From: Pseudisothecium myosuroides | Lineage: Eukaryota; Streptophyta; Bryopsida; Hypnales; Lembophyllaceae | Direction of reading: 5' to 3' | Length of the DNA: 64,000 nt | NCBI GenBank assembly: GCA_951799445.1 | Contig: OX637293.1 | Coordinates: 12,028,001-12,092,000, forward strand | Shown here: piece after piece, positions 1 through 64,000 of the stretch | Layout of the letters: every line of letters starts with the position of its first letter | How positions within the stretch are numbered: the stretch's first letter is position 1 | Program-made: the position numbers and the translations under genes | Notes under the pieces: generated by a model | Databases searched by the model: none | Seen by the model: the letters and a program-made list of their open reading frames with translations, nothing else | Told to the model about the DNA's origin: nothing

Positions 1-1
1 A

Positions 2-3000
2 TTGCCCGTCCTCGTCCGGCAGCGTGACATGTTGTTTGCACCAGCGTGGGCGTACTCAGTGTCCGCCATGGTGCTGTCCATTCCAGTGTCACTCTTGGAG
101 TGCTCGATCTTCACTTGCATGACGTACTATGTGACAGGCTATGCACCCGAAGCCAGTCGATTCTTCAAGCAGTTGTTGCTGTTGTTCTTGATCCAACAGC
201 AGGCTGGGGGGATGTTCCGGTTCATTGGAGGGTTGTGCAGGACTATTACCTTGGGCTATACTCTTGGATGGATTGTGTTGTTGCTGCTGTTTATGCTTGG
301 AGGGTTTATTATGCCGCGTCCTACCTTGCCTGTGTGGTGGCGATGGGGGTATTGGCTTAGCAACCTGAGCTACTCGGTGAATTCCATCGCGGTTAACGAG
401 TTCACGGCTCCACGATGGAACAAGGTATGCATGTAAAATAATTTAGTAGATGAAATTTTATTGATTCTCTGAAAGAAATTGTGCAGATGGTTTGAGGGCC
501 ACTTTTTAGATTGCACGGCTCGTAGCAACATGATTAAAATTTGAATCAAGGTTTAGGATATCTGGTTATCTCAAGCTTATTGCTGTGAGATCTACAAGCT
601 AACGTGGCCCTGACTTGAAATTGTTTCCTAGATTCTGAAGAAGTGGGTTGTTTGTGCCGAAAATGTTATGTTTGCAGCCAGATCCTGCACAACCTGGCCA
701 ACGTATTGGTGTTTCTGTTCTAAAAGCGTATGGGCAGCATGTAAATGGCTACTGGTACTGGCTTGGCGTTGGCGCTCTGCTTGGGTTTTATATCTTGTTC
801 AACATCGGGTTTACTCTGAGTCTGGGATACATGCCAGGTAAGAAAGACCGTTGCTTGAACCACATACACGAATCTAATTAACCCCTAAAGGATTAAGAGG
901 CTCAGATCATAACTTTTATAGCTGTTTTGAGTAGGTCATACATGGAATTTCTTGTCCAATTTTATTCATTTTTTGACCAATGCATTCTTCACTGATAGAA
1001 ATTGACCCCATCTTAATTCCTAACAATATTACCTATCGACTTGTCGTTTTCAAATCTCGAGTCCCTGATTAAGTATTCTAAATTAGACTTTCCATAATAG
1101 CTCTAATTAGGGTGATTATGAGACCCTCCATGACCCTTTTACGTCCTTATGGTCATATTATCTAAAATGGCGTGTTTCAGAGCGCCAAGATTGTGACATT
1201 CAATTGCTAGAAGCTTTAAGAAGCTGGGACTGGTAGAGGTCCAGGTCGGTAACTGCCAATTGCTTGAAATTTCGTTATTTAACGAATGTGACGATCGTTT
1301 CTGCAGCGTTGGGAAAGCCGCAAGCAATTATGTCCGAGCAAGAGCTGGCCGAGAAAGAAGCCAACAGAGCGGGTGTGGCTGGCGACCAGTCTGGTCGCAA
1401 GTCACGCAGCCAGTCACGCAAGTCCATGCAGGCCCGGTCGCTAGCAGAGATCATGAACGAAAGAAAATCTGGCAGAGAAAATGCAACGAGCCAGCGAGCA
1501 TCCGTGGACCAGCGGAACCGCAGCCAACGATCTTCAGGGGACCAGCGCAGCGAATCTGAAGCTGAAACCGAAGATGTGGAGGCAGCTGCTGATGAAGTGG
1601 TGCAGCGAGGAATGATTTTGCCTTTCGAGCCACTGTCCATTTCTTTCGATGATGTCAGCTACTACGTCGACATGCCTGCGGTAAGTGTTGTCAAACAAAA
1701 TCTTTCTCTCGAGCAACGCTATTGATTATCAGTGAAGCTATTTGCATCTTTAAAAGCACTTTGGGAAACACTATTGCTATTCTACGAAGTCATCAATGAG
1801 GTTTCTATGCTATTAGGAACTGAGGTCATTGTAAGAGAAGAAATCAGGTCTATAGTATCATCTACCTTACTCTTTGAGATGAATAAAGCAATTTGGTCTG
1901 ACTTCATTTTGTGCTTTGCCTTCATATATTTGATATTGTAGGAAATGAAGTCAGCTGAAGTAACAGAGACCAGACTCCAGCTACTGAATAAAATCACTGG
2001 TGCATTTCGACCGGGAGTGCTGACGGCTTTAGTGGGAGTCAGTGGAGCCGGGTAATAATACCTATGACGCCGTTGCCCTTCGTATTATTTTATTATATTA
2101 TTATTTTGTTGCACCATCTCTTTGTACTTCTGATCATCCAGAGCAGAGATCACAGGTCATGGACGCCATGGGTGATGAAACTTAGAGAGTCGTTTGAGTT
2201 TTCCTTTAATTCATTTAGTTTTCAACTCTATTTCAATTACAATCGAAAAAGACTTTCCAACACCCGCAGATTTAATCAGCGTCGTCAAATTTCTGGACAA
2301 TTTTAGATTGATCCCTACTTTATTATTGACACCGGATAAGCACCCCCACTTCGACATATTTAAAGGATAACTCTAGTCTCTGCTTACGTTGTGTGTGCTT
2401 GAAAATTGTGGTGGCAGTAAGACGACGCTTATGGATGTTCTGGCTGGACGGAAGACGGGTGGATATATAGAAGGCGATATTCGAATTTCTGGATATCCAA
2501 AGGTGCAAGAGACGTTTGCCCGAATCTCGGGCTACTGCGAGCAGAATGACATTCATTCCCCTCAAGTGACAGTACGCGAGTCCCTCACTTATTCTGCGTG
2601 GCTTCGTCTTGCATCTTCAATCGATGCTGAGAGTAAAAAGGTAAGAAACGAAACCAAGAAATTGTGTTGAAATTACAAGCAAGTGTTCCATGTAACACAT
2701 CTCCTTACAGAAAATCTCAATAGAAAATCTTGCCGCATTACAATTGGCAGGGTTTAGCTGAGAATTTGCTTTAAATGGCATTACAATCGGCAGGGTTTAA
2801 TGTTGCTTAGTTTTCTAGAATACCTTTCTACTAATGAACATCTTGTGGAGAACTATAGTCGATGACTACTAGTAGATCCTCTCCATCTTCCCGAAGTTTC
2901 TGGAATATCTAGCCGAGTTAAACCCCGCGAATGGTAATGTCATTCAAGGCAGTTTCTAGTGTGAACCTTGCTAATTGTAACCCTGCTAGATTTTCTAGAA

Positions 3001-6000
3001 TTCCTTTGGGGTTGGATTCGCAACTAGTGAAGATGAAAAGTCATATTGCAAGACAGCTCGTTTGTTTAAGAAAAAGATTTACTTGTATGCAATTTAGCCT
3101 GACATATTTTACCGATTTTGCAGGCTTTCGTGGAAGAAGTGTTGGAGTTGGTGGAACTGAAGCCCCTGGAGAATGCCCTCGTAGGTCTGCCAGGCATCAC
3201 AGGGTTGTCTACTGAGCAGAGGAAACGGTTGACGATTGCAGTGGAGTTGGTTGCCAACCCTTCCATCATTTTCATGGATGAGCCCACAAGTGGGCTTGAT
3301 GCACGAGCCGCTGCCATTGTGATGCGGACTGTTCGGAACACTGTCAATACTGGACGAACTGTGGTGTGCACCATTCACCAGCCCAGCATTGACATCTTTG
3401 AAGCCTTTGACGAGGTAAGCTTACTGTTGGTGAACAACGTACTTCCATTAAAAAAAAAGTTCGCAGCATTGGTCCCTGTATTCCATCCAGCTCTGAAATA
3501 GTTGACCATCTTTGTTTTGAAGTCAAGTTTTAGAGCCAGTATCAGCATTGTACTTTTTGTGGCGGAGTATTCCTGTCACTATGCAAAAGTGAAATTCTCA
3601 AGGGGTTGTGCACTACTGGATACTAGGAATGACGAGTCTTGGAAGCCAAGTCTTTAGTCAATTTCCTTCTAATGTATTTGAAAATGTGTTACATTTTGTA
3701 GTCGGGTTGCTGATTGCTGTTATCTGGGTTCAGCTGTGACACTCATAACCTAGTGTTAGTTTCCGAAGGCTTGTTTCTTACGTTGTCTCTTGCTCAACGC
3801 AGCTTCTGTTGTTGAAGCGAGGAGGTCAGGTCATCTATGCAGGCGAATTGGGTCGCCACTCCCATAAACTGGTTGAGTATTTTGAGGTACTCCTCTTCAC
3901 TGACATTATGTACATATCACGTGATTCTAAGAAATTGAACGATGGAGTAACGAGCTGGGAGGATAGCAAGTAGATTGGAGCCAGTGTCTGCTATTCTCTA
4001 AGTGCACGTGACTTTGAAACTGTGCATTAAGCATGAATTCATATCAAGGTTTTTTTTGCTCTTCAATGATATTCAGCTATCTACCCCCTTTATCTTTAAT
4101 TTCCATGTTAAAACGATAATGGATGTAACATTAGAGTTTATTTGTGTGAAATGGGATAATAAAGCGAAAATAAGTGCTTTTTAAAGAATTCGGCATTGTT
4201 ATGACGCCACGTTCATGAGTGAAGAACATGAAAGTAAGCTCAAGCCTCTTCAACCACTACTTGCTAAACTGAGATTGTGTGTCCTTGTGAAGGCGGTACC
4301 TGGAGTGCGGAAAATCACAGATGGGTACAACCCTGCAACATGGATGTTGGAGGTGTCCAACAATGAAGAAGAGATCGAACTTGGTGTTGACTTTGCAGAC
4401 ATTTATCTGAAGTCATCGCTTTACCAGTACGAAACTTGCAACCCTATGTAAATCCACGCAATCATGCTGGTTGTAAAGGATGGCTCTTTACATAGCTGCA
4501 GAACTGAGTTATGCTCTTGTTTGACTTCGAATATTAACATGGCAAGTGTTTCTTTTTGCACAGACGTAACAAGAACCTTGTGAACGAACTGCGTGTACCA
4601 GCCCCCGGCCATAATGATCTGAGGTTTCCTACAAAGTTCCCTCTGAACTTTATTCAGCAGCTTATGTGCATCCTCTGGAAGCAAAACTTGACGTATTGGA
4701 GGAGCCCGGATTACAATCTTGTTCGAGGATGCTTCACTCTCGCCACGGCACTTATTTGTGGAAGCATCTTCTGGGGTGTTGGGAGAAAATAGTAAGTTTT
4801 ACACTTCAAAAACTCTCCTTCTTAGGACCTTTTCTAAATGACATTCTAGAATATCCTGCACGCTTGCCACCCTTATCATTGCCATGCCTGTAACACACTT
4901 ATCTTACATTCAAACTATGTCCCAGTGAAAATATTTAGACCCTACTTTGGTAAGATTAAGAGGTTTGAGCGTGCAATCATGACATGACAGAAGAATAAAG
5001 AGAGTTATCTTGTATTCTCCTACTAATTAACCCTTAGTAGAAACTCATCCTTGAGGAGTTTTGGAAAATCTAGTCACATTAAAATTGCTCTAAATTGCAT
5101 TAGAATTGCAATGTTGATTCGATTTGTTTTTTAAGCTCAACTTCTGGGCGTTGGTTTCTACTATTGAACTGACAATGTGATCATGTGCTTTCCTTCAATT
5201 CCTTTTCTAAGTGATGCTTTACTGAGGTCTTTTGTCTCTTTTCAAAGGTCTTACTGCGGATGACGAGCCTTGTTCTCATGACATGTGTGCTTCCATGTGA
5301 CAGTTCCACATCTTCGGATTTGATTATCACTATGGGTTCGTTGTATGGTTCGGTCCTCTTCATCTGTTTCAACAACTCGGGCACGGTGCAGGCGATGGTT
5401 AGCATTGAACGAACCGTCCACTACAGAGAGAAGGCGGCTGGAATGTACTCGGCTATACCGTATGCATTGGCACAGGTAATGCCTACTCTTTCTCACTTTG
5501 GTACCAGTTGCAGAGAATCCAATTCTTGACCTATTTTTCCTGAGGTTGGAGGATATAAAACCAGTAGAGGTTCTAAAATGGATAGATGTAACCATGGGCT
5601 ATCATCGTAGGTTATAAGTATATGCCTAATTTGCATTGCTTAATTTTTCTTTCAACAGAGATACTGTGCAATGGACATGCATTTCTGCCCTAGAATGTTC
5701 ACCGTGGGTTCATCTGTCCGTTTGGTTTTAAAATATCCTACTTTATTCAATTCATGGGGGCCCTTGGCAACATGAAATGACAATCTAACATGAGAAAATG
5801 TTGTGCATGAAACAGGTGCTTATTGAGTTTCCATATGTGTTTGTGCAAGCCACCGCGTATGGGCTCATCACATACGCCATGCTGCAGTTTGAATGGACTG
5901 CAGCAAAGTTCTTCTGGTACTTCTACATCTTGTTCATCAGCTTGCTCATCTACACATTCTACGGCATGATGATGGTGGCCATCACTCCCAACTTCATACT

Positions 6001-7062
6001 GGCCTCTATTGTGAGCGCTTTCTTCTACACGCTCTTCAATCTCTTCACCGGATTTTTGATTCCACGACCGGTAAGCACAACACCCCATTTACAGATATTA
6101 GGTTTATACATGATCTCGTTCAAAGTGGCCTTGTTTCAGTAAGAAAATTAGGGTTGAAGTTATTGGGCAAATGCTGTGAATAGGTTATTGGTTATCCGTT
6201 TTGTAGTGGTTCAATCACGAATATGAATTTTGCTGAATTTAAGGATAACTCTATTTAATCAACAAAAGTCTTAATCAAAAATTCATATGAGAAGGAGTCT
6301 TCATAAACTTTCAATTGTTTCGAATTTTCCATGTGGTACTAAAGGTGGTCTACTCCAGAACATTATAGACCAATTTTGACTAATCATACGTTTTATTGTA
6401 GCTCCACTATGCCTGGTAGTAACTTTAATTGTTTTTAATAGTTGGCTAACAACATCATTTAATGTGAGAAATTCTCTAATCGACAGTATCAATTGCGGCG
6501 TGTGAGAAAGAGACTCAATAAACTTTCAATCTGGTGCTAAAAGTGGTCTAGTCCATATCATCGTAGAGCAAGTTTGACTTCTTATCCTTTTGATTGTCCA
6601 GTAACTACACTTGCCTTTAATAGTTGGCCGAGTATTACTGCTTTTATTTAATGTGAGGTTTTGCGCAAAGAATGAAAATGTTAGAGAATTAAAGATCTTG
6701 GATGCCTTCATTCGTCCTGATTTGGCTTAAGGTATTCGCTTCTCCTTTCAAGATTGTTATGCTCATAATACCTTCGCCTCGTGTTTCAGGACATTCCTCC
6801 GTGGTGGATCTGGTACTACTGGTTCTGTCCTCTGGCCTGGACCATATATGGACTGGTGGCTTCCCAATTTGGCGATTTGAATACTCCATTGACGGTCGTT
6901 GGCGGTACAGCCCAAACCACTGTGAAGGCGTATCTTCGTCAACACTTTGGATTCCGGCATGACTTCCTTGCAGCTGTTGGGCCCGTTCTATTTCTCTGGA
7001 TGCTGTTTTTTGCCGGCATTTTCATCTTTGCCATCAAGTTCCTCAATTTCCAGCGTCGGTAG
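2..7062 (+). CDS. PDR-type (full-size ABCG) ABC transporter, 3' part
   Basis: C-terminal 908 residues of a pleiotropic-drug-resistance ABC transporter, a plasma-membrane ATP-driven exporter of lipids, hormones or defence compounds in this family. Exons that join in frame: 2-424, 678-837, 1307-1680, 1942-2051, 2418-2640, 3124-3414, 3803-3886, 4293-4426, 4564-4791, 5304-5475, 5816-6070, 6790-7062, all with GT-AG introns. Exon 1 is the end of membrane domain 1. Exon 3 holds the charged linker ([10 protein letters not shown]). The second nucleotide-binding domain has a Walker A split by an intron (GVSGAG/KTTLMD), [20 protein letters not shown], Walker [17 protein letters not shown] and the H-loop [16 protein letters not shown]. 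The plant PDR block [12 protein letters not shown] follows. Membrane domain 2 includes [16 protein letters not shown] and ends LNFQRR-stop. The family is usually about 1400-1450 aa, so roughly 500 residues lie upstream of the window. No break is seen. The substrate cannot be told. Confidence 0.95.
878..896. repeat. Solo TTAACCCCTAAAGG end in a transporter intron
   Basis: Intron 2 of the transporter contains TTAACCCCTAAAGGATTAAG, which matches the terminus of the TTAA-type elements found elsewhere in the window. No partner end was found in the intron, so it is a relic or chance match. Confidence 0.3.
1165..1258 (+). repeat. Dispersed ~90-bp repeat, copy A (transporter intron 2)
   Basis: This stretch shares TGGCGTG, ATTGTGACATTCA, AGCTTTAAGAAG and GGACTGGTAGAGGT, in the same order and spacing, with 13492-13582. 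A shorter match lies at 11253-11305. It ends about 50 bp before the acceptor of exon 3. The class of element is unknown. Confidence 0.4.
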
Positions 7063-8718
7063 AATGTTCCATTGGAACAAGCCCGGCTTGTATGATATCA
7101 CTTAGACCTCTGTAAAGAGTTAACTGTGGCTGAAAGAACAATGTGAATTGGGGATAACGCAATTATCTAGGCTTTGTGGACCTATTGGAATCCATTAGGA
7201 GGTACACCCTATACAAACCTCTGTACAGAGTAGAGATTATGATGAAGTTTGCCACGATACCATATAATCCTAGGGAGATAGGTTCAAGGTTTCATCTGTT
7301 GATTAGAGCTTCAAGTCTATGACCTGCATAGATGATGCTTTTGAGGTCATTCGGAGCAGTGTACTAAGGATGCCTTTGATAATTTTGTTAATTGAGCCAT
7401 GAGTGTTTCGGTTTTCTATCTAATGTGCAGCTTTGTAAGTGATTCTGAATTTCGTTGGTTAATGAATAGCCTCGTCGACAAGAGAGGTTGCACCTGGAAG
7501 CACATCATTTCATATCGTATTGAATTCTTATATTCAATATTTGGCTTGGTTCTCGACTGTAGACTAGGTCAACTTGTAGTAGAGTTGCAAGATTATTTGG
7601 ACATAGACTCACATTATTATGCTACTTGAACATCTGGAACGTATCCCTGGTGGTGTAATCTTGTTTCAATGCTGGATTCGTTCAAATCGATTTCAGATTT
7701 GTGTCGGGTCTGTTTGTATTGTGGTTGCGTGATAGGAAGTACTGTACTTCGAATCTGGTTAATGACCGGACAATGTTGTTTTGCCAACTTTTCAGACATT
7801 GCTGTTCCAAAAGCTGACAATATATCGAGCTTCGATCACGAGCTTTATATGCCGATCGTGCAGAACTGCAGATTGATTGACAGTTCCGGGAAGCAGACGT
7901 AAACAATGCTTCCTGAGCTGGTGAAAAAAAGGCCTAAAAACAAAGTACCCGTATAATTATTAGTATGAAAAGTCAGTCGTTGTTTATCACGGCGCCAAGT
8001 GGATAGCCGCTTGATGGTAGAGAGTAGGGAGAGATTTTGCACTTGTTTCGTTTAATTCGGTAACTCATCACATTAACATTTCCAACAATAAATGCACAAT
8101 ATCTACAACACAAATTTTCAACATTGAACTCAGTACAGACACATGCGAAAGCACTGCATCAACAATTCCAATCACTCAGTATACAATAATCACAAGTGCA
8201 CTTGGAGCTGGACTTGCACGCTCTCTCGCATTGGGTGAAAATCCCAACTTAAGAAGCCGGCTAAATACCCAGCCTGACCACCAATTCAACTCTTCAACTA
8301 CCAAATAGGAAACAAATACAACCCTTTGAATTCAATTTGCACAAACTAACTTGTAGAACAATCACCACTTAGCTCACCATTCAACCTTTCCTAGTACGTG
8401 GGCATACCACAAATGAAGAATAAGCACGCCACTTTCGCTTATGATAGATAAAAGACTGAAATTAACACACCTACATTAGAAACAACACATCTCAAAATTA
8501 AAAGCTAAATTCGACCTATCTCCAAATGGCCTTTCAACTAATTAAGAATATTGCACTTTCACTATCTTCTCGATTATTCACTACATTGTTTTACAACTCC
8601 ATATCCACTCACATGATATCTATCGAAAGGAAGATCTAGCAACTAGCTCGTGCAAAGATGTTGCGTAAGTTTAGGATCTACGGTGCTAAAGGCATGTAAA
8701 ACTTTCTTATTTGTGCAT
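7063..8718. other. Intergenic, no gene recognised
   Basis: This stretch holds the 3' untranslated region of the transporter, then AT-rich sequence. Open frames here are short (the longest is under 80 codons) and show no recognisable protein similarity. Confidence 0.6.
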
Positions 8719-11199
8719 CTACCCTTTGTACAAATGCAACGGCAACCTTGTTTTTGCTAGTGCAACCAAGGGTTATTGCATTGACAAAGTTAATTTTGAC
8801 CTTCCCTCCTCCAACTCCAACTCCTGTGCTTCCCACTTGAACGCGTGTAGCAAACTTGCCACTTGCAAATGCACCTCTAGAGATGCCAATCCCATCCCAG
8901 GACATTGCCGCCTCCCCGACCCAAATGGCAACAATTCAAAATGTTGCCCCTAAAACTCCATTGCCATATTCTCCCCTCCCTCAAGAAACCTCTCCGGAAC
9001 AAACTCCAAAGGCTTCTTCCAATTGTTGTTGTTGCGCCCAATGGCCCATGTGTTTACAAACAAGCACGTTTGCGCGGGGATGTTGTAGCCAAAAGCTTTG
9101 GTTGCAACCTTGCTATGGTGCGGGATGAGTAATGGAACGGGAGGATGCAAGCGGAATGTTTCTTTGATGATGGCATGGAGGTACTTGAGGTGAGGGAGGT
9201 CAGATTCTTGCACAGTGCAGTTCAGGCCAACTACACAGTCAAGCTCTGAGGTTGCCTTTGTTAGTAATTTTGGATTGTGAAGAACCTCCGCCATGGCCCA
9301 CTCGGTTGTGATTGTTGTTGTCTCTGACCCTGCTGCTATTAAATCCTGGCAACAAACAAACCCAACAAAGGAATTCAATCATCCCGCAAATGTACATAAC
9401 TTCAAGCAATTCTAGGTTTAGCAATGAAGGGATTCATCTCAACAACTCATTCATTACCTTCATGTGCATGCACGACTTCAAGCAATTCTAGGACAAGAGA
9501 TTTTAGGGCTTGGAGTTTATATCACATCCTTTGCAAGAGCATATGGTTTCAAGCAATTGCAGATTTAGGATTTACGTCACAACATAATGCAAATGTGGAT
9601 GGTTTCAAGTAATTGTGAGTTTAAGAATTAGAATTTGTTGAGGTAACTCAATCATTGCAAGTTTGAGTGATCATGATTTCAAGCAACAATGGGTTTAAAA
9701 GTACTAAGTTAAGGAAGCAATATATAATCAACATTGGAATGGAAGGATCTAAAGGAAAGATCCAAATTATTGGATATGAATCTTTGAAAATCCATCCTTT
9801 TTCAAGTTTCAAATGAGAGGTAAATGAAGCTCCATCATGGCATCATTAGAAGCATAAAAATAAGTGCCATTACAAATCATAATTTTTTTTTAAAGTTTAA
9901 AATTTATTATTCACTTCTAGAATGACAATTTTCAACTTTGAAGGATTCATTTAAGAATGTGAGTGCATTACATTGCAATTCTAAGGGAACAACACATTAA
10001 AAGAAATTGTTTAAACAATTGAGCATTGATGAACTTGTTAGCAATTTCAAAAGGATGATTTCAATGAAATTTAAAATCTTTTCTTTAGATATCATCCACA
10101 TTGAAATAAGATATAATATAAGAAAGTTATTAATTTTTGAAGTTTGACCTATATATGTCAAAACTTGACCTTAAGCTCTAAATGATAGTCATTACTTTGA
10201 AAGCATTAATCATAGGTCTAGGTTTAGAACTCAAGATTTAAACTTTCAACTTTATATTTTTGGAATTACTTACGTAAATGACTCCTTCAATATGTTCCTC
10301 AGTAACTCCGTTCTCTGGGAAATCCAATTGTTCCAAGAAAATTTCGAGGAGTGTTTTCTTTCCTTCTTTGGAAGGCTTCCTCTTTTGATCTTCCTTATAT
10401 TCAGAGATCATCTTCTTATAGAACTTGGCCTTACAAGCTCAAAGCTTTTGAAACTGCTTGTTCAATCCTTGAAGGTCAAACCACTTTGGGACATTGAAGA
10501 AGTCTCCAATGTAAATAGTACCAACAACCGTCTTCATTTCTTCTACAAGCTCTAGGAATTCCTAAATCCAACCAAGAAAAATTGCATGAATTTTAGCCAA
10601 ATGACAAATATAGAGAATTTTTGGCTAGTTTCAAAAATGAAACTTTTGGAATCACTTAGCTAATAGAGTAGAATTTCTACTCCAAAAATGTCAAAATGAC
10701 CCAAAAGCGAGAGATATATTTCCACCCAAACTATTGGACAATCTCAAATGTTCTACCAAAAATGGCAATCAAAAGTTAAAATCTGTACTAAAGGCACTTC
10801 CCATATTTTGTCAAATTACCACTGACTTTAAAAAGGAGTTGGAGGGAAGAGTGAAATCGACAACAATCTTATCATATTTGGAAACTTATCCATATTTTGG
10901 AAAAACATAACAAATGCCACTACCTGGACCATTTTAGTGCCACTATCTTGTTTCTTCACACCTAGAAACCGTATGTTGAAGATCATGCGTGACATGACAT
11001 TCGTGTTCATAAAGCTCATATGCATTTTCACACAACTAGAGCCATTCTCGTTGGCTATTTTGCAGAGTGTGGACACCATTTCTTCCATTTGTATGTATTG
11101 AGAGGATTCTAACTGCCTTATGGACTTAAGCTCTGTCACAAGGATTTTCCGCAAGTGTCGAAATGCAGGTGTGATTTCATGAAGCACCATATCTGAATT
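8719..11199 (-). pseudogene. Cytochrome P450 pseudogene (plant A-type), three exons
   Basis: The minus strand keeps the order of a plant P450. Exon A (10924 to about 11199) gives NSDMVL and FRHLRKILVTELKS, the C-helix WxxxR motif with W changed to F. Exon B (10274-10561) gives EFLELVEEMKTVVG, IGDFFNVPKWFDLQGL and NGVTEEHIEGVIY. Exon C (8719-9345) gives the I-helix DLIAAGSETTT, the K-helix ETFR, PERF, and the heme loop [14 protein letters not shown] with its cysteine. Exons join at acceptor/donor sites in phase 0; the intron before DLIAAGSETT is at the position usual for this class. In-frame stops: TGA 10439-10441, TAG 8950-8952 just before the heme loop, TAA 8773-8775 near the C terminus. The N-terminal ~100 residues were not found. 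Such enzymes are ER-bound mono-oxygenases of secondary metabolism; this copy cannot make one. Confidence 0.85.
9401..9695 (+). repeat. Degenerate tandem repeat in the P450 intron
   Basis: The motif TTCAAGCAATT, usually followed by an (A)GG/GTTTA-like tail, occurs at 9401, 9477, 9547, 9603 and 9677, spaced 56-76 bp. It lies within the intron between exons B and C of the P450 pseudogene. Confidence 0.5.
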
Positions 11200-11252
11200 G
11201 TCAAGAGAGAAATTGAATTAGTAAATGATTGTCAATTTTGTGACATTGGCAA

Positions 11253-11305
11253 GATTTTGGGCGCCAAAATATTGTAACATTCATCCACACAAAAGCTCTA
11301 AAAAG
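11253..11305 (+). repeat. Dispersed repeat, copy C (partial)
   Basis: GGGCGCCAAAATATTGTAACATTCAT followed by AGCTCTAAAAAG, in shorter form than copies at 1165 and 13492. The palindromic GGCGCC core is kept. Confidence 0.3.
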
Positions 11306-12726
11306 ATGTACTACACTAATAACAATATTTAGTATTTACAATGCTAATTATACACTCTAATACAAATGTCAACAACAACAAATGTCAACATGAATATTGT
11401 CTGTTAGCTATTGTAAATTTTAGTGGTGTTCATGTTGACATTTAGTTTACAAAAAGTCAAGAATACCCAATTAATTTTACCAACACTAAATGTCAACTTT
11501 AACGCTATTTGTCAACTAAATGAAAATTAGAGTGAATCAATAATAGGATTAGTACTACATGTAATATAATCCTAATTATTATTATTAGCATAGCAAGATT
11601 TCTCCTTCAAAATTACCAAAGGCGTGGAATTCCACCAAGTTCACAAAATTGGCACTAATGAGAATGTACACCAACCAAACTAAGTAACAAATTCAACACT
11701 TGGTGGCACACTTCAAGGCAAGGGACAAAGAAAACCAACATCTTCTTACAAATGAGCTAATTTACTTTCCCAAATAGCCAATTCATAATGAGAACCCTAG
11801 GCAAATTATCAATCTACTATTTAATATAATTACTAGTTCAAGTAAAAATGCAAGCAATGAAAGAAACATACTAGCTACTAACTGCGGAATTATACAAACC
11901 TTGAGATTTTTGGCTAAGGAACAATGAAATCAATAAATAGACCACTATCATTTCTCCAACGCGTACTAAATAACGAGCTAATGAATCACCTTCTTTTTGC
12001 CATTATACTTGCCAATCTAATTCATCATTGACTTTAGTCTAAATAAAAAAAAGAAATTAGAGCCCAACCCTTGGAACGTGCTACCACTTCAATTTTTTTC
12101 TAGAATCTTTTTTTACTAAATTAGGAGTAGTAAAAATATTCCTTGTCATTGTTTATATTCATTTATATTGATGCAAATCCTCCCCAAAAAGATTTAAAAA
12201 AATAGGACCTTGAAATTAAAAAATAATGAATTCCATTGTTTCTATGACTGTTTTGGTAAATTAATCATTAAATACTAATAATGTCTGCCTCCAGGGACTC
12301 TCAATCTTTCTTGTATGAAACAATTCTCTAAGGTAGAAACACCAAAAAGCGTCCCTACTCCCATTCTTGTATCCTAGATCACCACTAAATGTATCCCTAG
12401 ACTTTCATCAATGTGTCCTACAAATGCTTAACTTTGATTTGCTAACGCATTTGAAGGACACATACTTAATCCTGATTTGATGACTACTAATTTTTACAGA
12501 TTTCAATTTAAGGTTCACCTATGTGACAATTTTAGTGGTTTAGGGAGACGGCACTTTGAAAAATCATAGAAATTACATACTACATCTGAAAAATCTAATT
12601 TTTTTTTGTAATATTCATGATTTTCACTTGCTAATACTACAAAAATATTATTTTTAGGAAAAGATGCCTCCAACTATGGTGAATTGCTTAATATTGACGG
12701 TTTTGGGTGTCTCCACTGTAATACAT

Positions 12727-12846
12727 TTTTGGGATGGACTTCGCTAAAGAATTAGGGTTTTGAGCTTCGATTTAAGGTTCTCTTCTATTCCAACCAGGAA
12801 TTTTTGGGATGGACTTTGCTGAAGAATTAGGGTTTTGAGCTTCGAT
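12727..12846 (+). repeat. Direct duplication, two units about 74 bp apart
   Basis: TTTTTGGGATGGACTT.GCT(A/G)AAGAATTAGGG and the following TTTTGAGCTTCGATTT occur twice, at 12727-12772 and 12801-12846, with one or two mismatches. This is a recent local duplication. Confidence 0.7.
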
Positions 12847-13464
12847 TTCTTCTCTTCTAACCAGGAATTATGGATCATTCCACCATTTTGCAAATTTCCG
12901 TTCTTGCTTTACACCTTGAGGAGTGCCCTCTTTCCAATTTCTGATTTCCTTCTAAGGTAACAGGCTTTGAAATTGCACAGGCTCTAAAACCGCCCACATC
13001 TTTAAACGTACACTGTGTGTATATGTTGCTCTTTCATAGCCTTGAGCAATGTACAAACAATGTACATTTTAGGAGGTGGGCGATTTTAGAGCCCTATGGC
13101 ATTTCAACTTAAAATTTTTATAACTAATTTCACAAAGCTCCAAAAAATATGAAACTACTTGGGTTAGATGCCCATTCCACTTGTCTTTCAAGGAAAATTT
13201 ATTGAAAATTATTTCAAGAAGCTTCGCCACCCCAAAATTCAGTTTCAGCTCTTAGGTGGGCGATTTCTGAACAGGATAGGAGCGTCAATTTCGTTCAAAT
13301 CGTCCATGTACTGTATGTCGTTCATCTGGCGTGGTCCTGTGCCAGAAATTGGGACACAAATTAAGCTACACAAAGCTCTACGAACGAGGTCGATCAGGTG
13401 TAAGTTTACGTTTCAAGCCGCGCGGCCTGAGAGTGCCGAAGTCGTGGAGTACACCAATCTCATG

Positions 13465-13497
13465 CGCCAATTTAACAAAATCGACGTTAAATTGGCG
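13465..13497. repeat. Perfect 12-bp inverted repeat with 9-nt loop
   Basis: Arms CGCCAATTTAAC (13465-13476) and GTTAAATTGGCG (13486-13497). It directly abuts dispersed-repeat copy B, which begins with the right arm. Confidence 0.7.
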
Positions 13498-13582
13498 TGA
13501 TTCTTGGAATTAGAAATTGTAACATTCATGCACTCACAGCTTTAGGAAGTAGGACTGGTATAGGTTTTTAAGTTCTGCAAAG
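13492..13582 (+). repeat. Dispersed ~90-bp repeat, copy B
   Basis: Matches copy A (1165-1258) in the blocks TGGCGTG, ATTGTAACATTCA, AGCTTTAGGAAG and GGACTGGTATAGGT. Overall identity is moderate by eye. Confidence 0.4.
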
Positions 13583-14055
13583 TGGCAAAGTCTGTTGTGA
13601 ATTCAGCCAGTTTATCGAAATTGAGAGAGATTATGCATCTTTGATTCCTGGATTTCCCTGCTCCTAGTGGAAAATCATCTGGGAAACCTTGAAATATTCC
13701 ATTAAGGGAAACTGCAGATGATCTCCCTGCGCTTCATATCTTGTGATTCTATTTCACAGGTTTGTACCAAATTGGTTACAAGATCTTCCCCAAAGTACTA
13801 CTGTAGATCTAGACAAAGTTTTGGAATGTAATTCCGAAATTGACATCCTTATGATGTTACGTGACTCAACATAGTTGAAGAGATGCCCTCAGCACCCTGG
13901 GCAAAGAAATCTAGAATTCTTTTCTGTGCACAATCTTGAAGAGATTGCAGAACATCTCTCATATACCCTTTACGCTGCATTCTCTCTACACATGTACTGT
14001 ACATGCGCTATACTTCTGATATTCCCTCAAGAGAACACTGTAGTCTTCCTTTGCA

Positions 14056-14606
14056 TTAACCCTTAAAAGGACATTGCAAGCCCCACAAGCATTTTGAAAG
14101 TTAAAACCTGAATTTTTCATATAGTTCTTGATTTTAAATGTTTTTAAGCTTAAACTAAAGAAAGTGTTGCTCTAATAATCTACTTTTACTCCATTTGAAT
14201 TTTTTCAAAATTGTTAAAATTGTAATTTTGTGACACTTTGACAATAGCATCTTGAAAGCTCAAAATACACCACTTTTGAACTTTTTCTATCAAATTTCTC
14301 TTGGTATGAGCTTAAGGAGTACAAAAATTATACTATGATGTTTGTCACTATTATTTCCATTTTTCTTAAGAATTTCATACTATTTTAAGCATTTTTGTAA
14401 TTAATTTGATTTTTGTAATAAAAAACCTTTAAAAAATCGTATAAAATTTAATTTGATGTTTATAATTATGAAAAAATGAGATTCACTTTTAGACAAACAT
14501 TACTACCTGTGAAAAATGTTGAATTTTCGAAATCTGTGTTTTAATGCAAAAATCCAATGAAGTTTGACCAAGCCCGGACATGAAATGTTATAATTTTAAG
14601 GGTTAA
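14056..14606. mobile_element. TTAA-flanked inverted-repeat element (551 bp variant)
   Basis: Left end TTAACCCTTAAAAGGACATT; right end, read on the minus strand, TTAACCCTTAAAATTATAAC. The inner sequence is AT-rich with no coding capacity. It resembles the TTAACCCCTAAAGGACCA family only at the termini. Confidence 0.5.
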
Positions 14607-15472
14607 GGACAATGTTCCTGAAGTCCACGTCCCGGACACAGATTGGGAGTGTAAGTTTGTAATTCTGAAATTACAAACCAGACACCACTACAGTATTTTA
14701 CAGTCATGATTCAAACATTCTTGGAGGGCAACACCGTAGGCAAGGAATCGCATGAATCTTTTAGGTTGCCTGACATCTGCAGTGGAGAAGCTAACTCACA
14801 ACTGCTAGAAAAAAAGTGTTTAATTTATGAACAGTCTAACTTAATAGTCTCCACTCTCCAAGCGTTTCAAAATACAACCAAACTTTCGTTTACAGGAGGA
14901 ACTAACTTAAGGGTGAGTTCTCACAACTGTTACAAAATGGTTCTGTGCACAGGAGATCGAGTCTCTCGATCGAGGCGTTTCAAACGGAACTTGCACTTGG
15001 CACCGGCAACAAAATGAGAACATGCAAATAGGAACCCCGTAACATTCAGTAGCTCTACAGTGATGGTGTGTTATACGGAGTATTCCACACCCCAACAGTG
15101 CTTCAACAGCGCTTCAACAGTGCTTCATCAGTACTAGCTACTAATGAATTAGACAATTGGAGGATGTATGTAGAGGCACACCATCACCGTAGAACCAAGG
15201 CAACATGAACACCAACACATGCTACTGAATGTTATGCCCCTCGTCAGCTAGCAACGCCAACTAAAACACCCGATTTAATTTTCCAACAGAAACGTGCAAG
15301 TGCACCTTCATTACAACATCATTTTCCCAATAAACTTGCATACAGTCACCGACTGATCGAGGATTTCGAGCTCGTTTTGCATTTGTCAATTGATCAAACA
15401 GATTGAATTACTGTATATGGAGGCTGGACAACATTAACAAGTTGAAGGAAGTGAGAAAGAGCGTTGACTTAC
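14607..15472. other. Intergenic, no clear gene
   Basis: An open frame at 14706-15017 (+) shows no recognisable domain. A motif TATTCCACACCCCAACA at about 15079-15098 resembles the palindromic ends seen at 36699 and 62553. If the candidate exon at 15473 is real, later exons of that gene could lie here on the minus strand; none was recognised. Confidence 0.4.
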
Positions 15473-15502
15473 CAAAATTAGAGTCTCAGGAGCGGAAGCC
15501 AT
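15473..15502 (-). CDS. Possible first coding exon (10 codons) of an unknown gene
   Basis: On the minus strand an ATG in a good context (GGCCATGGCT) starts MASAPETLIL and runs straight into a consensus donor, GTAAGT, at 15472-15467. No second exon could be assigned, and no function is proposed. It may be coincidence or a remnant. Confidence 0.2.
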
Positions 15503-15729
15503 GGCCGCCACCTAATCGAAGTTGAGAGCTCCGGTCCAGATCGACTGTGACGAAGGCAAGTTGGTTCTTCAGACAAGCCGCTTTGTTTGAGGAACACTGT
15601 ACAAAATAGAGGCTGGGCCAATTCCCCTTGAGGTCGATCGTACAAAATTTCAGCCCTTTTGGGGCGGCTCGAGGCTGTCCTCAACTACTCATTAGAATTA
15701 GATTCTAATTGGGGCCTATTCTCCCATAT

Positions 15730-16768
15730 TTAACCCTTAAAGGACGGACTTGTGATTGTGGAAATCATACCTTTTGGATACTGTGGAAATCATTGGCAAA
15801 GCCCAAGGCCTTTTTAGGTTCAGAAACATCATTGCTTTTGAAGTGTTATAGATCTAAATGTCACTAAGTTATAGAAATCTCAACCTTACAATCTTGTAGT
15901 ATACGTGTCGTAGATGAGGTGAATCAAATTTGGAGTCATTTGGCGACATAGATTGCAAGATTATAATGTTTTAGTGTTGAAAAAGGATGCTGAAATTTTT
16001 CTAGCAACACATTTGGAGGTGAAATTCGATTTTTAAAACTACTCAAATGAAAAAACTTTAAACTATAAACTATAAAGTGCTTCAAATCCAGCATACAAAC
16101 ACACTGGTGAAAGAAAATATCATTCAATTGACTCATTGAGACTACTAAATCGCTTTGAAATGTCAAAAAATAACAAGTAAAGTTGCATAAAACACATCAA
16201 AGGCTGAACCTCCTACTAAAATGGTTCTTAGTCATTCATAGCTTCTTGGATTGATATGAAATTTTAGCCACACAAACAAGACTATTATGCGCAGTTATTG
16301 CAAATTTTTTATTGAAAAGGGACACAATATGAAGATAAAACAAGCTACCAAAGGTCATTGTAATCTAAAAATGTTGCAATTTTGAACTTCAAATTACTTC
16401 CAAACATTCAAAATAATTTGGATTGACATGAAAATTTTACCACAATAATTAGAATTCAAGGGAAACATAACCCAACAAATTTTTATTGAAAACGAACATT
16501 TAATGAAGGAGATAGAAGCCCCCAAAGTTGCAGCCATCAAATGCAATTTGGTGATTTCAAATTGAACCTATGAATTTTGATTGGCTTCCAAAAATTCAGA
16601 ACATTTTGGATTGATCTGAAAATTTTACTACACAAACTAGAATAGAGAGGCAAACTTTACAACAAGTTTTATTGAATTTGGACATTGAATGTAAAAGTTA
16701 CAACATTTTGAATTGGACTTGAAACTATGTGAGGACACTTTTGGTCCCTTGGAGCGGTGAGGGGTTAA
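15730..16768. mobile_element. TTAA-flanked inverted-repeat element (1039 bp variant)
   Basis: Left end TTAACCCTTAAAGGACGGAC; right end on the minus strand TTAACCCCTCACCGCTCC then AAGGGACC. The right terminus carries a small insertion compared with the family consensus. Interior is AT-rich and noncoding, with several degenerate internal repeats of a block containing GAAAATTTTAC(C)ACA. Confidence 0.5.
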
Positions 16769-16924
16769 AAAAAATGCAAAAACACTCATTGGAAGTCAAA
16801 CTACTATAGAAGACCTCCCCTTTTGACAACAAAATTCTGAGGATGAATTGTTGCACTTTTGTCTAATACAAAAGGATTCTCTGTCATCTATCATATACAA
16901 AACATCCGTCGCGTCATTTATGAA

Positions 16925-17466
16925 TTAACACCTAAAGGACCACTTGTCCTTTAGGAGGATAAATTGGATTTTGGGCTACGTGCGGTCTCAATTTTTGTCC
17001 TAATTTTTTGAAAATTTTCTTGAAGATAGAAAAATTGATTAGCTTTGTGGAAATATAATTTTTTTTTCAATTGGTGCCTTGAGAACAAGAGTTATGCCCA
17101 AATAAGCTCAAAAAAGTGGAGAGGGGGGGAATGGGGTAGCAAAATTTAAATTCAAAAATTTAAATTTCAAAAAAATAAATTCTCATAGATTATACTTTTG
17201 TCTACATGGAAAGCTTTGATTCATTCCATTTGGATTTGTTATGATATTTATGGACAATCTTGTTTTTTGGGCAATTAGAGCATCTTCTTGAAAAAATAAC
17301 TTGTAGGATTCTAAGTGCAATTTTTACAATTTAAAAAAAGAAGTTCCACATGGTTTAGTTTACTTGCTAGAACAATCTCACCATCAGAATTAGTGTGTTT
17401 TAATTCCATCTCAGAGAATTAATGATTTAAATTCTCTTTCTATCTTGTACCTACTTCTACTTAATA
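16925..17466 (-). mobile_element. TTAA-type element, left part, split by the 8.15-kb transposon
   Basis: Begins TTAACACCTAAAGGACCACT and follows, in reverse orientation, the copy at 39618-40557 (for example TTGATTAGCTTTGTGGAAAT and AATAAGCTCAAAA blocks). It stops at ACTTAATA where the large transposon begins. The rest of the same element resumes at 25627. Confidence 0.85.
17459..17466. repeat. 8-bp target-site duplication, left copy
   Basis: ACTTAATA directly precedes the transposon end CTTGGGGGG. The same octamer follows the other transposon end at 25619-25626. Confidence 0.9.
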
Positions 17467-17481
17467 CTTGGGGGGTGCACT
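17467..17481. repeat. Transposon terminal inverted repeat, left
   Basis: CTTGGGGGGTGCACT; partner at 25604-25618. Consensus CTYGGRGGGKGCAYT. Confidence 0.8.
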
Positions 17482-17665
17482 CCCTCTTATAATTTGCATA
17501 CACCTGCGATAATGACCTATTTAAAGGGGGGCTATTTACCTTGTGAAATAGAATATAAGGCATGGTATTTTTCAAAATAAAGGTAAATCCTTGTATTTTA
17601 GGGTACCCTACTGGTATTTATAATTTGTTCATGGAGTCATTTTAAAATACCCTATATTACTTACA

Positions 17666-18028
17666 CCCCATTTTTTTTCTTTGGCCCTTGTTTTTTTCTT
17701 TATTCCCCATTTTTTTCCTTATCCCCCATTTTTATCTTTATTCTCCATTTTTTTTCCCTATCCCCCATTTTTATCTTTATTCCCCATTTTTTTTCCTTAT
17801 CCCCCATTTTCTTCTTTATTCCCCATTTTTTTCCTTATCCCCCATTTTTTTTTTATTCCCCATTTTTTTTCCTTATCCCCCATTTTTTTCTTTATTCCCC
17901 ATTTTTTTCCTTATCCCCCATTGTTTTCCATTATTCCCCATTTTTTTCCTTATCCCCCATTGTTTCTTTATTCCCCATTTTTTTTCCTTATCCCCCATTG
18001 TTTTCATTATACTCCATTTTTTTCCTTG
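17666..18028 (+). repeat. Pyrimidine-rich minisatellite
   Basis: About ten units of 33-37 bp, each made of two similar halves: TTTATTCCCCATTTTTTTCC and TTATCCCCCATTTTT. The strand asymmetry is extreme (almost no G). Open frames across it in two registers are artefacts of the repeat. It lies about 200 bp inside the left end of the transposon. Confidence 0.9.
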
Positions 18029-18621
18029 TATCCCTTAGTTGTAGAAGTGTGCAATACTAATAGACATGCTAAAATCCCATGAAGAATAAAAGAGTAAACC
18101 CAACTCAAACAAAGGGCAACATAAGCATGAATTGTACTGCGTGACAATATAAACAAAAACAAACAAATATAGTGTTTGTGTTGAAGAACACAATGGAATA
18201 TGACAAAGTCATTGGAAGTTCTATTTACATATGAAGTTCTAAGGTTTAGGAACAGATTCAACACTTCCGTATACTATACGAAATTGCATAAAAAACTGCA
18301 ACTTCCTAACATCCCAGACATGCAAAAACAAAACACAGGGACAGTCTAGAAATCTGCAGCTGGCAGTACTCAGATCCACCGCAATGTAATAGTCATTGTA
18401 AAATCTGCGATTACAAAGAATGGAGTCAGATAGTATAGTAATCCTCATCATTTGGGACTGAAGCACAAGAAGCACAAAACAAGTGGGAAGAATACACTTT
18501 GAAGACAAATTCCAGCAACTTGTAAGCAAAGTAGGGTCAGCATTTGTGCATGGACTCACCACTGCCCAACACGGTTTATCGGAGAGATCCACCTGTTTGG
18601 AGCTGCCTCCAAGTGCCCATG

Positions 18622-19600
18622 CTATGTCCCAGTGAGCTGCACATTTTCAAAGTCTTCAAGGATGGCACGTAAATCGGCCAACTGCACGTCTGAAAGCATC
18701 TCCAGTGGCTGCAGACGGAGGTCATCATCTAGTGTCGAAGTTGGCAGCTCCCATGAGTTGGCAAACAATAGATAGTTGCGGTCAAAACTTGTCTTCACGA
18801 GCTCTTCCTCCGAACACCATGGCCTATACAATCTTGAGAAGTCCCACCTCGCAAGCCGGTGTGCTGCTCCTTCAACGGTCTGCTCCAAGGCCTCCTCCCA
18901 ACTTCGACAAACCTGCCTCACAGAATTAAAGTCGGCCATGCTTGTTGGCATTCTTCCAATTGCAGTTTCATGGTAGAAGTCAGCCCAGCCACAATGTGTG
19001 AGGTGCAACCCGTCCGCAAAGGGCATGAGCATAGCATCCCGCAAAGGAATCTCCATCGATGCTAGAGTTTGAAGCGGACTTCTTGTCAAGACAGCTTCCA
19101 AAGGTAACAACTTCAGCAACGAAACCAACTGAGACAGGAAAGAACACAGAGAAAGAAAACTAATGAAGGCGGCCAAGCACAGTAGTGGCTCAGTTTCAAG
19201 GACAAATTCATGCAACCTACACTGAGGATCCGCCCCATGACAAACTCAAAATACAGCCAGTAGACCAGAAACCGCAACAGTGAAACTACAGAGAAGAAAT
19301 GACATACAACCACAAAACCCGGAACTCCATTACCAACACAAACTAGTGTCCTAAAGATGGTAGCAACAAGCAATTTTCATAGCAAAGCCAGAACATCAAG
19401 TCATGCGAATTGTATCATCGGAATTTTGGAAAGGAACAGCTTGGAATGCACATTCACCACGTCTGAGCAAAATTAAAACATCGACCTACAAGTGAGGAAC
19501 AGCGCAAAGGAAATAACATACCGAAACAGGAAAAACCACGGCAGACTGAACCACAATTTTTGAACAGCTGTTTCCGCTCTCCGCTTGTCCTCTCACAACT
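18622..19600 (-). CDS. Second transposon gene, unknown protein with weak F-box-like stretch
   Basis: The minus strand is open from 19215 to the stop at 18622. A good acceptor (CTGTCTCAG) at 19128/19127 suggests that the last exon is 18622-19127, about 168 codons. A preceding exon at 19522-19600 (acceptor TTGTGCAG, donor GTATGT) joins in frame. The predicted protein has a leucine-rich start (LVSLLKLLPLEAV), then ADGLHLTHCGWADFY, SVRQVCRSWEEALEQT, which recalls the end of an F-box, WDFSRLYRPWCSEEEL and an acidic tail LADLRAILEDFENVQL. It lies wholly inside the transposon and runs in the same direction as the transposase, downstream of it. It may be an accessory protein or a captured host gene. 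The first exon and start are not known. Confidence 0.4.
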
Positions 19601-19893
19601 CTGCACAATAAGCTCAAAAAACAAACCTTCAAGTGGCACTGCTTCAAGCACATCATGTAGGAACACATTGATAAATGATAATTGCAGAAATAATTTCCCC
19701 AAAAAATAATTGCAGAAATGACACAAAGTAATTTGAACCTCAGTCTCAGATCACTGTACGGTACAACCACATGTGGTTTAATTGCAGTTTCAAAAAATGA
19801 ACCATACCTGAGATTTGGAAAATATTTGCACAACCACAATTTCTAATCTCCCTAATGTTCCCACATGTGTCAGAAAGTACAGTTCACAAACTC

Positions 19894-22800
19894 TCACTTT
19901 TGATAAGAAACAAACTCATGCAAAGAATGTGCGTCTATTGGGTCCAAGGTGTAAATCTTGCTACTTGATGAATAATCCAATGAAACTGTAGATATGATGG
20001 AATCGACGTCCACCCATATACAATCACTTTCGTCATACTTGTACTTGTTTAGGCCTGGTTGTTTTTTGAACCAGTGCAAATACACCATTGCACTTGGCAA
20101 AACGGTTCCTTTGTTTCCATTTTGCACAGCTCGTTTCATGAGGTCGATGGGTTGCCTGCACAACCCCCATTTTGTGCCAACCTTCACCCTCATCTTTTGA
20201 ACCCTGCCTACACAAAACAATCCATTATCATTCCCAAAGTTCACAGAAGAAGGCCATCCACGTTTTCGTTTTTGACCTCCCCTTCCAGTGGAAGACCTGC
20301 CATTACTTCGGCAATCCTTGAAGTACACATCCACATCTGATCCCAAACCCAACAACATAGACGTGGTTGATGAAGCAGCAGCAACATAGTCATCTGAATT
20401 GTTAAAGTAGATTGAATTCTTCATCCTAGTTAGCCTATCTTTTGACAAGTGAAGATTTCCATTCAATTGACTAACGAGGGTGGATTTATAAATTGAGTGA
20501 CCCTCATAAGTCACCACTGGGACGACTTTCACAGGAGTGCTACCAGTGGGCAATTGCACTTCGTGGTCATTCATGACTTCCATGATAACATTGCATGTCT
20601 CCTCTTGTAACACTTCCAAACCTGTGTCACTGTCATCCCCTATGTCGTCTTCAAGCACATCTTGCGGGTTAGAAGTACTCCCTGTCTCTGGACCACCACC
20701 TTCACAGCTTCGAAGTTTGGCTCGCTCACATTCTCCATCACCAATGTTTTCAGGTTGTGGTGTGGCTGGTGGCTGGTATGCCAAATGCGATGAGTCCTTC
20801 TTCTCAATCTTCCATGGGGTCAAAAACCACGCCTTTTTAGCTGCTGTTGTAGAGTTTGAAGGAGCCATATTCAAGACTCACAGCATACCTTGGGCCTCCT
20901 TCAAGCCTTTTTTCAAGGCCAGAATCACGTCACAATCAGTGGAAACCAGCGAGTAGTCAAACAAATTTGCTATGGTTTCATTTTCTTGCAACAGATGCAA
21001 GGCTGCCCAAATATTCTCAACCTTGTTGTGAACTCGACCAAATTGGAGTCCGTTCTCACCATATTCCACACTAGACAATCGATTCAACGTGTTAGCTATA
21101 TTAACAAGCTCATGGAAATCATACAATCGCTCCATACCATTCATGCCGCCTACTTTCGGAAAAAAAATCTCACAACTATCACTTCCTGTCAGATGGAGAG
21201 GAATCGGCAAATTTGGATAATTGTCACGGAAATGTTTAACAAGAAGAACAACAAAGTGACAAGAGAGCTAGACGTCCAGAAAGCACTGTTGACTAACATA
21301 GTTCTCCTTTGGCTCAAATCGGACCGAGTTGTTTCCAACTGTGTGGTTCCCGTGAATGAACCAAAGCTTCCACAGTCTGAAAAAAAAGGAAACCTTCGCT
21401 GCAAGAACTATTCTACTGCGCACATCAAGCACAGGTGAAGCAAAAATGTCAATGTAGTCTCCACAAATACACAAATACAATTTTGTACCAAGTGTGCGCT
21501 CACAGTGTCCTTCGTTACAGTTTCTCATTGCTGCCAAACAGGTCTGTGTTTTCCGTTGACAAATGCGCTGCACAAATGCCCAATTCTGCCGGTCCTTGCG
21601 CTAGACGTCCTCCAATTTCAGGCCGTGCTCATCAACGGTGTACTTATTGTAAAGCATTCTGAGGTGAGTGAGAAATGCTCCGTCCTCCCTAAGCTGCAAA
21701 GTCTTCACATGAGAGTCAAGCGGATTCATAAGCTTCTTACCATTGTGAATCCAATCTTGATCATGGAGTCCACTGCAATTGCCACCTTTGTCCACAGAAC
21801 CCGTTAGTAACCAGCCCTCCCACTCTATGCTGAAGCGGACCCCCTCACGACTCTTGTAGTCAATAAGCATCAACTATCGCCATCTACTATCTCCGTCACT
21901 TGCGTGACCAACAATGGGTCCAACAACATCTCTGCATTCTTTATTCCAGAGCTTCTCGAATCTCGATCCTGAGCCACTGCTGCCTCATCCACAAAGAGTC
22001 AAAGCAATTGCAAGTACATGTCACAACAAGCACAAGTCGCGGCAAACTTTCATGCAAAGGATTCACCATCACAATTCTAGTAAATTCTCTTCTCCGATTA
22101 GTTCGGAAAGCATCCCATTAGAGGAGATCTGGAATTCTGGAAGACCGTTTCAAGGCTGTTCCCAATGCTGGGAACCAGCCCCTGCTGTCAGAAAATAAAT
22201 AAATAAATAAAAATTAAAAAAATAAATAAATTCTTAAAATGTTAAAAAAACAATAAAAATGATGTGGCAGTCACTTGACCACGTCGGACTGGCCATGCGG
22301 CAGCGTTTCAGCTATCCTGCAAAGTTCCCACAGTCCGGGTACTCGCGGGCTCTTAGAAGCCCAAATCTCCTCTAATGAAAATTTTAGCATATCCTCCGTC
22401 ACCTGTGCCAACAACTTCCTGGTAGTCAGACAGACAAATATGGTCATCTTTATGGCCACAAAATCCAACCAGAGTATCAGACCGGTGATCCCAAGCAATC
22501 CGCCCCTTGACTTTGGTCTCATCTTCTGCAAGAATTATGGGAACAGGGCCACTAATTCCGTGCACAGCCTTAGCTTTTTTGTAAATCTCTGCCACAATCC
22601 TAAAGATTTCAATGTATTCTCCAGGCACAAACTGCACACCCTTGTGGTTCTCACGCTTTATAGTACTGTAATTGGGACCACTGTAATTCAAAGAAAACAA
22701 ATCACAAATACGTCTACCTCTGTACATTTTCATGGCTTGGGAAAAAACTTTTGAATTGGTAGACCATCTAATCCCCTGTTTCTTTCGGTTTAAATTAGAA

Positions 22801-24588
22801 GCTACGTCACAGAGGAAATCCCAAAGTGCAGGTTTCCCCCCCATGGCACCAGTTTTGTGAGCAGCAATAATATCTGAACAGAACTTGAAAACATTATACT
22901 CAGAAGATGCCCGCTGAGCAGACTCTTTTAGCGTTGGTCAACTCATCTTCAGTTGCGCCACTCGGGTCTTTGCCGACCAATGCAACAATTTCTCCTTTTT
23001 CAGCTTCTTCGCTAATACTCGATTATGTGACGTCAGCTCGAAAATAGACAGGTAACCAACTCTACGACCAGGTGTGGTACCCCTGGATCCACGTTTTTCT
23101 AGAGAACGTTCCTCGCAAACCACGCGCAGTCTAAAATCTATTTCTCCCACAATGCTAGAGCACATCGAGCAAGTGAAGCCTGGAAATGGTTCTGCAGAGT
23201 AAGAGAAACGTTTGCACTGATGATGCCTAAACGCCCCTTTGACAATGACAACACTTTCTCCACAAAGCTTGTACATGAGGTTTAGGGTACCAAACTTTTC
23301 CAGGGTGAGGATTGAATAGAAGTTCATCAACAGCGTAAGACTTACCCCCGTACACACAAGTTGGGCCTCTTAAACCCCAGCACGTCCTAAGAGAAATTCC
23401 ATTTTTGTCGCATGTTATAAACTCACCTTGGGCATGCTTGAAGAAAGAATGCAGTCCTGATTGGCTTGTCTCACTGCCAGATGCTGAAGGTCTTGCTAGT
23501 CTACCTCTTTTGCCAGTAGATAGTGGCGTGCCTTTCGAATTGGACAGCTTCAAGTCTTCAATTGCCTTTGCATGAACCACGCCGTGGATATGGTTCATCA
23601 AGTTTGCCTCCAGATTTCGCTTCAAAGGGCACAGCTGGAATATCTCCTTTGGACATACGAGGCATTTGACTTTGAACCAAAATGACCTCATCACAGGCTC
23701 TTCAGGGTCTCCAATAACTTCGAAGGTCAGCTTCTGTGAATCCAGGGATTGATTCACAATGGACACAATTTCAACACCCTCGTCCACCATCTTCTTGTGG
23801 TCAGCTGAAGTGATGATTACGGGATTGCTCCTCGTAGTGCCAGTTTGTGGGTGATTTGCCAAGTCCACTCCTTTCTTCCGATAGTAATTTCTTACGTGAC
23901 CCGCACTGTTCAAGTGACTCTTTCGGAAATTGGAGAATAAGTTTGTCACCGTGTTCTTTGTGTGTTTGCCAGTATTTCCACCAATCAGGGCACGGCACTC
24001 AAGACAGAACATTTTGACGACGCCAATACCGTCCTGGTCCCAAGAACGGAGCTCCCAGTCGTGGTCCTCCATCGAGACTTGCTTCAAATCCTCACGAAGT
24101 TTGTCCTCACCTTTTTTGTACCACTGCAAGACATCCTTTGGCACAAGGGTGGACAGCATTCCGCCAACCTCTATGTTTGAGGCCTCCTCCAAAGTTGCAA
24201 CGTTGGCAGTTGAGGCGGGATCTGGAACTCCGTGCTCGGTGTTTGATGGTTCAGGTGGATGCGGTGGACCCTCGTCGGCAGTCCCTACGGATTCAATGCA
24301 AAATGTGTAGTCCCCAAGCTTTGCACATTTTCCACCATAGTCCTCCTCAGTTTGAGCTGGAATCAGGTGTACAGATTCCCGAACCGAATTGAGGGCTTCA
24401 AACTCGCAGTCAATCCAGTAGCCTTCTTCAACGTCCCAGAATTGGAAAGGGCCCAACCACTTAAAAACATTCAGTTGCTCCAATCTGTTCCGCAAAGTGA
24501 GCAGGGAGGCATCCTCTTCGGTGTCCATGGGACTGAGGAGCTTTGGCGGGTCACCTTCTTGCTTCCGGAAGTATATCTTAATCCTCAT
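19894..24588 (-). pseudogene. Very large DDE-type transposase, degraded
   Basis: Start taken at ATG 24588 (MRIKIYFRKQEG); stop at 19894. With the MITE at 22116-22377 removed, the frame would encode about 1480 residues. Order: N-terminal region with two C-x2-C...H...H zinc-finger-like motifs (CLEC...SHLNSAGH; CLVC...NHIHGVVH); a Cys-rich FTCSMCSS block; FCSDIIAAHKTGAMGGKPAL; first acidic motif LAEDETKVKGR (Asp codon 22521-22523); IVGHASDGDSR (21889-21903); LTGSDSCEIFFPKVGG (Glu codon 21169-21171). These give a D-D-E order typical of RNase-H-fold transposases; assignment of the three residues is inference. Then a long C-terminal domain with basic GRGGQKRKRG. Damage: frameshift about 23230-23290; TGA 22938-22940; MITE insertion; one-base frameshift near 21945-21970; TAG 21874-21876, 21601-21603 and 21268-21270; TGA 20878-20880. 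I do not recognise a named superfamily. Confidence 0.75.
22116..22377. mobile_element. CATTAG-type MITE, copy 1, inside the transposase gene
   Basis: Ends CATTAGAGGAGATCTGG and, on the minus strand, CATTAGAGGAGATTTGG. The interior has GATGTGGCAGTCACTTGACC and ACGTCGGAC. Deleting exactly this segment restores an open frame reading AKILDAFRTNRR through the seam. No target duplication is visible. Confidence 0.85.
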
Positions 24589-25603
24589 CTTCCTAGACGG
24601 TGGATGAGTGTCGTCTCTTGCCCTGAACCCTAGACCGAAGTTCAACACTGCACAACAAGCATGAATTAATCCTTCTACCGTTTTACCCTAAACACTAATG
24701 TGAAGTCCGCTTCGGAAACAACTTAGCAAGGCGAACCCTCAGGCTTGAGTGGTGGTGGACAACCCCAACGAGGCCGAAAAAAATAACAATATGACAAATT
24801 CGGCAGCAACGTCGACTAACAACAAAACCCTAAACCCTAGAAAGCAAGATTTGAAATGGTAGTGGAGTGCGGAGTTCCAAGCCAAAGAAGTTGTTAAATA
24901 CTTACCTGTAGCATGCAAAACTCTAAGAGAACTGGCAGTAACCCACGATTGAGGAAGACACGTTCACAATCCACGTTGAAAACCAAGATTTCCTCCGCCG
25001 TCTGAAACCTCTTCCACTATGTGAATACCACCGATGTTTGAACTCAAATGTCTTCTTCTACCACAAATAGGGCACTAGAAATCAGAAACATTCCTGAAAC
25101 GCCGAAATGAATCATCACCGGTGCGGATCACTCCAGAGCAGCGACAATGCAGCAACAATCCTAGACCAGTTTCGAACGAGCCAGCGACCTCGGTGCATTT
25201 TCCCACCCCCGCCTTGTCAACGGAATTTCAAACGTGTACATTCAATAATGCACTTGGGATACCTTACTTTGGATACTGCATTGGATAAGTAACCCACGCT
25301 GAAATTCAGGCCATTTGGTAAAGTATTGGATCCACAATACATCCATAATTTAATAGAAATCAAATTTCTCATCCCCAGTCCCTATTTTAGAGCCCATATA
25401 CCCTACTATCCCATTTAGTATATGCTATTTTATATGTACTATTTACATAATTTTATGGTATTATACCCAACCCTATATTACATATAAACATGTTTTACAC
25501 TTTTGAAGCACCCTATAATACATATAATTTGTTTACAAATTTTACCTCCACTGAATATATTAGACCCTATATTTTATTGCACATAGTTCCTACGTTTTTC
25601 GCC

Positions 25604-25618
25604 AATGCCCCCTCCGAG
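25604..25618. repeat. Transposon terminal inverted repeat, right
   Basis: AATGCCCCCTCCGAG on the plus strand, the imperfect complement of 17467-17481. Confidence 0.8.
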
Positions 25619-25626
25619 ACTTAATA
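25619..25626. repeat. 8-bp target-site duplication, right copy
   Basis: ACTTAATA, identical to 17459-17466. Confidence 0.9.
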
Positions 25627-25995
25627 ATTTTCTTAAGAATAAAAATTAAGTTTTTTTGAATTTTTTTTCCTAGATTCTCAATTCAATTCTCTACCATAAA
25701 GACTTAAATCTCAAAACTCTGTAGTGCAAAAATTAAAGTTAAGAAGGTTTTGAAAGTCAAATAATCTAGTCCCACAATGTACTGAAAAACTTGTTTTTTT
25801 TACTTTAAACCCAAAAATCTTGCAATCTATGTGGTCAAAAATTCTGAAATTTTTTCTACACATTTTCATACTAGTAAGGTGTAAGATACTATGGTTAGAT
25901 GGGAAAAAAAATTCAATTTTTTTTACTCTTTGCTAAAGAAATGGCAATTTTGAGTGTTTTTTGCAGAAAAAAGGCCTTGGTCTTTTAGGGGTTAA
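25627..25995 (-). mobile_element. TTAA-type element, right part, split by the 8.15-kb transposon
   Basis: Resumes the element interrupted at 17466 (TTCTTAAGAATAAAAATTAAG, the CACATTT...GTAAGATACTA block) and ends GGTCTTTTAGGGGTTAA. Compare with the uninterrupted reversed copy at 47259-48083. Confidence 0.85.
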
Positions 25996-27102
25996 AGGCC
26001 TTGAGGCCAAGAAGTCGGGTTGAGTGGTTGTTAGGGATGCTTGATTTAATTATTCATTATTGTTTTGGTGGCACAAGTAGGCCAAGCCCCTATCAACGTC
26101 AAGGGATTCTTTAGAATTATCTATTTATAGTAGTCTATTGTAAAGGCACTCACCGTAAGTTCTTCAAATGGATCCTATATTTGGGTGTTAAATGGACCTC
26201 AACTGCTCCTAAAATGGATATGCCACAAACTTTTGATAGGCTAAAGATAAAGTGGGAGCAACTTAAAGTGTGTCAACACTGTAAGAAAACATTGTTTTAG
26301 GTGACGTTAGGAAAAAACATGGACTAATGTTTTCTTGTACCCCCGGGTTGTCAATTGTTATGTCCACAAAAATGCGTCAGAGTTGACAAGCAAAAAACGT
26401 GCCCAAATCGTTGGAAACATGATGAAATTTATGCTTGTTTTTTGAAAACATCCCATGAAACATAGCATTCTAGGCCAAAATTATTGTGTGCTGACCAGTC
26501 CACGTCGATGCCACGTCAACAATTTTGACATATTTTTTTTTTTTTCGAAATTTTTTTTCGAAATTTTTTTTAATGACTGCCCGATCTCTGTGTACCAAGC
26601 TGACGTGGTGACTCCGTCTGAACAGGCACGCTTTTTTGTTGCCGTAGAGGACGTTTTCTTTGACAAATACATATTTGTGAAAACATCAACAGCGACGTAT
26701 TTTCAGAACGTTTTGTTGCTGTAGTAGGCCCGCTTTGCCTTCACTCTGTGTTATCTGGTAACATCACAATCTCGTCCTGAACGTTGTGCTGGATAGGTTA
26801 TACGTTTTAAAATGTGCCGCAATTATATACTCTGACTTGTCACGTGACGTCCGGAAGTAACACAGTGGGCATGTTTCTTGGTTTCTCTTGTGCACTCCGG
26901 TGTTGTATGAAACATTGGTTGAGGGTGAGAAATTTCTACACAAAACAGCGTCTGACGTCTACAAGCACACTGCTGTGCAAAGGGTCTCACTTCATTGATT
27001 GTTCTTGGAAACATCCTGGCAACTTTTAATGTTTTGAATAACGTATGCTGCGACGTATTTGCTTTCGAATGAAATGGTCAAAATGACATCATTCTGTAAT
27101 TG

Positions 27103-30100
27103 TTAAGGACATTGGGTAAAAAGTATACCCTTCACTTCACCATCTCAACACTGTTTGCAGCAGCCTCCTGTTCCTCACAGGGCTAACATTCTGCACTCGA
27201 AGATGGTACCCTGCAGATTTCGCTAGAACATGAACGAATTAGTTTGTCTATATTCCCTTTCACATTAACCATTCTTGTATGCTGCATAGTACAAATGATA
27301 ACGTGCAACACATGGTCACCAAAATAAATTTGACGTTGTTACAGACAACCGGAACTTCAGAATTCCTAGAAATCATGCAACTTTGACTGCTTGCAAATGG
27401 TCTGAAGATGATGGTCACTCACAGATTCTGCTTCATAGAACATGACCCATACAGTAACCGTCCTGTGACAGCAAATACATTTCTGTCTCCTACTTTCACT
27501 CTTACACTGAGGGTACTCGAATTACCTTCAATGATGACAACAAAGCCGTAATACCAGTCCACTCCTACCTTCATGTTGTATTGGCACAAGTACAACAAAT
27601 TCTGTTGGTTCTCTGTCCGGGTCAGCTGTAGCTTTTGTGCACAGTCTTACTGCCAATCCTCCCCAACTTGAGGATTGAGGTGCATCCTTCCTAAATCCTA
27701 CAAATAACGTTTCCACATATGCTAACGTCAGTATCCTATGAAAAGGTACAAAATATTTTAAAGTGTCTTCAATGTGTCGCAACTAGTACCCACCCTCTAG
27801 GAAACGAGAATTGGCCTGCGGACATGGAAACATACAACTTGTGCAAAGGAGCGAAGTTAGCCATATAGTTCAATTGCTTTGGAAACGTCAAATGGAAATC
27901 CACATGAGCTCAGGAATGGAAGAGTATTCAAAATATCCTCCATCATTTGTTAGCCTTCTCCAAACACGCCAATGAAAACCAGTTGTGACGCACTATACAT
28001 GTACATCAGTCATGTGACGACTTCCATGTCGTCCACTAAGATCTTATTGCTTTCAGTTTTACACGTGAGATTTGGAAGTACTGACAAGTTTTAGAAGAGA
28101 GTAGTACAATGGTATTTGAGGAAGAGTTCTATAGATTTACAAGCACTACACTATGTCATTTACGTCAGAAAAGCATAAAAGAATGGACAAAATTACAAGC
28201 TCCGCAGGTAACCGCTTTCAATGGCATTCTTACATTAGCAATTGCAATGGACGAAGCAACATGGCTAACGGGAATACATAGGAGAAACAGTTGGATATGG
28301 AAACATCAGCTCTTCCACACCGTGCGAAAACTCGCATCAGCAGGATGTTGTTGTCATACGTAATTCCTGAATCTGTGGATGGAGCACTGAAGGGTGATCT
28401 GTGATCACTGGCAGACAAACTGAAATTCTTACCTCATGACTTTGCTTAGTACTTGAACTTTGTTGATGGTCCGTATGCTTGTTTTCTGCCATGCGCTTCG
28501 TAGAGGTCGTTAGACACCAACCTCCTTTTTCAACATCTTCAACTTCTTGTTGTGTTTACTTGCAGAGAAGCCAATAGCCTCCTCCGACCGCTGACGAGGT
28601 GTACAAAGTGCCTCACCTCCGTCACTAACACAGTGCATAATTCACAAGTGTCACCGTTCAACACTGCGCGGCTCTGAGACGGTAATCCCTTGTACACCTT
28701 CAAAACATACACTTGCAATTCCACTCCGAGATAAAGAAAAACCTTATACATGTTCACATCTCCTTATTCCCAATTTCAAAGTATTATACCACCTTTACAT
28801 ACCTTCACTGTGAATGAGTGAAGAATTCAAGAAGAGGGCCAAATTTCGTTGATCTCTTCTTTGTACACTCAGAACACATGGTCCTCCTCACTTCACCATT
28901 ACCGTCCCCCACCTATACAAGCAGACCGAGCATTTCCAGTTACTAAATTCAGAAATCATCTAACATTGCATGGTCAAAAGGAAATGACTACAATGAAGCT
29001 ACTATAATGACCAGCGCTACTCGTAGTGAGCACTGAATGAATTCGATATTCAGCACCCCTTGAATATGACATACAAAATTTTTAACAACTTTGTAGGCTC
29101 CCTCGCTTACACATCCTGTAACTGAAGTGCCGTAGAAAAACTTTATCACAATTATGAATGCTAGAAGACACCTCTATCAATTTTGCTTTGTCTCTTCTTA
29201 CACTTTCAGTGCATCGTAGTACTCTGAGCAGTCTGTTGTGACGAAATTATAGTTTCAAAAAGTTTGTAAATGATTGTATTTCAGATTTTGTGGACTCTTC
29301 TATGTACTGGAAACGCTAAGTACTTGTTTCTTGCCGTTCCTGCACTATCGCAGACCCTGTCGGAGTCCTTTAAGAAAATGGAGCACAAGCACGAAGAAGA
29401 AGCATCCGCCTTCACAATTTCTATTACTTAAACTTCTATACCCGACATCCTAGGCCACTAGGACCCTGTGATTGCAGGTTTCCTTTTTGTCAGGATCAGC
29501 ACTCTCATACTCATAACGCTTGCTTCTTCTTGACAGTTATTTATTCCAGGAAAAGTCCTCTCTAATGATTCAAGCTATGGCAGAAAATCATGCACAAATT
29601 GATAGAGCAAAGTCGTTATACCAATTAATGCCAGAGCTATAGCACAAGTCTATGAATACTAAAGTGAGTGAGACACCACTTACAAAAGTGCAGGATGTAG
29701 GGCTCGTCCTGAAAGGGACACCTTTTTCGATGAATTCTCATTACCGTGCACCAACCAGAGAGAGTAGAATATCTCACACTTGGTGCTTTCAGTGTGAAGG
29801 CCTTAGGCATCATCGGGACCCTACAAAAATCAACAATTTTATTCTTATCTTAAGTTGAAGTCTATACGACGATCACCTGCAACAGGAATGAGGAAATATA
29901 TAAATAGAGAACCAAACTTGTATAGGGTGAGATATCTGATAATAGCGGACCTTGCATCATTGTTCAATCTGCACATGTGACAAGCAACACACTAAGCATG
30001 CACGCCACACAAAAATGATAGTGCAAGGAGCAAGAATCTGGGATCATGTTGCATTCATAGAGAGATTTGATTAAACCCTTTACCTCCGTGCTCACAAATC

Positions 30101-30495
30101 ACACATCCAATAGTGGACTCCATGACGGCCACTATAAACTTATAGAAGATGCTCGAATCCAAAGTCCTGTGCCAAAGAAAAATAGAATTTGAACTTCTAC
30201 ATTAAAAACCAGTTCAACATTCACTTCGCAGCCCACAAAGAAATAAGAGACACGGGACAGTTACTAAATTGAGATGATAAAAAAAGCAAGAATTCAATAT
30301 CATAGTTCAACTCGGACGACATTGTGGCACTAATGCTTACGCGGTACTAAAGACCAACATTGCAAGAATTGGAACTAGATAGCAATATAAAAGGTAGGAA
30401 ACAACGCAAAAATATCTTGCTAAGTTCTGCATACATCAATGGAAAAACAAAGACATTGGGTTAAAGTATACCCTTCATTCCACAAACATAATGCG
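27103..30495. other. Interior of CACTA element, no intact gene
   Basis: Mixed-composition sequence with only short, unrecognised frames. A short motif, GACATTGGGTNAAAGTATACCCTTCA, occurs at about 27110 and again at about 30453 in near-identical form, so part of the interior is repeated. Confidence 0.4.
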
Positions 30496-31049
30496 TCTTT
30501 CCACTCCTAATAGATACTCTCCAACTATCTTCATGAATAATGAACACATGGCCGTCCAAATCTCCTCCAGTACAATACCATTCGTTACACTTCAATTAGG
30601 AAATGAAAATTTGACCACGTATTTGCTCATTCTTCATAGAACCCTCAGTAAGCTATGCCATCTCTAATGGTAGTCTGAGAAGTCATGAATTCATATAACC
30701 CTCGACCTGTATGTGTTGCACATTGACACGTCCAAGCAACACTGGAAATTAGTGCAAAGAATAATTGCATAGCGAAGCATACAAATTAAATAGAGGATCA
30801 TACGCACTTACTATGATCTCGTCAATTTGAATGGAGTAAGCAGAAGTGATGTCCTGCGGTTTTCTTTTCATGACACATTCAATAATTTCATCAAGTTACG
30901 TAACCATGCCTGAAGCATCCTCCTCTTTGGCATTGTACATGTAGCATCTCTGTGCCGACGAGATTCATCCCTTCCGGACTCCTTCTGGCTCTTACATAAA
31001 CACATACAAATTGTCAAAATCAAGTGACATGAAGCAATAAAGTGAGCAC

Positions 31050-32800
31050 ATCCTTACACAGCCGCAAAAATACACAGTCACTACCAGTAGAGATGTGAGC
31101 TACCGTCTCAAACTTCAATGCATCGTCCAAACAAAATTTTCTCTCCCTTCGTGGTGTGTAAGATCACAAGTATCTGCTATGGCCACAAGCCAAAAAAAAT
31201 CAGTCATGACATACTGAAATGGCAAATGGTATGACAACCGGGAAAATGGTGACCAGGTTCACTTGCAACTTTGATTCTGGACCATGCCTGAGAAATAACT
31301 AAGACTTGGTTGAATTGAAGCCATTGTTAGCACGTATGTGACGACTTCCATTAGATTTTTCAGTAGTCTATGTTTCAGTGTGGTTAGTAAGGTGACATAT
31401 GTGATGGTGCGTATGATGAGTATGATGAATATCCTGACTACGGATGGTAAGTGACATACTGACATTGATGTTGTATTGATGCTGTAGTTGTGCAACATCT
31501 GAAAGGTTTGGTACCATAGCAACCAATAACCCATTCATGCAAGTGCGGAGGCCACTGAAGAGCCTGAGCAAGTGCATCCACAATTGCACTGAGAACATCT
31601 AGAGAAAACGCCTCTGCACCGCCGGGCTACCATCCCCATTGCCTCATAAACCGCATCCATTTGCACTTCCACTCTGGTTATGAGAAGGTGTTCACATATC
31701 CTTCTGTTATAACTGCACACATACTACAAGTGTTACACACCATCAGATTGAATAAATTGAACAAGTGTTGCTTGGGGAAATGAGGAAAAATTTATTAGAT
31801 GTACCCTTAAAATACATCCTCCTGAATTTACATTTCTAAACTCCACGGTATTCCTCAATTACCGTTATATGGCTTAGAATGCTCAAATACAATAGAAATG
31901 GTAGATTCTAGATGCAATGTGGAACATCCGATGTTGACCATCTATTGCTCTTGGATTCAACGAAACTTCTAGATCTGTGTGCTGAGAAACTTGATGTTTC
32001 GAGCGCCTGTCTGAAACGCCATAACTTGAACAAATGCCCCAAGCAAAATTTCGGGCCCGCAATTAATTTTGAGGCAAAGCTCGTATATGGTAAGCATTAC
32101 GCTTATACAGCAGTTCCTCGGATCAAAGAGCGTTATACATCCAGCCAACCGATAAAATCACCTTAAGCTAAATAACAATCCAGCCGAAGCTGAGAAACTG
32201 AACTACAGGATCCCACAAATCCAAGTCCACGTAAATTGATTTCACTCTATCATGTACTTGTCACGATCACCTAAACCCCTTTGATTATGCCAAAACAACT
32301 CATCCAACACGAATCCAACATCTCAAACTGAAAAACAGAAACCCTAATTGACACAAAACAGGGCAATCCATTGATTATCACTGAAACTCGATTGAACCTC
32401 GGACATTGATGTCCACATTTCTGAAACCCTAAAAACTTTGATTGTATTCCAAATCTCGATTCTCAAGCAATCAATCCGCCACCCAATAAAACTAATTTGC
32501 AGCAGCTGACCTCTGGGTGACACACCTCAATTCCACCAGGTCCTGTCCATGAAACTTGCCACCGATTTGCACGAGATTTGGCTCCTGAGATGCGGAATTG
32601 CGACGAGGTAGTGAAGAATGGGAGCAACGCGATGTGAGATGGAGTGACCGCGGGAGATTTGTGCGGGGAGTGGATGCAGACCACGTTGGGCAGATGTGAT
32701 TACGAGATTTGGCAGAGTAGCGCTGTCACGGACACTGCGTATTTTCTGTTTGCAATGCAATAAGGTAGCCATCTCGGAAGCTCCGTGAAATCGTGCCACA
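31050..32800 (-). other. Decayed coding-like region in the CACTA element
   Basis: Minus-strand frames at 31259-31720 look coding in pieces (EVQMDAVYEAMGMVARRCRG; LDVLSAIVDALAQALQWPPH in another register; QYVMTDFFWLVAIADTCDLT near 31200) but switch register, indicating frameshifts or unseen introns. 32460-32800 is richer in G+C and together with 32100-32460 resembles a gene 5' region read leftwards. No family is recognised. This may be the remains of the element's own transposase or of captured host DNA. Confidence 0.3.
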
Positions 32801-32898
32801 CTTAATAAGACTAGTGAATAGTAACATCATACAGGTACAGTAGACTAGTTGTAATAGCAATACCTGAATTGTTTTTCAAAGAGCTGAAGAAGTTGCAG

Positions 32899-33065
32899 TA
32901 AGGTACCCCCCCATAACCGACCGAATAAGGAATTCCGACATAATCTGGAGTAGTGAAGGCAAAACAAATATTTTTCAAAGGTAAGGTAATCCCCCCATAA
33001 CCAACCAAATAAGGAATTCTGACATGATCTGGAGTAGTGATGGCAAAACAAATATTTTTTAAAGG
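32899..33065 (+). repeat. Tandem duplication, 2 x ~82 bp
   Basis: Two adjacent units begin GGTACCCCCCCATAACC and GGTAATCCCCCCATAACC, share GGAGTAGTGA(A/T)GGCAAAAC, and differ at a few positions. Confidence 0.8.
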
Positions 33066-34030
33066 TACGTCGATAGAAATGACATGGATTGCAAAAAATT
33101 TGGTAATTTTATTGCTTGAATTGAAATTACTATGAATTTTGGGAGGCAAAAAGTGCGCCGGATCCATAGCCAATGTGTAGACTCTTCCAATTTCGATCAT
33201 TCAATAACTTTTAACCTAATTATTATTTCCTATTTTTTTTTCCACAACTTGGGACGTGTGTCATGTATTTATTAGTTCCAACCTTGAAAAGGAAAAAAAA
33301 AACATTCTAAGCTTGGTCAGAAATACGTGCACCTATAGGTCGGGAATGGGTTAGTGGGAGGGAGTGGGAGGGTTTACCTTATACAACGGTCATGGATGGG
33401 AAAAAGGCCATTGGGCAACAAGACTTTATCCGTAAAAGTACGAGCCAAGTGTAAAAACAGATGTGTGGAAGGCTCAAGATTGGCACATCTAAAGAGAAAG
33501 AACAGATGTGTGGAAGAAACTAGCAGGCCAATGATTTCCAATTTTTTTGGAAGACAGAGAAAAAAAAATTGCTATTTATATTGTAATTTTTTGACTTAGA
33601 ATGAATTAGATACAATTTTCCAAAGTGAAGAGTCTTTAGGTTGCTATTGATAATCGTAGACTTTAGTAGTAATGAATTAACATGTGCTTATGAAAAGAAC
33701 AAAATAGTCCCAAAGAAGATGAATAGGGTATATTCAAGAAAGTTCCATAATGTGTGAATGCAATGCCTTAAATTGAGCAAGAGAATTATGTACCCAAAAT
33801 TTAATATTTACCGCTTCTTTCTTACTATCATTTGAATTTTGTATTTACAATTAAATGATGCATTCATGATTCATACATGACAGGTAAAAGTGGTACAAAA
33901 TCACTACTCACTACCCTAAAATCACTCACTTGTTGTCACATTTTCCTACTTCAAAAAATGATTTCCATTTGAGCAACCACATGCACTCACTATGGACCTA
34001 TTCTAGGGTTGATTGTAAATGCCGACACTG

Positions 34031-34420
34031 TTCAACCTCTAAAGGACCAAGGCCTTTTTTGCCAAAAAACACTCAAAATTGCCATTTCTATAGCAAAGAG
34101 TAAAAAAAACTTTAATTTTTTTTTCATATCTAACCGTAGGATCTTACACCTGACTAGTATAAAAAAGTATGGAAAAAATTTCAGAATTATTGACCACACA
34201 GATTGCAAGATATTTGTGTTTAAAGTGAAAAAAACAAGTTTTTCAGCACATTCCGGGACTAGATTTTTGGACTTTAAACATTTTTAACTTAATATTTTTG
34301 CACTACAGAGTTTTGAGCTTTAAATCTTGATAGTGAAGAATTGAGTTGAGAGTCTAGGAAAAAAAATTCAAACAAACTTGCTATGTTGCTAAAAATAGCA
34401 AGCTAGTCTTTAGGGGTTAA
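34031..34420 (+). mobile_element. TTAA-type element, internally deleted (390 bp)
   Basis: Starts TTCAACCTCTAAAGGACCAA and ends AGTCTTTAGGGGTTAA. The first ~340 bp match the first part of the copy at 39618; the last part matches the end of the variant at 49140-49193 (AAAATAGCAAGCT). It lies inside the CACTA element, so it inserted later. Confidence 0.75.
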
Positions 34421-35960
34421 AGACTTGAAATCAATGGTACACTTTTAACAAATTCTTGATGGGAAAAAAAATCAATATTTTGATATGTCATGTACTCGTG
34501 TTTTCTTTTTCCACGTGCTATGTAACATGTCTACATGAAATGGTGAAATTATATTGTCTTAACAATGGGGTTGCCTTATTCCAACAATATTTTTAAGAAA
34601 GTCCGAAAACTCTGTCTACAAGTGAACTAATATTTCCATTTGTACACATGGAGCTTCATTTCTAAAGGACCATCATCTTTGGAGGCCCAAAATTGCTTCC
34701 AAATACTCATCTCCTAAGCAAGGTCAAAATTGTTATGAATAATTTATTTATTTTAAATATATACAATCCTTCAATTTGTAGATTTGTTGTTTTAATGAAT
34801 GTTCTAATAATATAGAGCAAACACCCCCTCCAATTCCAAGCTCTATGTGCCAGAACTTCAAAATTGAGGCTTCTCTACCCTCTTCCAAAAGGTGAAGTTT
34901 TGTCTTTCAACAATAGAAAAAACACTCATACAGTATATATTGAATAACTTATGCATTTTGTCAATATGTTGGAGAATGGATTGAAAACATGTGAGGAAAT
35001 ATGGAATCCAGAAAACTTTCATATCCATCTTCAAGCAAATGGTGAAGTACAAAGTTGTACAGAATGAAAGATGAAATTGATATACTCATAACAAATTGAA
35101 TGACTCAAAATTGAATATTCTTAATCACAATGGTAGAATGTCCAAGTATAGCATTTTGATGTTTTTCATTTTTTATTTATTTTTTTCATTTTCAAAATTC
35201 AAGGCAGAAAACAAGTTTGTATGTTCTTTCTACTATTGTTGCCCGCAAAGTAAAACTCCTCATAACTTTTACTTCATTTTTCAAAATAGAATGGTTTAAT
35301 TTTTTTTAAGGAGCACTCAATCTACAGTATACAATCCTACACAATCCTTTTTTAGCTCCTTATTTAACATTTTTCATCTGTCCTTGCTAATTAGGGGCCT
35401 TAAATTGCAAATATGAATTCAAAATTTCCAAATTTTATCATGCATAGTAAATAAGAAATTACAGCGTTTTTGTGAGGGGCCGAGTGAGGGTTTAAGTTTA
35501 CCCCGGCCTTGTATATTCTAAACTTCAATAAACAATAATTGCAGCCACTTCAGGTCCTTCGAAGTTTTCACGAAAAAAGAAACTTCAGTGAAGATTCCAG
35601 TGAGGATGACAGTCACGGTCAGTCTCTTTGCTGCAAAGAAGGGAATGACCTGCCGGCTCCACATTTGCCTCTGCCCGCAACACGTTCAAAAAAAAAGTAA
35701 AGCCCACATCAAACCCCCAACCACTTTAAGGGAACTCTACTATCAATTATGGGTACACTAACGGTTATGGGTGTTGCTACCTTACACATGGCAGACCCGT
35801 GCTCTTCATGACGTTGCAGAAAATGCTGCACTGTTTTCGGAATTGCCTTACGCAGCATGCATGTCCACAGTGACATTACTTACAGTAGTTTTCACTCTGG
35901 CACCCAAACGTTTCAAGGAACATCACCCAAAATTCTAAGTTCCAGGGCCAAAGCTTCTTT
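34421..35960. other. AT-rich interior of the CACTA element, no gene
   Basis: Only short unrecognised frames. Segments such as AACTTTTACTTCATTTTTCAAAATAGAATGG resemble the interior of TTAA-type variant copies at 48690 and 53755. Confidence 0.4.
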
Positions 35961-36098
35961 GACTTGGTCTTGTTTCATAAAACATTAATGTTTTCTTCTA
36001 CCGTCACAAAAAACTAGGTTTTCTTATAGTGCAAAGATCGCTTTAAGGTTTAAATGTGAATGGTTAGAGCATGTGGTTGGGTTCATTTTTAAATGTGG

Positions 36099-36132
36099 TC
36101 ACACTCACACTCTCTCGGTCACACTCACACTC

Positions 36133-36169
<37 letters not shown>

Positions 36170-36172
36170 AGA
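36099..36172 (+). repeat. CA-rich microsatellite
   Basis: (CA)n with interspersed CT and CG, starting GGTCACACTCACACTCTC and ending in an uninterrupted CA run. It lies just outside the right end of the CACTA element. Confidence 0.95.
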
Positions 36173-36339
36173 AGTTGGCAAGCCAACTACTTTATTTGGA
36201 GAATGCAAAATCTAAAATTGATTGATACAAATATGCCGGTTGCTTTAAGGACCCTTCTCGGGACCCTTGCTTGTTACTTATTGCAAATTCCCATGCTTAT
36301 TCTTGGTTTCCCTATCTCCCTTTATAGGTCGCATGTGTG

Positions 36340-36985
36340 CTAATTTTGTCAAACCTATTGTCATAAATAGGTGCCTAGGACTAAAAACTTTGAAAATCAT
36401 AATTAATTCAATATTGTTTGAAAAATTATGAAACCACTTGTATTAAATGCCGCATCCATTTATCTCTTTCTGAAAAATAGAAAAAACTCTTATGGTCTAC
36501 AAAAGCCTACGAAAAAGGCCAAACAACCCAGAATTGTTCCCTTTTAAAGCATACTACCTTATCTTGCTTCTAATGTTCAAAAAATCCTGCTATAACACTT
36601 CGTAGCTTTCATGCCCATTGCCTTTGCTTCTTGCAGGTGGTTCATCACATTAAGCCTCCACATGTCCATTTAGCTACAATACAATACTGATGAAGTATTG
36701 TTGGATGTGGAATATTCTACACCATCTATTGTAGCCAAGGCACTACTTAACAATGCATGCTATTGACTATTATGGTGGCTAGTTGAAGGCCAATAGAATT
36801 GGAAAAAAAACTAGTTATAATTTGAAAGCATTGACAAAAATTATAGAAAAAATCTATAAAGTTTCTATTTAGCATAAAACATAGAGAAAATAACTAGACA
36901 CAGTACTTGAAAAAACAGTTCAATTTGGGAGTCAAAGGAAAATATTGTAGTAAAAAACATCCCAAACATTGTGCAGGACACATAG
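36340..36985 (+). repeat. Dispersed repeat pair member 1
   Basis: Similar over about 600 bp to 62785-63372: AAATAGGTGCCTA(G/T)GAC, ATGAAACCACTTGT, GAATATT motif blocks and AACATAGAGAAAATAACTAG. A TGTTGGATGTGGAATATT block is at 36699. No coding capacity recognised. Confidence 0.65.
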
Positions 36986-37582
36986 TGACACAACCCTTTT
37001 GGAAATAATGTATTTTTCTATTGCCACATTGTCTCTAATTCTGCTTCTACTCAAAAAGGTTCCATTGTTTATAAAGCACCTACACTTGGCCACAATGGCT
37101 TGTGGCAAGAACCTAACTTGCCTTGGCTTCTTTTCAAGACTTACAATAGATGTGCCAAGAAACAAAATCTGACCAGATTCTTCACAAAACATTCAATAGC
37201 ACTCAATTGGATTGCCTTTCCCCCAATGGAATGATGTGGAATATTCTATATCTATCAACAGCTATGAGAATAGGTGACATTCAACAAGAAACTTGTCAAT
37301 GTCGTACTCGAATAGCATCTTCAGTGTTTCTCTGTCAAATATATAATTGAAGCATTAAAATTAGTTTTTGTACTCCCAAAATCAATCTTTAAGAAATCCA
37401 ACATTCTCAATTCATTAAGAATAACAAATTCAGCAACCACCTCACTTTGCTTCAAGAGCTAATTATTTTTTGTGATCAAAATTGAGAAGACAAGATCTTT
37501 ATATACATATGGGGTGGTAGGAGGTAAAACAACTGATGTGGGATATGTAAATTAGAATTAGTAGGAGTCAAACGCGTATAGT
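36986..37582. other. Intergenic, nothing recognised
   Basis: Short frames only, AT-rich; no repeat partner noticed. Confidence 0.5.
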
Positions 37583-37970
37583 TAAGTTAAAAGCAAGAAT
37601 TGTGTTTGAAGTAGAATTTCAAACTTCATTTAAGCGTAGTAGAATAACTTCTTTTAAAAAAATTTGAACTAAGAGAAGTTGGTGAATTAATTTAAATTTC
37701 ATATCCAAAAATTTGTCTGAGCTTTTGAGCCTCCAATAAAAAATTATGGAAAAATCTCATAGAGAAGTTGGAATAGACATTTTCAAACATCCTCTCTAAA
37801 TTTTGTCCATAACTCTTGATTGGAGACTCAAAATCACAAATGGATATTTGAAGATGAAAGTTATATTGGTTTAACAACTTTTCTTAGTTCAAATTTTTTT
37901 GGAAAAAACTATTCTACCATGCTTGAATGAAGTCTTAGATTCTACTTCAAACACAGTTCTTACATTTTGA
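37583..37970. repeat. Foldback element with ~170-bp arms
   Basis: The left half (37583-37770) and right half (37790-37970) are inverted copies. Outer arms share GTGTTTGAAGTAGAAT and AAAAAAATTTGAACTAAGA; inner parts also pair (TTTGAGNCTCCAAT). The centre is near 37780. The transcript would fold into one long hairpin. It could be a foldback transposon or a source of small RNA. Confidence 0.8.
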
Positions 37971-38524
37971 CAATGATTGGTCAAGCATCTTCAAATTATC
38001 CTATACCCTTTGAGGATTCATGATGGACAATGGATTTCATCACAAAATGATCTCTCCACCCTTTATTTGTGCAAAGTTCAATGAAGCAATTCTTTCATTT
38101 TGCCATCAAAAAATTTCTTGATGGCAAATGGTCAAATGACATAGGTATTTGACTCAATAAATTCTTTGGATTTTTGGAAAACCATCTTTATATTTATTTA
38201 TAGATTTTTTTTGTCTAGTCCCAGAATTACTAGAAAAATGGGGCACACCACAAATGTTCTGCCACTATCTTGGTATTAAAGCTTACTTTAATTTTTCATA
38301 ATATGTGGATGAATATCGTGGATGAAGACTCAAGAGAGAAAGGGCAACCTCTCTGAAGGCTTTTGAATTTTATGCAAATATGGTGTTTGAAATGCTATGC
38401 TTGTCAACTCTTGCCTCTTCACAATGCGTCAAAACATGGGATATTTCCTCTTTGAATTAGCCTCTTAATCGAATTAGATGTGGTCGGGGCAAGCATAACT
38501 TGTTACTCCAAGCATCATTTCTAA
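37971..38524. other. Intergenic, nothing recognised
   Basis: AT-rich; no frame or repeat that I can support. Confidence 0.5.
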
Positions 38525-39010
38525 CCAATTATGTTTTTTTTGCCTATCCAACCATAGGATCTTATACTAAACTAGTATAAGAATGTGTCGAAGAAATTTA
38601 AGAAACTTTGACTATGTAGACTGCAAGATGTTTGCATTTAAAGAGAAGGAAACAAGTTTTTTTAATTTGCACCTTGCTCAATTACATTTTTTTTGCTTTG
38701 AACCTTCTTAACTTAAATTTTTGCTCCACCAATTTTGAATTTCTGATTTTATATGATGAAGAAATGATTTGAGAGTCTAGGAAAAAAAAATTCAAAAAAC
38801 ACAAACTCAGTTTTCACTCATTAAAAATTGTTAAGTAGAAGTAGGTTCAAGATTGAAGGGAAAACTAAATTGTTAGTAGCTCTAAGCTGGAATTACGACA
38901 CACCAATCTCAATGGTGAGATTGTTCTAGCAAGAGATCTTCACCTTGTAATACTTTTTTTTTTAAATTGTGAAAATTGAGTTCAAAAATGAATCCTACAA
39001 GTTATTCATT
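38525..39010 (+). mobile_element. TTAA-type element, fragment without ends
   Basis: Internal blocks of the 39618 copy are recognisable: CCAACCATAGGATCTTATAC, GACTGCAAGATGTTTGC, TTGAGAGTCTAGGAAAAAAA and AATGGTGAGATTGTTCTAGC. Both termini are missing. Confidence 0.7.
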
Positions 39011-39249
39011 AGAAGAAATCTCAGGTCTTCGGAGGGCCTCTTTGGAGTGACAAACTAAGCTATTTAATAGTGGATAAGGAGGCTATGAAAAGGGTCCGAA
39101 GTACATTATCAGTTGGTCTGACTTTTGCGAAAATAATCAAGCTATGAGTATTTTTGCAACTATAAAATGTGTCCGAAGTATTTAACTGTACAACCGGTGT
39201 TTAATTAACAATTGTTTCAATTAAATCAATTAAAATCCAAATAAGGCAC

Positions 39250-39317
39250 TTAATTTGGCTTAATTGGATTTAATTTGACTTAATTGAAACAAATTAAGTC
39301 CAATTAAGCCAAATTAA
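39250..39317. repeat. 28-bp near-perfect inverted repeat, 12-nt loop
   Basis: Arms 39250-39277 and 39290-39317 pair at 27 of 28 positions; core TTAATTTGGCTTAATTGGA. The sequence is built from repeated TTAAT/ATTAA words, so part of it is low complexity. Confidence 0.75.
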
Positions 39318-39617
39318 ATGGCTATTGAAGTTGTTTGTCTTTGGCTACTAACTTCAAAAGCCACTCATTTCAACTTAATTGAAACAAAATAAGTCCAATC
39401 ATACCAAACTTACTTAATTTTTTGAGATAGAAGATGAAAAGAAGAGTTTTTTATGCAAGTAGGGTAGTGGTAGGGTTAACTATGTAATGAACAAGGTAAT
39501 GAAAAGATGCAAACACCTTCTAGTTTTGCAATTAACCACCCCTCCATTTTGAAAAATCCAGAGCCATTGATGTCGGTAAAAAAAATCCCTCCCTCTCCAC
39601 TGCCGTTGATTTCTAAT

Positions 39618-40557
39618 TTAACCCCTAAAGGACCAAGGCCTTTTTTTTGCCAAAAAACACTCAAAACTGCCATATCTATAGCAAAGAGTAAAAAAAATTG
39701 AAAATTGTTCTTTTTCCACATCTAATCGTAGGATCTTACACCTAACTAGTATGAGAGTGTGTGGAAAAAATTTCAGAATTTTTGACCGCACAGATTGCAA
39801 GATATTTGCGTTTAAAGTGGAAAAAACAAGTTTTTCAGCACATTGCGGGACTAGATTTTTTTACTTTGAACATTTTTAACTTAAAATTTTTGCACTACAG
39901 AGTTTTGAGCTTTAAGTCTTTCTTGTGGAGAATTGAGTTGAGAGTCTAGGAAACAAAAAAAATATTCAAAAAAACTTAATTATCATTCTTAAAAGAATTA
40001 TTAAGTAGAAGTAGGTATGAGATAGAAGGAAAATCTAAAATATTCATATATTTTAGATGGAATTAAAATGCACTAATCCCAATGGTGAGATTGTTCTAAC
40101 AAGTAAATCAGACCATGCAAAAAAAAATTTGAAAAATTTGAAAAATTGCATTTAGAAATGAATCCTACAAATTATTTTTTTCATGAAGATGCTCTAACTG
40201 CCTGAAAAACAAGAATGTCCATAACTCTCTCATAACATATCCAAATGAAATGAATCAAAGCTTTCCAGATAGACAAAAATATAATCTATGAGAAAAAAAA
40301 TATTAAAAAAAAAAATTCAAATTTTTGTCCATTTTTTTTGGCTGCCCAGGCTGCCCGCCGTCCCCTCGTTTGAGCTTATTTGGTCATAACTTTTTTTCCC
40401 GGGCACCGATTGTGAAAAAAATTATATTCCCACGAAGCTAATCAGATTTTCTACCTCCAAAAAAAGTTTTAAAAAATCAGGAGAAAATTTCAGCCCGTAG
40501 GTACCTGCCCGAAAACGCATTTGTCCCCCGAAGGGACAATGGTCCTTTAGGGGTTAA
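39618..40557 (+). mobile_element. TTAA-flanked inverted-repeat element, full copy (940 bp)
   Basis: Both ends read TTAACCCCTAAAGGACCA (18 of 18 identical after inversion). TTAA at each end plus a terminal CCC is the pattern of piggyBac-superfamily elements, known for TTAA target duplications; the superfamily call is inference because no transposase is present. Inside the right end is a hairpin TTGTCCC...GGGACAA (about 40520-40539). Interior is AT-rich and noncoding. This is the best reference copy in the window. Confidence 0.85.
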
Positions 40558-41190
40558 AAAGTAAATTGATCGCCGTTGATTGCCATCGTGAGAAGCAATC
40601 TTGATCGTCACTATTGGATACGGATATGGATACATAATATGGATGTAGGATACGAATATACTATATGAATAGAGATATGGGATACAGATACATATCCGGA
40701 ATACATACATATCCATATAGAAATCCACTAATATATCCCATATTGATTGGTGTCCAAACTACTCATGAAAAATACAAATATGTGTGAGGGGTTACTTAAC
40801 AAGCAATAAAAATTATGAATTAACTATGTCAATATGAATTAAATATCACTTTTGTCACTATATACTCAGAAGATGTTAACTTATTATTATTAACATTGTC
40901 CCAACAATAGTGGTAGTGGTAGGATTAACAATGGGATATGTACCTTCACTCATTTGATAATGAATGAACTATCTTCACATTATCCCATAGCCATTGTGGA
41001 TTCATGGTGGACAATCCATTTCTCTATAAAAGCAACCTCTTCACCCTTTACACTCACCAAATGTCAATGAAAGTAATATATTCTTATTGCCATCAAAAAA
41101 AAATTGGGGGTGGTAGATTGTCATTGAATATTTTTGGACATTTTTGGACATTTGCTTTTGGGGGCACAATTTGGTTTGAGTGTAAGGTGC
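40558..41190. other. Intergenic, nothing coding
   Basis: Contains a degenerate ATGGATA/ATACGGATA-type simple repeat at about 40617-40735 and otherwise AT-rich sequence. Confidence 0.5.
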
Positions 41191-41274
41191 ATCTGAATAC
41201 AAAGTGTTAAATAATTAGGATTAAGGTGCATTAGAGTATCTTAATCCTAATTATTTAACACTTTGTATTCAGAT
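41191..41274. repeat. Perfect 35-bp inverted repeat, 14-nt loop
   Basis: Arms 41191-41225 and 41240-41274 are exact reverse complements (outer end ATCTGAATACAAAGTG). A transcript would form an uninterrupted 35-bp stem. The absence of any mismatch suggests recent origin or selection. Confidence 0.95.
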
Positions 41275-41298
41275 TTTGAGAATATTTGATATTTGATA

Positions 41299-41710
41299 TT
41301 CCCTCTGTAAAATGATTGTCCACTTTGAATGTCAGGTTTTTTTAAGGTTTTTTTGAATAGATCATATGGAGACTTATATAGGTTGCAATGAACACATGCA
41401 ATGTTCTTCATTGATTCTAGTGATATTAAATTTGTGACCTTTCTTAATTATGTTTTTCATAATACGACCAATGAAATTGGCTCAAAAACTTTGTGTCTTG
41501 GTGTGGCTCTTGCTTTGTTGTGTTGGTTAGGTTGTTAGGTGCTTATCAAAGTTTAGTTGTAAATGAATTGTTGAAAAGCTAAAAATTTCCACCAAGGACT
41601 TCTCTTCTAGTTCTATGTACTGTTTCCTTTGTCCATTTGTTAAAAAAAAAAAATTGGGGCTCAAAAAATTACCAACAAAATTGTGGACAATCATTTCAAG
41701 ACGGAGGGAG
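41299..41710. mobile_element. Stowaway-like MITE (Tc1/mariner type), 412 bp
   Basis: Right end on the minus strand CTCCCTCCGTCTTGAAATGA and left end TTCCCTCTGTAAAATGA, both followed by TTGTCCAC, and flanked by TA (41297-41298, 41711-41712). CTCCCTCCGT with TA duplication is the known signature of Stowaway MITEs. Confidence 0.85.
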
Positions 41711-41712
41711 TA

Positions 41713-42297
41713 TGAATTTTCTTCATTTTTTTTCTCGAAAAGTTCACAATAATTTCAAATTTTCCCAAAAAATTTATGACTCGTAGTACACATATGATTT
41801 CATCCCTGAAAAATACTGTAAATATAAAATTCTTCATTCATATCTAGTTGCAAAATGGTAGCAAACAGAGTGATGGACAGTGAACTCAATTCAAATCAGT
41901 GGTCATGGGCCAGAACTTCCAGGGTTAACAGGTACTCATGTCATTAGCAAACTACAACAACAAACCAGCCTGGAAACACTACAAATTATTCCTTAGCTCT
42001 ACCTGGCGCACCTAAATCAAAACAGCTACAATGCAACAGCAGCAACTGAATAGACAACTAAATCCCAGTCCGAAAAAATGGATGAACAAATAAGAAGTAC
42101 TTGGGTCTCTTTCATAATGACATCAGAGCAAAGATCCAGTGCACACCCAAGGCCACGCTTTACAGTCTTTTTACACTACTTTGTGAGGAGAGGGTCCCTG
42201 ACAGACAGACCTTCCTCAGAGATAATGAAATGTCTCCCTACTCTTTGAAATGTGAACCAATACAAAACGGCAGAAACCATCACCACTGCTTCCATGC
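41713..42297. other. 3' flank of the CBS gene
   Basis: Probably contains the 3' untranslated region of the minus-strand CBS gene. No separate gene seen. Confidence 0.5.
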
Positions 42298-44864
42298 TCA
42301 CTGCGATGCCTTGTCAAGAAAGGCTTCCTTGAAAGCACCGCCAAAATAGCCATCGAAGAACCCTGGAGGCTCGGACACAAAGCAAGCAATAATATCTCGC
42401 AGGGTTATCACTCCCATCAATCGAGTCGTCTCATCGACGACGTAAATGCGGTAAATCTTCTTGCTTGCCAAAGTTTCGATCACCTTGCCTAGCGAATCCG
42501 TCTTGGCACATGTCACCGGAGGTGATGTGCCAGTTTGTCCCTCCACCTCTGCAATTGTTTGCATGAACTCCAGCACGGTCAAGTGGCTGCCAAACAAATT
42601 TAATGCAGTCAGTCACTGCAAAATGTTGGTTTTCTGACGAACGCAAGAAACGCAAGAAACGAATCCCAGTTGATCAATTACATGTAACTGGAATCGATTC
42701 CACCCCCCTAAAGAAACAAGGATTCATGGTTTGAAAATGGTGTATTCGATTGATCATACTGTTAAAAAGATAGGGTCAGATTATACATCACCGGAATCAG
42801 CGACGAATATTGCATGTGATGGTCAATAAACTAAAAAAATGGGACAGAAAAAAGTTCCCATGTAACCCACTCCAAACTGCTAAAAAAAAGTGAGGTCAAA
42901 TTTGGGTCGTTCAGGAGCTAGGCACTCACCTGCGTCTTGCAAAAAGATGAGACTTCAGTAATAGGAACCGAACATCGCGAACACTGATGCTTCCTACAAG
43001 GTGATTATCCGGACCAGCCACGACTGGAAGGCCTCCAATACCTTTCTCCTTCATCAATTTAAAGGCCTCCAACACCAACTTGCTTGCGTCTACAGACACC
43101 ACCTACATGTCCCCCAGTAAAATAACTTAGCACCCTAAGACATCCCAAGAATCTTTTCTAAGCATACAGTGCTTAAATTTCAATTATCACAAAGAAAAAT
43201 GATCCAACCAATGCTTGCTTGCTTGCAATACCTGATCAGGCAGCATCACAGGAAGACCGACTTGATGTACAGATTTGGTTGCAACAGTATCGAACCAATC
43301 GCGACCTTGACATTGAGCGAGCCCTTTGACAACTGATGACTGCGAGATCATATTTTGAACAACGCCCTTGTCAATGTCTACAACTGGGATGCTCCGCAGG
43401 CGGAATTTAGTGAGCAACAGGAGCACAGTAAGCATAGAATCATCGTGCTGAACTGGCAGAAACGGAGCCCATCTATAAAACCTGGTGATCTCTTCCACCT
43501 GCGCAAATTCAATCGTGTAAGTCTTCGATATCATAAATGTCCTTGATCATCTTGGCAAAAAAGCATAAAAAGCTCAAAGAACAGGTAGTTAGACACAAAG
43601 TATTCACTTACTTTAGTGGACTTAAAAGGTTCATTCTCAAGAATAAGCTTGTAAAAGTCTTCACCGAGGCTATCCACAGCAGAGGATGCATCCTTGGCTC
43701 CTCTCTCAGCTGCTACACCACCTACAGTCAGACACACAGTGACCTACTCAGGACAATGAACAAAAGACTGAAAGAACCATCATAAGAAACAAGGTACGGT
43801 AGGCAGAATAGAACACAAGAGAGAGAGCATATATACCTGCAAGGGCAGCCCCAACGGCAACAGTGGCAACACCAGCCATTGCAACAGGACCAGTTAACCC
43901 AAGCACAAGGGCTCCCAGTGCACCCAACGCTCCAGCTCCCATGCCCGCAACTGTGGCCGATCCAGTGGTAATCGCAGCTGCAGCCAGCTCCGCCTGCTCA
44001 AGCACCCACAGAATAATAGAAGCATAATCCACAATGCCAATGTATTGCACAGACCATGGATCGCTAGAACTTGCACGCGGGTCCTTCACGGGAGCAGAAA
44101 AAATGTTGTTCTCTGCAAGCAGATGTACAGCATCTGACACCGATGCATCGCCTGAAATCTCCAACACTGCAAGAAAAAAAATCATTTCACTGGTTGTAAG
44201 TAAGACTGAGAAAGATCAAAAGAACACAGCGTGTCCTCATATATTGTCAGTATCAGGTAGAGATACTAAGACCGTTAATGACCTGATCCTACCTCCTATG
44301 CTGACCAATATTACCGACAGCAATTTATATCTTCCTATACACTTGGTTGACCTTCACTTGGTTGGTGTAAGCATGACTTGGCTGGAAGGATGACTTAGCC
44401 ATTGATCAAAGTCACTCTATCAATCTATCAAATCCGTCCAGCTCCTGGTATTTGATAGAGTGGTGACTTAGCCACTGAACTTAGAATGGACACGGGATTG
44501 TCTACTGTCCCTTTAACAGTGGCCTGCAACCTTCCACTGCATAAGAAATTCTTACATTGAGTGGGAAGAATTAGAACTCAAGAAATTTTGGCTCTTGTAC
44601 CCAAAGTGAGCTCTACAGTGAGCTCCAAGTGAAAGCACAGTCCTCCATACTGGTTGAAATGCTTCCAAGTGACGCAAATAGATCCTCTACGTATTGAATG
44701 TACATACCTTTGCCGCAAGGAAGCTTGGGAAAGGACGACACCGGCACTTTCTTAAACGCTGAATTGAGGAGCCTTCGCACGTTCTGCGGCACCCCTACAT
44801 TCTCCCCTTCCTCTGCCCACAACCTTTTCAATTGCTCCTCCATTGAAGTATCATTGTGCCCCAT
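42298..44864 (-). CDS. CBS-domain protein, SnRK1 gamma-subunit-like (KING1-like)
   Basis: Six exons on the minus strand join in frame into 441 residues: 44864-44708, 44166-43837, 43721-43612, 43498-43232, 43102-42930, 42586-42298 (TGA). Start MGHNDTSMEEQLKRLW; no other in-frame ATG is plausible upstream. Four CBS modules: about residues 53-110 (IFSAPV, YIGIVDYASIILWVL), 200-265 (RWAPFLPV, LLLLTKFRLRSIPVVD), 288-340 (EAFKLMKEKGIGGLPVV, ISVRDVRFLLL) and 365-430 (KIYRIYVVDETTRLMGVITL). VSSFPKLPCGK and the C-terminal CFVSEPPGFFDGYF agree with plant KING1/At1g69800-type proteins as I know them. These bind adenine nucleotides and are related to regulatory subunits of the SnRK1 energy-sensing kinase. 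Between CBS1 and CBS2 is an Ala/Gly-rich hydrophobic stretch (about 112-172). Length fits the family. The gene looks intact. Confidence 0.93.
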
Positions 44865-44984
44865 TCTGATTTCAGCTAACTAGATTAAACTTGCGTCTTC
44901 AAAAAAAGATGAATTCCTCCTGTTCAATCACAAAATCAAAAATCAAAACGTCACTCTAACAAATCGTTTCCACCACACCTAATA
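44865..44984 (-). other. Upstream flank of the CBS gene, possible leader-intron acceptor
   Basis: Reading on the minus strand, TGAAATCAG ends one base before the ATG, so a leader intron could end here. A possible donor (GCGAAG/GTGGGT) lies near 45996. This is inference; no transcript data. Confidence 0.3.
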
Positions 44985-45920
44985 GTGTAAGAAATGCTAC
45001 CCTAAAACCTGTGATCTCCTTGTTTCTGGATATAGATTAATAAGAATGCATTCAGAAGTGAAGGTACCTCCTAAACCCTTAACATTTCAAACTTGTACAC
45101 AAAGCAACACTATCAGCGGATTCTAAAAATCCCTACAATATTCAGAAACAAGGAGATCACAGGTTGTAGGGCTACTTCTGAATATTGTAGGGCTACTCTA
45201 TTATTCCAAAAAACTCCGCTCTCCTTGCGTCTAAACATTTACTTCTACACGAAAAAGGGAAGGCAAAAAGGAGAAGGCATACACAAAGGGATCCCCAATG
45301 TACCCTGCAAAAAGTTAGTGTGGCCTTTCAGGTTTACGCAAATGCACTCAAAAAGATGACGTGCTTGACCTCCCAACTCAAAAACGCATTCAGAAGTGAA
45401 AAATTGGATTGGTATCTGTTAACCCCAATCCATTTCAAACTTGCACACAACGCAACACTTACTAATAAGGTAACGAATGCTACTCTAAAAATCCCTAAAA
45501 TCTCCGATCTCCTTGCTTCTGAACATTTATTTCTACACGAAGAAGGGGATGCAAAAAGAAGAGGTCATACACAAAGCGACCCCCAATGTACCCTGGAAAA
45601 AGTCATTGTGGCCATTAAGGGTTCAGCAAAACCACGCATAGATTTGACGAGCTTGACCTCCGACCTCGATTGGTATCAGCTAAACCCTAACCATTTCAAA
45701 CTTGTACACAAAAACAACACTCTAAACGGATTACTTATATAAAATACGAAAATCTAATCTAAAAATGCGTAAAACCCCTGATCTCCTTGTATCTGAACAT
45801 TTATTTTCTACACGAAGCAGGGATGCAAAACGAAGTGATCGGCAATGTACTCTGAAAAAGTTATTGTGGACTTGAAGGGTTAAGCAAAATCACGCGAAAA
45901 GCTTGACGTGCTTGAAATCC
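44985..45920. repeat. Three-plus tandem units of 260-340 bp upstream of the CBS gene
   Basis: Units start near 45048, 45386 and 45668, with a partial one at 44985. Shared blocks are GCATTCAGAAGTGAA, CATTTCAAACTTG(T/C)ACACA, GATCTCCTTG(C/T)(G/T)TCT, ACATTTA(C/T)TTCTACACGAA, CCAATGTACCCTG and GACGTGCTTGACCTCC. The units are diverged and of unequal length. They lie between the CBS start codon and its presumed promoter, perhaps in a leader intron. No coding function is supported. Confidence 0.8.
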
Positions 45921-46210
45921 GAAACACACAAACAAGTTCAAATTGCAAGAACTTCAGAATGCAGGTCACCCGATCTGGTGCGAGATCACAAACCCACCTT
46001 CGCAAAGCGGATCGACAAGAGCTGGAGCTTCGCAAACGCAGTGGAGAACAATTGGCTTCGTTGCGATGCGGAGGGTTTGCTTGGAGAGGCAGACAAGGAG
46101 TGCCACGTTGAGATTGATTGGGCAAGACGGAGGGCGGCACGTGTCGTGATGGATGGTGTGCTCTGTTCACATTGACAGGATTGAGTGGTTTGAGAGGGGC
46201 CATTTCGTTT

Positions 46211-47250
46211 CCTTTTCACGGTTGTTGGAAGTAGGGTTTTGTTTTTTGTTTTTCATTTTTTATGAATTGCCAAAGTGGCGATATAAATTGTTATATTGGT
46301 GCTCTAAATTGCAACATTCATTCATATATGGGATAGAAAATATCACATTGGCACATATCACATATCTATAATTCTATTTTCATCCACAATTTGGCGATTT
46401 CATCCAAGATTTTTTTAGAATTTGAAGTTTTTTGGCAAAAAAATTCACGATTTGTCGTCATTTTTTAGCCAAATTATTTTTCTCTAATGCAATTTGACAT
46501 TAGAAAGCCAAAAAAAAAAAATTGGTTTGAAATGCCCTAAAAAAGATCCCAAATCATTAAGTTTATTACTTTACAATCATAAAGTGCCATTTGTAAAGTA
46601 GGAGCCATTCAAAGCAAACATTTTGAGGTCATATTGGTGACACACTTCAATAAACAAATATTTGACAAAAATAGAAGATTGCAAGTGAACATAATCAAAT
46701 AGTTCTACTTTAGCTCATCACTATTTAAATCAAGCTCTTTGTCCTCATGCCTAGCTGCATAGGCCTTGATGGCAATTATCGTTGAGTGATCTAATTTCCA
46801 CCCTCGAAGATATTTTGTCCAAAATTTTAAATTGAAGGGGATTGGGAAGTGAGAAATGGTTAACTTTTTTTCCAAAAAATCATATTAAATTTTTTTTTTT
46901 AGTATACATACAACAAACTTGAATGGATACCTATAGTATAATGGACTTTTTCAACTAATCTTGTTGGGCGCTAAAGATAAAATCAAAATCAAAAATTTGA
47001 TCAGTCAATATATTTAGATTTTGGATTTAAAAAGAATTTTGAAAGGAAATTTTAGGTGCAATTTTTAGTAATTAGAAATGGGATTGATAATAAAATCAAG
47101 TCTACCTCCTATCTTAATCCATAACAAGTCCCGAAGGCCTTTTTTGGCTATATATTTTTACTTGTATAGTAGTGTTTTGTAATTGGGCTTTAACAGATTA
47201 GACTACATTGTCATATTTAAGTCTATATTTCTGTTGTGCACATCCAGTGC
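46211..47250. other. AT-rich intergenic, nothing recognised
   Basis: No frame above about 70 codons and no clear repeat partner. Presumed upstream flank of the CBS gene at its left part (45.9-46.2 kb is G+C-richer). Confidence 0.5.
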
Positions 47251-47258
47251 TTAACCCT

Positions 47259-48083
47259 TTAACCCCTAAAGGACCATTAATCCTTCGGGGGACAAATGGA
47301 ATTTCCAGCAAGTACCTACGGGCTGAATTTTTGTCGTGATTTTTTGAAACTTTTTTTGGAGATAGAAAAACTAATAACCTTTGTGGGAATATAATTTTTT
47401 CACTATCGGTGCCCGGGAACAACAATTATGACCAAATAAGCTCAAAATAGGGGACATGGGGCATTCCGGGCAGTTGAAAAAAAATTACAAAAACTTGAAT
47501 TTTTTTTTATATTTTTTTTCTCATAGATTATATTTTTGTCTATTTGGAAAGCTTTGATTCATTTCATTTGGATTTGTTATGAAAAAGTTATGAACATTCT
47601 TGGTTTTTGGACACAGTTAGAGCATCTTCTTGAAAAAAATAACTTGTAGGATTCATTTCTGAATGCAATTTTTCAAATTTTTCAAAAAAAAATTTCATGG
47701 TTTAGTTTACTTGCTAAAACAATCTCACCATTGGAATTAGTGCATTTTAATTCCATCTAAAATATATGAATAATTTAGATTTTCCTTCTATCTTGTACCT
47801 ACTTCTACTTAACAATTTTTTTAAGAATGATAATTAAGTCAAAAAATCTAGTCCTGCAATGTGCTGAAAAAATTGTTTTTTTCACTTTAAATGCAGATAT
47901 CTTGCAATCTGTGCAGTCAAAAATTCTAAAAAAAATTCCAAACATTTTTATACTAGTTAGGTGTAAGATCCTACGGTTAGATGTAAAAAAAAAACATTTT
48001 TCAGTTTTTTTTATTTTTTGCTATAGAAATGGTAGATTTGAGTGTTTTGAGGCAGAAAAAAGGCCTTGGTACTTAGGGGTTCT
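47259..48083 (-). mobile_element. TTAA-type element nested in a relative (825 bp)
   Basis: Left end TTAACCCCTAAAGGACCATT; right end CCTTGGTACTTAGGGGTTCT with the last TTAA decayed to TTCT. It is the reverse of the 39618 copy. It inserted in a TTAA within the terminal repeat of the surrounding variant element. Confidence 0.8.
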
Positions 48084-48906
48084 GTTCTTTGACTATGATT
48101 TCCCAAAAAATGCTCAAAAATTGCCATTTTGAGCACAAGTATCAAATTCTAAAAAAAACATTTTTGACACATGTAAACATAATATCTTTTAGTACATTGG
48201 TATGAAAAGATGTGGGAAAAAATTCAGAATTTTCCACTGTGTCGATTGCAAGATATTAGCTTTTGAATTGACAAAAATCTTTTTTTTGGCCTTGCAAAAA
48301 AACGGGTAGTTGCACTTCACAAGGTCACATCTGTATGAAAAAACATCCAAAATGGTAGTTACTTTTTAGATTCATTCTTCAAGGCAAGTTGGCTACATGT
48401 ATGAAAAATTTCAGATCATTTGGAATTGTACGACACTAGGAAAAAAATAGTAAGTTGAAAGAAGTAGAGAATTATTCAAAACACTAAATTGTTAAAAAGT
48501 TAATTATGAAATTGAAAAATGCCAATCCCAATGGTTTTTGTGTTGTAATAAACAATCTACCGGTATATCCTATAGTTTTATTTTTTTCCAAAAATATTGA
48601 AAATTGAGTGAATAAACAATTTCAAAGTTTATTTTAGAATAGAAAATCCATAACTACGCTCAAACTGAAATTCCTCATAACTTTTGACTCATTAATCAAA
48701 ATGGAATGATTCGAAGCTTTCTAGGTATATATAAATTTAGAAAACCAATTTCAAATTTTTGTTTCTAAAAAAAGTGATTTTTTTAATCTACCCAGACTAA
48801 CTGCCTAAGAAAAAAAGTAACAAATTAAAACATAACTTTTGACTCATATTTCCAAATGTCATGAAATTTAGTGCACATGAAAGATATTCTTTGTTTACAA
48901 CTTCTA

Positions 48907-49093
48907 CATTGAATAGGGATTTTAAGGGGACCCATACTAATCAATTGACATTTCACACTATATAAATATCTTCCTTTGTTGTGCATCAATAGTTATTGAA
49001 GTGTTTGGGGATTGTACATCATGTTTCAAACATCTAGAGTTTTCCACAATAAGTCCCTTTAATTTTTGGTCCCCTTACTATCCCTATTCAGTG
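48907..49093. mobile_element. TA-flanked MITE, copy A (187 bp)
   Basis: Termini CATTGAATAGGGATTTTAAG and, inverted, CACTGAATAGGGATAGTAAG, flanked by TA. The related element at 53152 lacks it at the matching site (CTTCTA/TTAAAATTT near 53973), which gives a pre-insertion site and a TA duplication. Confidence 0.85.
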
Positions 49094-49583
49094 TATTAAA
49101 GTTTGGGCCTAAAATATGCAAATGTCTAGTCGCATGTACTTGCCCAAAATTGCTATATTGTTGAAAATAGCAAGCTGGTCCTTTAGGGGTTAATTGAATT
49201 GAATTTTTGAGCTTGCATGGGTGTAATTATCCTAGAATGACTTGACTTACTCCATTGAATTTTCAATTGCATATATTTTTATCATGAGGTGGAAGTGAAA
49301 AAATATGTTGAAATTAGGAATGACCTTTGTTTTCATCTTCCAGACTCTAAACCATTTGACTTGTATGACTAATGCTTGGTTTAATTGAAATTTTAAATTT
49401 ATATGGATACAATAAGTCTATGAATATACAATTTAATGTAATTGGTCATATAAATCCAATTCTATGATACAAAATTGAGGCAACAAGGCTTGTAACAATG
49501 CAAAATCTTTAGCAAAACCTATTGGATTAAACTAACAATTGTAGTTGTTTTACTAATCCTTAACCCCTTAAGGACCAAGGAGT

Positions 49584-49868
49584 CATTAGAAGAGATTTGG
49601 GGGCATTGGACGGCCGTTTTGGGCCTGTTCCCCAATCTATTCACAATGCAGTAAAAGAACGTCGGGCTGCTGTCAGGCCCTAATTACAAAAAAAATAAAA
49701 ATAAAAAAATAAAAAAATAGCTTCTGAAATTTAAAAGAAAGGGAAAAAAATCGAAAAAATGACGTGGCACTCTCTTGACCACGTCGGACAGCGCGTGTGG
49801 CAGAGTTTCCAGGCCCGGAACGGCCTGGGAACTCGCAGTCTTCTACACCCCTCAAATCTCTTCTAATG
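49584..49868. mobile_element. CATTAG-type MITE, copy 2 (285 bp)
   Basis: Ends CATTAGAAGAGATTTGGGG and, inverted, CATTAGAAGAGATTTGAGG. Interior GACGTGGCACTCTCTTGACC and ACGTCGGAC match copy 1 closely. It sits 24 bp inside a TTAACCCCTTAAGGACC terminus. Confidence 0.9.
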
Positions 49869-50357
49869 TAGTCCAAATTCCTAAAAGTGTAAAGATGTAT
49901 AATAAAATGTAACTTATAAGAGTAATTTAGTCAAACAATAGTTATAAAATATGATTGATTGATCATATCCATATGATCATATTAACTATCACACTAACCA
50001 ATATTATATTTTTTAATAAAATTTGAATTCAAAAATTAAAAATTCTTTCTAAAATTGATTGTAGATTGGATAATTGTAGTTTTTACAAGAATTTTTTTCC
50101 TTGAAGTTCAAAATGTTAAATTCTAATCATAGTGATCTTTCAAAATTTTAATTTTATTTTTTATTCAAGTTGTTTTTTAAAAGTCATTTTTTGAGGTCAA
50201 ATCTACCAATATCTATTGAATATTAGAATATTTGCAAAGCAAAATTTTCAAAAATTGTATTGTATAAAGGTTAAAAAATTGATACAAAAATCATCAAAAA
50301 AATTGATATATGACTAAAAATGCATTTTTATGTGCTCGGAATTTGCTTGCTTTCATC

Positions 50358-50669
50358 CATTACAAGAAATTTCAGCTCGAAAAGATCGCGAGTTTTGACC
50401 CCCCCAGGTGCAATTGCAGAAAAAATTCAAATAAAAAATTATTTGATTTTGGGTGTTGATGTGGCACTACTTGTGTCTCGTTAGCGCCATGTCAGACTTT
50501 TTATTTTTTAATATTTTTTTGTTTTTTAAATTTTTTAAATTTAAATTTTTTAAATTTTTTTTAAAAAATTTAATAAATAAATGTTTTTTAATGTTCTTGT
50601 AATTGCACCACAGGGGTGCCAAAAATCATCTATTAACGGCCCCTTTGAAGGCTGAAACTTCTTCTAATG
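50358..50669. mobile_element. CATTAG-type MITE, copy 4 (diverged, 312 bp)
   Basis: Ends CATTACAAGAAATTTCAGC and, inverted, CATTAGAAGAAGTTTCAGCC. Interior GATGTGGCACTACTTGTG and GCGCCATGTCAGAC correspond to the family core. Confidence 0.65.
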
Positions 50670-52116
50670 CATTGTTCAAAATTTGAACGCCTGGTTCTAT
50701 AGGGGTAGAATGACTTAGTAGTCATTTCCAAGTCAAAGATATGCTTTTGATAATGTATTTGAACCAAGAAGGGGATTTTTCAGGATTTTAACTTTTGAAT
50801 GAAAATAATATTGGGTTGCTTTCTGTTGATATAATCCAAATTACAATAGTCAATTCAAGCGTCAATTTGAAACTTTTTTATTCTATTAAACCACAAAAAA
50901 TAATAAATAATAAAAAAAATAAAAAATTCTATAAAACCACAAAAAAATAAATAAGAACATTTGAAATTTTACCTTTTTCAAAATGGAGGTTGATTGGCGA
51001 TCTAAAGCATCTTTGTTGAAATTAATGAAGTTCAAACGGCTAGCTACCTAACACTTTATAGATGAACTAACACACTAAAAAGTGGGCAAAACTCAAAATA
51101 ATCATGTAGCTTTGAAATTATGGAGCTTGAAAGGATAACTTCACTATTCTATAGTTTTGGTTATCACACTTTACAAAATGTCTAATAGCATGTGTGAGTG
51201 AAAACTTGACAAGAGATCCAATTGAAATCAATAAAAGAACTAGTTCTACCTAAAGGCTGCAACAATAGTATTTTAATTATTAATTATTATCTTTTTATCA
51301 AATAATGAAGAATTAAATTGTAGTGAATCACAATAAAATTCAATTTCTGTAATGGAAATCAGATACATATTAATCAACTTTATATAACTAAATACTTCTA
51401 AATTGATTTTGTGAAGATCTATATAACATATAATACTTTATTGAAATTTAATTTCTGAACATTATTCTTAACATCTTTGTTTTTCAAGGCAAACTACAAT
51501 TAAATTGAAGAATCCACTGTAATTTATTACACACTCAAGTTTTGTCCCATGTCCTTTAAGCATTTATTAACCCCTCAATAAAGAGATGTTTAATTTTGAA
51601 CAATAAATTAATGCAAACACATTTTATATACATAATTTCTTCATTCTTACAAATCTTTTTAAGATTCTTGTGCTAATTCTCTTACTTTATAAGGTTTAGA
51701 TATTCAAATTTCTATTTTTAAAGTTCATTAATTACATTCTTCTTCAAAGTTTCATTTAATAATTCATATTTCACATTTTTGAAAATTTGGATTAATTTTG
51801 GTATTCAAGGGGAGAAGTTTTATGAAATTAATTGTTGCATTTATAACTAAAGTCCTATTGAATTTCATATTTTTTTTAGTTCAATCTTCCTCTTTTGTCT
51901 TCAAGATGGACTATAAAAGACTCCAATCCTGAAAGAGGATTGATATTGAATGTAATTTTAAAGTTGCAAAGTTGCAAAACTGATCTAATGGAATACTTTT
52001 CAATTGGAATCACAACCCTCCAACTTTTGAAAAAATCCTCAAAAATTAACATTCAAAATCTTCTTTAGCAGACCTTATCCAAAGTTTTCAAAATCTCTTT
52101 AGGACCTTAAAAAAAC

Positions 52117-52359
52117 TTAGGGGTTAAAGTGACTTTGTTTTTTAATAAGGTACTCAAACCTCCTCACAATAGCTTTTGTCAATTCAAACTCTCCTTTCCT
52201 TGGGTTTAGAGCCTCCAAAGAAAAAACTTCACCTCTAAAAAGGCTTGTAGGACTGACTACTTGATCATTATCTGCTTCTAAGATTAAGGTATGCACACCT
52301 AATTTCCATTGCTTTCCAAAACTGCACACTCTAGATTCTTGCCTAAAATGTATTCTCAT
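52117..52359 (-). CDS. Unidentified 80-codon ORF fragment
   Basis: Minus-strand frame with coding-like composition: ESRVCSFGKQWKLGVHTLIL, EADNDQVVSPTSLFRGEVFS, LEALNPRKGEFELTKAIVRR. It has no membrane or signal segment and no family that I recognise. It ends within the TTAA terminus at 52124-52127, so it is probably a truncated relic of a larger coding sequence. No flanking exon found. Confidence 0.3.
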   Translation of the reverse strand: MRIHFRQESRVCSFGKQWKLGVHTLILEADNDQVVSPTSLFRGEVFSLEALNPRKGEFELTKAIVRRFEYLIKKQSHFNP

Positions 52360-52468
52360 TATTCATAAAAAAATTGTTAGTTTTAGAAACACCCATTTTC
52401 AATGCTTTGAAAATTTGTAGTTTATTAATTCATACGGTGTCCAAAAAATGCATTCTAAACAAATCTAG

Positions 52469-52724
52469 CATCAGAGAGAATTTGGGCCCTTTAAAGGGCC
52501 ACAAGTTCTCCTGCAAGTTTTGCTGAGTTCTCGATTGCTGGAATTGCGCCATTGCAGCAGGGTGACATGGCCGAACAACGGCCACATCAGATTTTCAAAA
52601 ATTCAATTTATATATATGATTTAAATATATTTTTTTGACAGCCCATACCGTGGTTTATACCATGGGGACAAATTGGGGAACAGGCTTGAAACATCCCTTT
52701 CTTGGCCCCAAATCCCCTCTAATG
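52469..52724. mobile_element. CATTAG-type MITE, copy 3 (256 bp)
   Basis: Ends CATCAGAGAGAATTTGGG and, inverted, CATTAGAGGGGATTTGGGG. Interior GTGACATGGCC...GGCCACATCAG corresponds to the paired core in copies 1 and 2. Confidence 0.75.
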
Positions 52725-53151
52725 GATCCCCTTTTGACTACCAACAAGACCCCACAAAACGTTTCGCAACATAATAATGAAAGCCACATTAAATTGTTTA
52801 TAGCCTATAAGCCTTGAACCTAGTTGTAGGTATATACTTGCAACCATTTGAAAGTATTTATAACATAGGTGTCTATGGTAAACTTACCAACCACCACACA
52901 AACAATATTCAAATCCTTTTCCACAATATTATAGAAACTCGCAAGCTTTGAAACTTGGCACGATTACTAAATGCCATGTTCAGATTCATTTCCAAAAAAC
53001 AGAACGCAGAAAGGTTTCCTCTTGCAAATTTTTGTTGCAGTTCATAGGTGACATGCCTAAAGTCTTGTAAAAAAAATTGTGCAGGGCTCCCTTCCCCTCG
53101 CAGTGTGTGTTGACTGTGCAATGGTATTAAATCAAGCACAAATTAAAGTAA
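52725..53151. other. Intergenic, nothing recognised
   Basis: A minus-strand frame at 52909-53139 has no recognisable domain. Confidence 0.4.
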
Positions 53152-54080
53152 TGAACCCATAAAGTTCCATGACTATGTTTTCATCAAAAATACTCAAAAA
53201 TTGCCATTTTTAGTACAAGTACCAAATTTTTGAAAAAAAAACACTTTTTGACACATGTAATTGTAGGATCTTATAGTAAACTAGTTTTAGAAGATATGGA
53301 AAAAATTTCAGAATTTCCACCATGCAGATTGGAAGATATTAGCATTTGAATTGGCAAAAATCCTTTTTTTGTCCCTGCGAAAAACAGGGCAGCTGCACTT
53401 CACAAGGTCACATTTGTATGAAAAAATGTCCAAAATGGTGGTGCTTCTTTGAATTCTTTTTTCTAAACAAGTTGGCTGCATGTTTAAAATTTTTCAAATC
53501 ATTTGGAATTGTGCAACATATACAAAAAAATAATAAGTAGAAAGAAGTAGAGAATGATCCGAAATACTAAATTGTTAAGAATTTAATTATGGAATTAAAA
53601 AATGTCAATCCCAATGGTTGTAATGCTGTAATAAACAACCTATATTCTATGTGTGTTTTTTCAAAAAATATTAAAAATTGAGTTAAATAAACAACTTCAA
53701 AGTTTATTTCAGAGTAGCGAATCCATAAATGCCCGCAAACTAAAAACCCTCATAACTTTTGACTCATTGGTCGAAATGGAATGATTCAAAGCTTTCCATG
53801 TGTATATGACTCTAGAAAACCAATTTCAAATTTTTATTTTTGAAAAAAGTGATTTTTTCTGATCTGCCCGAACTGCCTAGTTACAAAAAAAAGTAACACA
53901 TTTGGCCATAACTTTTGATTCCTATTTTCAAATGTCATGAAATTTAGTGCATATGAGAGATATTCCTTGTGCCCACCTTCTATTAAAATTTCAGCTTAAA
54001 ATATGTAAATCTCTAGTCACACATACCTGCCCAAATTTTTTATAAAGCCAAAAAATGCATGCCAGTCCTTTAGGGGTTAA
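53152..54080 (+). mobile_element. TTAA-type variant element, uninterrupted (929 bp)
   Basis: Left end TGAACCCATAAAGTTCCATG (diverged), right end AGTCCTTTAGGGGTTAA. Interior aligns with 48084-49193: CAAAAATTGCCATTTT, TGACACATGTAA, CAAGGTCACAT(T/C)TGTATGAAA. It supplies the empty sites for two insertions in that copy. Confidence 0.75.
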
Positions 54081-54285
54081 CTCATTCGTTCCCAGAGTTT
54101 GCTTACTATGTGGTTCTTGAAAATGACTATTCAGTGATTGAATGTGTGTGGTCAATGGCATGTTTATTCTATAATATAGGTATACTATAATATGAAAAAA
54201 GTCTATAACACAAGTATATTATAACATTGATATCTATAACCTAAACACCTACAACCACAGAAGAGGATTGTAACAAAGACTTCTA

Positions 54286-54534
54286 CACTGAATAGTGAAA
54301 TTAGATTGCCCCACACTAATTTTTCGACATTCTACACTATATCAATACATACAATTACTTTACAAGGATGCAGTAATGTAAGAACTATGTGTGTGGCATA
54401 GGTTGGTGTATTAGTTCATGACTCGGGATTAGAAATTGGCATGTGCCTCCATCTGAACAAGCATTAGCCATGAGGTAACTTCTTTGGGATAAGGCAACCT
54501 AATTGTCAAAGTAGCCCAATTTCACTATTCAGTG
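54286..54534. mobile_element. TA-flanked MITE, copy B (249 bp)
   Basis: Termini CACTGAATAGTGAAATTAGA and, inverted, CACTGAATAGTGAAATTGGG, each next to TA (54284-54285, 54535-54536). Interior CACACTAATTTTTCGACATT and CACTATAT are shared with copies A and C. Confidence 0.9.
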
Positions 54535-54536
54535 TA

Positions 54537-55968
54537 GACTCGTGGGCTCATAGATTTCATACTCACATGCTAGCTCTCCCCACTTGAAACTCAATCCAGT
54601 GAGCAGAATGCCATGTGAACCATCCCTCCAACTCAGCTACTATTCCTATGATTGTCATGACACGTCATTAAAACAAAAAGCTACTGATCAAGACGCAACG
54701 ACACGGCTCGCCACCTGGAGCTTCCAGCCTGGTAGCCACCAAGACTAAATAAGCTACCGGTAATATTCACCGAATAATTTTTTAAAACTTTTTAAAACTT
54801 TTACTCAAATAAAGGGAGAATAAAATATTATACGCATACGCACATGAACTCCTTATTATTCCGTATCCATACGCACAGTAGAATAGAATAATAATAAGTG
54901 CAATTACAGTCCGCTTCGAAGCACCTATACTTTCCTTTTCAAGCCGTTGGAATGCGACACGTGCTGACTCATTATTCCTCAATAGGCTAGGCCCACCAAT
55001 AATAATAAGGCCCACGAAGGTTTACGAGTACTTTCGTTCTAATAAGAAGATTCCATTCTGGAAGCAAACATGCACTTAAAATAAGGCGTGCTCTTTGGTT
55101 CTGTGTACTGTTTCCTTTTATCAATGGAAATTGTCCATGTGTTTTAAAATAAATAAATAAAAAATAAGGCGTACTCTACATAAGCTCCAATGAGGTAGTT
55201 TGCAGGGCTTTTTTTAATTACTTTTTCAGAAAATGCGCCTTAAAATTTGGTAAAGCATTGTATTTCTACATTCATCCATATTTCAGAACAGAAAAACTAG
55301 ACTTTTCAATTGTTTCTATGAAATTTTTCATCCAAATTCAGCAACTTCATCCATATTTTAAATAGAAATGAAAGTGTTTGGGTGAAAAAAGACTACTTTT
55401 ATTTGGTAAAAAGTAGAGATTTATTTTGAAATGGTGCAAATGTAGCCCCATGGTGCCCCTCCCCCAGCTAAAAGTTTGCTCTTAAATATATCCTTCAAGA
55501 GCATCACCACCCAAGTGCCAAAATGCAAGCTGGGTGACAAGCCACCCATCTAGTTTGCAAATTGATGCAAGGCTGGTCGCCCCACCTACAGCCTGCTAAC
55601 AAGCCAAAATCTTTTGTAAAAAATAGAAGTTCATCCAATCAACTACGTCTCCGTTTACAAATCAAGTCCATGCTTGTTAAAAAAGTGCAAAAAGTGGTTG
55701 TCTCATGTGGTTTGCAAGTTGTGCCCTACCTTGCAGAAGATTTTGTTTCACCTTGTAAACCATTGGAAGCTTTTGTCCCAACCTTATAACACGTTCATCC
55801 ATTATGCAAGCCACGTGGAGCAATTTTGCAAGCCGATGGCAACAAGCCACCTGTTTTACAAAACGGGTGGGGATGCTCTAAGAAGTCAACTGCATTTGGA
55901 AGGGAACGACTAAACTCTAGTTGAAACAATTCCCAATAAATTTCTGTAGGAAAAAATAAATGGAACTA
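54537..55968. other. Intergenic, no gene supported
   Basis: Frames at 54782-55015 and 55562-55913 have no recognisable domain. The 55430-55880 part repeats words such as GCAAGC(T/C)..GTG and CAAGCCAC. Confidence 0.4.
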
Positions 55969-56218
55969 CACAAAATAGTGAAATTAGGTTGTCCCATACT
56001 AATTTCTCGACATTTTACACTATATGAATATTTACCGTTTCTCTACAAGAATGCACTACTTGTGAATTAAGTATTGTTGTAGTTAGGACTCATGAACCTC
56101 CATATGTAAAAATGGAAATATTTTTAGAAATATTTGTTGACTTTGATGACTTGTAAACTAACTTTCTTGATGGAAGGCAACCTAATTGTTAGGGCAACCT
56201 AATTTCACTATTTTTGTG
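55969..56218. mobile_element. TA-flanked MITE, copy C (250 bp)
   Basis: Termini CACAAAATAGTGAAATTAGG and, inverted, CACAAAAATAGTGAAATTAG, each next to TA (55967-55968, 56219-56220). The interior matches copy B (CCATACTAATTTCTCGACATT). Confidence 0.9.
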
Positions 56219-57580
56219 TAGTGTCGAATCCAAGTCATACTTTCATATTTTTTTTTGAACCTTCATAGTATTTAATTACTAATTTTCAAATTGAAACGCA
56301 GGGTCATGAAAAGCGAAAAGCGACCCCCTCCTAATTTAAAAAAAGGGCAAAATGCACCTCTCTGTATTCTAAGTGGTCCCTTCCTTTTGGAGCCCCCTCC
56401 CTCCCTCCCTGTCCCTGTACCGTATCCCCTGTATTGGTTGCGAGCCACGTCGTCCCGCTTCCCGAATGATCCATGCCACCTGGATCCTCCGTCTTGTCCT
56501 GGCCTGGGCCTCCGTGGCACCCCCACTACGTCATCAATCGGCCGCCGTCCCTTTTCCTTTTTTTTTCTGCTGACGGAAGAAAAGCCCGGGTTCAGACCCC
56601 CAGGCAGGCGCGTCGGTATACAGTGCCCCCAGGCCAGAACCCACTTGGTGCGCCAACTGGCGGAGGGGGCGGGAGGGTGGTCAGTCCTGCGCTTGGCTCC
56701 CTCCCAAAATTCACCTTTTGGTGGGAGGGCACGCAGGGCTTTACTGTAGAGTTTGTCGCCAGAAAAAAAAACGTTGGCTGGACAGCGACACTCCTTGGTC
56801 GTCAGGAAGCTGCTGTGCCTTGGGAGGAGGAGGAGGAGGTTGGGCTTTTTCCTGCGAAGGAGCGGTACGGACACTGCTCACACCATAAAGTGGACTTTTG
56901 GAAGGACACTGAAACAGGGAAAAAAAAACTGCAACTGGCTTTTCCAGCATGTGGGAGACAGGGCAGGGTGGGGTGGTTTTTGGGCCAATTTATTATTTCT
57001 GGGCAGTGCAGAAACGGATGCTGCACTGGAGGGAGGGATGGAAGCTACAGTATTTACTTCCGTGGAAATGGATGAAATATCTGCAATGTGTGGATGAATT
57101 TTTGTTTATTCATCCAATTGAGTATTTATTCACGTACAACAGAGCAATACCATTCCAAGATTAGGTAGCCATATATTGATTTCATCCATTGAAAAGGAAG
57201 AAGATCTCGTCCAATAGTTCCTAAAAAAAACACTGCATCGTTTTTGTAGCGAAAAAATTGCTCACCCCCACCTCCAAGACAGTACGTAGAGTGAAATTGA
57301 TAAAAAAAAAAAAACTTGATAAATTTTTTCTAGTGATAAGTAATCTTCAACTATTTCTTGCAATTTTACTTAAAAGTATAATTTTTTAAATGAAAAATAA
57401 TAACTCCTAATTTGCGTGAAGTTTTGATTTCAACCGGCAAGTTGGGAAATTGATTGCGCTCAGCGGATGAAAGGTTTTCCATTTTCAATGGATGAAATCA
57501 TTGAATTGCAAGACATTGTCAGGACAATGTGGATGGATGTACATTCTTTGGGATGAATAATTCAAGTTCCATCTGCATTT
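56219..57580. other. G+C-rich block of unknown nature (56.3-57.1 kb) and flank
   Basis: 56300-57100 is much richer in G+C than its surroundings and is open for about 200 codons on both strands (56272-56874 minus, 56473-57075 plus). Neither translation has a recognisable domain, and overlapping open frames on both strands are expected from base composition. It could be a CpG-rich regulatory block, an old pseudogene or part of a noncoding transcript. 57100-57580 shows nothing. Confidence 0.3.
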
Positions 57581-57785
57581 CGCACATTTATATACAACTG
57601 GATCCCTCCAGCGAAGATTGCGTCGTGAATTGCCCAGGCAAACTAAAGTAAAAGGAAAGAAAAAGCCCCTGGGAACGCTCGCAGCACTTCCCGTGGAGGC
57701 ATCCCAGCTTCTGGAATCTGGATTGCCCGCAAAGGGCCCGAACGTGCAGGGTCAACCCTATCCACCCGATGCCCCGCGACCCCGC

Positions 57786-57793
57786 CCACGTCA
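57786..57793 (+). promoter_or_regulatory. bZIP-type CCACGTCA motif
   Basis: CCACGTCA about 720 bp upstream of the start codon of the DREB gene at 58511. It is a known core for plant bZIP factors; function here is inferred. Confidence 0.3.
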
Positions 57794-57837
57794 TGCGTGG
57801 AACGGCGGAATGTGACAAACGGACAACCCATAACCCG

Positions 57838-57843
57838 CACGTG
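57838..57843. promoter_or_regulatory. G-box CACGTG upstream of the + strand DREB gene
   Basis: CCGCACGTGATGG; ~670 bp before the start codon. The palindromic CACGTG is bound by bZIP/bHLH factors in plants. Confidence 0.4.
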
Positions 57844-57901
57844 ATGGTCCTCAGCCCCCTCCCCTGCCCTCGCCCCCACGCGCTCCTCCCTCCGCGTCCG
57901 C

Positions 57902-57907
57902 CACGTG
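57902..57907. promoter_or_regulatory. G-box CACGTG, second copy
   Basis: GCCACGTGGAAG, 64 bp after the first copy. The TATA-like CTTAATACC at 57968-57976 would place the transcript start near 58000 with a ~500-nt leader; that position is a guess. Confidence 0.4.
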
Positions 57908-58510
57908 GAAGCCAGGCCTCTCGCCTCCACCCCCACTGTCGCCTGGCATGGCCCCCCCACCTTCATAACTTAATACCCCGCTGCCCCTCGCCACTTGAGT
58001 CCACAAACCAACCCGCCCTCTCTCGCACTTCAACAACAGCAGCAGCAATCGTGCGCTCGGCCCTGGAAGGCGTAGCCGTGCAGTAGTAGAATGCACATTG
58101 CAACAAATGCGAAACTCTCCGAGATTATTAGACAGTGAGAGCGCTCGGGTGATGCATTTGGGTTGCGCTATGAAGCTCGTTTGAGCTGGAAAAAAGGAAC
58201 GAAGTCGAAAAGATCGTTGCTTGGGGGGGTTGTGAGGTTTGCTGGATTCGAGTTTGGTGTTGAATGTCTTGGAGGAGATTGGTAGCGATTGAAGGGATTT
58301 GGGTTTTGGAGTGGTGCATTTGAGACTGGCTCTGTTTTTCAAGAGGAGATTGGAGTGTGGAGATTGGAGGAGCGTGGCATTTGAGGTGGTTAGTAGCGAT
58401 CCGGTTTGTTGTTGGCATTGCATTGGCATTTCGGGAGGTGGTAGTGGAGCGTTGTGAGAGTTTCGTAGGGAGAAGTAGATTGGGAATTCGAGTTCAGGCG
58501 TTTTGCGGGA

Positions 58511-59290
58511 ATGGTGGAGAAAGTTCACGCGCAGTCTCTCAATGCGAAGAGAGGCGGGAATTTGCTGGCGCCTCTGAAGCATGCCTCCGTGGGCTCCATT
58601 TCCAAGAAGTCTTCGCCGTCGCCGCGCGTGAATCCCAGCGGGAATGGGTCGACGCTGAGCACGAAGGTGTACAAAGGCGTGCGCATGCGGACTTGGGGGA
58701 AATGGGTGTCCGAGATTCGAGAGCCCAACAAGCGGTCGCGCATTTGGCTCGGCTCCTTCCCGACTGCGGAGATGGCGGCGAAAGCGTACGACGCCGCAGT
58801 CGTGTGCCTGCGGGGTCCCGCGGCTCCTCTCAACTTCCCCAATTGCCCGCCCGCGGGTCTCCCGAGGTGCAATACGCCCCGCGACGTGCAAGCCGCGGCG
58901 GCCGCGGCCGCCGCCGCCTGCGCACCCCCGCCCGTCGCTGAAGAACCCAAATCCCCAGAGCATCACACCGGAGAGTCGCAGCAAAACTCTGACGACGACA
59001 TTGCACATTCGGCGACATTGGATTCTTTGGACGACATTGCATCCACAATCGAGGAGCCGCAGAGCAGGGCCTCGGCTATGGAGGATTGGATCAACGCCGA
59101 ATTCGGGGTCTTGGAGCCGCTGGACGAGGTGCGCGAGTTCCCTGAATTTATGCAGCAGTTGGAATTCTCCTGTTTCTCCGAACTGCCGCTGAATTTCCAC
59201 GACGAGCTGCCGCATTCCAGCGTGAACTCGCCGCCTAGTGATGCGGAGGATCAGGCTCTTTACGATCATAACCTCTGGTGCTTTACGTAA
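58511..59290 (+). CDS. DREB-type AP2/ERF transcription factor 1
   Basis: Intronless, 259 aa, nuclear DNA-binding regulator. One AP2 domain at residues 53-110 ([43 protein letters not shown]). Val66 and Glu71 correspond to V14/E19, the DREB signature for DRE/CRT (core CCGAC) binding. The YKGVRMR and CLRGP style is closest to the group II/A-5 DREB proteins. N-terminal basic, Ser-rich region; an Ala run after the AP2 domain (AAAAAAAAAC); acidic C-terminal half with [20 protein letters not shown] and a terminal DHNLWCFT resembling the LWSY/LWSF tail of DREB proteins. Start ATG 58511 is the first good one. The locus is much richer in G+C than its surroundings. It faces a paralogue at 61149-61976. 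Stress-responsive expression is likely from the upstream G-boxes (inference). Confidence 0.93.
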
Positions 59291-61148
59291 ATTTTACTAG
59301 CAATTGGATTGGGAACAAATTGCACTCACTAGGCCTGAAGAAGAAACGATCCCTTCTTCAGAGCTTTATGTACAGTACATTAGTTTTGATAGCTGTATCT
59401 GCGATGATGACGATCCTTTTACTTAGAAGCTTTCGTTTTGAACCACACGCGGATCATGCGCACGGCGAGGAATTCTTGAGTTGCGAGTGAATGATGCTCT
59501 TGCAAACCAGCGAGCACATTGCTCTTCCATTTTTGCAGAAAAGAGTAGGGGTTGGCAGAATTCTCCGAGAATGAAGGCCATTGGGAATCTCTGCAAGTGG
59601 GCGATTATATCTATTTTTAGACGAGATCCTGGGCTTAGAATCGTGCGGGGCCAAATTTGGAATTAAACAATCGAATTCCTCGGCTGAAGTTGCGAACATT
59701 GACAACCCCTAATATACTCTGAGAAACTAGTCAGAATACTCTTCTTTGGAATGTAATGGTTTTATATTTAAAAGAAAATTACTCTTTCTCGTGACACCAC
59801 CTTATTGTGATGCTGATCTCTTTTTGAAAATGATTTCAGACTTGTGTGCAATTTCTTGCTTGAGGAATCTCCTCCCGGGGGATAATTTGTTTTGAATATT
59901 TCTCGCACGGTTGCGAGGGGTTTAGGGTTTAAGGTTTGTCTTGAGACGCCCAACAAATTCTCATATCTGAAGTGACTGAGTTACTTCTAGGCTATTGCAT
60001 TTACCACCATACTCAAACTGGAAAGTCTTATGCCAAATCCAATCAGCACGATTGTGAGTCTCCCGCCAAGTGTAAATATTAAACATTTCTAATCGCCTAG
60101 TTCCAGTAGCTGGAGCTCACTTATTATGTTTTCGTCATTTACAAAGTATTAAATGCACTTATGTGAGCATCTTCCTGACAAATCTGTTAAATATTATTGC
60201 GTTAGTGAGAATAGTGGACACCCGAATTTGGGCGTCCTCTTTGTACTTTGGAGATCAGAGATGCAAATTTTTCGGAATCTAAGTGGTTCAGGTGTTACTA
60301 TCTGCGATTGGATTGAAAATGTCAATAATGCTTGGTTCTGTTGTTGCTTGTATCCTTGTTTGTTCTTCTCGCCAGGCCACCTGTGGCTGGCCGGCCTTGT
60401 ACTATTTCCTTGCAATGAAATTCCGTTTCATTTGTTTCAAAAAAAAGAAAAAGAAAAGGCCTGTAATTGTATGATCATTCTCCGAACCTCTTCAATAATG
60501 AAAATAAGTCCTATTGGTCAGTATCCAAAACAATCCCTTTCAATTCCAAAACAAAAGTACAAATTTCCAAAAATGACCTGTCAGTGCAGATGTGTCGAGT
60601 TCTATCTGGTTGAGAGCACTGTAACCCATAAAGTTATGTTCACTGTGAGCCTTTTGAATCACCAGAAAGCACTTTTCAAACATTCTTGATTCACGAGTAC
60701 AACTTTGCATTATGTCCAGAAATCATCTCAACCCTCCCGACACTCAAAGGTAATCTGCTCCATCAGAGAAGACATTAAGAATGTGCAAAGCAAACAGCAG
60801 CTATAGAAATGTGCTCAGGAAGACTCAGTAATAAGAAATTGTCACCCCCGATGCTGCAATGGCATCTAGTTCTTCATTATCAAGTCACCAGATAGGTGTG
60901 GTACATGGTCCTTCGGACCCAGAGAGCGAACATCCCTAGTACAACCAAGTAAAGGATGACCCTAAAAATGCGGGATCCTTGCAAGAGTCATAAAAATCGT
61001 CTTCATTTATTGTCTTTGAGTATGACAACAAATTCACCAGATACTGTTGCATCTTCAACACCCCCATCAGAGTTTACGTTCTGAACCAGTCGAAGCCTTG
61101 GAATGTTTCTCATCACTACGAAAACTTGGAAATGCATGCTTGCTTGCT
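59291..61148. other. Spacer between convergent DREB genes
   Basis: Contains both 3' untranslated regions. A 178-codon frame at 60153-60689 has no recognisable domain. No repeat family noticed. Confidence 0.5.
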
Positions 61149-61976
61149 TCAAGGGAAAGACCAAAGCTGCACATCCTGATGAATCATTGAACTTTCGGCA
61201 GCATCCTCGAACCCCTCCAAAATTGGCCACTGAAACAATGATTGCTCCTCTAATTCCGAAAATTCGATCAAAGGATCCACCATATCTTCTTCAAGAGTAC
61301 CCACCTCATCGAACTCTTTGTGGATCCAATTCTCCACATTGCTGGACCTGGAGCATTCGGGCTCCGACACAACGCAATTGGAAGTGCCATCGCCACTCTC
61401 ATAATTACCGTCACCACCATCACGGTAAAATTCGCGATCAGTGGTGACTTCCAGAGGAGCCTCGTGAGATTCCTCGCGAGGAGGAGGAGGATTGGGGAGC
61501 TCGGGTGTAACAGCCATGGCCAGCGGCGCAGCCGCTGGGACCGACGCCGTGGCCGCGGCGAGCGCCACGGCTTGGATTTCCTTGGGCGAGGAGTTGCTTT
61601 GCGGAATGACGAACGAGGGAATGGAGTCCGGGAAGTTCACTTCGGGAGCGGAGGCGCCCTTCAAGCACACCACGGCGGCGTCGTAGGCGCGCGCGGCCAT
61701 TTCCGCCGTGGCGAACGAGCCCAGCCAGATGCGCGTCTTGGTCACGGGGTCACGAATCTCCGTCACCCACTTCCCCCAAACCCGCATTCGCACGCCGTTG
61801 TAAGACACAGCACTCGAAGGCGACTGCAACCCACATGACGCCGATTTTCGCTTGGCGATCGAGGACGACGAGCGTTTGAGCTGCAGATAGCGTCCTCCTC
61901 GTCGCACTTGAAGCGGAGTCACTCGCGTCTTATCCACCATAGCCAGAGAGTCCTTCGACAAATTCAGTTGGGGCAA
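61149..61976 (-). CDS. DREB-like AP2/ERF transcription factor 2
   Basis: Intronless, 275 aa. AP2 domain about residues 59-117 ([45 protein letters not shown]). Val71 keeps the DREB V14, but position 19 is Asp76, as in ERF proteins. N-terminal basic cluster ([20 protein letters not shown]) may serve nuclear import. Ala/Pro-rich linker, acidic C-terminal region with [20 protein letters not shown] and the end DVQLWSFP. The first in-frame ATG (61976) is used; 61940 (MVDKTRV) is an alternative. A TATA box lies about 120 bp and a G-box about 180 bp upstream. The shared C-terminal modules (E-x-WI-x-x-EF and LWxF) show common ancestry with the gene at 58511. Confidence 0.93.
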
Positions 61977-62094
61977 ATTCTTCGGGTAAATTCTCCGATA
62001 CCGAATTTGGTAAATCCTCCTTCACACAAACAGAAGCCCAAATGGCTTGAGGATGTCTCACTGTGGCTTGGAAATTGGAATGACGGAGCTGGGG

Positions 62095-62102
62095 TTTATA
62101 AA
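62095..62102 (-). promoter_or_regulatory. TATA box of the minus-strand DREB gene
   Basis: CCCTTTATAAACCCC read on the minus strand, 119 bp upstream of the ATG. The expected transcript start is near 62065, giving a leader of about 90 nt. Confidence 0.7.
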
Positions 62103-62152
62103 GGGCGGTAAGGGATCGCAGGTGCCTTCCATGGAAAGGGGGAGAGACGAGT

Positions 62153-62160
62153 ACACGTGG
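62153..62160. promoter_or_regulatory. ABRE/G-box ACACGTGG upstream of the minus-strand DREB gene
   Basis: TACACGTGGAG contains CACGTG with the flanks of an abscisic-acid response element. It is about 50 bp upstream of the TATA box, a usual position for a working element. Confidence 0.6.
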
Positions 62161-62552
62161 AGGGCTTTCGTGGGGGTACTCGGCGGCAGCTGGGCCATAC
62201 GCGCCCAGAGAATGTTTCCGTGGGGGCAGATATAAACTTTAACTAAACTACAGCAGGTAAAGAGCACATGTTTTTTTTTCAAGCTCATTTTCGACACCTG
62301 TGAGTTTCTCTACTGGAGTTTATATTAGCAACCACGTTAGCGACAACAGCGTTGGGAGAGTTAACTGAGCTCGCTGGCAACTTCGCTACTTCTACGGTAT
62401 AACATGTGAAGGTCACATTCGGCATAAATTAATGTAAGTAATCTTCTTATTTTTTATAATTTATAATTTTTGTACAAATGAAAGGATTTCATTGCAAGAT
62501 TCAAGTATGGGAACATTCGATAGCATTCTTGTGCATTGCCTTGACTCTACAG

Positions 62553-62582
62553 TGTTGGGTATGGAATATCCCACACCCAACA
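62553..62582. repeat. 30-bp near-perfect palindrome TGTTGGGT...ACCCAACA
   Basis: TGTTGGGTATGGAATATCCC followed by ACACCCAACA pairs with itself except at two mismatched base pairs. Related TGTTGG(A/G)TGTG(G/A)AATATT words occur at 36699 and 63037 inside both members of the dispersed repeat pair. TG...CA ends recall LTR termini. Confidence 0.7.
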
Positions 62583-62784
62583 GCCTCTAAGGTAAGTGGC
62601 TCCAATTCCGCCCCTCTTCTTCAGACTGTCCTATAGGGACTTGTAGAATGGATGCAAGGTGATCCTTAAATGGACTGCTTTTGTCCTTTAATGAATTCAA
62701 GAAAATTTGCTTTTTTAATTGCAAGAGCCAATCATTGTCTTTGGTTTCTGCACATTTCTTTACAAGTCACAAGAGGACAAATTT

Positions 62785-63372
62785 TGGGACACCTATGGTC
62801 ACAAATAGGTGCCTATGACCTGAATCTTTGAAAATTCATAAGTAATTCAAAAATGCTTAGAAAAATATGAAACCACTTGTGTTGTGTTCCAAATCTATTT
62901 TTCTTTCTCTGAAAAATGAGCTAAAAATCATTTTGTCCATGGAAACCTGCAAAAAAGGCTGATCAGCCCTTAAAGGGTCGCTTTCTGCACCTCTTACCTT
63001 ATATCCTCCACTTGTTAGTAGTTACTGATAAATGACTGTTGGGTGTGAAATATTGCATTCTCAATACTATAGAGCCAAAGCAGTGCACAAGAATGCTACT
63101 ACATATTATGATAAAGCGAGGGCACACTAATGTTCCAGAAAAAACGGCGGCTAGTTTGAAGGTAGCCAGTGGAGTTGGGGAAAAAAAATAGATTCAATTT
63201 GAAAACCTTGAAAAAAAACCCAGTGAAAAAATTATAAAATTTCTTCTAAGAAATAAAAAGTAGGGACAATAGCTAGACTCGATATTTGAGAAAATAGTTC
63301 AATATGGAAATTAAAGGAAAACAGTTGGTAAAACTCAAAATATATCCTAAACATTGGGACATGCCAGGAAGC
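62785..63372 (+). repeat. Dispersed repeat pair member 2
   Basis: Diverged copy of 36340-36985, in the same orientation, with the blocks CAAATAGGTGCCTATGAC, ATGAAACCACTTGTGTT, GGCGGCTAGTTTGAAGG and GACAATAGCTAGACTCG. Noncoding. Confidence 0.65.
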
Positions 63373-64000
63373 ATTTTGCATAGAAGTTAACCCATGTAAT
63401 AACTCCAACAAGGCTAAAGACAGACATCACAATATATATAACTACCAACAATTAGGTAGCACACTCCACATCTTGAGCACCCAAAAAACCTTTTAATCAC
63501 TTGTAGAGCAAGTTATCTTGTTTCTGCTTCACTTAGAATTAAAATAGTGGAGTATATTCCAAGTATTGTGGAATTTTTTTGTTTTCACCAACTCCTACAA
63601 GGTTTTGGATTAGAATGTTGTGAACCTTTCAAATTTGATGTAAAAATTCAATTCCAAGATGCCTTTATTGAAATTGGTAGTTTAGGTCTCCTTCATTTTT
63701 TAAAAATAACCAATTTTTTTTATACCTATTCTATTTATTCTACAATTAGACAATTTATTTGAAGTTTGGGTTAGTTTTAGTTATCCATTAGTTTCAAAGT
63801 TCAACCATTTTTTTTATTTGGTCATTTTCAACGAATTTTTTTTATTAAATGTTCTTTTTCTTTTTCATTGGGTTATAAGACACTAATTGCTAGATTTTCC
63901 CAATTATTGTTGTAAGGTTCCAAACAATAATTGGACTAAACCAGTAGTTAGTGTATTATGAACTAATAATCTTGTAGAACCCATGAATAATGTATTGTGA
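63373..64000. other. AT-rich right edge, nothing recognised
   Basis: One 71-codon frame at 63547-63762 without recognisable similarity. Confidence 0.5.

Follow-up and report, generated by a model that had tools for sequence, protein, structure and literature searches.

P elements are a textbook transposon system known mainly from animals, and an 8-bp duplication is also the mark of Novosib elements. Both P and Novosib are listed as superfamilies in the excerpted Repbase description (PMC4455052), where membership is decided by an iterated search that converges at E<0.005. According to the excerpted text of PMC7776569, transposase bound to both ends of the P element excises it and inserts it into a target at sites 8 bp apart, and eight GTP-binding residues have been named. 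The same excerpts state that the THAP domain of the P transposase is absent from plants. They also describe a zebrafish P-like element (THAP9), which, likened by that description only, resembles the element reported here in having 8-bp duplications, short deleted copies and inverted ends of modest length (13 bp in zebrafish), but differs in carrying THAP and in being an animal element.

We analysed a 64,000-nucleotide stretch of DNA from Pseudisothecium myosuroides, referred to here as the window. An earlier note, made from the letters alone, had claimed a complete transposon with exact boundaries and imperfect 15-bp inverted ends. The boundaries held: ACTTAATA stands on both flanks, and the ends CTTGGGGGGTGCACT / CTCGGAGGGGGCATT agree at 11 of 15 positions (Table 1). 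The element is complete in the sense of being full length but not in the sense of being functional, as five in-frame stops, frame jumps and a nested 262-bp insertion interrupt it. Inside the left end lies an array whose 38/39-bp unit is made of two CCCCATTTTTTTCCTTAT-like halves of 19 bp.

Table 1. Coordinates of the element and its features in the window
Feature	Position	Strand	Basis or remark
Whole transposon, full length	17467..25618	minus (both genes on minus)	Ends and duplication read directly; ends common to 20 further copies
Target-site duplication ACTTAATA, left	17459..17466	.	Sequence
Target-site duplication ACTTAATA, right	25619..25626	.	Sequence
Left inverted end, 15 bp	17467..17481	+	11/15 identical to right end
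Right inverted end, 15 bp	25604..25618	minus	11/15 identical to left end
Array of 38/39-bp (2 x 19) unit near left end	17691..18027	.	TRF and repeat search
ORF2, second gene of the element, 144 aa	18625..19056	minus	Conserved in L039-L043
Transposase pseudogene, one broken frame	19897..24588	minus	tblastn with P0001; stops
Transposase C-terminal 327 aa with BAH-like barrel	19897..20877	minus	
Nested MITE-like insertion, foreign to the original element, breaking the transposase frame	22116..22377	.	Missing in L039
Catalytic D1 codon (AEDET)	22521..22523	minus	D in 93/93 ungapped relatives
Catalytic D2 codon (SDGDSR)	21895..21897	minus	D in 95/99 relatives
DxxH motif (DWIH), between D2 and E	21745..21756	minus	D and H jointly in 97/99 relatives
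Catalytic E codon (GSDSCE)	21169..21171	minus	E in 96/96 ungapped relatives

The host genome comprises 388 Mb in 222 contigs, and the window belongs to contig C7. Among eight contig ends inspected, three (both of C1 and one of C7) consist of long arrays of TTTAGGG, the common telomere repeat of plants, three begin and end in N, and two have no array. In a scan of this genome for further copies, a query from either terminus of the element (its first 201 bp or its last 251 bp) gave at least 40 scored matches (78 candidates in either case). Pairing ends by distance and retrieving the sequences yielded 20 further copies, or 21 with that of the window. An exact flanking repeat was found at 15 of the 21, the window copy included, measuring 8 bp in nine cases and 9 bp in six. 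When left flanks were set against the wrong right flanks as a control, a match of 8 occurred in 2 of 420 pairings. For several of the 9-bp repeats the ninth base is ambiguous and could belong to the element end, so 8 bp is the best-fitting length, and 8-bp duplications with short inverted ends are what is expected of the P superfamily. Six copies lack an exact repeat, one of which (L040) agrees at 7 of 8 positions. Five of the 20 copies (L039-L043) are 7.6-8.5 kb long and contain transposase sequence. The other 15 have the same ends and measure 0.6-3.5 kb; a search at 1e-5 found no transposase match in the six that were tested (L044-L049), and the short copies in general were presumably mobilised in trans. 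The earlier note had proposed looking for intact copies with the same termini. None of the long copies examined is intact: the window's and the five others have 3 to 7 stops apiece, and all six are dead.

The transposase gene had been described as six minus-strand segments. Since a relative, P0001 (78% identity over the searched core), runs uninterrupted for 1,479 aa, these segments are not exons but a single broken frame, with stop codons at 22938, 21874, 21601, 21268 and 20878 and frame jumps near 23260 and near 21962. The nested 262-bp insertion, with ends CATTAGAGGAGAT / ATCTCCTCTAATG, is missing from L039, a copy 91-95% identical to that of the window; comparison with this empty site revealed no target-site duplication, and the insertion has at least 40 scored matches in the genome (858 first-look candidates). 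Among polarisable changes, 43 of 61 in the window copy and 21 of 38 in L039 were C>T or G>A, as we would expect from the decay of methylated DNA. These two copies have a stop in common at residue 1022 (P0001 numbering; window 21268-21270) despite their different flanking duplications, which may mean that a copy already broken was mobilised in trans or that the same change arose twice. Transposase dN between subfamilies was 0.20-0.23, and dS was saturated in most pairs; dN/dS was computable in 3 of 15 pairs (0.05, 0.35 and 0.45, the two high values coming from close pairs), a pattern that fits selection during spread and decay since.

Searching with the transposase core retrieved 126 proteins at E<=0.001 (120 of them listed), and a profile search at least 103. 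The named hosts are Riccia, Calypogeia, Adiantum, Amphiura and Mytilus, whose proteins belong to the same family, with roughly 30-50% of residues identical across the aligned core, and were compared here at the protein level. They are labelled hypothetical, unnamed or uncharacterized, as no Pfam model lies above its cut-off over the core in members close to the window. A midpoint-rooted FastTree was built from 94 of 99 aligned proteins, Mytilus being outside the alignment and five proteins having been dropped for low core coverage. The four named land-plant proteins retained (two from Riccia, one each from Calypogeia and Adiantum) formed one clade and Amphiura fell in another (support values not given); apart from both stood a third set, which is more divergent and has no named host. 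The D-D-E series that had been picked in AEDET, SDGDSR and GSDSCE proved to be conserved, all three residues being kept in 86 of the 90 relatives ungapped there (99 aligned). The DxxH between D2 and E corresponds to the C/DxxH motif expected of the P superfamily, which also occurs in hAT, MuDR, Kolobok and Dada (PMC9587614).

Structure prediction was carried out on the relative P0003, the window protein itself being broken. The model contains an HTH, a split RNase H domain and a helical insertion domain between D2 and E, and it tracks the Drosophila P element transposase (6p5a, 6pe2) through all three. The earlier note had asked for an RNase-H core uniting the three acidic residues; in the model D333 lies on a strand, D452 at a strand end and E694 on a helix, in agreement with the alignment of relatives. 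Transib / RAG1 and hAT (Hermes) likewise combine an RNase H fold with a domain inserted between D2 and E, and among the structure matches listed hAT was the only 8-bp-duplication superfamily besides P with solved structures. At the sequence level, profiles did not find the P element transposase in PDB at E<=10. HMM searches of the window pieces reached no Pfam cut-off; PF12017 was above cut-off only in P0107, and PF21787 was matched at 0.0022. The hAT dimerisation and hAT transposase models were not matched. The KDZ (Zisupton, Kyakuja, Dileera) transposase model, which we take to be PF18758 and part of the Pfam set searched, did not appear among the families listed; no KDZ protein was among the structure matches listed. 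At E<=1, 22 members matched 15 families, none of them THAP; nor was THAP seen on the window pieces or among the 25 families listed, of 34, in a further domain search. The N-terminal THAP that defines animal P/THAP9 elements in the narrow sense was thus not found, although a very diverged THAP is possible. Only one of the eight published GTP contacts of P could be placed. This is D528, an Asp three residues upstream of the catalytic Glu, and 89 of the 96 relatives without a gap at that position keep it; the other contacts (K385, K400, V401, S409, F443, D444 and N447) lie outside the mapped set.

The precise boundaries, the 8-bp duplications seen at many copies, the short copies that keep these ends, D-D-E with DxxH and the predicted fold together indicate that this is very probably a P-type cut-and-paste transposon. 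It would represent a deep lineage without detected THAP that belongs to the P superfamily or is its direct sister. The interpretation in the earlier note is supported in part: the window pieces reach no Pfam cut-off, and the predicted fold is in line with the suspected distant link to P/THAP-like transposases. Since P is a listed Repbase superfamily, the kind of element is already known. What appears new is a lineage without detected THAP, with added domains, in land plants, or, in the minority case, a separate sister superfamily; the open-licence literature, searched by literal terms, contained no description of a P-type transposon from a land plant. Compared with the Drosophila P element, the transposase is long (~1,480 aa), has an extra N-terminal region and a BAH-like C-terminal barrel, and differs in spacing (D1-D2 119 versus 73, D2-E 242 versus 228), and the ends are 15 bp and imperfect as opposed to 31 bp.

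These differences in protein length, N- and C-termini and D1-D2 spacing, along with the lack of a Pfam match above cut-off on the window pieces and the failure of sequence profiles to find the P element, are what would speak for a separate superfamily, either sister to P or an existing one that makes 8-bp duplications and has been little documented, Novosib for example. We consider this unlikely, and it would still imply cut-and-paste transposition by a protein with a P-like fold. It is very improbable that the element is a KDZ or hAT transposon diverged beyond recognition, a reading already disfavoured, even though the insertion-domain architecture is common to hAT and, in the excerpted text of PMC12730594, hAT and Zisupton likewise give 8-bp duplications. 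Homologues in distant eukaryotes and a chromatin-reader-like domain would also suit a domesticated host gene family, but the same ends recur at many sites beside duplications that differ, and this, the short copies and the stops in every long copy refute that reading for the window element. Some relatives elsewhere could nevertheless be domesticated.

If the P-type transposon works as the P element does, its transposase would occupy both ends and cut the element out, with the N-terminus and HTH probably binding the G-rich ends and the RNase H domain performing excision. If the strands are joined to a target at an 8-bp stagger, subsequent repair would leave the 8-bp duplications, and GTP may serve as cofactor; this picture of the chemistry, of the oligomer and of a possible role for GTP is drawn by analogy with P.

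The added domains invite more speculative suggestions. The C-terminal BAH-like barrel might read chromatin and guide insertion. In the precomputed annotation, the divergent relatives P0095 and P0097 carry PF21743 (PTM/DIR17-like Tudor), a further hint of chromatin-reader domains in the transposase family. The second gene, ORF2, encodes a protein with 44-89% identity in all five other long copies and few relatives in the protein database; dS was estimable in 6 of 15 pairs, for which dN/dS was 0.14-0.38, and an F-box-like match (E 0.07) was below cut-off. Tentatively, and with considerable doubt, we envisage an undescribed chromatin-targeted P branch, a P-like lineage occurring in both land plants and animals in which the BAH-like reader would guide insertion to marked nucleosomes and, in the plant lineage, an F-box-like ORF2 would act on host proteins.

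A P-type transposase without detected THAP in a plant, whose kin are found in liverworts, a fern and animals, points to a P-type core (HTH, RNase H and insertion domain) that predates the THAP version and is more widespread, or that moved between distant hosts. Whether the sole GTP-dependent mechanism of transposition known so far extends to plants thereby becomes a testable question.
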